Shown: positions 1 to 37,490 of the stretch, one piece after another
Numbering within the stretch: position 1 is the stretch's first letter
Layout: the number at the start of each line of letters is the position of its first letter
Assembly: GCA_020060625.1 (NCBI GenBank)
Contig: JAGUZU010000010.1
Span: forward strand, 1 to 37,490
Direction of reading: 5' to 3'
Origin: Anaerolineales bacterium
GTDB taxonomy: Bacteria > Chloroflexota > Anaerolineae > Anaerolineales > Villigracilaceae
Length of the DNA stretch: 37,490 nucleotides
Notes under the pieces: generated by a model
Told to the model about the DNA's origin: nothing
The model's database searches: none
The model's input: only the letters and a program-made list of their open reading frames with translations
Position numbers and translations under genes: made by a program

Positions 1-11
1 CTTACGCGCCC

Positions 12-58
12 GTTGGCGTTAGCCTGTCCTGGACGGACAGTCCAGGGAGAACGCCAAC
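12..58. repeat. Nested inverted repeat at left edge
   Basis: A 9-bp outer stem (GTTGGCGTT at 12-20 with AACGCCAAC at 50-58) encloses a 7-bp inner stem (CCTGGAC at 28-34 with GTCCAGG at 40-46). It could be the terminator of a gene to the left of the window, or an intergenic palindrome. No coding region covers it. The rest of 1-180 holds nothing I can assign. Confidence 0.5.
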
Positions 59-180
59 TACGCATGGTGACGGCATTAATTTGTTAATCTTCATCATGTC
101 GCCTGGCGAGCGGGATAAATCTCGCGGTACTGGAAAAAAGCCCGGGGAAACAGAATCAAGCCAACGTCGAGAAAGAAGCG

Positions 181-210
181 AAGACCGTCTCCTGGGGAGG
201 CGGTCTTTTC
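181..210 (+). terminator. Rho-independent terminator
   Basis: The stem AAGACCGTCTCC / GGAGGCGGTCTT has one unpaired base and ends in a T run. It probably ends a transcript entering from the left. It separates that transcript from the oxidase operon, whose promoter should lie within 211-320; I could not pick out that promoter with confidence. Confidence 0.7.
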
Positions 211-329
211 TCATCCATTAATCGTGTTAAGTGTAACAAAAGTCACTGCCAGTTTTATTTCAGATGGCTATGATGGGGAAAATTCCGACAATGCTTGTGA
301 AATAAGCCACATTATAAAAGGAGAGTGCC

Positions 330-491
330 ATGTCCAAGAAGGATGAACGCGAGAATGAACCCCTGCCGCAATGGCAAAAGTGGTTCGACAACATTTGGGT
401 GTTGTTCCTGTTGTCTTTGTTGATCAGCGGCTTGATCTACAACCTGTGGGGAATCATTGACCTGTTGAACGTGCCGCCCGCCCCATACTAA
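330..491 (+). CDS. Small single-helix subunit of heme-copper oxidase (CbaD/subunit IIa-like)
   Basis: This 53-residue frame starts at ATG 330 behind a good ribosome site (GGAGAG, 320-325) and ends at TAA 489-491. The first 20 residues are charged and end in WQKWFDN. They are followed by one hydrophobic helix (roughly residues 22-43) and a short tail rich in Pro. It lies 15 bp upstream of subunit II, and subunit I follows. The order small subunit, subunit II, subunit I matches the Thermus ba3 oxidase (cbaD-cbaB-cbaA), where subunit IIa is a lone transmembrane helix. I infer the same structural role here. Sequence similarity to CbaD was not tested. The gene is short enough to be missed by automatic calling. 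Confidence 0.8.
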   Translation: MSKKDERENEPLPQWQKWFDNIWVLFLLSLLISGLIYNLWGIIDLLNVPPAPY

Positions 492-506
492 ACATAGGAG
501 AGAAGA

Positions 507-1025
507 ATGTTAGCGCCTGAAAAACTTTGGTGGAAGCCGATGGGCCGCATGGAAAAGACGTGGCTCACTGTGGCTTTCGTGTGGTGCGTTTTCCTGACCC
601 TGATGATGCCTTTGTGGTACTTCTTCGGGAAGCAGAACGTGCCGACGGAAACGTACCGCGTGACCCGCGAGCAGTACGCCGCGCAGGTGAACGCTTTTGT
701 GGATCAATACAAGGTCGGGGAGGAGAATGGCATTCCCGTGGTCGCCCCGCCGCCCGGCAGTGACGTGTACCTGCGCGCCAGTACCTGGCAGTGGTATCCC
801 ATTTTGCAGTTGGAGAAAGGGGAGACCTACCGCCTGCATATTTCTTCGATGGATCTGCAGCACGGCTTTTCGCTGCAACCGGTGAACATCAACCTGCAAG
901 TCCTGCCCGGTTATGACTACGTGGCGACCATCACGCCGACCAGCGCGGGCGAGTTCACCATCGTCTGCAATGAATTCTGCAACCTCGGTCATCACACCAT
1001 GGTTGGTAAAGTGATCGTAAAGTAG
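507..1025 (+). CDS. cbaB: Heme-copper oxidase subunit II with CuA centre (ba3-like)
   Basis: This 172-residue protein has one N-terminal membrane helix (about residues 18-40) and an extracytoplasmic cupredoxin domain. The CuA site is complete: H119, then C154, E156, C158, H162 and M165 in CNEFCNLGHHTM. The 35-residue spacing from the first His to the first Cys equals that of Thermus ba3 subunit II. In the family this subunit accepts electrons from cytochrome c or cupredoxin and passes them to the low-spin heme of subunit I. The start at 507 is supported by AGGAG 10 bp upstream. The small subunit lies 15 bp upstream and subunit I begins 10 bp downstream, so the three form one operon. The length is typical of B-type enzymes and lacks the second helix of A-type subunit II. 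Confidence 0.95.
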   Translation: MLAPEKLWWKPMGRMEKTWLTVAFVWCVFLTLMMPLWYFFGKQNVPTETYRVTREQYAAQVNAFVDQYKVGEENGIPVVAPPPGSDVYLRASTWQWYPILQLEKGETYRLHISSMDLQHGFSLQPVNINLQVLPGYDYVATITPTSAGEFTIVCNEFCNLGHHTMVGKVIVK

Positions 1026-1035
1026 GAGAATGAAA

Positions 1036-2763
1036 ATGACAGCGCTTGCACCTACAACCCCCTGGGTCGCGGGTAAGAAGGACGATTACCGCGCCTGCCC
1101 CGTGACCACCCTCAAAGTGGACATGCACGCCGAACGCCTGATCATCGCCAACGCGGTGATGGCGGTGGTCTGCCTTTTGCTGGGCGGCATCGCGGCTTTG
1201 TTGATTGCCCTCACCCGCTGGCAGGCGATCCACCTGCTGGACGCCAAATGGTTCTATAGTCTGCTGACCCTGCACGGCATTGACATGCTCGTGGCGTGGA
1301 TCGTGTTCTTTGAAATGGCGGGCTTGCACTTCGGCTCGACCGCCCTGCTGAATGCGCGTCACGCCGCGCCGAAACTTGCCTGGTTCGGCTTTATCCTGAT
1401 GGTCATCGGCGGTTTGATGGTCAACGTGGTGGTGTTGTTCGACGCGAACAGCATTGTGACGTTCACCGCCTACGTGCCGCTCAAGGCGCACCCGCTCTTT
1501 TACCTGAGTTACATCCTGTTCGCCGTCGGCGCGTTGATTCAGGTCATCACCTTCTTCATCAACATTGTGGTTGCGAAACGCGAGAAGCGCTTCGAAGGCT
1601 CGCTGCCCCTCGCGGTCTTCGGCTTGATGACCGCCGCCATCCTCGCGGTGTACACCCTTTTGCAGGGAGCCGCCGCCATTGTGCCGGCTTTCTTCTGGTC
1701 GCTGGGCATCCTTGCGAATTACGACCCTGGAATTTATCGCAACTTCTTCTGGGGCTTTGGGCATCCCGCACAGCAGGTCAACCTTGCCGCGATGGTTTCC
1801 ATTTGGTACATGCTCGCGCAGATGACAGTCGGCATTCGCCCGTTGAACGAGAAGTTCTCGCGCCTCGCCTTCATCCTGTACCTGTTCTTCATCAACCTCG
1901 GTTCTGCCCACCATCTGTTGGTTGATCCCGGTCTCACGTTCGCGTGGAAAGCCGTCAACACTTCGTATGCCATGTACCTTGCCGTGCTTGGCTCGATGAT
2001 GCACGCCTTCTCGATCCCCGCCGCGATGGAAGTGGCGCAGCGCGCCAAAGGCTACACCAAAGGACTCTTTGGCTGGCTCCGCAACGCCCCCTGGGGCGAG
2101 CCGGGCTTCGCGGGCTTGGTCATGTCCATGGTGATCTTCGGCTGGATCGGCGGCATCACCGGCGTGACCATCGGCACGGAGCAGATCAACATGCTGGCGC
2201 ACAACACCCTGCGCCTGCCCGGTCACTTCCATGCCACCGTCGTCGGCGGCACGACCACCGCGTTCATGGCGTTCACCTACTACGTCATCCCGCTCATCTT
2301 CCGCAAGGAACTCAAACTCAAGAAGTGGGCGCAGTGGCAGCCGTACGTCTTCGGCGGCGGCACCGCCCTCGTTTCACTGGGCATGATCACCAGCGGTCTG
2401 CAGGGCGTCGCCCGCCGCAATTGGGACATCACCTTCGCGGGCGTCGTCCCCGGCACCGTGGACCTGACCCTTGCCATCTTCGGCATCGGCGCGTTGATCG
2501 CAGTGACCGGCGGCATCATGTACCTGACCATCGTGCTGGTCTCCGTCTTCACCGGTCCGCGCATGGAAGCGGGACAGATGCTGCTCATCGGCGGCAGTGA
2601 GAATCCCCTGCTCGAATCCACCAAACTGACCGACGAGCAGATGGAACATCCCAAGAACCAGCCCAAAGGCACGCTCGTTTTGGTCTTTGCCTTCCTCGTC
2701 TGGTTTGCGATTTACTATCTCAGCAATTGGTGGCTGCTCGGACGCACCTGGTTCATTCGGTAA
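1036..2763 (+). CDS. cbaA: Heme-copper oxidase subunit I, B-type-like, lacking the helix-VI tyrosine
   Basis: This is a polytopic protein of 575 residues if started at ATG 1036, which sits 7 nt behind AGGAG; an in-frame ATG at 1030 is too close to that site. With that numbering the low-spin heme ligands are H80 (LTLHG) and H399, the high-spin heme ligand is H397 (PGHFH), and the CuB ligands are H243 and H292-H293. In oxygen reductases of types A and B the first CuB His is followed four residues later by a Tyr covalently bound to it. Here the motif is GHPAQQ, with Q247 at that place. No Tyr sits at the type-C position six residues before the HH pair; the nearest is Y282, ten before. The rest aligns best with ba3 oxidases. 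Oxygen reduction is therefore uncertain: loss of this Tyr is the mark used for NO-reducing branches of the superfamily. Copper and heme binding are well supported. Confidence 0.92.
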   Translation: MTALAPTTPWVAGKKDDYRACPVTTLKVDMHAERLIIANAVMAVVCLLLGGIAALLIALTRWQAIHLLDAKWFYSLLTLHGIDMLVAWIVFFEMAGLHFGSTALLNARHAAPKLAWFGFILMVIGGLMVNVVVLFDANSIVTFTAYVPLKAHPLFYLSYILFAVGALIQVITFFINIVVAKREKRFEGSLPLAVFGLMTAAILAVYTLLQGAAAIVPAFFWSLGILANYDPGIYRNFFWGFGHPAQQVNLAAMVSIWYMLAQMTVGIRPLNEKFSRLAFILYLFFINLGSAHHLLVDPGLTFAWKAVNTSYAMYLAVLGSMMHAFSIPAAMEVAQRAKGYTKGLFGWLRNAPWGEPGFAGLVMSMVIFGWIGGITGVTIGTEQINMLAHNTLRLPGHFHATVVGGTTTAFMAFTYYVIPLIFRKELKLKKWAQWQPYVFGGGTALVSLGMITSGLQGVARRNWDITFAGVVPGTVDLTLAIFGIGALIAVTGGIMYLTIVLVSVFTGPRMEAGQMLLIGGSENPLLESTKLTDEQMEHPKNQPKGTLVLVFAFLVWFAIYYLSNWWLLGRTWFIR

Positions 2764-2783
2764 CGCTCTCCTTTTGAAAAGAT

Positions 2784-2808
2784 CTCGGAGGTCTTCGAGA
2801 CCTCCGAG
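2784..2808. repeat. Perfect intergenic hairpin
   Basis: CTCGGAGGTCT (2784-2794) and its reverse complement (2798-2808) flank a TCG loop just after the subunit I stop. There is no T run, so it is more like a REP-type palindrome than a terminator, although it could protect the 3' end of the oxidase message. A palindrome of similar design lies at 12799-12827. Confidence 0.6.
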
Positions 2809-2822
2809 GTCTTGAACGATGA

Positions 2823-2919
2823 TGTCATTGCGAGAGCGGAGTTTTTCCGCTCGAAGCAATCCCCGCAAACGAGGAGACTGCTTACCCATTCGGGTACGAT
2901 GTCGTTCCTCGCAGTGACA
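2823..2919. repeat. MITE-like palindromic repeat, copy 1
   Basis: The ends are TGTCATTGCGAG and CTCGCAGTGACA, nearly inverted copies, with internal GAAGCAAT and a degenerate second half. Two better-kept copies lie at 6140-6235 and 35139-35217. The last base of this copy is the A of the ATG that opens the next gene. No transposase is encoded, so it is a non-autonomous or REP-like element. Confidence 0.75.
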
Positions 2920-3605
2920 TGGCGATTTACAGGTACATGATGCTTGCCTCTTTTCTTCTCGGTCTTCTTGGCAGTCTCGGTCATTGTGTGGGGATGTGCA
3001 GCGCCGTGATCGTCATTTTTGATCGCCAGCCCGTTTTCCAAAACAAATTCGCTTGGGCTTTCGCGCACGCGGGGCGCGTCACCACGTATTCATTGCTCGG
3101 TCTTGTTTTCGGCGCGTTCGGTCAGACCCTCTTCGCGTTCGATAAACTGCAAGCCGCGCTTTCCATTCTCTTCGGAATTATCGCTTTTTATCTTGCCTCC
3201 GCATTTATTGGGTTGACTCCCTCGCCCGAACTTTTATTCTCCGGCTTGACCCAACGCTGGGGACGCGCCATTCGTGGATATAAACCCGCTTCGCGACTCA
3301 GCCCGTACCTGCTCGGTCTCCTGTGGGGATTTCTCCCCTGCGGTTTGGTCCTGACCGCGCTCATTGCCGCGATGGCTTCTGCAAACGCATTCCTCGGCGC
3401 GTTGACCATGTTCATTTTCGGCGTTGCCACCATCCCCAGTTTGTTCGCCGTCAAATGGCTGGCAGGCAAATCGCTTTCCCGCATCTTCTCCCGCGGACTG
3501 GCTTCGCTGGTAATGATGCTCTTCGGCTTTCAATTCGCCATGCGCGGATTTGCCTCACTCGGCTGGGTCGAGCATTTTATGCTGGGTTCGTTTATGTTTT
3601 GGTAG
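2919..3605 (+). CDS. DsbD/TauE-like membrane protein, probable oxidase or copper maturation factor
   Basis: This 228-residue protein has about six membrane helices and two cysteine motifs in helices: GHCVGMC near the N-terminus and LPCGL in the middle. This pairing is typical of the DsbD_2 / sulfite-exporter TauE-like family that accompanies ccoI and cbb3 oxidase genes in many bacteria, where a part in metal or thiol handling during oxidase assembly is proposed. Its position between the oxidase genes and a CcoI-type copper ATPase supports the same role; the exact substrate is unknown. ATG 2919 overlaps the end of a repeat and has no Shine-Dalgarno sequence. The tandem ATGs at 2937 and 2940 are credible alternatives that still leave the first helix intact. 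Confidence 0.8.
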   Translation: MAIYRYMMLASFLLGLLGSLGHCVGMCSAVIVIFDRQPVFQNKFAWAFAHAGRVTTYSLLGLVFGAFGQTLFAFDKLQAALSILFGIIAFYLASAFIGLTPSPELLFSGLTQRWGRAIRGYKPASRLSPYLLGLLWGFLPCGLVLTALIAAMASANAFLGALTMFIFGVATIPSLFAVKWLAGKSLSRIFSRGLASLVMMLFGFQFAMRGFASLGWVEHFMLGSFMFW

Positions 3606-3620
3606 GTAAAGTGCGCGGGT

Positions 3621-3697
3621 AAACAGGTAAACAGGTAAACAGGTAAACAGGTACACAGGTACACAGGTAAACAGGTAACACGTAACACGCAACACGC
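3621..3697 (+). repeat. 8-bp tandem repeat array
   Basis: Seven units of AAACAGGT or ACACAGGT run without gaps from 3621 to 3676. Three 7-bp units (AACACGT, AACACGC, AACACGC) follow up to 3697. The array fills the gap between the TauE-like gene and the copper ATPase, whose ATG starts three bases later. Copy number may vary between strains. Confidence 0.9.
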
Positions 3698-3700
3698 AAT

Positions 3701-6139
3701 ATGGAACTAATCAACTACCAAACTACCAAACTAACTTCCACTTGCTCGCTGTGCGGATTGACAACCATGCATCCGCTCACGAACCAAGTAGGCGATGTAT
3801 TCTGCTGTCCATCGTGCAGGGAGGTGGCGGCGCTTCTGGCTGAGAATCCAGCCGGGGAGCGGGAGCAGGCTCAAGTCAAGGGAGAGGCGCAGAACGTCAC
3901 GCTGACTCTTGGCGGGATGTGGTGTTCATCCTGCGCGTGGCTGGTGGGCGAGGGACTCAAACGCACCAAGGGCGTGGTGGATGCGGAAGTGAATTTCATC
4001 CAGCATCAGGCAAACATTACTTACGATACATCGCTCACCAATCACAAATCTCTGAAGAAGCGCGTTCGCTCGCTGGGGTATCAAGCCACATTGCCGAACG
4101 AAAAGCCGCGCGATGAAGAGGAATCGTTTTTCACGCGCCTGCTGATCGGCGGCGTGATGGTGCTGCATGACATGGTCGTCGGCGCGGGGATTTACGGGCG
4201 CGAACTTTTGGGGTGGGCGTCGCCTGAAACGCAATGGCTGGTGGATTTTTTCCAGATCATGATGCTGGCGACGAGCATTCCTGTTTTGCTGTTATTGGGC
4301 TTACCGATTTTGCGCGCAGGGTTTGCCAGTCTCCTGCGCGGACAACCGAACATCCACACGCTCATCACAATTGGAACGTTTTCAGCGTTCGGGCTTTCGG
4401 TGCGAAATTTGATCGTGGGGCATGGCGGTTTGTATTTCGATACGGCGACGATGCTCATCTTTTTGGTCTCGGTCGGGCGCTGGCTCGAAATGCAGGCGCA
4501 CAAATCCAGCAACAAGGCGGTGTCGCGGCTGTTGGAGCAAATTCCAAATACAGCGACGGTGGTGACGGATGATGCCGATAAAACCGTGAACGTCTCGGAA
4601 CTTCAGCCCGGGATGCGCGTGCGCGTGCGCCCCGGCGAACGCTTCCCTGTGGATGGATTGATCGCACTTGGCGAAGGCGATGTGGATGAGTCCCTGCTGA
4701 CGGGCGAACCGAGACCGATTACCCGCCGCGAAGGCGAGAAGGTGCAGGCTGGCACGATCAACCTCGACGGAAGTTTTGAAGTGATTACCACAGCAGTGGG
4801 AGATTCGACGACAGCGGGGCAGATCGGGCGGTTGCTGCACGAAGCCCTGTGGGCGCGCTCCCCGCTCGAGCGCCTCGCGGATAAACTCTCCGCGTGGATG
4901 ACTCCGATTGCGCTCGCGCTGGCGGCGATTGCCTTCCTAATCTGGAATTCTATTTCTGGCGTTGAAACTGGCTTGATGGTGGCGCTTTCTGTATTGCTGA
5001 TCGCCTGTCCGTGCGCGCTGGGGCTGGCAACTCCGCTGACGTTGTGGCTGTCTCTGGGGCGTGCGGCAGAATCGGGCGCGATCCTGCGAAGCACATCCGC
5101 GCTGGAACGGCTGGCAAAAGTAGATAAGGTCTTCTTCGATAAGACAGGCACGCTGACACAGTTGCCGATGAAGGTGAAAAACATGTTTGTTCCCTCACCC
5201 CTAACCCCTCTCCCAGAGGGAGAGGGGAACGGCTCCCTTCTCCCTCCGGGAGAAGGGCTGGGGAAAGTGCCCCGCAGGGGTATGAGGGTGAAAGAATTCC
5301 TTCAAATCGTCGCTTCCATCGAAAACGAGTCGGAACATCCTCTTGCCAAAGCCATTGTGGAATATGCCAAAGAGAATCAAACAGAACTCATCAAACCCGA
5401 ATCTTTCAAAGCATTGCCCGCGCTTGGAGTGATCGGCGATTTACGATTTACGAATTACGATTTACGAATTTCCATTGGCTCGGCGCGGTTGATGTCTGCC
5501 GAGGGGTTGGAGATGCCGCAGGAAATCAGTCAACAGGCAGAGGCGTGGAAAGAGGCGGGGCTGGTCGTTGTCTATTCCGGCTGGGACGGGCAGGTCAAGG
5601 GGATCGTGGGGCTGGGCGAGACAGTCCGCGCGGAGGCAAAGGATGTGGTGACTGATTTGCAATCGCGCGGGCTGGATCTTGGCGTGTTGACGGGCGACGA
5701 CTCCAGTGCGGGCGAACGCTGGCAGAAGACCCTGGGCATCCCCGTGCAGGCGGCGCTCACGCCCGATGAAAAGATGAACCGCCTGGCGGAGAATGCCGCG
5801 ATGGTCGGCGACGGTATCAACGATGGTCCCGCGCTCGCCGCTGCGACGGTTGGCTTGGCGATGAATCACGGCACGGACGTGGCGCGTACCGCCGCCGACA
5901 TCGTGCTGATGCGCGACGATTTAAAGGTCATCCCCTGGCTGGTGGATCTGTCACGCGAGTCAATGAAACGTGTGAAACAGAATTTGGGCTGGGCGGTCAT
6001 CTACAACGTGATCGGAGTCGGGCTGGCGATGGCTGGCTTGTTGCAGCCCATCTTCTCTGCATTCGCGATGATCGCCAGCAGTATCTTCGTTACAACCAAT
6101 GCAATGAGGATGAATAAATTTCCACTGCTGGAAAAATAA
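3701..6139 (+). CDS. ccoI: Cu+-exporting P1B-1 ATPase of CcoI/FixI type
   Basis: The 812 residues show the full order of a copper ATPase: an N-terminal Cys-rich domain (CSLCG at 15-19, CCPSC at 35-39), an HMA domain with GMWCSSC (72-78), TGEP (334-337), the membrane CPC (436-438), the phosphorylated D480 in DKTGT, the HP motif (546-547) and GDGIND (703-708). MxxSS in the last helix region (790-794) fits Cu+ transport. The CcoI/FixI branch loads copper for assembly of heme-copper oxidases rather than detoxifying it, which fits the neighbouring oxidase. Two insertions look repeat-derived: residues 498-529, a G/C-rich palindrome between DKTGT and the HP motif, and residues 579-590, an AT-rich direct repeat. 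Both lie in the nucleotide-binding domain and keep the frame. The start codon follows a tandem array without a ribosome site, but the first CxxC forces a start close to it. Confidence 0.93.
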   Translation: MELINYQTTKLTSTCSLCGLTTMHPLTNQVGDVFCCPSCREVAALLAENPAGEREQAQVKGEAQNVTLTLGGMWCSSCAWLVGEGLKRTKGVVDAEVNFIQHQANITYDTSLTNHKSLKKRVRSLGYQATLPNEKPRDEEESFFTRLLIGGVMVLHDMVVGAGIYGRELLGWASPETQWLVDFFQIMMLATSIPVLLLLGLPILRAGFASLLRGQPNIHTLITIGTFSAFGLSVRNLIVGHGGLYFDTATMLIFLVSVGRWLEMQAHKSSNKAVSRLLEQIPNTATVVTDDADKTVNVSELQPGMRVRVRPGERFPVDGLIALGEGDVDESLLTGEPRPITRREGEKVQAGTINLDGSFEVITTAVGDSTTAGQIGRLLHEALWARSPLERLADKLSAWMTPIALALAAIAFLIWNSISGVETGLMVALSVLLIACPCALGLATPLTLWLSLGRAAESGAILRSTSALERLAKVDKVFFDKTGTLTQLPMKVKNMFVPSPLTPLPEGEGNGSLLPPGEGLGKVPRRGMRVKEFLQIVASIENESEHPLAKAIVEYAKENQTELIKPESFKALPALGVIGDLRFTNYDLRISIGSARLMSAEGLEMPQEISQQAEAWKEAGLVVVYSGWDGQVKGIVGLGETVRAEAKDVVTDLQSRGLDLGVLTGDDSSAGERWQKTLGIPVQAALTPDEKMNRLAENAAMVGDGINDGPALAAATVGLAMNHGTDVARTAADIVLMRDDLKVIPWLVDLSRESMKRVKQNLGWAVIYNVIGVGLAMAGLLQPIFSAFAMIASSIFVTTNAMRMNKFPLLEK
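5192..5287. repeat. In-frame palindromic element inside ccoI
   Basis: It begins CCCTCA and ends TGAGGG and contains two perfect hairpins: CCCCTCTCCC / GGGAGAGGGG (5205-5227) and CCCTTCTCCC / GGGAGAAGGG (5235-5257). Translation gives PSPLTPLPEGEG and LPPGEGLGK, not part of the ATPase fold. A related element sits in the same orientation and initial reading frame at 7447-7525. Confidence 0.85.
5438..5470. repeat. AT-rich repeat-derived stretch inside ccoI
   Basis: Three near copies of GATTTACGA and one of GAATTACGA follow each other within the ATPase frame and encode GDLRFTNYDLRI. The surrounding gene is much richer in G+C. This looks like a short intergenic-type repeat tolerated in a surface loop of the nucleotide-binding domain. 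Confidence 0.6.
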
Positions 6140-6235
6140 TGTCGTTGCGAGGAGTGGCGCCCCGCGCCACGACGAAGCAACCTCCTCGAAACCGGGGATT
6201 GCTTCGTCGGGAAGATCACCCTCCTCGCAATGACA
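6140..6235. repeat. MITE-like palindromic repeat, copy 2
   Basis: It starts directly after the ccoI stop with TGTCGTTGCGAG and ends CTCGCAATGACA. GAAGCAA and GATTGCTTCG form the inner arms, and a further small hairpin (GGCGC / GCGCC) lies in the left half. It fills almost the whole gap to the cytochrome b fusion gene. Confidence 0.85.
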
Positions 6236-6255
6236 TGGAACCTGGAACCTGATAC

Positions 6256-8364
6256 ATGACTCACAATCTTTACGCTCGACGCAAAACCCTGCGCGCCTTC
6301 GAAAAACTTTGGACGAAACTCGAAGGTCTCGTCAACCGCTTCACCAAATCGGATTTCAACCCGTTCTACCACCTCGGCACGTTGACCATCTTCATGCTGC
6401 TGCTGTTGATCGGCACGGGAATCTATCTCACCGCCATCTATCGCCCCGGTCTCGATGTCGCCTACGCCACCGTCGAAAAAATAGACTCCAACTGGTTTGG
6501 CTCGCTCATGCGCAGCATCCATCGCTACGCCTCCGATGCGATGATCCTGCTCATTGTCCTGCACCTGCTGAAAATGCTGTTCAGCGACCGCTACTGGGGT
6601 CAGCGTTGGCTGGCATGGACAAGCGGGTGGATTATGCTTGCAACCACATGGCTGGTCGGCACGATGGGCTACTGGCTCATCTGGGACGAACGCGCGCAAT
6701 GGATGACCGAATACATGATGAACACGCTTGCCGGCACGTCGGGTCTCACCTACGTCGCGGCGGATATCGAATCGCGCACCTTCTCCAACTTCGTCATCAT
6801 CCTCTTTCTGCACGTCTTCCTGCCGCTGATCGGATTCCTCGGCATTTACATTCACGGCTTGCGTCTCTCCCGCGCGCGCTGGTGGTCGCCGCGCTGGGTC
6901 AGTGCGCAAGCCATCGTCGGGCTGGTGATCCTCTCGCTCATCAAACCCGCCATGTCCGCCGCGCCCGCCGACCTTTCGCGCCTCGTCGAATCCACGCCGA
7001 TGGACGCCTACTATCTCGGCTTCCTTCCGTTGATCGACGCCTGGGGAAACGTGATCTTCTGGGGACTGGCGATCCTCGTCGGTGGGAGTCTATTCCTGCT
7101 CCCCTGGCTCGCCTCGGGTCGTGACCTGGGACCTGCTTTTGTGACCGATGAGCAGTGTACCGGCTGTAACATCTGCTACGCCGAGTGTCCGTTCGACGCC
7201 ATCCGCATGGTCACCAGGGACGATGACTCGGGCTATCAAAAATTAGCCATCATCAACGCCGCGCAATGTACGGGATGCGGCATCTGCGTGGGATCATGTC
7301 CCACCGATGCGATTGACATGGCAGGCGGTTACAACAACGAACAGGTCTTCAACGCGATCAAGGGCGCGCTGCATCGTGAAAAGAAGGAAGGCAATCCTGT
7401 TACGGTCTTGTTTGCCAGCCACCGCGACGAGGCATTGGGCGGTCTACCCTCACCCCTGCCCCTCTCCCAAAGGGAGAGGGGTCTGAATCCCCTTCTCCCT
7501 TTGGGAGAAGGGTTAGGGATGAGGGAAAATCCCCCCGTCTTTGTCTCAACATGGAATGGAAATACGCGCGTCGTCACCGCAGTATTGCCGTCTGCGGGCG
7601 CGGTCAACATCGAGTGGATCAAATCCCTGCAAAGCGAAGGCGCGCGCGATGTGGTTATCCTGGCGCATCCCTACGACGACGGCGTGTACCGCGAAGACGC
7701 GCATTGGATTTCGAGCCGCCTGCATTTGCGCCCGGCGCTCGTCCGCGAGGGATTGCACTGGCTGGAGACCACGCCCGGCGATGCGAAGACGGTGGAAAGG
7801 TTCCTGAACGATTTGCACAAGTCTGAAACGCAAACTGCGAAACAGCCGCCCGCTCTGCCGCCCGTGAAGGAACGGAACAAGTTGATCCCTTCGCTGGTGA
7901 GCGGTTTGGTCGGGACGATTTTATTGCTCGGCATGTTCGCGCTTGCGTTGCCGCTGGACATTCCCGCCGGGATGCAAGCCGCGCAAGGAAGCGCATTGCG
8001 CGTGGCGGTGGATGCAAGAGGGAAAATTTCGTCAGCGAATATCCCCGAAGGCGTGACCCTGCCCGAAGGCGCGGACGCGGAGAAGATCTTCGGCGGCACG
8101 CATTTCCCCATTTCGGTGCGCGTGCTGCTGGACGGCGAAACCGTCCTCGATGAAACCTACAAACCGTCGGGGCTGAGCGGCAACGGGCGCATCTCCACGT
8201 TGGAGTTTTTGCAGATCGCGCCGGGCGCACATCAGGTCGAGATTTTCATCAAGGACGACGACGGCGATTTCCGTTTGGCTTATTCGGGGGAGGTCAATTT
8301 TGAAAAGGGACGGACGCTCATCCTGGCATATGATGAGGGCGCGGATGTGTTTGTGAAAAGGTGA
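6256..8364 (+). CDS. Cytochrome b / 2x[4Fe-4S] / MvhD-like fusion membrane protein
   Basis: A 702-residue fusion. Residues 30-230 form a cytochrome b N-terminal half with two His pairs, H89/H103 and H186/H200, each 14 apart as in bc1-type cytochrome b. More helices follow to about residue 286. Two classical ferredoxin motifs come next: C301, C304, C307, C311 and C338, C341, C344, C348. Residues about 381-521 resemble the MvhD iron-sulfur subunit of heterodisulfide reductase systems, but the Cys positions look replaced (SAG, AH and DDG where MvhD has Cys). A further helix (544-566) and an outer domain end the protein. It probably moves electrons between the quinone pool and a cytoplasmic carrier such as ferredoxin; this is inference. 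No Rieske protein or cytochrome c is nearby. Residues 398-424 come from an inserted palindromic element. No clear ribosome site precedes ATG 6256. Confidence 0.85.
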   Translation: MTHNLYARRKTLRAFEKLWTKLEGLVNRFTKSDFNPFYHLGTLTIFMLLLLIGTGIYLTAIYRPGLDVAYATVEKIDSNWFGSLMRSIHRYASDAMILLIVLHLLKMLFSDRYWGQRWLAWTSGWIMLATTWLVGTMGYWLIWDERAQWMTEYMMNTLAGTSGLTYVAADIESRTFSNFVIILFLHVFLPLIGFLGIYIHGLRLSRARWWSPRWVSAQAIVGLVILSLIKPAMSAAPADLSRLVESTPMDAYYLGFLPLIDAWGNVIFWGLAILVGGSLFLLPWLASGRDLGPAFVTDEQCTGCNICYAECPFDAIRMVTRDDDSGYQKLAIINAAQCTGCGICVGSCPTDAIDMAGGYNNEQVFNAIKGALHREKKEGNPVTVLFASHRDEALGGLPSPLPLSQRERGLNPLLPLGEGLGMRENPPVFVSTWNGNTRVVTAVLPSAGAVNIEWIKSLQSEGARDVVILAHPYDDGVYREDAHWISSRLHLRPALVREGLHWLETTPGDAKTVERFLNDLHKSETQTAKQPPALPPVKERNKLIPSLVSGLVGTILLLGMFALALPLDIPAGMQAAQGSALRVAVDARGKISSANIPEGVTLPEGADAEKIFGGTHFPISVRVLLDGETVLDETYKPSGLSGNGRISTLEFLQIAPGAHQVEIFIKDDDGDFRLAYSGEVNFEKGRTLILAYDEGADVFVKR
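7447..7525. repeat. In-frame palindromic element inside cytochrome b fusion gene
   Basis: It begins CCCTCA, ends TGAGGG and carries two hairpins built on CCCCTCTCCC / GGGAGAGGGG and CCTTCTCCC / GGGAGAAGG. It encodes PSPLPLSQRERG and PLLPLGEGLG inside the linker of the MvhD-like domain. It is a diverged copy of the element at 5192-5287. Confidence 0.85.
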
Positions 8365-8390
8365 CAGTCACAAGTGACTGTCACCTTTTC
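8355..8390. terminator. Bidirectional terminator overlapping a stop codon
   Basis: A perfect 16-bp stem, GAAAAGGTGACAGTCA (8355-8370) with its complement at 8375-8390, has a CAAG loop. The TGA of the cytochrome b fusion lies in the left arm. Runs of A and T at the two ends suit termination of both this gene and the convergent toxin gene. Confidence 0.75.
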
Positions 8391-8403
8391 AGGTCTCCCG
8401 CCT

Positions 8404-8814
8404 TTAAAACATTGCAAGGAATTCAGCGGGAGCGACGATGGGAATTCCCTGAAATGGGGTCAATTCCAGTAAATCCTTGTCGCCGCTGACGATGTAATCC
8501 GCTTTGCCGTCCAACGCAAGCGCCAGCAGGATATTGTCGTCGGGGTCGCGGCAGACATCCAGGACAGTGACTACTTCAACTTTTTCACCATGCTCAACAA
8601 TGGAGTTCACAAAAGTATTGACGGTTTCCTCCGTCAATTCATATCGTTTCCATATTTTGTCGCGCGTGATAACTTCCACCAACTCATCGAGCATTTCCTC
8701 GGCGTACAGCAAGGTATATTCCCCGTTCCGCATACGGACAACAATCATTCCAACACGGTTTTCAGGTTTTATGACCGTGCTGATGAATACATTTGTGTCA
8801 ACTGCAACCCTCAT
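8404..8814 (-). CDS. PIN-domain toxin (VapC-like ribonuclease)
   Basis: The 136 residues start MRVAVDTNVF, with the first PIN acidic residue D6. E41 and E44 lie in the expected helix, then D92 or D93 in DPDDN, and D112/D114 in SGDKD. These acidic residues bind Mg2+ or Mn2+ for RNA cleavage in the family. The length suits the PIN-family toxin-antitoxin component. The start overlaps the end of the antitoxin by 4 bp (ATGA), so translation is coupled. The RNA target cannot be read from the sequence. Confidence 0.88.
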   Translation of the reverse strand: MRVAVDTNVFISTVIKPENRVGMIVVRMRNGEYTLLYAEEMLDELVEVITRDKIWKRYELTEETVNTFVNSIVEHGEKVEVVTVLDVCRDPDDNILLALALDGKADYIVSGDKDLLELTPFQGIPIVAPAEFLAMF

Positions 8815-9131
8815 GTTTTTGTCTTCCCCGCCTCTTTTCTGGCGCGGCGTTCCGCGCGCACTTCCTGAATCGCGGCTTCGACATCCGCTTCGATCTCTTC
8901 ATCCGAGTAATGGGCGTTGAGTTCCTGCATCCGCCGCATCACCCGCTCATAGCGTTGGTTCTCGCTTTCTCGTTCCCAGGTTTGGTACTTTATATATTCT
9001 TCATACGGAATCAAAACCGCCTGCGGTTTGCTGCCGCGCATCAGGATGTAGGGGATGCGGTTCCTGGTCACATCGTCGAACACCGCGCGGAAGCGGCGCT
9101 GCAACTCGGTGACGCCTATGATCTGGTCCAT
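8811..9131 (-). CDS. Phd/YefM-type antitoxin
   Basis: A 106-residue protein. The N-terminus (MDQIIGVTELQRRF) fits the Phd/YefM DNA-binding fold, followed by the usual short strands (PYILMRGSKPQAVLIP) and a long charged C-terminal helix that should wrap the toxin. ATG 9131 is preceded by GGAGG with a 5-nt gap and is preferred over the upstream in-frame TTG at 9143. It precedes and overlaps the PIN gene, so antitoxin is made first. Antitoxins of this family repress their own operon; two 10-bp direct copies of AAAATACRTA lie just upstream. Confidence 0.85.
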   Translation of the reverse strand: MDQIIGVTELQRRFRAVFDDVTRNRIPYILMRGSKPQAVLIPYEEYIKYQTWERESENQRYERVMRRMQELNAHYSDEEIEADVEAAIQEVRAERRARKEAGKTKT

Positions 9132-9158
9132 GTCTACCTCCAATAAATACGGGAAAAG

Positions 9159-9180
9159 TATGTATTTTTATACGTATTTT
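9159..9180 (-). promoter_or_regulatory. Candidate operator of the toxin-antitoxin operon
   Basis: On the - strand, AAAATACGTA (9171-9180) and AAAATACATA (9159-9168) repeat with a 12-bp period about 30-50 bp before the antitoxin start. A wider inverted pair AAATACG / CGTATTT lies at 9145-9151 and 9173-9179. Autorepression at this site is inferred from the family. Confidence 0.4.
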
Positions 9181-9218
9181 ATCACACATTTTCTGCCATT
9201 TTCCAGCGTCCTATTCGG

Positions 9219-9710
9219 TTATTTTTTTCGATACGCAATGTAAAGCCCCGCCAAAATCACCAGCAGCGCGGCGAAGGGTATCCAGGTCAGGCGCGCGCGC
9301 TCCGCCAGCACGGCGCGGAAGGGTTCGTTTGCGGCGGGGTTGGCGGCGTACCATTTGCCGTCATATTCTGACTCACCGTTCACGATGCCATCATAAAACA
9401 CATAACCTGTGTATGGATAATAGTGAAGTTCGTCAAAGACCTGGTCTGTCGGTTTGTTGCCCATGGTTTTAACATAGACACGAATTACTAGATACCCTTG
9501 TCCAGGGTCAGCGGGCGCCGGCGCTTCTCCCTGTGTAAAATCGGCGAAGGCAAAGAAATCATCGGTCAGCGCGGGATTGGTGACGTTGATCTCGCCTGTG
9601 ATGCCGGGTCCTTTGATTGTGATGTAATCGAAATTTCCCTTTGCGAAACCTACAGTCGCAGGGATCAGAAACCCCAGGACAATAAGGTAAACGAAATACT
9701 TTCTGAACAT
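9219..9710 (-). CDS. Exported membrane-anchored protein, unknown function
   Basis: I do not recognise a family. The protein has 163 residues from ATG 9710, which follows AGGAG with a 6-nt gap; an in-frame ATG two codons upstream touches that site. The N-terminus is a signal peptide (FRKYFVYLIVLGFLIPATVGFA, broken by cleavage after FA). About 115 extracytoplasmic residues follow, rich in Tyr, Gly and Pro, and then one C-terminal helix ending in YRKK, a stop-transfer anchor. The layout resembles a sortase-free surface protein held by its C-terminus. It stands alone on this strand. Confidence 0.7.
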   Translation of the reverse strand: MFRKYFVYLIVLGFLIPATVGFAKGNFDYITIKGPGITGEINVTNPALTDDFFAFADFTQGEAPAPADPGQGYLVIRVYVKTMGNKPTDQVFDELHYYPYTGYVFYDGIVNGESEYDGKWYAANPAANEPFRAVLAERARLTWIPFAALLVILAGLYIAYRKK

Positions 9711-9932
9711 GGTCATCTCCTGATTTGGATGATTTGATTGTACTGGATGGTCTGGAGAAATACTGTGACAGAAGTCTGCTTTGTATAGACCATCAAAAAA
9801 ATTCTGGTTCCCTGGGAGTTGCCGTGATTCTGTCAGAAAAAGCCTTTAGAAATCCGTGTCCAAAAAGGTTTTAATCATCGCGATTCCCAATGAGCCAAAA
9901 TTCTCCAAAACTTGAAGTAAAATCCAGCGGTT

Positions 9933-10634
9933 ATGAACGAAGCCAAAAAAATATTCTGGGACGGCGTTCGCGCGGAAGTTCCGCTTTTGATCGGCGTGTT
10001 TCCCTTCGGCATGATCTATGGCGCGCTGGCGCTCAATGCAGGTTTATCGCCCGTAGAATCCCAAATGATGTCGTCCGTTTTGTTTGCAGGATCGGCGCAA
10101 TTCGTCACCGCACAGCTGATACAAAGCGCGACGCCGGGTCCCGTCATCATCCTGACGATTGCCGTGGTCAATTTGCGGCACATGCTGTACAGCGCGTCGC
10201 TCGCGCCGTATTTGAAACACCTTTCCATGAAATGGAAGATACTGCTATCATATCTGCTCACCGACGAAGCGTACGCGCCCAGCGTTTTGAACTATGAAGG
10301 GAAGGGCATCACGCCCGCAGGTCACTGGTTCCTGCTGGGCGCGGGTTTTTCCCTGTGGTTCACATGGCAGGTCAGCACGGCGTTCGGCATTTTTCTCGGC
10401 GCAAGGATTCCGGAGGAATTGCCGCTCGATTTTGCATTGCCCCTCACGTTTATCGCGATGGTCGTCCCCACCTTGAAAAAACGTCCGATGATCGCCGCCG
10501 CCCTGAGCGCGGGAGTCATCGCCCTGCTTGCATACAACCTTCCGTACAAACTGGGTCTGATCCTCGCCGCGTTGACCGGTATCATCATCGGTACAATGCT
10601 GGAAAGCAAAGCATCCCCAGGGGAAATGCTATGA
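9933..10634 (+). CDS. azlC: AzlC-family branched-chain amino acid exporter, large subunit
   Basis: This 233-residue polytopic protein has the AzlC start (a GVRAEVPLLIGVFPFGMIYG-like first helix) and the conserved core around SAQFVTAQLI and NLRHMLYSASLAPYL. In the family AzlC works with the small AzlD in exporting branched-chain amino acids and analogues. The downstream azlD overlaps it by 4 bp, so the two are coupled. Upstream, 9711-9932 holds no gene. A TAAAAT 9 bp before the ATG and the absence of a strong ribosome site suggest a very short leader. The substrate is assigned by family only. Confidence 0.9.
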   Translation: MNEAKKIFWDGVRAEVPLLIGVFPFGMIYGALALNAGLSPVESQMMSSVLFAGSAQFVTAQLIQSATPGPVIILTIAVVNLRHMLYSASLAPYLKHLSMKWKILLSYLLTDEAYAPSVLNYEGKGITPAGHWFLLGAGFSLWFTWQVSTAFGIFLGARIPEELPLDFALPLTFIAMVVPTLKKRPMIAAALSAGVIALLAYNLPYKLGLILAALTGIIIGTMLESKASPGEML

Positions 10635-10942
10635 ACATCTGGCTGGTCATGCTTGCCGGTGGGTTGATCACGTTTGGGATGAGATTCTCGCTCATTTATT
10701 TATTTGGCAGGTTCGAGGTCCCGGAAACGATGCGAAAGGCATTGCACTACGTTCCGCCTGCCGTGCTTTCCGCCATCATCCTCCCCGAATTGCTCATCCG
10801 CGATGGCGCTTTGCATTTCTCCTTCGACAACATCCGCCTGCTCGCCGGGATCATCGCGATCATCGCTGCCTGGGTTTCGAGGAACACCCTGCTTACCATT
10901 CTCGTCGGCATGGCGGCATTGCTTATTTTGGGGTGGATGTAA
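10631..10942 (+). CDS. azlD: AzlD-family branched-chain amino acid exporter, small subunit
   Basis: A 103-residue protein with about four helices. The conserved region TFGMRFSLIYLFGR comes early, and RKALHYVPPAVLSAIILPELL in the middle is typical of AzlD. The ATG at 10631 overlaps the azlC stop (ATGA) and follows GGGGAAA, so this start is preferred to longer frames. Together with AzlC it should form the export complex. The gene ends one base before the convergent GGDEF gene, with no terminator between them. Confidence 0.9.
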   Translation: MNIWLVMLAGGLITFGMRFSLIYLFGRFEVPETMRKALHYVPPAVLSAIILPELLIRDGALHFSFDNIRLLAGIIAIIAAWVSRNTLLTILVGMAALLILGWM

Positions 10943-10943
10943 A

Positions 10944-11849
10944 TTACAGATAGGCGATAAAGACCTGGTTGCCCCCCGCCTCTTTTGCGCGCGTTACCGC
11001 CTGCCGCGCGTGCTGGATAAGCGGCTCGACTTCGATGGACGTTGTGATGCGCGAAATGGATGCAATACCCGCGCTGATCTTCACATTCACGGTCGCTTCA
11101 TCCGGGACCTCGATCCTGGTTCCACGCACCCCGGCAATGACCCTCTCCGCAACTTTTTCCGCGTCCGCGCCGATCACGCCGGGCAGCGCAATGACGAACT
11201 CGTCTCCCGTCCAGCGCCCGATTGTGTCATACGGGCGGCTCTTTTCACGGATCGTCCGCGAAACGACCTTTAGAATCTCGTCGCCGGTTTCATTGCCGAA
11301 TGTGTCGTTGATGACCTTGAAGTTATCTACATCCAGCGCGATCAGGCTGAGCGGAAGCGAGGCGCGGCGCGACCGTTCCAACTCCCCCGCCGACTGTCTT
11401 AGAAACGCCGCGCGGTTCATGAAACCTGTCAGGCTGTCGAACACGGCATGGTTTTCGAGTTGATCGCGCGCCGTGGCAAGGCTGGATGTCAGGGAAATGA
11501 TCCGCTCCGCGATGGCGATGCGGTTTTTGAGTTCCGCCGGTTTGAATGGACGGTAGATCACATCGTCCATGCCGCCTGGCGCGGGCGCGTTACCCGATTG
11601 TTTCGATGCGATCAAAAGGATGTAAACAGACTGTCCCAATGAAGATGCGCGAATGCTCGGAATGAACTGCGTGTTCTTCAAATCGTCCATGTCCCAGTTT
11701 GCAATGAGGAACCGCGATCTGCCCGATTTGATGTGTTCCCAAGCCTGCTCCGCCGTTTCAGCGGGGGTCAGGGAATGTCTTTTTCCATCCAGCGCCTGGT
11801 GAATGAGAATCAGTTCGTTCGGGTCGTTTTCCAGCACCAAAATGTCCAT
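10944..11849 (-). CDS. Diguanylate cyclase with degenerate receiver domain
   Basis: 301 residues from ATG 11849 (AAAGG six bases before it). Residues 1-115 form a response-regulator fold: acidic pair region ENDPNE near residue 8, and Lys 103 in RPFKP. The phosphorylated Asp is replaced by Asn 51 in LIANWDMD, so normal phosphorylation is unlikely. After a short coiled linker comes a GGDEF domain with FDSLTGFMNR, DVDNFKVIND and the signature TGDEF (214-218) instead of GGDEF. The RPYD motif (205-208), five residues before it, is a complete inhibitory I-site. The enzyme would make c-di-GMP and be feedback inhibited; activity with Thr in the first position needs testing. A c-di-GMP riboswitch lies 13 kb away. 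Confidence 0.88.
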   Translation of the reverse strand: MDILVLENDPNELILIHQALDGKRHSLTPAETAEQAWEHIKSGRSRFLIANWDMDDLKNTQFIPSIRASSLGQSVYILLIASKQSGNAPAPGGMDDVIYRPFKPAELKNRIAIAERIISLTSSLATARDQLENHAVFDSLTGFMNRAAFLRQSAGELERSRRASLPLSLIALDVDNFKVINDTFGNETGDEILKVVSRTIREKSRPYDTIGRWTGDEFVIALPGVIGADAEKVAERVIAGVRGTRIEVPDEATVNVKISAGIASISRITTSIEVEPLIQHARQAVTRAKEAGGNQVFIAYL

Positions 11850-11865
11850 GATGAACCTTTCGCCC

Positions 11866-11871
11866 ATTATA
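11866..11871 (-). promoter_or_regulatory. -10 box of the GGDEF gene
   Basis: TATAAT on the - strand lies 16 bp before ATG 11849. This places transcription start downstream of the upper in-frame ATG at 11867 and supports the shorter protein. No clear -35 hexamer was found. Confidence 0.5.
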
Positions 11872-11910
11872 GCAGGGTGTTTATCCGAGTGCGTAAAATT
11901 TCGTCTTTTA

Positions 11911-11938
11911 TTGACATGCGGATTCTTTGCGGTATAAT
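11911..11938 (+). promoter_or_regulatory. Sigma-70 type promoter of tRNA-Lys
   Basis: TTGACA (11911-11916) and TATAAT (11933-11938) are both perfect consensus with a 16-bp spacer. The tRNA starts 21 bp after the -10 box. Confidence 0.88.
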
Positions 11939-11959
11939 CGCCCCGCGCTTCGAGGAAAC

Positions 11960-12034
11960 GGCCCCGTAGCTCAATGGCAGAGCAGTTGACTCTTAATCAA
12001 TTGGTTGAGCGTTCGACCCGCTCCGGGGTCACCA
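11960..12034 (+). tRNA. tRNA-Lys (anticodon CTT)
   Basis: A 75-nt cloverleaf folds fully: acceptor GGCCCCG / CGGGGTC with one G-U pair, D stem GCTC / GAGC, anticodon stem GTTGA / TCAAT with loop CTCTTAA, and T stem GAGCG / CGCTC with loop TTCGACC. The discriminator is A and CCA is encoded. Anticodon CTT reads AAG. It is monocistronic, with its own promoter and terminator. Confidence 0.96.
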
Positions 12035-12072
12035 GAACAAAAAAACATCCCTTTCGGGATGTTTTTTTGTTC
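12035..12072. terminator. Bidirectional terminator after tRNA-Lys
   Basis: A perfect 17-bp stem (12035-12051 with 12056-12072) has a TTTC loop, with a G/C-rich tip and seven A-T pairs. It terminates the tRNA on the + strand and the DUF554 gene on the - strand. Confidence 0.92.
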
Positions 12073-12081
12073 CATGTGAAT

Positions 12082-12783
12082 CTATAACTGCTCCAACAAC
12101 CACACGATCAACGGCGCGACTGCCAGCGCGGGCAGGAAGTTCCCCACGCGGATCTTCTTGATCTCCAACAAATTGCTGATCGCCAGCCCGAGGAGAATCA
12201 CGCCGCCGGTGGCGGTCATTTCATTCATCATCGCGTCGCTGATGATGGCGCTCAACGCGCCCGCCATCAGGCTGATCCCGCCCTGGTAGGCAAATACAAC
12301 CAGCGAGGAAAACAACACTCCAATTCCCAGCGTGGAGGCAAACGCAATGGACGCAAATCCATCCAGCGTGGATTTGACCGCCAGCAGGTTGTAGTCTCCT
12401 GTCAAACCATCCTGGATCGAGCCGAGAATCGCCAGCGGACCGATGCAGTACAGCAGGGAGGCGACCATGAATCCGCGCACGAACCTGGAGCCTGCGCCCA
12501 TCTCCGCATCGGAGGAGAAGCGTTTTTCGAGCGTTTGTCCCAGCGCCTGCAAGCCGTCTTCGATTCGCCACCATTCCCCAAGCAACGTTCCAACGATCAT
12601 TGCTCCAAGAACGATGAGTTGATTTTCGCTTTTGAGGAACATGCCCAGTCCCATTGCTCCGGTGAACAGTCCCATGCCCGCAATGACCGTGCTTTTAAAA
12701 CGTTCAGGGATGCGCGAGCCGAAGAACAAGCCGATGCCCCCGCCGACCAAAATGGCGATTACATTGATGAAAGTGCCTGTCAT
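12082..12783 (-). CDS. DUF554 family membrane protein (YdfK-like)
   Basis: A 233-residue protein with about seven helices. MTGTFINVIAILVGGGIGL at the start, GLFTGAMGLGMFL and GPLAILGSIQDGLTGD in the middle, and LEIKKIRVGNFLPALAVAP at the end match the DUF554 family. The function of the family is unknown; a transport role is often assumed. ATG 12783 follows AAGGA by 4 nt and is preferred to the 40-residue N-terminal extension possible upstream, which has no family match and overlaps the cobalamin gene. It is 53 bp downstream of that gene on the same strand. Confidence 0.87.
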   Translation of the reverse strand: MTGTFINVIAILVGGGIGLFFGSRIPERFKSTVIAGMGLFTGAMGLGMFLKSENQLIVLGAMIVGTLLGEWWRIEDGLQALGQTLEKRFSSDAEMGAGSRFVRGFMVASLLYCIGPLAILGSIQDGLTGDYNLLAVKSTLDGFASIAFASTLGIGVLFSSLVVFAYQGGISLMAGALSAIISDAMMNEMTATGGVILLGLAISNLLEIKKIRVGNFLPALAVAPLIVWLLEQL

Positions 12784-12798
12784 GGTTTCCTTGAAGCG

Positions 12799-12827
12799 AC
12801 TTCGGAAGCCTTTTGGACTTCCGAAGT
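12799..12827. repeat. Intergenic palindrome
   Basis: ACTTCGGAAG and CTTCCGAAGT pair around a 9-nt loop between the cobalamin adenosyltransferase and DUF554 genes. Without a T run it is a weak terminator candidate. It resembles the hairpin at 2784-2808 in layout. Confidence 0.5.
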
Positions 12828-12836
12828 CTGTTTTGA

Positions 12837-13379
12837 TTATGATTTTGCGAGCGAGGTTTTCCTGCCTGCGTGCTGGTTTTCCAGCAATTCCAGCACAAAA
12901 CACAACGAGGACAAACGGTTGAGATAGCGCTGAAGATGCGGGTTGACGACCACTTCGCCGTCGAAGAGTTCCACCACGCGCCGCTCCGCGCGGCGGACGA
13001 TGGCGCGCGCCATCGAAAGCGCCGCGCTGCCGAGCGTATCGCCCGGCAGGATGAATTCGCCCGGCATCTCGACGACCTTGCTCAATTCATCGGTTTCAAG
13101 TTCGAGCCACTTCACTCGCTCTTCGTCAATGTGCCGGAACGTCTCCGCGTTCTCCGGCGTGGCGGCGACTTCCGCCATCAGTTTGTATAAATCTCGTTGG
13201 GCTTCGAGCAGGATTCGGGGAGTCTGAGGCGCGGCGCACTGGGCGCGGGCAAGCCCCAACGCGGCGGACGCTTCGTCCAACGTGCCGACCGCCTCCATCC
13301 GAACGTGATATTTTGGCACGCGTCCTTTGCCGAGCAGTCCCGTTGTGCCGTCGTCGCCTTTGGTTGTGTAAAACGTCAT
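12837..13379 (-). CDS. PduO-type cob(I)alamin adenosyltransferase
   Basis: A 180-residue protein opening MTFYTTKGDDGTTGLLG, the ATP-binding start of PduO-type adenosyltransferases. The core motifs AVGTLDEASAALGLAR and FILPGDTLGSAALSMARAIVRRAERR follow, and the C-terminal NPHLQRYLNRLSSLCFVLE is intact. The enzyme transfers adenosyl from ATP to cob(I)alamin to make coenzyme B12. TATAAT lies 6 bp before the ATG with no ribosome site, so the message is probably leaderless. A longer frame reading upstream would run through this promoter. It is divergent from the HET-C-like gene. Confidence 0.93.
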   Translation of the reverse strand: MTFYTTKGDDGTTGLLGKGRVPKYHVRMEAVGTLDEASAALGLARAQCAAPQTPRILLEAQRDLYKLMAEVAATPENAETFRHIDEERVKWLELETDELSKVVEMPGEFILPGDTLGSAALSMARAIVRRAERRVVELFDGEVVVNPHLQRYLNRLSSLCFVLELLENQHAGRKTSLAKS

Positions 13380-13385
13380 GCGGGC

Positions 13386-13391
13386 ATTATA
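13386..13391 (-). promoter_or_regulatory. -10 box, leaderless start of cobalamin adenosyltransferase
   Basis: TATAAT on the - strand, 6 bp before ATG 13379. Transcription would begin at or next to the start codon. Confidence 0.6.
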
Positions 13392-13415
13392 ACCACAATT
13401 TGCGACCGCGCTGGG

Positions 13416-13421
13416 TATAAT
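13416..13421 (+). promoter_or_regulatory. -10 box, leaderless start of HET-C-like gene
   Basis: TATAAT with 7 bp to ATG 13429. The upstream in-frame ATG at 13420 overlaps this box and is therefore unlikely to be used. Confidence 0.6.
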
Positions 13422-13428
13422 GACGCCC

Positions 13429-14064
13429 ATGTTAATCAAAATCCACGACGAAATGACCCGCGATGCGTTGGGCGAACGCTTCAGCCCTCGCGCGCTGGAA
13501 ACCATCATCGCCGCCAACCTCAAACAGGATGCCATTCGCGGGCAGTTCGGTCACGACGAATTCCATTACGACAACGATGCCATCGAAAAGGGAGACAGGT
13601 ACATCATCGAACAGCGCGGTTATATTCTGACCGCCCTGCTTTCCCCCGCTTCGGATTCGGCTTCCATCTTTGCCTGGGCAGCGTTCGGGAGGCTGCTCCA
13701 CGCCGCGCAGGATTTCTACTCCCACACGAATTACGTGACCCTGTGGCTGGATCAATACGCCGATTCGCCTCCCCCTCCGCCCGAAATTGATCCTCTCCAG
13801 AAAGATTTGATCGAAAGCCCAAGCCTTCACTCCGGGAAGATACATCTCCCCATGGACGGGTTTTATTTCGTCCCGTTTCTGCGTCCGCTGGCGCTGAGAC
13901 TTCTGCCGCCCAACTCACATGGACGGATGAATCTCGACTCCCCCGCGCAGGGTCCAAAATTTGACTACGCCCGCGCGGCTGCCGTCAAACGCACGCAGCA
14001 TGAATTCGACCTGCTGCGCAAACTCCTTCCGCCGGAGATGTTCGTTCGGTTTGCGGATGTGTAA
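13429..14064 (+). CDS. HET-C / zinc-dependent phospholipase C-like protein
   Basis: A 211-residue soluble protein without a signal peptide. The segment FGRLLHAAQDFYSHTNYV is the hallmark of the HET-C and zinc phospholipase C-like fold, in which His, Asp and neighbouring His bind metal. The earlier FGHDEFHYDND supplies further likely ligands. In the fold family some members hydrolyse phospholipids and others act in incompatibility or pore-forming systems, so the substrate here is open. It probably has a leaderless message from the TATAAT at 13416. It stands alone between a divergent cobalamin gene and yqeY. Confidence 0.7.
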   Translation: MLIKIHDEMTRDALGERFSPRALETIIAANLKQDAIRGQFGHDEFHYDNDAIEKGDRYIIEQRGYILTALLSPASDSASIFAWAAFGRLLHAAQDFYSHTNYVTLWLDQYADSPPPPPEIDPLQKDLIESPSLHSGKIHLPMDGFYFVPFLRPLALRLLPPNSHGRMNLDSPAQGPKFDYARAAAVKRTQHEFDLLRKLLPPEMFVRFADV

Positions 14065-14118
14065 CCGGCTTGGGATTGTGATACTCTCCTGAATTCCTGT
14101 TCATGCGGCTAAAAAAGG

Positions 14119-14124
14119 TATAAT
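14119..14124 (+). promoter_or_regulatory. -10 box, leaderless start of yqeY
   Basis: TATAAT with 6 bp to ATG 14131 and no ribosome site. The -35 region (around 14096) is weak. Confidence 0.6.
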
Positions 14125-14130
14125 CAAATC

Positions 14131-14577
14131 ATGGATACAAAGACAAAGTTAAACGAAGCAATGAAAAACGCCATGAAAAGCGGCGACGAGGTTGGCAAGC
14201 GCACCATCCGCATGGTGATTGCCGCCATCAAACAGGCGGAAGTGGATAGACAGACCACGCTCGACGATTTGACAGTGACGTCATTGATCCAAAAGGAGGT
14301 CAAGAACCGGCGCGAGGCAATCGAAGAAGCGAAGAAAGCCAACCGCCCCGATCTCATTTCCGGCAACGAAGACGAAATCAAAGTCCTGGAAGAATTCCTG
14401 CCCAAAGCCATGCCCGCCGAAGAACTGCGCGCATTGGTGGAAGCCGCCATTGCCGAGGCTGGCGCATCCGCGCCGGGCGACATGGGCAAAGTGATGAAAA
14501 TCGTCATGCCGAAGGTTGCCGGACGCGCCCCGAACGACATGATCAGCGCGACTGTGAAAGAACTGCTCACAAAGTGA
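14131..14577 (+). CDS. yqeY: GatB/YqeY domain protein
   Basis: A 148-residue protein with the YqeY architecture: an N-terminal helical bundle (LNEAMKNAMKSGDE, TIRMVIAAIKQAEVD) and a C-terminal domain like the tail of GatB (VLEEFLPKAMPAEELRALV, GDMGKVMKIVMPKVAGRA). GatB-tail domains contact tRNA, but the free protein has no settled role. In Bacillus it lies upstream of the phoH-yqfF-ybeY-dgkA run, and the same genes except phoH follow here. A terminator-like hairpin separates it from pgpH. Confidence 0.93.
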   Translation: MDTKTKLNEAMKNAMKSGDEVGKRTIRMVIAAIKQAEVDRQTTLDDLTVTSLIQKEVKNRREAIEEAKKANRPDLISGNEDEIKVLEEFLPKAMPAEELRALVEAAIAEAGASAPGDMGKVMKIVMPKVAGRAPNDMISATVKELLTK

Positions 14578-14584
14578 GATTTCA

Positions 14585-14631
14585 CAGCAAAGAACCTGGC
14601 GTTTCCGCCTGTCTCTTTGCTGTTATTTTTT
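14585..14631 (+). terminator. Terminator or attenuator between yqeY and pgpH
   Basis: CAGCAAAGA (14585-14593) pairs with TCTTTGCTG (14614-14622), and an inner GGCG / CGCC hairpin lies inside. TTATTTTTTG follows. The pgpH ATG at 14633 comes directly after the T run, so pgpH needs read-through or an internal start. Confidence 0.8.
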
Positions 14632-14632
14632 G

Positions 14633-16741
14633 ATGCCCGCGCGAATCCTCCCCCCCAGACTTCACATCCTGCATATCAGCCTGATCGTCATCGTCAGCAT
14701 TGCATCTTTTGCCGTGCTTGCCCTGCCAATCGGGCTTCGCCCCACCATCCAAACCGTGGACGTGGGCGATGTGGCGCAGTCCACCATTCAATCGCCGAGC
14801 GATATCGAATACGTCAGCGAAGTCCGCACGGAGGAGGCGCGCAAAGCCGCCGAGAGCGCCGTCCAGCCGGTGTACAGTCCGCCGGACCCTGCCATTGCGC
14901 GCCAGCAGATCGAACGCCTGCGCACCACCCTCCAAAACATCACCGCCATCCGTACCAATGAAGAATTGGATACCAGCGAAAAAAAGTCGAGCATCCTCGC
15001 CCTTAGCGATGTGCGGCTGAAACCCGAAACCATTGACTACCTGACCACCATCACCGATTCCCGTTGGGACGCCGTACAAACCGAATCTGTGCGCGTGCTG
15101 GAACAGACCATGCGCCGCGCAATCTATGAAGACAAGGTGGAGGTGACACAATCGGGAGTTTCCTCATCTGTCAGCCTGACATTGAGCGAGCAGCAAGCCG
15201 CGCTCGTCACCGAACTGGTGACTGCCTTCGTCGTCCCAAACAGTTTCTTCAGCCAGGAACTAACCGACGCCGCCCGCCAGTCGGCGCGCGACGCGGTTAA
15301 ACCCATTGTAAAAGTGTACAAAACCGGCGAGACCATCGTATCCGCCGGCGAGATCATCACCCCGGCGGATATGGAAGCCTTCCAGCAATTGGGGTTGATT
15401 CGCTCCGGTCAAAGCTGGCAGGACATGCTCGGCGTGGCGTCCATCGTCACCCTTTCGGCGGTCCTTGTCCCGCTCTATTTCTATCGCCGCAAACGCTCCA
15501 GCGTCATCAACGACTCGCGCAATGTCCTCGTCATTGCGATATTGTTCATTGTTTTTCTGGTTGGCGCGCGGCTTTTTTCGGACCGCACGCTTGCGCCCTA
15601 CGGCTACCCCCTGCAAGCCGCGGGCTTGCTGCTCAGCGCGCTGTTCGGTCTCGAAGTGGGACTCGTCATTATCATCCCATTGAGCTTCCTCGCCGGTTAC
15701 GGACTGTCCAACTCCTTCGACCTTACCACGTATTACCTGCTCACCTCCCTGATCGGTTTGCTCGCGCTCGGACCCGCCCGCCGCATCTGGGGTTTCGTCC
15801 GGGCAGGTATCGCCATCTCCCTCTCCGGGCTGGCGGCGCTGGCGGCGTATCGTCTGCCGTTCTTTCAGCCGGACCTGCTGGGCGTCATCCAATTCGTCGG
15901 CGTTGTCGCTTTTGCCGGGTTTGCCGCCGCAAGCATCACAATTTTGCTTCAATATCTTTTTGCCCAAATGCTCGGGCTGACCACCGCCCTGCAATTGCTG
16001 GATATATCCCGCCCCGATTTTCCATTGCTGCAATTCCTGCTGCGCAACGCTCCCGGCACCTACCAGCATAGTTTGCAGGTCGCCAACCTTGCCGAACAAG
16101 CCGCCGAAAAAGTCGGCGCAGATCCATTGCTCACCCGCGTGGGCGCATTGTTCCATGATATTGGCAAGGCGCTCAACCCCAATTTCTTCATCGAAAACCA
16201 GATGCCCGGCAACGTCAACACTCATCAGGAAGATAACCCCGAGGAAGTCTCAGCCACCATCGTTCGCCATGTCACAGACGGCGTGCAGCTTGCAAAAAAG
16301 CACCGCCTCCCGCGCCGCCTGCACGACTTCATCCTCGAACATCACGGCACGCTGATCACGCACTACCAATACAACCAGGCAATGGAAGCCGCCAGCGGCG
16401 ACGCAAAAAAAGTGGACATCGAAAAATTCCGCTATCCTGGTCCTCGCCCCGCCTCGCGCGAAACAGCCCTGCTCATGCTGGCAGACGCCACCGAAGCCCG
16501 CGCGCGCGCCGAGCGCCCGTCCACCGAAGGCGAGATCAAAAAACTCGTGCAAAGCGTCATTGACACGGTGCAAAAATTCAACCAATTGGATGACACGCTG
16601 CTGACCCTGCGCGACCTCAACCTGATTATCGAATCGTTCGTCACCACATTGCGCGGCACATACCATCCCCGCATCAATTATCCGAAAGCCAGCGTCCCGG
16701 ATCAGGACACCACATTGCTTGCCCTCAAAAAAGAAAAATGA
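14633..16741 (+). CDS. pgpH: 7TM-HD c-di-AMP phosphodiesterase PgpH
   Basis: 702 residues from ATG 14633; a TTG directly before it is a less likely start. One N-terminal helix (about 12-34) leads to a long outer domain (about 35-263), then seven helices (about 265-445) and a cytoplasmic HD domain. Ligands of the HD domain are visible: H479 in TYQHS, HD at 508-509 in LFHDIGK, H546, H570, H577 and D618 in MLADATEAR. This is the architecture of PgpH, which degrades c-di-AMP in Firmicutes. The stop overlaps the ybeY start by 4 bp. No ribosome site is visible because the terminator T run sits directly before the ATG. Confidence 0.93.
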   Translation: MPARILPPRLHILHISLIVIVSIASFAVLALPIGLRPTIQTVDVGDVAQSTIQSPSDIEYVSEVRTEEARKAAESAVQPVYSPPDPAIARQQIERLRTTLQNITAIRTNEELDTSEKKSSILALSDVRLKPETIDYLTTITDSRWDAVQTESVRVLEQTMRRAIYEDKVEVTQSGVSSSVSLTLSEQQAALVTELVTAFVVPNSFFSQELTDAARQSARDAVKPIVKVYKTGETIVSAGEIITPADMEAFQQLGLIRSGQSWQDMLGVASIVTLSAVLVPLYFYRRKRSSVINDSRNVLVIAILFIVFLVGARLFSDRTLAPYGYPLQAAGLLLSALFGLEVGLVIIIPLSFLAGYGLSNSFDLTTYYLLTSLIGLLALGPARRIWGFVRAGIAISLSGLAALAAYRLPFFQPDLLGVIQFVGVVAFAGFAAASITILLQYLFAQMLGLTTALQLLDISRPDFPLLQFLLRNAPGTYQHSLQVANLAEQAAEKVGADPLLTRVGALFHDIGKALNPNFFIENQMPGNVNTHQEDNPEEVSATIVRHVTDGVQLAKKHRLPRRLHDFILEHHGTLITHYQYNQAMEAASGDAKKVDIEKFRYPGPRPASRETALLMLADATEARARAERPSTEGEIKKLVQSVIDTVQKFNQLDDTLLTLRDLNLIIESFVTTLRGTYHPRINYPKASVPDQDTTLLALKKEK

Positions 16742-17214
16742 TTCACATAGACAATCAACAGGATTTTCTGGAAACCGCCCTGCTCGAACGAGCTGCCCTG
16801 CTCACGCTCGAGACGTCCACCCCGCTCACGCTGGAAATCAAGCCTGATCCAGCAACCACAGACATCGCCATCGTCCTGACAGACGACAGGCAGCTGCACG
16901 AACTCAACCTGGACTATCTCGGTGTGGATGCCCCAACCGACGTCCTCTCCTTCCCCGCTTCAGAATCGGACCCGGAAACTGGCTCCACCTATCTGGGCGA
17001 CATCCTCATCTCGGTCCCGCGCGCGGCGCAACAGGCGCAGTCGGCAGGGCACAGCCTCGAGGCGGAGATGCAGCTGCTGGTCGTGCATGGCGCTTTGCAT
17101 CTGCTTGGGTACGATCATGCCACAGCGGAGGAAAAAGCCCAAATGTGGGCGGAGCAAGCCAAAGTGTTGGAGCGAATCGGATTATCCCGCATCAAAATCA
17201 CGGACGAAGAATGA
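16738..17214 (+). CDS. ybeY: Endoribonuclease YbeY, rRNA maturation factor
   Basis: 158 residues with the YbeY zinc motif HGALHLLGYDH: H117, H121 and H127. Upstream LDYLGVDAPTDVLSFP and STYLGDILISVPRA match the family core. The enzyme matures 16S rRNA and takes part in ribosome quality control. It overlaps pgpH by 4 bp (ATGA) and dgkA by 4 bp, so the three are tightly coupled, as in many bacteria. The N-terminal 40 residues are more variable. Confidence 0.95.
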   Translation: MIHIDNQQDFLETALLERAALLTLETSTPLTLEIKPDPATTDIAIVLTDDRQLHELNLDYLGVDAPTDVLSFPASESDPETGSTYLGDILISVPRAAQQAQSAGHSLEAEMQLLVVHGALHLLGYDHATAEEKAQMWAEQAKVLERIGLSRIKITDEE

Positions 17215-17597
17215 AGCCGTTTCTTCGATCCAGAATGCAATCGTTCCGTCACGCCTTTCGCGGCTGGTTTTATGTCCTGCGCACCCAGCGCAACGCATGG
17301 ATACACAGCGCCATCGCAACCATCGTATTCATCGTTGGGCTTTGGCTGGAACTTCCGCTGCGCGATTGGGCGATCATTATTTTGACGGCGGCGGTGGTAT
17401 TCGCCGCTGAATTCATGAACACTGCCATTGAAGTGGTGATAGACCTCGCCAGCCCGGACGAACACCCGCTTGCGAAGATCGGCAAGGATGTCGGCGCCGC
17501 TGCCGTGCTGGTCGCCGCATTCGCTGCCATTCTGATCGGCTTGCTCATCCTCGGTCCGCCGCTCTGGTTGAAACTTATTTCATTGTTTACTGTTTAA
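17211..17597 (+). CDS. dgkA: Diacylglycerol / undecaprenol kinase family protein
   Basis: 128 residues with three helices. The family residues are present with DgkA-like spacing: E67, N70, E74 and D78 in EFMNTAIEVVIDL, then K92 and D93 in KIGKDVGAAAVL. The start RHAFRGWFYVLRTQRNAWIH is also typical. Gram-positive members phosphorylate undecaprenol to keep lipid carriers for wall synthesis; diacylglycerol is the other possible substrate. ATG 17211 overlaps the ybeY stop. A longer upstream frame is not needed. Confidence 0.93.
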   Translation: MKPFLRSRMQSFRHAFRGWFYVLRTQRNAWIHSAIATIVFIVGLWLELPLRDWAIIILTAAVVFAAEFMNTAIEVVIDLASPDEHPLAKIGKDVGAAAVLVAAFAAILIGLLILGPPLWLKLISLFTV

Positions 17598-17615
17598 TGA
17601 AAATCGGAGAATTCC

Positions 17616-18470
17616 ATGACTTTATCTTTTAGATTCGGAACGGTTGGCTCGCCCATTGGCACGCCAAAGAAACCCGGCGGCTCTGCCGGCGCAATTGAAT
17701 TCAGCAAATCCATCGGCTTGGATGCGCTCGAACTCGGCTGGGTTCAGTCGGTGCGCGTGACCGAAGCAACGTGTGCGGCAATCAAATCCACAGGCGAGAC
17801 GCGGGACGTCGCGTTGAGCGTCCACGCGCCGTACTTTATCAATCTGAACGCCACTGCGGAGGAATGGCCCAAATCCCGCAAGCGCTTGATGGACGCGGCT
17901 CATTACGGCGGTCTTGCCGGAGCCACGGACATCATCTTTCATCCCGGCTCATATTTTGGAAACGACCCTGCGGATGTATTGAAGATTGCCATTCCGCGTT
18001 TGGAAAAGTGCGTGAAGGAATTGCAAAAGAACGGCGACAAGGTCACGCTTCGCCCCGAAACGATGGGGAAATCTGCCATGCTCGGCTCGCTTGAAGATGC
18101 CATCGCGATGAGCAAAGCCATGGATATGGTTCAGCCCTGTCTCGATTTCGCGCATTTGCATGCCCGTCCCGGCGACGGCACGATGAACACGTATGATGAA
18201 TGGTCCCGGTTGCTGGAAAAATACGGAAAAGCATTGGGTAAAAAAGCCTTGAAGAATCTGCACATCCATCTCTCCGGCATCGAATACGGACCAAAGGGAG
18301 AGAAGAATCACCTCCCCCTTGCCGATGCAGATTTGGATTTGAAGGCGCTCTTCAAAGCAATGAAGGAATTTGGGTGCTCGGGGCGCATCCTGTGTGAAAG
18401 TCCCATCATGGAAGAGGACGCCTTGAACATGAAAAAGGCATGGATGAAGATCAGCGGCGAAAAAGCTTAA
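17616..18470 (+). CDS. nfo: Endonuclease IV-like AP endonuclease (TIM barrel)
   Basis: 284 residues, the usual length of endonuclease IV. The trinuclear zinc ligands fall at nearly the same numbers as in the E. coli enzyme: H70 (HAPYFINL), H109 (FHPGS), E148 (RPETMG), D177 and H180 (LDFAHLHAR), H218 (HIHLSGI), H232 and E261 (CESP). It should cut DNA at abasic sites in base excision repair. GGAGA precedes the ATG, and the gene starts 18 bp after dgkA, likely in the same transcript. A strong terminator follows. Confidence 0.92.
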   Translation: MTLSFRFGTVGSPIGTPKKPGGSAGAIEFSKSIGLDALELGWVQSVRVTEATCAAIKSTGETRDVALSVHAPYFINLNATAEEWPKSRKRLMDAAHYGGLAGATDIIFHPGSYFGNDPADVLKIAIPRLEKCVKELQKNGDKVTLRPETMGKSAMLGSLEDAIAMSKAMDMVQPCLDFAHLHARPGDGTMNTYDEWSRLLEKYGKALGKKALKNLHIHLSGIEYGPKGEKNHLPLADADLDLKALFKAMKEFGCSGRILCESPIMEEDALNMKKAWMKISGEKA

Positions 18471-18479
18471 ACAGAACAG

Positions 18480-18519
18480 AAAAATCCCGTTCAATTCAAG
18501 TTGAACGGGATTTTTTTAT
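18480..18519. terminator. Terminator between convergent genes
   Basis: A 15-bp perfect stem (AAAAATCCCGTTCAA at 18480-18494 with its complement at 18501-18515) has a six-base loop and a following T run. It can serve the endonuclease IV gene and the convergent protease gene. Confidence 0.92.
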
Positions 18520-18532
18520 TGAAACACCGAAG

Positions 18533-20189
18533 CTATTTATTCAACCCAACATTCAATTCGTTCAGTTCGGGATCGCCATCGCCTGCTTTGAGGTTGTCGG
18601 CATAAGCGTCGTAGTAACCAACAGAGGAATACACAAGGGTGAACGCGGTGTTTGCGCGGGATACCCGTGATCTTATACTTTCCGTCGCTGCCTGTTTGCA
18701 GGTAGGTGACGATGTATTCCTTTGCATAGTTTGTGTCCTTCCACTGCTGGTAGGTCGTGCCGGGCGTGAGGACGAAAACATACGCGCCCGAGATGGGATT
18801 GTTCGTGCTTGCATCGTAGACCAAGCCGTACACTGTCACTGTGTCCCCGGTATTTGATGGAGGCTGTTGCGGCGTGCCGCTGGAGCCGCTGCCGACCGTC
18901 ACTTCGGGCGAGGAGCCGAGGGGCTTGAGGCTTTCGCCTGCGAACAATTCCACTTTGTAGGAACCAGACGGCATGGGGTTGCCGTCATTGGGCAGGAACG
19001 TGCCGAACAGACCCTCGCCGCCCCATTCCCATGCGTAGCTGTATTCCGCCACTTTCTCGCCGTTCAAATACCATTTTTCGAGCATGACTTCGCCATCGGT
19101 CATGCCGGTGAATTCAAAGCCGGACACAATGCAAAGAGCAGAAGAGGAATAGGAGTTGACGCGATCCGAAGTCCAATCACATTTTTGAGTTGTGCTGATG
19201 GACGTATCCAGCCAGACAAAATTGGAAACGCTTTCGTTTCCACTGCCGGACTGGCTGACCATGCCGGGAACCGTGAAGGGGCTGGTGTATTGCCTGCCCG
19301 CCTGCGCCGCCTGGATCAGCGGCAGGGCAAGGTTGATCGGGCGGATCCCGTTCAGAAAGCCGCCGATGGGGATGCAGCTGTCGTTCTGGTTGATTACGCC
19401 GTCGCCGTTCGTATCCTGAACCTGGCGACAATCTGAAACGTCCGTATCGCGGCTGGCGGCGGCAATGGTCGGAACGCCGATGATGCGGGCGTTGTTATCC
19501 GCCGCGAGACCGCCGGAGTTGCCGCCCGAAATCGTGGCGTCGGTCTTGATCCATGCGCGGTCGCCGATCTGGTCCTCCGATGAAAAACCGGAGACGGTTC
19601 CCTTTGTAAAGGTGATCGTGTTTCCGCCGATGCTGGGGAAGCCGAAGATGTTCATGTTGTCGCCGACATGCACTTGATCCGAATTGCCGAGGTCAACGTA
19701 TGGCAGGTTCAACGTGGACGTGTCTATCGCAGTGCCGTTGACGGACGAGGTGATCTGGATGACGGCGAGGTCGAGGTATCCATCCACGGCGAGAACTTTC
19801 GCCAGATAGGAGGGGACAGCGGGTTTGTCTTCAGAAACGACCAGCGAGATGCCCAACGCATCGGGTTCCAACTCGAAATTGCCCTGCGTCGCCGGGCTGG
19901 CGACATGCGCATTGGTGAGGATCAGCCCGGAGGGAGTCAGAAGCGTTCCCGATCCCACATGGGTTGGGATGAGTTCGCCATTGTTCTCCTGCAAGCCAAA
20001 GATCTGCACGGTTGCGGAGATCAGTCTTGAACGGCTTGCCGAAGACAGTTCACCGGGCTCGGAGGGAGAGTCGGTTGGTGTGTTGGGCGAAACCGGTTCG
20101 ACTGCCGGAGCGCCTCCCTGACACGCCAGCGCCGCCAGCGCCAGTACGGCGAACAGCGCCCAAATATGCTTCATGAAATTAGGTTTCAT
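18533..20189 (-). pseudogene. Trypsin-like serine protease lipoprotein, frameshifted near the C-terminus
   Basis: The N-terminus is a lipoprotein signal with Cys 23 in ALAC, followed by a Pro/Ser/Thr linker. A protease domain has H95 (LTNAHVA), D140 (YLDLAVIQI) and S225 (SGGNSGG). An EF-hand-like loop DTNGDGVINQND (259-270) is inserted after it. Residues 450-509 form a carboxypeptidase-regulatory-like beta domain ending GKYKITGIP. After that the frame gives Arg- and Cys-rich sequence of no sense to 18537. The neighbouring frame gives the natural end: TLVYSSVGYYDAYADNL, DPELNELNVGLNK and a stop at 18533-18535. A one-base indel near 18650-18660 explains this. The protease domain is unaffected, so the product may still work. 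The start follows AGAGG and lies 9 bp after the upstream gene. Confidence 0.82.
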
Positions 20190-20198
20190 ACACGCCTC

Positions 20199-20771
20199 TT
20201 AAAAGCTGATGGATTCAAGGAAAAGATGGAAGCGGCTGAGATCGAGATCGAAATTCTTTTCGTCCGCCTGGAATGTGACGATGACGGCATGTTCGCCGTT
20301 CTCGAAAATATAATCGGCGCCGCGCACCACGCTGGGAATTTCGGTGTGGGTCAGGTCGGGGTTGGATTCGACGAACACGTAGGTCAGTTCGTAGGCGTTG
20401 CGCCCGTACACGGTCACTTCGCGTTGATCCAGCACGCGGAAAGCAGTGAGGGCTTGCGCGTGTTCCAACACCAGCAGGTTTGCCACTTCGGGCGCGGTTG
20501 CGGCTTCGGCAACCGGCATGTTGCGAAGAATGTAGGTTGTTCCAAATCCGCTTGAGCCTAAGTCGGTGGCGCGGAGAAGTTCATTGCTGGCAGGCTGGAG
20601 TTGCAGCCAGCCTTTTGGCGCTTCCGCGGAGATGCCTTCCGCGCTGAACGGCACACTGGCGTTTTCCACGCCGGATTTGTAGAACCAACCGGCAAGAAGA
20701 GCTGCAATCGTCACAATGATGACGGCGATTTCCGCGTAGCGATCGCCGAGGGAAGTTTGTTTGTTTGTCAT
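20199..20771 (-). CDS. Membrane-anchored extracytoplasmic protein, unknown function
   Basis: 190 residues with a short cytoplasmic start, one helix (about 13-31) and an outer domain without a recognised family. The domain reads like a PsbP/LpqN-type beta fold: APKGWLQL, then alternating strands and ENGEHAVIVTFQADEKNFD near the end, close to the pattern seen in small stress or lipoprotein-like sensor domains. The fold guess is weak. GGAGG precedes the ATG with a 5-nt gap. It sits 9 bp from both the PrsW-like gene upstream and the protease lipoprotein downstream, so the three make one operon. Confidence 0.75.
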   Translation of the reverse strand: MTNKQTSLGDRYAEIAVIIVTIAALLAGWFYKSGVENASVPFSAEGISAEAPKGWLQLQPASNELLRATDLGSSGFGTTYILRNMPVAEAATAPEVANLLVLEHAQALTAFRVLDQREVTVYGRNAYELTYVFVESNPDLTHTEIPSVVRGADYIFENGEHAVIVTFQADEKNFDLDLSRFHLFLESISF

Positions 20772-20780
20772 GATCGCCTC

Positions 20781-21497
20781 CTATTTCCCCGCCTGCATGG
20801 ATTTAAGATTGCGGCGCACGAGCCAGAGGATCAAGCCGGTGGTGGCGAGGGCAACCGCCGAAGCGAGGACGAGTCCCATCCATGTGTTGGTGGTTGTGCC
20901 GCTCAAGGTGATGCGCGGCTGGGTGACAATGCCCTGCAGCCAGTTGAAGATTCCGTTGAAGATCGCTGCCAGCGTGATGCCCAAAGGCATCCACCAAATT
21001 TGTTCGGATTCGAATTTGGCGCGCCCGAGGAAATACCCGGTAATGCCGGAGAACGCCGCCTGCGCGAGAGCGACCACGGCAATACGGATGACGCCCGCGC
21101 CGAGGTCCACGCCTCCATTCGAGACGACGAACTGGATATTCAAAACTGTGGCATAGCCCAGCCCCGCCGCTGTGGCATAGATGACGCCGTCTGTCGGCTC
21201 ATCGAATTCGCCGGAGTTGTAAATGCTGTAACGGACGGCGGCATATTTCAGGAATTCCTGCGTGAAGCCGACGACCAGAATCCCTCCCAGAATGGTGGTC
21301 AGAGTGTCTGTGTAGATCCAGTGCGATGTGCGGAAGACATTGTTCACCAGCGGTATGCCCACCCCCGCCGCCAGCAGCGCGCCCAGCGCAAACACGCCCA
21401 GCACAAAACCTTTGGGTTCCGGTTCCGCGCGGTCTTGCAGATAGAAAAAGACCAGCCAGATTGCGGCTGGGACGATTGCCAGGAAGACCCCGGTCAA
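20781..21497 (-). CDS. PrsW-family intramembrane protease, main part
   Basis: 238 residues beginning at a TTG codon. About seven helices carry PrsW motifs: FFYLQDRAEPEP near the start, TQEFLKYAAVR (the EExxK site, here QExxK), FDEPTDGVIYATAAGLGYA, and AAFSGITGYFLG, where PrsW usually has a His that is absent here. PrsW proteases cleave membrane anti-sigma factors. The reading frame lacks a good start. The upstream frame 21494-21640 has the ribosome site, the ATG and a first helix, and its TGA overlaps this TTG. A one-base frameshift near 21500 would join both into a normal protein of about 287 residues. Family membership is fairly sure; catalytic activity is uncertain because of the altered motifs. 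Confidence 0.78.
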   Translation of the reverse strand: MTGVFLAIVPAAIWLVFFYLQDRAEPEPKGFVLGVFALGALLAAGVGIPLVNNVFRTSHWIYTDTLTTILGGILVVGFTQEFLKYAAVRYSIYNSGEFDEPTDGVIYATAAGLGYATVLNIQFVVSNGGVDLGAGVIRIAVVALAQAAFSGITGYFLGRAKFESEQIWWMPLGITLAAIFNGIFNWLQGIVTQPRITLSGTTTNTWMGLVLASAVALATTGLILWLVRRNLKSMQAGK

Positions 21498-21640
21498 TAA
21501 AAGGTGGAAGAGGTGAATGCCGGCTGGAGCGTGCCGTCCAGCGTGTAGACAATCCCCACGAAAACGATCAGGCTGACGATGAGCAGGATTTCGTCGCGCC
21601 AGACGTGTTTCCGCTCGTGTAATGCGTTTGCATCACTCAT
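21494..21640 (-). CDS. 48-residue N-terminal piece of the PrsW-like protein (or separate small membrane protein)
   Basis: The ATG at 21640 follows AGGAGAG with a 7-nt gap. The product has a charged start (SDANALHERKHVWRDE), one helix (EILLIVSLIVFVGIVYTL) and a short outer tail ending in TGA. The TGA overlaps the TTG where the PrsW frame begins. Shifting by one base in the TTTTATTG stretch would give an uninterrupted helix LLLTGVFLAIVPAAIW, as expected for the full protein. Alternatively the two are coupled genes. Confidence 0.65.
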   Translation of the reverse strand: MSDANALHERKHVWRDEILLIVSLIVFVGIVYTLDGTLQPAFTSSTFY

Positions 21641-21675
21641 ATACTATCTCTCCTCGTGATTTGAATTATGGCTCC

Positions 21676-21703
21676 ATAATATTGAAATTTATCGTTATGT
21701 CAA
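21676..21703 (-). promoter_or_regulatory. Promoter of the prsW-like / anchored protein / protease operon
   Basis: On the - strand, TTGACA (21698-21703) and TATTAT (21676-21681) are 16 bp apart. The start of transcription would be near 21669, with the ribosome site AGGAGAG and ATG 21640 following. Confidence 0.75.
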
Positions 21704-21729
21704 TAGGAGAAAAGTTCGCGGAAACCGAG

Positions 21730-22311
21730 TCAGCGTGGATTCGGTTCGATGGCGGCGACCAGCCCGAAGTCGGAGGGGAGAAGCGAGAACATGTGCGCTT
21801 CGTAAATGTGCGAACGGACGGTCATCCGGTTGAGCAAAATCCCCTCGTAGTGCGCTCCGATCTTTTCGGCGACGCGCCTGCTGGCTTCGTTGCCCACCGC
21901 AATGACGATCTCCGCGCGAATCAGTTTCGCCCGTTCAAAAGCGAAGCGCGCGGCGAGTTTTGCGGCGCGTCCGGCGGTTCCGTTTCCGTGCCGGGGCGTC
22001 CGCACCCAATAGCCGAGGTTGCAGAATTTGTAAATGGGATGGATGTGACTGACACTACAGCCGCCGAGCAATTCCCCATTGTCGGCATCGGTGATGGCGA
22101 AGGCGTACATGCTCCTGCGCGACCACTCGGCGCGTGTGACCGCGATGTAGTTGCGCGCCGCGTCCTTTGTGTAATCGGGCGTCGCCCACGACATCCAGCG
22201 GCTGAGTTCGGGGAGCGATTCCTGAACTGCCTTATGCAGTTCGTTCTCTTCGCCGAATTCAAACGGGCGCAGGGTTATCTTTCCATCGGTGAGCTTGGCG
22301 AATGGAAACAT
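21730..22311 (-). CDS. GNAT acetyltransferase, RimJ/RimL type
   Basis: 193 residues. KITLRPFEFGEENEL at the start and the acetyl-CoA loop RTPRHGNGTAGRAAKLAARFAFE in the middle fit RimJ/RimL-type acetyltransferases. NEASRRVAEKIGAHYEGIL near the end is the standard C-terminal helix-strand region. The family acetylates N-terminal amines of ribosomal proteins, but many members act on small molecules, so the substrate is unknown. It stands alone, and no good ribosome site precedes the ATG. Confidence 0.87.
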   Translation of the reverse strand: MFPFAKLTDGKITLRPFEFGEENELHKAVQESLPELSRWMSWATPDYTKDAARNYIAVTRAEWSRRSMYAFAITDADNGELLGGCSVSHIHPIYKFCNLGYWVRTPRHGNGTAGRAAKLAARFAFERAKLIRAEIVIAVGNEASRRVAEKIGAHYEGILLNRMTVRSHIYEAHMFSLLPSDFGLVAAIEPNPR

Positions 22312-22354
22312 GTTTGGTTAAATGGGCTCTTCCGTAAGTGACGGGAAAGAGCCT

Positions 22355-22444
22355 GACCACAAAAGGCACAAAGCACACAATGGAGGGAAAAGGCGTCAAC
22401 TTTATAGACGTTTTTCCTTCGTGATCTTCGTGTCCTTCGTGGTC
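22355..22444. repeat. Long imperfect inverted repeat (GACCAC family)
   Basis: The left arm starting GACCACAAAAGGCACAAAG (22355-22397) and the right arm ending GTGTCCTTCGTGGTC (22406-22444) are roughly inverted, around an AT-rich centre. It lies in a gene-free stretch between the acetyltransferase and the response regulator and looks like a non-autonomous interspersed element. Confidence 0.65.
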
Positions 22445-22487
22445 AAAATGGTTTTCCCGTTAAAAACGATGGAACCATTAAATGAAA

Positions 22488-22526
22488 ATGGAGACACGTT
22501 TTCACAGGATGCGCGGGTGTCTCCAT
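22488..22526 (-). terminator. Possible terminator of the response regulator gene
   Basis: ATGGAGACAC (22488-22497) pairs perfectly with GTGTCTCCAT (22517-22526) across a 19-nt loop. A run of A and T lies beyond it on the - strand side. It sits 24 bp after the stop of the response regulator gene. Confidence 0.45.
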
Positions 22527-22549
22527 GATTTGATATGCGGCTCTGAAGT

Positions 22550-23206
22550 TCAGGTAATGTAATCGCGCAGGTTGTGTTCCACGGCGTACGCCGCCGCTTC
22601 CGCGCGGTTGTTGACGTTCAATTTCGAAAGGATGCTCGAAACGTAGTTGCGCACCGTCCCTTCGCCGAGGAACAGGGTCTTGGCGATCTCGCGGTTGGTT
22701 TTGCCTTCCGAAACCAGCAGCAGGACATGTTTTTCCTGCTGGCTCAAATGAGCGAACGCCGAAGCCTCCTCCTCTTTGACGGCGCGGCGCACTTCCTGAA
22801 AAACGCGCTGGGTCACGGCGGGGTCGAGCAGGGCTTCGCCGCGCCCGACCGATTCAAGCGCCTTGACGAGGTCCTCGCTTCCGATCTGCTTGAGGATGTA
22901 GCCCGACGCCCCCGCGCGGATGGCGGAGAACAGCATTTCATCCTCGGCATACGAAGTGAGCATGATGACCTTCGTGTTGGGGAACTGGTTGATGATCTGC
23001 TCGCAAGCCTCGATGCCGGACGTGCCGGGCAGGCGGATGTCCATCACGACCACATCCGGTTTCAGCGCGGCGGTCTTTTCCAGCGCCTCGCGCGCCGACC
23101 CCGCTTCGCCCACCACATCGAACTGCGAATGCCGCTCGAGCAGGGACTTCAACCCCAGCCGGACTACTTCGTGATCGTCCACAAGGACAATTCGTTGTTT
23201 TTTCAT
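22550..23206 (-). CDS. NarL/LuxR-family response regulator
   Basis: 218 residues. The receiver domain has D10 and D11, the phosphorylated D56 in VMDIRLP, T84 and K106. A LuxR-type helix-turn-helix follows ([19 protein letters not shown], then [19 protein letters not shown] and [13 protein letters not shown]). The pattern is close to the DevR/DosR branch. No histidine kinase is present in the window, so it is an orphan here. TAAAAT lies 6 bp before the ATG with no ribosome site, suggesting a leaderless message. Confidence 0.94.
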
Positions 23207-23212
23207 TCGCCT

Positions 23213-23218
23213 ATTTTA
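23213..23218 (-). promoter_or_regulatory. -10 box, leaderless start of response regulator
   Basis: TAAAAT on the - strand with 6 bp to ATG 23206. It matches the spacing seen at four other genes of this window. Confidence 0.5.
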
Positions 23219-23251
23219 CACCATGAATATGTAAAAAACGGGCAAAATACG

Positions 23252-23719
23252 CTATTTTTGCCCGTTTTTCAAAGTTTGCAAATGCTCCTCGATGTGCGCC
23301 AGACTCCGCTCCACCCACAACTGCAACGTTAGCCCGCCGCCCATGGTCTCGTGGCTGCTCTCGCGCGACCAGGCTTCGCGGGGCAGGTTTTCAAGGGTCT
23401 TGCGCAACTCTTCCACATTCCTCAAAAAATCGCCGAGTATTTTTTTCAAGGGCTCGTCCCGGTCATAACGAGAAGCCATCCATTCATCGGCATCGAAACT
23501 TTTGAAGTTGGGGGTATCCTCTTTCAACGTCCGCCGGATGCGCTCGCAATAGACCAGATTCTCCGTATCGCGCGCGTGCGCCGCGATTTGGTGCAATGTC
23601 CAATCGCCTTCCACGATCTGATGCGGGTCAGTGAATGTCTCACACGCGGCGCAAAATTCCCGCGCGGCTTCGGCGAGCCGCTCCACCAGTTTGACGCGGT
23701 ATTCCAGCAGTTCCTTCAT
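23252..23719 (-). CDS. DinB-like helical-bundle protein
   Basis: 155 residues, all helical. The three likely metal ligands of the DinB fold are H48 (QIAAHARDTE), H142 and H146 (LAHIEEHLQTL). Members of the fold bind Ni, Zn or Fe; several are thiol-dependent enzymes, but most, as here, have no known reaction. The ATG overlaps the stop of the upstream SDR gene by 4 bp, so both are translated together, and the M23 peptidase gene is the first of this operon. Confidence 0.85.
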   Translation of the reverse strand: MKELLEYRVKLVERLAEAAREFCAACETFTDPHQIVEGDWTLHQIAAHARDTENLVYCERIRRTLKEDTPNFKSFDADEWMASRYDRDEPLKKILGDFLRNVEELRKTLENLPREAWSRESSHETMGGGLTLQLWVERSLAHIEEHLQTLKNGQK

Positions 23720-24318
23720 TGCTCCTCCAAAATCGAAAGGACATTCTTTGCGACATCCCCCGAGCTTTCCACTGCAATCACGCGAATTCCGTACGGTCTC
23801 AATTCCCGGTCTGCCTGACGGGATAGTTCAACAAGCCCCGCCTTGCTCGCCAAATAAGACCCCGCCTCTTCCTCCGACCTTTCACCTGCTCCTGGAACCA
23901 GGCTGATGATCACGCCGCCGCCTTGTTCGCGCATGATGCGTCCCACCGATTGGATCATCAGGAAAGCGCCCGTCAGGTTCACGTCCAATGTGCGGTGCCA
24001 GTCCCATTCGTCCATATCCAATAGTGAGGCGCGCGGTTTCACCGCCGCGTGGTTGATGAGAACGTCAATCGCGCCGAAATCATCCTCCACCTCCTTGATC
24101 AACGCCTGCGCGCCGACCTTTTTGGCTACATCTTCGACGTAGGCTTTGGCACTTCCGCCGCCCGCGTTGATCACTTTCACCGTGTCTTCCACATTGACCG
24201 GTGAAATATCGTTCGCGGCAATGACCGCTCCCCGCCCAGCCAGTTTTTCCGCCAGCAGGCGCCCCATTCCCTTGCCTGCGCCGGTAATCAGAATAACCTT
24301 GTTCTTTATTTTTTTCAT
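23716..24318 (-). CDS. Short-chain dehydrogenase/reductase, possibly catalytically altered
   Basis: 200 residues, about 40 shorter than usual SDRs at the C-terminus. The dinucleotide loop TGAGKGMG (12-19), NHAA (89-92, usual NNAG), N114 in VNLTG, Y155 and K159 in SYLASK are present. The catalytic Ser normally 13 residues before the Tyr is a Pro here (ISLVPGAG), with the nearest Ser at 139, so activity is in doubt. AGGGA precedes the ATG. It starts 10 bp after the M23 peptidase gene and overlaps the DinB gene. Confidence 0.85.
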   Translation of the reverse strand: MKKIKNKVILITGAGKGMGRLLAEKLAGRGAVIAANDISPVNVEDTVKVINAGGGSAKAYVEDVAKKVGAQALIKEVEDDFGAIDVLINHAAVKPRASLLDMDEWDWHRTLDVNLTGAFLMIQSVGRIMREQGGGVIISLVPGAGERSEEEAGSYLASKAGLVELSRQADRELRPYGIRVIAVESSGDVAKNVLSILEEQ

Positions 24319-24328
24319 GATCGTCCCT

Positions 24329-25021
24329 TCATTGACAAACCGGAATCATATCCGGGTTTTCGTATGCGTTCAATGGAAGCCCGAAATACGGCGATGGATC
24401 ATACGTATTCTCGATCTCCAACTCGTTCTTGAAAGCTCCAAAGTCATCCTCCACAATGGAAATGTGCAGGTGAACGCCAACCGGGTTGAGCGGATCGCCG
24501 GAATAATTTCCCTGATAGCCCAGGAACGCGCCAGCCTCCACGAACGCTTCCTCCGTTCCTGGAGGAAATTCCGAAGCGACGAACGAATTCCCGTTTCGGT
24601 CTGCCATGTGGGTGTAATACACCCATATCTGGCGCGAAGGCTGAAGCGGGTCGCGCGGCACGCGGATAATAACGGTGGATATCCAATCTTCCTGGCGGGT
24701 GAGGTAGCCGGGGTATGCCGCCACAATTGGCGTGATGCCCGCAGCCGTCCCGGAGAAAATGTCCAACCCGGAGTGACGGTGACCGGGGCGGAATGAATCG
24801 TCCCAAATAAAGCCGATCAAACCGTCGGTGGGGAAGATGAATGGGGCGTCGCCGCACTGCGCGCCGGCGGTCATCATCAACTCCGGGCGCGATGCCGGAT
24901 CGCGGAACCAGTCAATGACCTGCGCCGCGCGGGCGGAACCGCGTCCGTAATTGAAGTACAGATAGATTCCCGCGACAGCCGCCGCAACGGGCAACGCGAG
25001 CAAAAAAGGTTTCCTCGACAT
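24329..25021 (-). CDS. Membrane-anchored M23 (LytM-type) metallopeptidase
   Basis: 230 residues with an N-terminal helix (about 6-24) acting as signal anchor. The M23 ligands are H83 and D87 in HSGLD, with the second motif H184-L-H186; H138 in YYTHMAD is the usual accessory His. The domain is interrupted by a loop of about 25 residues. M23 enzymes cut peptidoglycan cross-bridges; many Chloroflexota members face a reduced wall, so another target is possible. TATAAT lies 7 bp before the ATG, with no ribosome site, so a leaderless message is likely. It heads the operon with the SDR and DinB genes. Confidence 0.87.
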   Translation of the reverse strand: MSRKPFLLALPVAAAVAGIYLYFNYGRGSARAAQVIDWFRDPASRPELMMTAGAQCGDAPFIFPTDGLIGFIWDDSFRPGHRHSGLDIFSGTAAGITPIVAAYPGYLTRQEDWISTVIIRVPRDPLQPSRQIWVYYTHMADRNGNSFVASEFPPGTEEAFVEAGAFLGYQGNYSGDPLNPVGVHLHISIVEDDFGAFKNELEIENTYDPSPYFGLPLNAYENPDMIPVCQ

Positions 25022-25028
25022 TCAGCGC

Positions 25029-25034
25029 ATTATA
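25029..25034 (-). promoter_or_regulatory. -10 box, leaderless start of M23 peptidase
   Basis: TATAAT on the - strand with 7 bp to ATG 25021. It is divergent from the riboswitch promoter. Confidence 0.6.
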
Positions 25035-25063
25035 AATGCTTTGGGGAATTCGGAAATTCGCGC

Positions 25064-25092
25064 TTGCATAATAAGAAAAAATTTGCCATAAT
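25064..25092 (+). promoter_or_regulatory. Promoter ahead of the c-di-GMP riboswitch
   Basis: TTGCAT (25064-25069) and CATAAT (25087-25092) are 17 bp apart. Transcription would start near 25099, about 23 bp before the aptamer. Confidence 0.5.
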
Positions 25093-25121
25093 TGGTTTGT
25101 TGTAATCCTGCAACCCGAAAT

Positions 25122-25189
25122 GGCAAACCCATCGCGAGGTGGGGACGCAAAGTCCATGGATCTGCTTTTATGCAGACAGCCAGACTGCC
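25122..25189 (+). ncRNA. Cyclic-di-GMP-I (GEMM-I) riboswitch aptamer
   Basis: The conserved landmarks of the class come in order: GGCAAACC at the start, a hairpin CCCAT / GTGGG closed by a GCGA tetraloop, the invariant GACGCAAAG, a second stem (TCTGC / GCAGA), then CAGCC and a closing TGCC that pairs with the opening GGCA. The class binds c-di-GMP between its two long stems. The downstream gene is a secreted protease 152 bp away. The window also encodes a GGDEF protein. Confidence 0.88.
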
Positions 25190-25222
25190 GAAGATACCAA
25201 TCTGCTTCGGCGGTTTTTGTTT
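25185..25222 (+). terminator. Expression platform terminator of the c-di-GMP riboswitch
   Basis: CTGCCGAAG (25185-25193) pairs with CTTCGGCGG (25205-25213), followed by TTTTTGTTT. Its left arm shares TGCC (25186-25189) with the closing stem of the aptamer. Ligand binding should therefore compete with the terminator and raise expression; the direction of control is inference. Confidence 0.75.
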
Positions 25223-25340
25223 AACCGCCGGGAGGAGGCGCGCTTCGGAATAACGTTTTATCTCATTTGTGCCATCTCAGATTTCAGCAAGACAGATCGT
25301 GTCACCCAAGTTCATTGGTCAAATCCAAAGGAGATTGAAT

Positions 25341-26153
25341 ATGAAAAAGGTAACGATTGCAATTTTGCTTACAGCCGTTTTGGTGCTGGGTTCATTCGGC
25401 ATGGCAGGCGCCGTCACAGACGGCTACCCCGACGGCGACGGTCATCCCTATGTCGGCTTGATGGTGGCGCAGGATGCCGATGGAACTCCCATGTGGCGCT
25501 GCTCCGGGACCCTGCTTTCCCCGACCCTGTTCCTGACCGCCGGTCACTGCACAGAAGCGCCCGCCGCGCACGTGGAAATCTGGTTCGATGCGGATGTGGA
25601 TGCCGGCATCCCCGGCAATGGATACCCGTTCACGGGGCAGGTGGGCGGCACTCCGTATACCCACCCGAATTACAATCCCAATGCGTTTTATCTGTATGAT
25701 CTTGGTGTGGTTGTCCTGGATTCGCCGATGGTCATGGCTGAATACGGCGCTCTTCCGGCGCAGGATCAGTTGGACGATCTCAAGACGAAACGCGGACACA
25801 AGGACACCACCTTCACGGCAGTTGGATACGGACTTCAGAAGAGCTTCCCCGATGCTGCTTCCTGGAAAACCCAGGCATTCAGGATTCGCATGGTTGCCGA
25901 GCCTCAATTAATTCAGATCAACGGCGGCATCGTCGGCGACTTCTCCCTGCTGCTCTCCAACAATGCGAACACCGGCGGCACCTGCTTCGGTGATTCCGGC
26001 GGACCGAACTTTATTGGCAGTTCCAATGTCGTTGGCGGCGTAACCTCTTTTGGAATGAACGGAACCTGCGCCGGTACTGGCGGGGTCTATCGCGTGGATC
26101 GCGCTGACGACCTCGACTGGCTCTACGGCAACTTCGGCGCCCATCTTCCATAA
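25341..26153 (+). CDS. Secreted trypsin-like serine protease under c-di-GMP control
   Basis: 270 residues with a signal peptide (KKVTIAILLTAVLVLGS, cleavage likely after AGA at 22-24). The S1 triad is H69 (LTAGHC), D120 (LYDLGVVVLD) and S219 (GDSGGP). Cysteines C54/C70 and C215/C243 are placed for two disulfides, as in chymotrypsin-fold enzymes. No membrane anchor follows, so the protein is released or wall-bound. AAAGGAG lies 8 bp before ATG 25341, which is preferred to an upstream in-frame start. The 5' leader carries the c-di-GMP-I riboswitch with a terminator, so the second messenger decides whether the protease is made. A terminator follows the gene. Confidence 0.93.
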   Translation: MKKVTIAILLTAVLVLGSFGMAGAVTDGYPDGDGHPYVGLMVAQDADGTPMWRCSGTLLSPTLFLTAGHCTEAPAAHVEIWFDADVDAGIPGNGYPFTGQVGGTPYTHPNYNPNAFYLYDLGVVVLDSPMVMAEYGALPAQDQLDDLKTKRGHKDTTFTAVGYGLQKSFPDAASWKTQAFRIRMVAEPQLIQINGGIVGDFSLLLSNNANTGGTCFGDSGGPNFIGSSNVVGGVTSFGMNGTCAGTGGVYRVDRADDLDWLYGNFGAHLP

Positions 26154-26174
26154 CCAAACCGTTCGCATACATTC

Positions 26175-26206
26175 AATCCCCTGCAGGGTTCTGCAGGGGA
26201 TTTTCT
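26175..26206 (+). terminator. Terminator of the secreted protease gene
   Basis: AATCCCCTGCAG (26175-26186) and its complement (26191-26202) flank a GGTT loop, followed by TTCTT. Confidence 0.88.
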
Positions 26207-26275
26207 TGAAAAAATAAACGCCCCCGCAACCTTTTACTCCATCGCCGCGTATATCCGCTCTGAAGGAGTAAATTT

Positions 26276-27130
26276 ATGAACGCAAAACTTGTCTCAGTAT
26301 TTTTCGTGCTTGCGCTTGCAAGCATGGCTTGCGGCTTCAATTTCAATGTGGACCTGCCTGAAAAAGCCACCCCCGGACCGGAAGTAACCGAAGACATCAG
26401 CATCCCCTACCCGGCTGGCGATGATGCCAATTTGAGGCTGTCTTTTGGCGCAGGCGAAATGAAATTATCGCCTGGCACAGACCGCCTCGTGGAAGGAACG
26501 GCAACCTATAACTACGCCGATTTCAAACCCATCATCGAAACAGACGACGCCAATATCCGCATCAAAATGAACGAAGTTCTATTCAGGGGCTTCCCAACCT
26601 TCGAAGATCTCAAGAATGAATGGGATTTCAAACTTGGCACAGACCCGATGGATCTGGTCATCGAAGCGGGCGCATACAAGGGAACCTTTGAATTCGGCGG
26701 GCTTTCACTCAACAGCCTTGATATTCAGGATGGCGCCGCGCAAGTGGAACTCTCGTTCTCCGAGCCGAATCAAGTCGAAATGTCCTCGTTCCGTTATTCG
26801 ACCGGCGCATCCGACATCGAATTGACCGGTCTCGCCAACGCGAACTTCAGCATCTTCGATTTTTCCGGCGGCGCGGGCGACTACACCCTTGATTTCTCCG
26901 GCGACCTTCAGCGCGACGCCTCCATCAAGATCGAAACCGGGTTCAGCAACATGATCCTCGTCATCCCCGAAGGCGTGAATGCAATCGTCACCGTGGAAAG
27001 CGGCATATCGAATGTCAACGCAGGCTCGGGCTGGAGTCAGAACGGACAAGTCTACAAACAGGCGGGCGAAGGACCCACATTGACGTTCGTCGTCGAGATG
27101 GGCGCGGGTAACCTCACCCTCACAAAATAA
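26276..27130 (+). CDS. Lipoprotein with toast-rack / LiaF-like beta-helix domain
   Basis: 284 residues. The lipobox Cys is residue 19 in ASMAC. After a short linker come repeated strands: LRLSFGAGEMKLSPG, VEGTATYNYADFKP and FEFGGLSLNSLDIQDGAAQVELSFSEP. The C-terminal half has ASIKIETGFSNMILVIPEGVNAIV and ISNVNAG, the pattern of the toast-rack and DUF2154/LiaF-type domains that sit in envelope stress sensors. It is outside the membrane, anchored by lipid. GAAGGAG precedes the ATG. It is a single gene with its own terminator; the role is unknown. Confidence 0.82.
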   Translation: MNAKLVSVFFVLALASMACGFNFNVDLPEKATPGPEVTEDISIPYPAGDDANLRLSFGAGEMKLSPGTDRLVEGTATYNYADFKPIIETDDANIRIKMNEVLFRGFPTFEDLKNEWDFKLGTDPMDLVIEAGAYKGTFEFGGLSLNSLDIQDGAAQVELSFSEPNQVEMSSFRYSTGASDIELTGLANANFSIFDFSGGAGDYTLDFSGDLQRDASIKIETGFSNMILVIPEGVNAIVTVESGISNVNAGSGWSQNGQVYKQAGEGPTLTFVVEMGAGNLTLTK

Positions 27131-27143
27131 CAGATGTTCGTCG

Positions 27144-27183
27144 AAAAATCCCATGTCATCATGCAGGCATGGGATTTTTTTCG
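27144..27183 (+). terminator. Terminator of the toast-rack lipoprotein gene
   Basis: AAAAATCCCATG (27144-27155) pairs with CATGGGATTTTT (27168-27179) across a 12-nt loop, and the T run continues. Confidence 0.88.
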
Positions 27184-27310
27184 TTTTAGGCTCTTCTAAT
27201 TCAGAGTAAAAGGTCATAATTCATCTGTGACCTCTATCACTTGCCTCGTAATCAAATTCACAATAAAATCGTGATTATCGGTCAAGTTTACCTATTTAAG
27301 TGAGGCACTC

Positions 27311-27724
27311 ATGCAGATTACCCGACAAGCAGATTATGCCGTCCGCGCCGTGTTGCACCTCGCCCAAAACAGCGACCAGCGCACAGCGACGAGCGCCATC
27401 GCCGAAGAACAGCGCATCCCGCCGTCCTTTCTGGCAAAGATCGTTTCACAGCTATCCATCGCGGGGCTCCTGCACACCTCACGCGGCGCGCGCGGCGGCG
27501 TCACCCTCGCGCGTGATCCCAAAGACATCACCCTCCTCGAAGTCATCGAAGCCATCGACGGTCCCATCCAACTCAACGAATGCGTGGGCGATACAGGCAC
27601 GTGCTTCTTCGAGGATGACTGTCCCCTGCGCCCGGTGTGGTGCGAGGCGCAGGAGGAACTCGTCACGCGGCTTAAAGGCACGAACTTCGCAGCCATGCTG
27701 GAAAAAGGACAGACCGCCGTCTAA
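27311..27724 (+). CDS. Rrf2-family regulator with probable Fe-S cluster
   Basis: 137 residues. The winged helix starts MQITRQADYAVRAVLHLA, with recognition region PSFLAKIVSQLSIAGLLHTSRG. C91, C98 and C104 follow, close to the IscR spacing (x5 instead of x6 in the first gap), with a further C111. Rrf2 proteins with these Cys bind [2Fe-2S] or [4Fe-4S] and sense iron-sulfur status, NO or redox state. GAGG lies 5 bp before the ATG. Its targets are not evident; an IR of TAATCA / TGATTA upstream (27249-27277) may be its own operator. NO sensing would link it to the oxidase locus, but this is speculative. Confidence 0.9.
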   Translation: MQITRQADYAVRAVLHLAQNSDQRTATSAIAEEQRIPPSFLAKIVSQLSIAGLLHTSRGARGGVTLARDPKDITLLEVIEAIDGPIQLNECVGDTGTCFFEDDCPLRPVWCEAQEELVTRLKGTNFAAMLEKGQTAV

Positions 27725-27742
27725 TTGCGCAAACATGCCATT

Positions 27743-27775
27743 GCCTCTCGGCTATAATTGCCGGGAGGCTTTTTC
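27743..27775 (+). terminator. Terminator of the Rrf2 gene
   Basis: GCCTCTCGGC (27743-27752) pairs with GCCGGGAGGC (27760-27769) with one G-U pair, followed by TTTTTCATTTT. The loop happens to be TATAATT. Confidence 0.82.
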
Positions 27776-27800
27776 ATTTTCAAACCCAAGGATGGATACC

Positions 27801-28652
27801 ATGAAACGACAACGCGGACCATTTGCCGCAATGCTCCTTTTGATGACTGCCCTTGCATGTGTCGTGCCGGGATTGTCAACCGCATCGCAACCCGTGCCGA
27901 CGCCTGATACACGACTTGGCACGATGGTCGCTGAAACCGTTTCCGCCGCCCTCGAATTGACCCTGCAAGCCGTACCCACGTCCACACTCCCGCCAACCCC
28001 CACCCCCGAACCGACCTTCACGCCCACCCCGCAGGTTGTTCCCGCGGGAAGCGCGCTCACGAAAAATGACGATGGTTTCATCACTTTCATTGATATGAAA
28101 GGAGGCTATCAGTTCGCCATTTCGGATGCCTGGCTCCCCCTCCGCATCAACGAGCAGGAATTTTTGGATGCCTGGCTTTTACCAATCGCTTCCGATCCCG
28201 CCTTTCAACGCCTTCTCGGCAGCGTCCAAAACCAGGACCCAGCCCGCTTCCGCCTGTTCGCCGTCGATGCAAACGAGGAACACATCGACGGCGGCTTCGT
28301 GACCAACATCAACTTCCTTTGGGAAGACCAGGAGGAACTCTCGCTGGAGGACAGCGACGGGCTGACACAAGTCGCTGACGCGCTTCCCGATTCCCTGCCC
28401 GGCATAGAAGTCCTTGCCATCCAGATCAACACGCTCGAAGATGCCACGCCCTTCGGGGTCATCACGTCGCGTCTGCCCGCCACCACACTAGACGGTGAGG
28501 ACGTGGTGATTGCCCAGAAACAGGTTTTCTTCGATCTGCCCGTCGGCACGTTGGTCGTCACCCTCTCCACTACCGAGACCTGGCAGGAGACCATCGAGCC
28601 GTCCTTCGATGAAATGATCGAAACGTTCACTTTTGTTAAAACGGGAGAATAA
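27801..28652 (+). CDS. Lipoprotein with Thr-Pro linker, unknown function
   Basis: 283 residues from ATG 27801 (AAGGA 8 bp before it); an in-frame ATG at 27792 overlaps that site. The lipobox TALAC ends the signal peptide. A spacer with [14 protein letters not shown] follows, then a domain of about 200 residues with [23 protein letters not shown] and a closing [19 protein letters not shown]. This start and end are like the small PsbP/LpqN-type domain, but the match is weak. The product is anchored outside the cell. It lies 5 bp before hutU, so co-transcription is likely, although a joint role is not evident. Confidence 0.78.
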
Positions 28653-28657
28653 AAATC

Positions 28658-30310
28658 ATGTCCAACCCCCGCGTCATCCGCGCGCCGCGCGGAACCGACC
28701 TGACCTGCAAGAACTGGCTGAGCGAAGCCGCCTACCGCATGATCCAGAACAACCTCGATCCCGAAGTGGCGGAGCGCCCCGAAGACCTCGTCGTCTATGG
28801 CGGGAGGGGAAAAGCCGCCCGCAGTTGGGAAGCCTTCGATGCGATCCTCGAGTCGCTGAAAAATCTCGAAGAAGATGAAACCCTGCTTGTGCAATCCGGC
28901 AAGCCGGTGGTGATATTCAAATCCCACAAAGACGCGCCCAAGGTGCTGATCGCCAACTCCAACCTTGTGCCGCATTGGGCAACCTGGGAGCATTTCGACG
29001 AACTCGCCAAAAAGGGACTCATCATGTACGGGCAGATGACCGCCGGTTCATGGATCTACATCGGCACGCAGGGGATTTTGCAAGGCACGTATGAAACCTT
29101 CGGCGCGCTCGCCAAACTCAAAGGCTGGGGTTCGTTGAAAGGCAAGTTCGTTCTCACGGCGGGGCTTGGCGGCATGGGCGGCGCGCAGCCGCTGTCCATC
29201 ACGATGAACGAAGGCGTGGGGTTGATTGTCGAAGTGGATCCCGAACGAGCCGAACGCCGCCGCGCCATCGGCTACGTGGACATGGTGGTGGACAATCTCG
29301 AAGAAGCGATGACACTTGTGGAGGAGAATGTCAAGAGCCAAACTCCGCGCTCGATTGGACTGATCGGCAATGCGGCAGACGTGTACGACGAACTCTCGAA
29401 GCGTGGAGTCGTTCCGGATGTGGTGACAGACCAAACGTCGGCGCATGAGGCGTTGATGTATGTCCCGTCCGGCTTGTCCGTCACTGCCGCGGACGAGTTG
29501 CGGAAATCGAATCCCGAAAAATATAAAAAGATGGCGATGGATTCGATGTCCGCGCACGTGCGGGCGATGCTTGAATTCCAACGCAAAGGCGCGGAAGTAT
29601 TCGATTATGGCAATAACATCCGCCAGCAGGCGTACAACAACGGCGTGACGGATGCGTTCGAGTTCCCCGGCTTCGTGCCAGCCTATATCCGCCCGCTGTT
29701 TTGCGAGGGGAAGGGACCGTTCCGCTGGGTGGCGCTTTCCGGCGATAAGGAGGATATTTACGCCACCGATGAAGCCATTATGGAACTTTTTCCTGATGAC
29801 GCGCATTTGCATCGCTGGCTGAAGATGGCGAAGGAGAAAGTACCGTTTCAAGGTTTGCCCGCGCGGATTTGCTGGCTTGGTTATGGCGAACGTGTGAAGG
29901 CGGGTTTGAAGTTCAATGAATTGGTCGCTAGTGGAAAGGTCAAAGCGCCGATTGTGATTGGACGCGATCATCTGGATTCAGGCTCGGTTGCTTCGCCCAA
30001 CCGCGAAACCGAAGCAATGAAAGACGGCTCGGACGCGATTTCGGATTGGGCGATTCTCAATGCGCTCATCAACGCTGTCGGCGGCGCGACGTGGGTTTCG
30101 TTCCATCACGGTGGCGGTGTGGGCATGGGATATTCGCAGCACGCGGGTCAGGTCATCGTGGCGGATGGCACGCCCGAAGCCGCCTCGCGACTCGAACGCG
30201 TCCTGACCACCGACCCGGGCATGGGCGTCGTCCGGCACGCTGACGCGGGTTATGAAGAAGCCATTGAAGCGGCGAAACGTCACGGCATCAAAATGCCGAT
30301 GTTGAAGTAG
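28658..30310 (+). CDS. hutU: Urocanate hydratase
   Basis: 550 residues, full length. The N-terminal signature [11 protein letters not shown], the NAD-binding region [14 protein letters not shown] and [13 protein letters not shown] are classical. C405 in [11 protein letters not shown] corresponds to the Cys near the NAD in characterised urocanases, and the region [24 protein letters not shown] is intact. The enzyme adds water to urocanate in histidine breakdown, using NAD+ as electrophile. No hutH, hutI or hutG gene is in the window, so the rest of the pathway must be elsewhere. GGGAGAA precedes the ATG, and the stop is followed by a short repeat-like gap. Confidence 0.97.
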
Positions 30311-30394
30311 TTTCGCAGTCGGGTAGTTTGGCAGTTTGATGATTCCAATGACGGCTTGCTGTCATGCCAAAATAATCTTTGGAGAAGACGCACA

Positions 30395-31444
30395 CTGAAA
30401 CGGTTTATTCTTTTTCTAATGGCTGTTCTTGTTGCAGGCTGCGGCTCCGCGCCGAATTTGTGGGGAGATTCCTTCGCGCCCGCGCCTGCCTCCAACGTGA
30501 TTGACACTGTGGCTGAAACGCCGTCTTCCACCAGCATGCCGACGATGCCGCCAACCGCAACCTTCACTCCCGCGCCGACATTCACGCCCACTCTTACGCC
30601 CACACCATCGCGGGCAAATATCGAGCGCGTGCTTATCATCAGTTACGATGGTATGCGCCCGGACGCCATCGAACTCGCGCCCATGCCAAACCTGATGGAA
30701 CTGGCGAAGAACGGCGCGTATTCCTACACCAGCGCCCGCACCATAGACTATCCTGCCACGTCGCCCAGCCATGCCTCCATGCTATCCGGTCTGTGCATGG
30801 AAGATCACGGCGTCATTTACAACCGATATTTCATGTACATGGGCTATTCCAAAGGCGTGGACGTTTTCGATCTCGCGCACGAAGCAGGCATGAAGACGGT
30901 CATGATCGTCAGCAAGGACAAACTCCGTCAACTTGCCGAACCCGAAACAACCGATGTTTTTGAAATCGCGTATGGCGAACCAGCCGTCACGCGCGCCGCG
31001 GTGGCGCAAATCGACGAAGGCTTTGACCTGATGTTCATTCACTTTGCGGGCGGAGACAATCGCGGGCACAAATACGGCTGGATGTCCGGCGAATATATGA
31101 AGGTCTTGCGTGAAGGCGATGAAGGGCTGGGCGCCATCATCGTCGCGCTGAAAGAAAACGGACTGTTCGACACCACGCTCTTTATCGTCACTGCCGATCA
31201 CGGCGGACACGACAAAAATCACATCGGGCTTGTCATCGAAGATTATCGCATTCCGTGGATCGCGTACGGTCCCGGTGTCGTTCAAAAGGAACTCACGCTG
31301 CCCATGTACACGATGGACACAGGCGTCACCGCCGCCTACGCCCTGAACCTGCCCCTTCAACCCGATTGGGACGGCATTCCCGTTTACGAAGCCTTCGGCG
31401 AACTGCAACTCCGCGTCCACGACGGCTATCCCTGCAAAACCTGA
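30395..31444 (+). CDS. Type I phosphodiesterase / nucleotide pyrophosphatase lipoprotein (first of a tandem pair)
   Basis: About 349 residues. The signal peptide LKRFILFLMAVLVAGC ends in a lipobox Cys, then a Thr-Pro spacer (FTPAPTFTPTLTPTP). The alkaline-phosphatase-superfamily domain has the metal residues in ISYDGMRPDA, the Thr nucleophile in PATSPSHASML, the pair in FAGGDNRGHKYG, and TADHGGHDKNH. Such enzymes (ENPP type) cut phosphodiesters outside the cell. No ATG fits: the best start is CTG 30395 behind GGAGA with a 10-nt gap, one base from an ATG. The next ATG (30419) would destroy the signal peptide. A paralogue follows 9 bp downstream. Confidence 0.87.
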   Translation: MKRFILFLMAVLVAGCGSAPNLWGDSFAPAPASNVIDTVAETPSSTSMPTMPPTATFTPAPTFTPTLTPTPSRANIERVLIISYDGMRPDAIELAPMPNLMELAKNGAYSYTSARTIDYPATSPSHASMLSGLCMEDHGVIYNRYFMYMGYSKGVDVFDLAHEAGMKTVMIVSKDKLRQLAEPETTDVFEIAYGEPAVTRAAVAQIDEGFDLMFIHFAGGDNRGHKYGWMSGEYMKVLREGDEGLGAIIVALKENGLFDTTLFIVTADHGGHDKNHIGLVIEDYRIPWIAYGPGVVQKELTLPMYTMDTGVTAAYALNLPLQPDWDGIPVYEAFGELQLRVHDGYPCKT

Positions 31445-31453
31445 TTCCCAACC

Positions 31454-32482
31454 ATGACAAAACATTTTAGATTTTTGACTCTCTTTACGATTCTTCTGCA
31501 CGCCTGCCAGCCTTCCGCCTCACTCGCGCCGACGCCTGCTCCTGTCATCCCCACAGCGACTCTCACTCCAAGCCCCTCACTCGCGCCGCCGACCCAAACC
31601 CTCCCGCCGACATCCACGCCCGAGCCTTTGCCGAATATCGAGCGTGTATTAATCGTCAGTTTTGACGGCTTGCGTCCCGACGCGATAGAGGCGGCGAACA
31701 TGGACTCCACCATGGAATTGATGCAAACCGGCGCATATACGCTGACCGCGCAGACGATCGATCCCAGTCTGACATTGCCCGCGCATTCTTCCATGCTGGT
31801 GGGGACTTGTCCCGCCAAACACATCGTCCGCTGGAACGTGTACGTCCCCGAAAATGGATTTGCCCTCGGCTCCGACATCTTCGACCTTGCCCATGCCGCC
31901 GGCTTGCGGACGGTGTTCGTGACGGGCAAGGAAAAACTGCGCCAGGTCACCGAGCCGACCAGCACCGATTTCTTCGAATTCATAGATAGAACGGACAAAA
32001 TTCAAGACAAGACCACGGTCTTGCGGCTTGCTCTTGACCAGATTGCTCAAGGCTTTGGTTTGATGTTCGTCCATTTTGCGGAGGGCGATATCGAAGGTCA
32101 TAACAAGGGCTGGATGTCGCGCGCGCAATTGGACGTATATGGGCGCGAAGACCGCGGACTCGGCTCGATGATCCAAACCCTGAAAGACAAGGGCATGTAC
32201 GAAACCACGCTCATCATCGTCACCTCTGACCATGGCGGCCACGACTCGACTCACGGAACCGGTCTCCCCGACGACATGACCATCCCCTGGGTTATCAACG
32301 GTCCGCGTATCCTGCCGGGGGAGTTACAAACGCAGGTTCACATCATGGATACCGCCGCCACTGCCGCCTTTGCGCTTGGTCTGCCCATCCCACCCGAATG
32401 GGATGGCATTCCCGTCTACGAAGCCTTTGGCTTGCCTGTGGACTTCACTCGAAATGGGGGATGTGCCGGCGTCACGCCGTAG
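31454..32482 (+). CDS. Type I phosphodiesterase / nucleotide pyrophosphatase lipoprotein (second of a tandem pair)
   Basis: 342 residues, a paralogue of the preceding gene with the same layout. The lipobox ends LLHAC, the spacer is rich in Pro and Thr, and the domain has VSFDGLRPDA, the Thr in SLTLPAHSSML, VHFAEGDIEGHNKGW and TSDHGGHD. The C-terminal PPEWDGIPVYEAFG repeats the sister motif PDWDGIPVYEAFG. The copies differ over most positions, so the duplication is not recent. Both are likely secreted and lipid-anchored enzymes with related substrates, perhaps nucleotides or phospholipid head groups. Confidence 0.88.
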   Translation: MTKHFRFLTLFTILLHACQPSASLAPTPAPVIPTATLTPSPSLAPPTQTLPPTSTPEPLPNIERVLIVSFDGLRPDAIEAANMDSTMELMQTGAYTLTAQTIDPSLTLPAHSSMLVGTCPAKHIVRWNVYVPENGFALGSDIFDLAHAAGLRTVFVTGKEKLRQVTEPTSTDFFEFIDRTDKIQDKTTVLRLALDQIAQGFGLMFVHFAEGDIEGHNKGWMSRAQLDVYGREDRGLGSMIQTLKDKGMYETTLIIVTSDHGGHDSTHGTGLPDDMTIPWVINGPRILPGELQTQVHIMDTAATAAFALGLPIPPEWDGIPVYEAFGLPVDFTRNGGCAGVTP

Positions 32483-32566
32483 TACTTTTGTTTCGTTGAG
32501 GCTTTTGGCAATCCGGCGTTAAAATCTGCGCGCTTTACAGGTTATTTATCGGTAGGAGAGAGTTGG

Positions 32567-32593
32567 GCGGGTTCCGTGTTTCGCGGAACCCGC
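32567..32593 (+). terminator. Hairpin after the phosphodiesterase pair
   Basis: GCGGGTTCCG (32567-32576) and CGGAACCCGC (32584-32593) pair perfectly around a 7-nt loop. The tail (TCGTGGTTT) has few T, so it is a weaker terminator. It separates the phosphodiesterase genes from the MarR promoter. Confidence 0.6.
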
Positions 32594-32612
32594 TCGTGGT
32601 TTAAATTGCCCC

Positions 32613-32639
32613 TTGACAAAAACTTTAGCGGCGTATAAA
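32613..32639 (+). promoter_or_regulatory. Promoter of the marR-ABC exporter operon
   Basis: TTGACA (32613-32618) and TATAAA (32634-32639) are 15 bp apart, a slightly short spacer. The operator overlaps the end of the -10 box. Confidence 0.75.
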
Positions 32640-32656
32640 GTTAAGCCCGCTTAACT
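32639..32656 (+). promoter_or_regulatory. Palindromic MarR operator
   Basis: AGTTAAGC-CC-GCTTAACT is a perfect 8-bp inverted repeat right at the transcription start. A half-site GGCTTAAC follows at 32665-32672, directly before the ATG. MarR proteins bind such palindromes, so autorepression released by a drug-like ligand is expected. Confidence 0.75.
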
Positions 32657-32673
32657 AAAAAGAAGGCTTAACG

Positions 32674-33126
32674 ATGACAAAACCTCCCCCGATTTCCCAC
32701 TCCCTGCGCGCGTGGATGGACGTGTTCATGCACCGCTCCATGCGCGGCTGGACGCATTTCGCCAAGTCCACAGGGCTGACCATGCCGCAGTTCAGCATTT
32801 TGATGCAGGTCTATCATCACAAGGGCGTGTGCGGCATGTCCGACATCAGCGAACGCTTCGACATCACCAATGCGGCGGCGAGCCAGTTGGTGGAGAAGCT
32901 CGTCCAGGGAGAATACATCGAACGAGCCGAAGACCCCAGTGACCGCCGCGCCAAGCTTTTGCAACTCACGCAAAAGGGTAAGGACCTGATCGAGGCAAGC
33001 GTGAACGAACGCTATCGCTGGATGGATGAACTGGGGAAGTCGCTTTCGGCGGAAGAGAAGGGCAAGGTCGTCGAAGCGTTGACCATTCTCACCGAGGCGG
33101 CGAAGAAATTGGAGAATAGGGGGTAG
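32674..33126 (+). CDS. MarR-family transcriptional regulator
   Basis: 150 residues. The winged helix has MPQFSILMQVYHHKGVCGMSDISE and the recognition helix ITNAAASQLVEKLVQGEYIERAEDPSDRRAKLLQLTQKG, the standard MarR core, flanked by dimerisation helices. It would repress itself and the two following ABC exporter genes through the palindrome at 32639-32656. Drug or toxin binding relieves repression in many MarR-exporter pairs. The ligand here is unknown. Confidence 0.93.
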   Translation: MTKPPPISHSLRAWMDVFMHRSMRGWTHFAKSTGLTMPQFSILMQVYHHKGVCGMSDISERFDITNAAASQLVEKLVQGEYIERAEDPSDRRAKLLQLTQKGKDLIEASVNERYRWMDELGKSLSAEEKGKVVEALTILTEAAKKLENRG

Positions 33127-33174
33127 GGAATAGTAAGTAGCGAGCAGTGAACAATAAACAGTAAAAGGAATTTT

Positions 33175-35127
33175 ATGCAGGCATCCATATCTCAACCCAT
33201 GTCACGCGGACGGCGGCGCGGCGGAGGCTCTTCCTTCAAGGGCATTCTGCGCGCGGTCCGTTACCTGACGCGCTATAAGCGCCAGGCGCTTTTACCGTAT
33301 ATCTTTTTGCTCATTGCCACGCTCTCGCAACTGGCTGTGCCGCGTATGGTGCGCAATGTGATCGATGCCGTCACGAGCGGCTACATCTCCAGTCAGATTT
33401 TGCAGGCGCTGGAGAAGATCCCCGCGGAGTTTGTCGGGGCGGCGCTGCCGAAGATTCTGGAGGCTGCGGGTAGACCAGAGTCCACGACGCTGGACCAGCT
33501 CAAAGTCCAGTTGGAGGCGGATGTGAACAATGCGCCGCAGGCGCTTGCATACGCCCTGGTCGCCATCGTCGTCTTCGCCGCGCTGCGCGGTCTCTTCTCG
33601 TTTTTGCAGGCGTTCTGGGCGGAGAAGAATTCGCAGACGGTCGCGTATGACCTGCGCAACGACTTGTATGCAAAGATCCAAAATTTGTCTTTTTCGTATC
33701 ACGATAAAAACCAGACAGGACAGTTGATGATCCGCGCGACGGACGATGTGGAAAAGGTGCGCCTGTTCATTGGACAAGGTTTGCTGCAGCTCGTCGGCGC
33801 GGTGATTCTATTGTCGGGAACGGTCATCATCCTGTTCGCGTCGAACGCCTCGATGGCATGGACGGCGATGCCGATCCTGCCGATTGCCATTGTGGTGTTT
33901 ATTATCTTTGCCAGCCTCGCCCAGCCGATGTTCTCGAAGGTACAGCAGAAGTTGTCTCATTTGAATACGGTGTTGCAGGAAAACCTTGCGGGTATCAAGG
34001 TCATCAAGGCGTTCACTCGTGAGAAGGAGGAACGCGCGAAGTTCGAGAAAGCCGCGGACGCCACAATGAATCAGCAGATCGCGGTTTCGCGTTTGTTCAC
34101 GTTCATGTTTCCGTTCATTTTCCTGATCGCCAATCTTGGGCAAGCCGCGATCTTATATGTGGGGGGTAAACAGATTGTCGCTGGCGCGCTCAGTCTCGGC
34201 GCGTGGCAGGAGTTCTCGCTGTATCTGATCTACCTTTTCTTCCCCATCATGATGTTCGGAATGATCGTCACGCAAATGGGACAGGCGGGCGCGTCGGCGG
34301 AGCGCATCTTCGAAATTCTCGATGCCAGGTCCGACATCGTGGACAAGCCTGACGCGGTCGATTTGCCCGACGTCACCGGCACGGTAAAGTTCGAGGATGT
34401 CACCTTCCGTTATTTTGGCGGCGGCGAGCCGGTGCTGAGCAAGGTCACGTTCGAAGCGCAGCCCGGGGAGAGGATTGCACTGCTCGGCGCGACAGGCTCG
34501 GGCAAGACCACCATCATCAACCTGCTTCCGCGCTTCTATGATCCCAGCGAAGGCAGGATTACGATTGACGGATACGACCTGCGGGACGTAACGCTCGACT
34601 CGCTGCGCTCGCGAATCGGCATCGTATTGCAGGAAACAACCCTGTTCAGCGGAACGATCCGTGAGAACATCGCATTCGGCAAACCCGACGCCTCGCAGGA
34701 GGAAATTGAAAACGCCGCGAAAGCCGCCGCCGCGCACGACTTCATCATCTCGTTCCCCGAAGGCTACAACACCCACGTCGGCGAACGCGGCGCAACCCTT
34801 TCCGGCGGACAAAAACAACGCATCGCCATCGCCCGCGCATTGCTCCTGAACCCGCGCATTCTCATCCTTGACGACTCCACTTCCAGCGTGGACCTCAACA
34901 CCGAGGCGCAGATCCAGAAAGCGCTCGACAAACTCATGGAAGGACGCACATCGTTCGTCATTGCACAGCGCATCGGCACCGTCATGAGCGCCGACAAGAT
35001 CCTCGTGCTCGATAAAGGCGAGGTCGTGGCGCAAGGCAGGCACGCCGACTTGATGGAAAACAACGCCATTTACGCGGAAATCTATAACTCACAGATATTG
35101 ACACATGAACATGAACATAAAAATTAA
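33175..35127 (+). CDS. ABC exporter half-transporter with degenerate ATP site
   Basis: 650 residues: six helices, then a nucleotide-binding domain. Walker A is GATGSGKT (438-445) and the signature is LSGGQ (542-546). The Walker B DD (566-567) has Asp where the catalytic Glu should be, and the switch His is Q598 (IAQRIGT). These changes are those of the non-catalytic site partner in heterodimeric exporters such as TM287/288 and BmrCD. Between helices 1 and 2 lies an outer loop of about 70 residues, longer than usual. The second gene completes the pair. AAAGGA precedes the ATG. Substrate: probably a drug or lipid, by family. Confidence 0.93.
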   Translation: MQASISQPMSRGRRRGGGSSFKGILRAVRYLTRYKRQALLPYIFLLIATLSQLAVPRMVRNVIDAVTSGYISSQILQALEKIPAEFVGAALPKILEAAGRPESTTLDQLKVQLEADVNNAPQALAYALVAIVVFAALRGLFSFLQAFWAEKNSQTVAYDLRNDLYAKIQNLSFSYHDKNQTGQLMIRATDDVEKVRLFIGQGLLQLVGAVILLSGTVIILFASNASMAWTAMPILPIAIVVFIIFASLAQPMFSKVQQKLSHLNTVLQENLAGIKVIKAFTREKEERAKFEKAADATMNQQIAVSRLFTFMFPFIFLIANLGQAAILYVGGKQIVAGALSLGAWQEFSLYLIYLFFPIMMFGMIVTQMGQAGASAERIFEILDARSDIVDKPDAVDLPDVTGTVKFEDVTFRYFGGGEPVLSKVTFEAQPGERIALLGATGSGKTTIINLLPRFYDPSEGRITIDGYDLRDVTLDSLRSRIGIVLQETTLFSGTIRENIAFGKPDASQEEIENAAKAAAAHDFIISFPEGYNTHVGERGATLSGGQKQRIAIARALLLNPRILILDDSTSSVDLNTEAQIQKALDKLMEGRTSFVIAQRIGTVMSADKILVLDKGEVVAQGRHADLMENNAIYAEIYNSQILTHEHEHKN

Positions 35128-35138
35128 CAACAACATCC

Positions 35139-35217
35139 GTCATTGCGAGCGGAGCGAAGCAATCCCCAACACGTATTGGAGATTGCTTCGTCGGACTAAC
35201 ACCCTCCTCGCAATGAC
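35139..35217. repeat. MITE-like palindromic repeat, copy 3
   Basis: The ends GTCATTGCGAG and CTCGCAATGAC are perfect inverted repeats, and inner arms CGAAGCAATC / GATTGCTTCG are also perfect. It lies in the gap between the two exporter genes. It matches copies at 2823-2919 and 6140-6235. Confidence 0.9.
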
Positions 35218-35232
35218 AAACGAGGTGGCATT

Positions 35233-37245
35233 ATGATGCACGGTCGCGCAGGCGGAATGCTCAATCAGGAAACCATCAAACCCCGAAACCTGGGTGAAAC
35301 TCTCGCGCGCCTCGGCGGATACTTCGGTCAATACTGGCACATGATCGTCCTGGCGGTGCTTTTCGTTGTGATCTCCACCTGGACCCAGGTGACGACGCCC
35401 GAATTGATGGGGCAGGCAACGGACTGCTTCCTCGTCCCGGCGGGCTCTTCGAATGGAGGACTCGCTTCATTCTTCCCTCAGCCTGATTCACAGCCCCAAA
35501 CTTCATCCAGCTGCTACCTCGCCACAGACGATCCCTCCACGCTTTCATTCACGCGCCAAATCATCTACAACGCCTACACCCTCGGCGGATTCGATGCCCC
35601 CGATCCATTGACCATGGCCAGCGATCAGCGCATCGAAGGTTTGGCAAGGCTTATCCTCGTGATGATTGCCTTGTTTTTACTCGGCGCGATCCTCACGGGC
35701 GCGACCTTCTTCACCATGGCGTGGACGGGTCAGCACGTTCTGCGCGTTCTGCGCGTGAAAGTGTTCGAGCAGTTGCACAAGCTCTCGCTCAGTTATTACT
35801 CCGAACACGAAGCGGGCGACCTGATGAGCCGCATCACGAACGATACGACCGCCATCGAGCAGGCATTCTCGTTCGCGCTGGTCAACGTGTTCAGCGGCAT
35901 TCTCCTGCTCGTGTGGGTGGCATATAACATGCTCACTGCCAACCTGCCGTTCGCCTTGCTTTCCTTGTCCGTTGCGCCGGTCATGTTCCTCGCCACGCTG
36001 TATTTCTCGAACCAGGCGCGCAAAGCCTTCCGTGTGGCGCGGCAGGAGATCGGCTCTGTCAACGCGGAATTGCAGGAAAGCATCGCCGCCGTCCGTGAGG
36101 TGCAGGCGTTCAACCGCGCGGGCGAGAACATCGAGCAGTTCAAGGAAGTCAACGCCGCCAACCGCGACGCCAACGTCCGCGCTGTGGCGTACACCTCCGC
36201 GCTTGCCCCCGCATTGGAAGCCCTATCCTATGTGGCGCTCGCCATCGTTACAGGCGTGGGCGGATGGTACCTGCTCAAGGGGCAGACTCTTTTTGGCACA
36301 ACGGTTACGCTTGGCTTGGTCGTCACCTTCCTTGCCTATGTCCAGCGCTTCAACCAGCCGATCCAGCAGATCGCTGTTTTGTGGACGAATATTCAGAACG
36401 CCATTGCAGGCGCGGAACGCATTTTTGGCATTCTCGATGAGAAACCGTCCGTGTTCAACAAGCCTGAAGCGCGGAAGATGCCAGCGATCAAGGGATGGGT
36501 CGAATTCGATAAAGCGACTCACTCCTACGAAGACGGCGTGCCCGTCTTGAAGGACGTCTCCTTCACCGCCGAGCCTGGGCAGACCATCGCGATTGTCGGT
36601 CCCACCGGCGCGGGCAAGACGACCATCATCAACCTCATCCCGCGCTTCTACGATGTGACCAGCGGCGCGGTGCGGATTGACGGCATTGATGTCCGTGATG
36701 TCAGCATGAAGTCATTGCGCGAGCAGATCGGGATCGTGCTGCAGGATACCTTCCTGTTCAGCCAGAGCGTGATGGACAACGTCCGCTTTGGGAGACCGGA
36801 TGCCACAGACGAAGAAGTGATGGCTGCAATCAAATTGGCGAACGCTGATTCATTCATCGAACGCCTGCCGGAGAAATATGAAACAGTGCTGGGTGAACGC
36901 GGCTCAGGTTTGAGCCAGGGGCAGCGCCAGTTACTGTCCATTGCGCGGGCGGCGTTGTCGGACCCGAAAATACTTATTTTGGACGAAGCAACCTCCAGCG
37001 TAGACACGCGAACCGAGCGTCTCATCCAGAAAGCGTTCGATCAACTCCTCGAAGACCGCACGGCGTTTGTCATCGCGCACCGCTTGTCCACCATCCGCAA
37101 TGCCGATATGATTTTGGTTTTGAAGGACGGTCAGATCATCGAACGCGGCAAACACGACGACCTGCTTGCAAAGCGAGGCTTTTATTGCGACCTGTATATG
37201 AGCCAGTTCAAGAAGCAGGAAGAGATGGAGGCGTCCCCCGCGTAG
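35233..37245 (+). CDS. ABC exporter half-transporter with complete ATP site
   Basis: 670 residues: six helices, then a canonical nucleotide-binding domain. Walker A is GPTGAGKT (456-463), the signature is LSQGQ (560-564), Walker B has D584-E585, and the switch His is H616 (IAHRLST). It supplies the catalytic Glu and switch His missing from its partner. Its LSQGQ signature faces the partner's degenerate half in the dimer. Between helix 1 and 2 is an unusually long outer loop (about residues 55-135) with two Cys and many Ser, Pro and Gln, which may form a small disulfide-linked cap. The ATG follows GAGGTGG. A terminator lies 7 bp after the stop. Confidence 0.94.
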   Translation: MMHGRAGGMLNQETIKPRNLGETLARLGGYFGQYWHMIVLAVLFVVISTWTQVTTPELMGQATDCFLVPAGSSNGGLASFFPQPDSQPQTSSSCYLATDDPSTLSFTRQIIYNAYTLGGFDAPDPLTMASDQRIEGLARLILVMIALFLLGAILTGATFFTMAWTGQHVLRVLRVKVFEQLHKLSLSYYSEHEAGDLMSRITNDTTAIEQAFSFALVNVFSGILLLVWVAYNMLTANLPFALLSLSVAPVMFLATLYFSNQARKAFRVARQEIGSVNAELQESIAAVREVQAFNRAGENIEQFKEVNAANRDANVRAVAYTSALAPALEALSYVALAIVTGVGGWYLLKGQTLFGTTVTLGLVVTFLAYVQRFNQPIQQIAVLWTNIQNAIAGAERIFGILDEKPSVFNKPEARKMPAIKGWVEFDKATHSYEDGVPVLKDVSFTAEPGQTIAIVGPTGAGKTTIINLIPRFYDVTSGAVRIDGIDVRDVSMKSLREQIGIVLQDTFLFSQSVMDNVRFGRPDATDEEVMAAIKLANADSFIERLPEKYETVLGERGSGLSQGQRQLLSIARAALSDPKILILDEATSSVDTRTERLIQKAFDQLLEDRTAFVIAHRLSTIRNADMILVLKDGQIIERGKHDDLLAKRGFYCDLYMSQFKKQEEMEASPA

Positions 37246-37251
37246 AAATCC

Positions 37252-37289
37252 TAAGGACACGGCGACGCCGCGTCCTTAACTCCTTTTTT
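37252..37289 (+). terminator. Terminator of the ABC exporter operon
   Basis: TAAGGACACGGCG (37252-37264) and CGCCGCGTCCTTA (37266-37278) pair with one mismatch (the innermost pairs open to form the loop), followed by TCCTTTTTTT. Confidence 0.85.
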
Positions 37290-37291
37290 AG

Positions 37292-37376
37292 ACACGGATT
37301 ACGCGGATTACACTGATTTTCACGGAAAAACCTTTGAACAACCCGCGTTTATCCGTGTTATCCGTCAAATCCGTGT
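37292..37376. repeat. MITE-like inverted repeat (ACACGGATT family)
   Basis: Two 34-nt arms, 37292-37325 and 37343-37376, are inverted with about three quarters identity and both begin or end with ACACGGATT. Periodic CGGATTA units occur within the arms. It lies in the gene-free stretch after the exporter operon. The bases 37377-37469 hold nothing I can assign. Confidence 0.75.
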
Positions 37377-37469
37377 ACTTAAGAAACAGTCTCTTAGCTG
37401 GACTTTATCCATTTGAACATTAACAGAAAGCAGGGTAAGCTAAGGCAAACACTCCACCAAGAGGTCGCC

Positions 37470-37490
37470 GATGCCAACCCTGCACGCAGA
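37470..37490 (+). CDS. Possible start of a gene cut by the window edge
   Basis: ATG at 37470 follows AGAGG with a 6-nt gap and stays open for the six codons visible (MPTLHA). Nothing more can be said. Confidence 0.3.

Follow-up and report, generated by a model that had tools for sequence, protein, structure and literature searches.

The protein encoded at positions 1036-2763 of the window, the 37,490-nucleotide stretch of an Anaerolineales bacterium contig analyzed here, is very probably subunit I of eNOR, an NO reductase that stands near the B family within the heme-copper superfamily. To judge from its sequence, it belongs to an already described family rather than a new one, as the Gln in its active site, the cupredoxin subunit II, and its occurrence in Anaerolineales match published eNOR. 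The less expected part of the locus appears to be a neighbor, a cytochrome b/4Fe-4S protein (6256-8364), whose distribution suggests that it may be a dedicated electron-input partner delivering electrons to CuA enzymes, both eNOR and B-type. The genes of the window described below lie on its forward strand. The source genome comprises 3.67 Mb in 155 contigs and is 98.25% complete, and its closest named relatives belong to the Anaerolineales (phylum Chloroflexota).

Active Site of Subunit I

The gene for the catalytic heme-copper subunit (1036-2763) encodes 575 aa and matches PF00115 at 211.6 bits. Translation of the ORF gives H80, the stretch G242-H243-P-A-Q246-Q247, H292, H293, H397, and H399, and the six His residues among these (H80, H243, H292, H293, H397, and H399) make up the complete ligand set of the low-spin heme, the high-spin heme, and CuB. 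The best PDB sequence matches of subunit I are ba3 (B-type) chains, 7deg, and in an alignment with the ba3 oxidase sequences the Tyr column falls on Q247, encoded by the CAG codon at 1774-1776. The cross-linked helix-VI Tyr that marks A- and B-type enzymes, four residues past the CuB His, is absent from subunit I, with Gln247 in its place. Both the translation and the ba3 alignment therefore bear out the original prediction, which held that all His ligands are present and that Gln replaces the helix-VI Tyr.

In helix VII, the position six residues ahead of the HH pair, where we take the cross-linked Tyr of C-type enzymes to lie, is occupied by Ile286. The invariant Tyr282 lies ten residues ahead of HH, approximately one turn from Ile286. 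Y258 and S320 are retained in subunit I, and His323 aligns with what is presumably the K-channel Thr of ba3, according to a numbering that we assume.

A sequencing error at the Gln247 codon was considered and rejected. A search of genome contigs returned 34 related loci, 27 of them from Chloroflexota at 83-96% identity and the remaining seven, titled Nitrospinota/Nitrospinales, Nitrospirae, or Kiloniellaceae, at 50-57% identity. Gln-Gln is read in all 26 intact Chloroflexota copies checked, which use all four combinations of CAA and CAG, and the 27th copy (L030), although frameshifted further on, still reads GHPAQQ. Comparison with three of these intact copies gave dN/dS values for subunit I of 0.05, 0.09, and 0.14. 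Since the Gln is constant in 26 of 26 relatives while its codons vary, the possibility of an error, which the original prediction had raised, is excluded.

Assignment to the eNOR Family

A subunit I panel of 85 rows was drawn from stop-to-stop ORFs of at least 380 aa with a phmmer E-value below 1e-4, leaving out L002, L003, L030, L042, and L045 (duplicates or, for L030, frameshifted). The panel splits into 47 rows with Gln247 and 38 with Tyr247; because L025 and L110, as well as L001 and L063, are identical over the core, 46 of the 47 Gln rows and 37 of the 38 Tyr rows are distinct. All 47 Gln rows, the window copy included, have H80, E93, H243, Q246, N249, Y258, Y282, H292, H293, Y311, H323, E332, and H397 in common. 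Among the 38 Tyr247 rows, E93 and N249 each occur in one, Q246 in five, and Y282 and H323 each in two, and the helix-VIII residue Y311 is found in none.

A tree was built from 48 of these rows, hand-picked for spread, with the trait columns omitted. In this tree, which was drawn without labeled sNOR, gNOR, bNOR, nNOR, cNOR, or qNOR sequences and without a literature-labeled eNOR accession, all 23 Gln rows form one clade (99/99). Its sister group, joined at 100/99, consists of a sequence that reads GHTLQY (L112) and four second subunits without HH, a position next to eNOR that is unsure since the program warns of long branches meeting around them. The 16 B-type rows form one clade (99/98) next to the Gln clade and its sisters, and four A-type rows serve as the outgroup. 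Nesting inside bona fide oxygen reductases, which the original prediction had named as evidence against itself, was not seen in the 48-row tree, and the protein instead stands beside the Tyr-bearing B family. The Foldseek ranking for the subunit I model opens with B-type chains, while in a second fold comparison A- and B-type subunits I score alike (Z 32.0-34.2 among the 50 matches listed), and hence the fold does not decide the family. The model has low confidence near the active site (pLDDT 52-66 for residues 281-320), in the stretch that holds both Tyr282 and Tyr311, either of which may come close to the site.

The literature connects these features with eNOR. Subunit I of eNOR is recognized by Gln at the Tyr position (PMC8756737); the same source gives Tyr at this position for oxygen reductases and, in Table A4, Glu for cNOR and qNOR, Asn for sNOR and bNOR (formerly CuANOR), and Asp for gNOR. 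With Gln247 and a CuA subunit II, the window enzyme has neither the active-site Glu and lack of CuA of cNOR and qNOR, nor the Asn of sNOR and bNOR, nor the Asp of gNOR. An Anaerolineales MAG is also reported to have eNOR directly preceded by a cupredoxin subunit II (PMC8756737). Both PMC8756737 and PMC4653789 cite Hemp and Gennis (2008) for the family, which is stated to be biochemically characterized as an NO reductase (PMC11388526).

No difference was found between the window subunit I and eNOR, which likewise has Gln for Tyr, the full His set, and a directly preceding CuA subunit II, occurs in Anaerolineales, and lies near nir genes in some genomes. The primary paper on eNOR is reportedly that of Murali et al. 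in 2024. The window enzyme also resembles the B family (ba3-type) in that its subunit II has one helix, that a probable small subunit IIa goes with it, and that, in this taxonomic order, both have a cytochrome b/4Fe-4S neighbor of the same kind. However, the B family has the motif H-x-x-V-Y-x-W where eNOR has H-x-x-Q-Q-x-N, and the E93, N249, Y311, and H323 of eNOR stand against I/L/A/T, W, L/N/F/M, and T in 27 B-type-like rows. Both bNOR and sNOR share a CuA-type subunit II, NO reduction, and the absence of the Tyr with eNOR but differ by the Asn; cNOR and qNOR also reduce NO but differ by the Glu (PMC8756737, Table A4 for both residues) and by heme c or quinol input in place of CuA.

The residues specific to the Gln rows could also be read as signs of an O2 reductase in which Tyr311 of helix VIII (47/47 Gln rows vs. 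0/38 Tyr247 rows) or Tyr282 of helix VII (47/47 vs. 2/38) replaces the helix-VI Tyr, and such a switch of helix has a precedent in C-type oxidases (PMC3084760). This is highly unlikely, as descent alone would yield clade-specific residues, NirS or NirK genes lie near eNOR in relatives, and the family has been reported as a characterized NO reductase (PMC11388526). In addition, the genome already has two Tyr-bearing subunits I: three subunits I pass the PF00115 cut-off, of which eNOR is the only one without the Tyr, the copy on C124 being B-type (GHPLVY) and that on C111 being A-type.

NO and Denitrification Context

The source genome encodes NarG twice, NirK once, and NirS once at full length, all over their cut-offs; a second, partial NirS match of 27 bits also passes the Pfam cut-off. 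A search for NosZ with a single model, TIGR04246, gave only cupredoxin-sized partial matches, the best of which scored 56 bits (cut-off 625). From the presence of NarG, NirS, and NirK and the lack of NosZ with this one model, the bacterium is predicted to release N2O. PF05940 (NnrS) has no match in the genome, and the controls are equally without a match. An internal TAA stop interrupts one of the two NarG matches, and the stretch between the nar genes contains two weak PF00115 pieces that stay under the cut-off (G000:C147:15633-19262 and 27496-28176).

In relatives of three phyla, NirS is encoded approximately 1-6 kb from eNOR. A Chloroflexota locus (L110, on the same contig as L025) has a NirS with 85.8% identity to that of the source genome approximately 6 kb from eNOR, and the DNA between the two encodes a Crp-type regulator and a PilJ/HAMP sensor kinase. 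In a Nitrospirae locus (L033), NirS (55% identity) and the small ORF are less than 1 kb apart, and the NirS of a Kiloniellaceae locus (L031; 49% identity) lies approximately 5 kb from eNOR. A NirK split over two ORFs is found near eNOR in L111, and in Ardenticatena maritima eNOR and NirK share one operon (PMC4653789). Two plasmid copies of eNOR in Thermus adjoin the genes of a ScdA_N (DUF542) protein and a regulator of the Rrf2 family.

Across 201 genomes of the order, the co-occurrence of eNOR with NirS or NirK is modest: one or the other is found in 13 of 20 eNOR genomes vs. 62 of 181 others (p 0.013, ignoring kinship). Within the bacterium's own family the corresponding counts are 10 of 11 vs. 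9 of 15, which is not significant (p 0.18). These sets were read by hand, with NirS counted at approximately 80 bits or more and NirK over its cut-off, and at these thresholds seven of the 20 eNOR genomes have neither gene, one of them (G122) being the genome with the split NirK.

These seven genomes are consistent with a heme-copper enzyme that binds or detoxifies NO and has another product or substrate, for example through NO dismutation or mixed NO/O2 activity, rather than serving as a respiratory NO reductase, and a divergent role is left open in PMC8756737. There is little chance that this is so, given that publications assign the family to NO reduction and that nir genes lie near eNOR in relatives from three phyla. 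Least tenable of all is an undescribed family with CuA: four NCBIfam models match without any reaching its cut-off, but the diagnostic residue, the subunit II arrangement, and the occurrence in Anaerolineales are those of published eNOR (PMC8756737), and thus of the original prediction of an NO reductase or undescribed member with CuA input, the first part is the best reading and the second falls away.

The most likely role of the eNOR, as read from the genome, would be to reduce NO supplied by the cell's own nitrite reductases, NirS and NirK, to N2O. Electrons would pass from a donor to CuA, then to the low-spin heme, and on to the site formed by the high-spin heme and CuB, where two NO would be joined to give N2O and water. 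Without a Tyr at position 247, this site would miss the usual fourth electron and proton for O-O cleavage. Relatives of the gene carry the annotation of cytochrome c oxidase subunits, yet here it marks a likely N2O producer.

Subunit II, the Small ORF, and Copper Genes

Subunit II is encoded at 507-1025, immediately upstream of subunit I as in published eNOR, and has a single N-terminal membrane helix, read by eye, followed by a CuA cupredoxin domain. It was identified from the alignment and from a match to TIGR02866 of 39 bits, which is below the cut-off of that model. The CuA motif CNEFCNLGHHTM (966-1001) aligns with those of relatives, and the full CuA site that had been predicted is present as H119, C154, C158, H162, and M165. 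A subunit II gene occurs in all 34 related loci, including all 27 from Chloroflexota.

Further upstream, the ORF at 330-491 encodes a 53-aa single-helix protein. With tblastn this small ORF turns up in every one of the 27 Chloroflexota loci, and weak matches of 27-33% occur in L034, L035, L036, and L038. The Nitrospirae locus (L033) has one weak match, to the small ORF of Defluviimonas, and tblastn detected none in L031 or L039. The annotations of Defluviimonas, Thermomicrobium, and Thermus likewise place small ORFs directly ahead of the subunit II gene. Where subunit II of a B-type oxidase has one helix, a small subunit IIa goes with it (PMC3128077), a description that the 53-aa protein fits, and it is therefore a probable third subunit of the subunit IIa kind.

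Downstream of subunit I lies a gene for a DsbD_2 family membrane protein (2919-3605; PF13386, 132 bits), a probable helper in copper or cytochrome assembly that is present in 26 of 27 Chloroflexota loci and missing from L032. It is followed by a copper-translocating P-type ATPase with an HMA domain (3701-6139), the adjoining copper ATPase of the original prediction, which matches TIGR01511 at 477 bits (cut-off 397) and TIGR01525 at 512 bits. The ATPase gene adjoins eNOR in most of the Chloroflexota loci that extend far enough. Together, the ATPase and the DsbD_2 protein may load the copper sites of the enzyme.

Between the DsbD_2 and ATPase genes, a tandem array at 3610-3686 has an 8-bp period and GGTAAACA-like units in seven overlapping 29-nt copies. 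Similar short palindrome-rich stretches, CCCCTCTCCC...GGGAGAGGGG, then CTTCTCCC...GGGAGAAGGG, are found at 5201-5320 and 7456-7590, where they sit in frame within the copper ATPase and cytochrome b genes.

The Cytochrome b/4Fe-4S Neighbor

The protein encoded at 6256-8364 (PF00033, Fer4, and Fer4_7) combines a cytochrome b, two 4Fe-4S motifs, a tail resembling HdrA2 and FlpD, one further helix, and a C-terminal domain. Two heme His pairs (H89/H103 and H186/H200) and eight Cys are conserved, and the motif CxxCxxCxxxC is present twice. The His pairs are like those of bc-type cytochrome b, and relatives of the protein have a 4Fe-4S and FlpD region that resembles the C-terminus of HdrA2. In contrast to both of these systems, the parts are fused in one protein encoded beside eNOR or B-type oxidases, and the matches to the NCBIfam models listed are below cut-off. 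The HdrA2 model gives 54 bits, far below its cut-off and over the ferredoxin (4Fe-4S) part only. FlpD passes the Pfam cut-off in four relatives (L095, L033, L111, and L059) and not in the window copy, the tail of which is therefore called FlpD-like by descent only. The predicted structure has low confidence (mean pLDDT 68), and its matches are all cytochrome b or b6 chains among the 50 of 1066 that were listed.

Within the 201 genomes of the order, the cytochrome b/4Fe-4S gene occurs in 33 of 36 that have an eNOR or B-type subunit I vs. three of 165 others, which suggests a dedicated electron-input protein. These counts, read by hand, extend to an E-value of 2e-28; four genomes with matches at 8e-22 to 6e-21 and no eNOR or B-type match were left out, and with them the second count becomes seven of 165. 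The candidate partner shares a contig with the subunit I gene, at a distance of no more than 15 kb, in 16 of 20 eNOR cases and 20 of 26 B-type cases. Seventeen of these 26 B-type places were inspected for the Tyr motif, including L059, and all 17 have it. In the source genome itself, L059:10135-14228 encodes a B-type oxygen reductase followed by a paralog of the cytochrome b/4Fe-4S protein with FlpD and a terminal cytochrome c domain.

The gene is found in 21 of the 27 Chloroflexota eNOR loci. Three of the six others (L007, L019, and L024) end before the place is reached, and the remaining three (L010, L012, and L032) are without the gene within 7-8 kb downstream. A cytochrome b relative also lies downstream of eNOR in six of the seven distant loci, the seventh (L031) ending too early. 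Three of these copies (L033, L038, and L039) show the 4Fe-4S motifs; in L035 and L036 the motifs are out of view because contig ends cut the copies, and they are missing from the 322-aa cytochrome b beside eNOR in L034. An eNOR cluster on a Defluviimonas plasmid likewise has the fused form, and the annotations around the Thermomicrobium and Thermus eNOR copies include no cytochrome b/4Fe-4S gene. The three Chloroflexota loci without the gene, the L034 copy without the motifs, and the Thermomicrobium and Thermus clusters weigh against a partnership with eNOR.

Among the titles and abstract openings listed by a literature search, none describes this pairing with eNOR, and a single ORF with cytochrome b6, 4Fe-4S, and FlpD domains is named in an appendix table of PMC8756737. 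If the protein is the electron donor of eNOR, as proposed here, a further electron route into NO and O2 reductases becomes testable. A more far-reaching proposal, put forward tentatively and on balance rather doubtful, is that eNOR and B-type oxidases share this cytochrome b/4Fe-4S/HdrA2-FlpD-like donor, which would feed CuA without a Rieske-type complex III, and, more boldly, that Tyr311 would be a third location of the active-site Tyr after helix VI (A- and B-type) and helix VII (C-type). The source genome also encodes the C-terminus of a bc-type cytochrome b (PF00032), which counts against a Rieske-free chain.

Variants and Other Lineages

Several relatives of the locus carry a second heme-copper subunit I-like gene, placed directly 3′ of eNOR in L111:4770-6347, L113:2646-4094, and L114:3742-5157, and after the apparent eNOR sister in L112:6707-8206. 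These second subunits have lost the CuB histidines of helix VII, with PY in three and LY in one in place of HH, and have kept the other ligand His residues and GHxxQY. The four form one clade with long branches.

The apparent eNOR sister itself (L112:8222-9880) has Gln at +3 and Tyr at +4 (GHTLQYTN) and retains HH. A CuA subunit II of its own accompanies it, and NirK genes flank it on either side. It is a possible intermediate between B-type enzymes and eNOR, although on a long branch.

Four of the distant loci (L034, L035, L036, and L038) belong to MAGs titled Nitrospinota/Nitrospinales and contain eNOR with subunit II. A 2024 survey reports that norBC is absent from all Nitrospinota genomes analyzed there, and the phrase "nitric oxide reductase" is missing from its main text (PMC10839748). 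The relatives described here place eNOR in MAGs of this phylum. In Thermus thermophilus, two plasmid copies of eNOR (L097:8983-10668 and L098:9025-10707) read GHFK, with Lys in place of the low-spin-heme His that is present in the 83 other rows of the panel.
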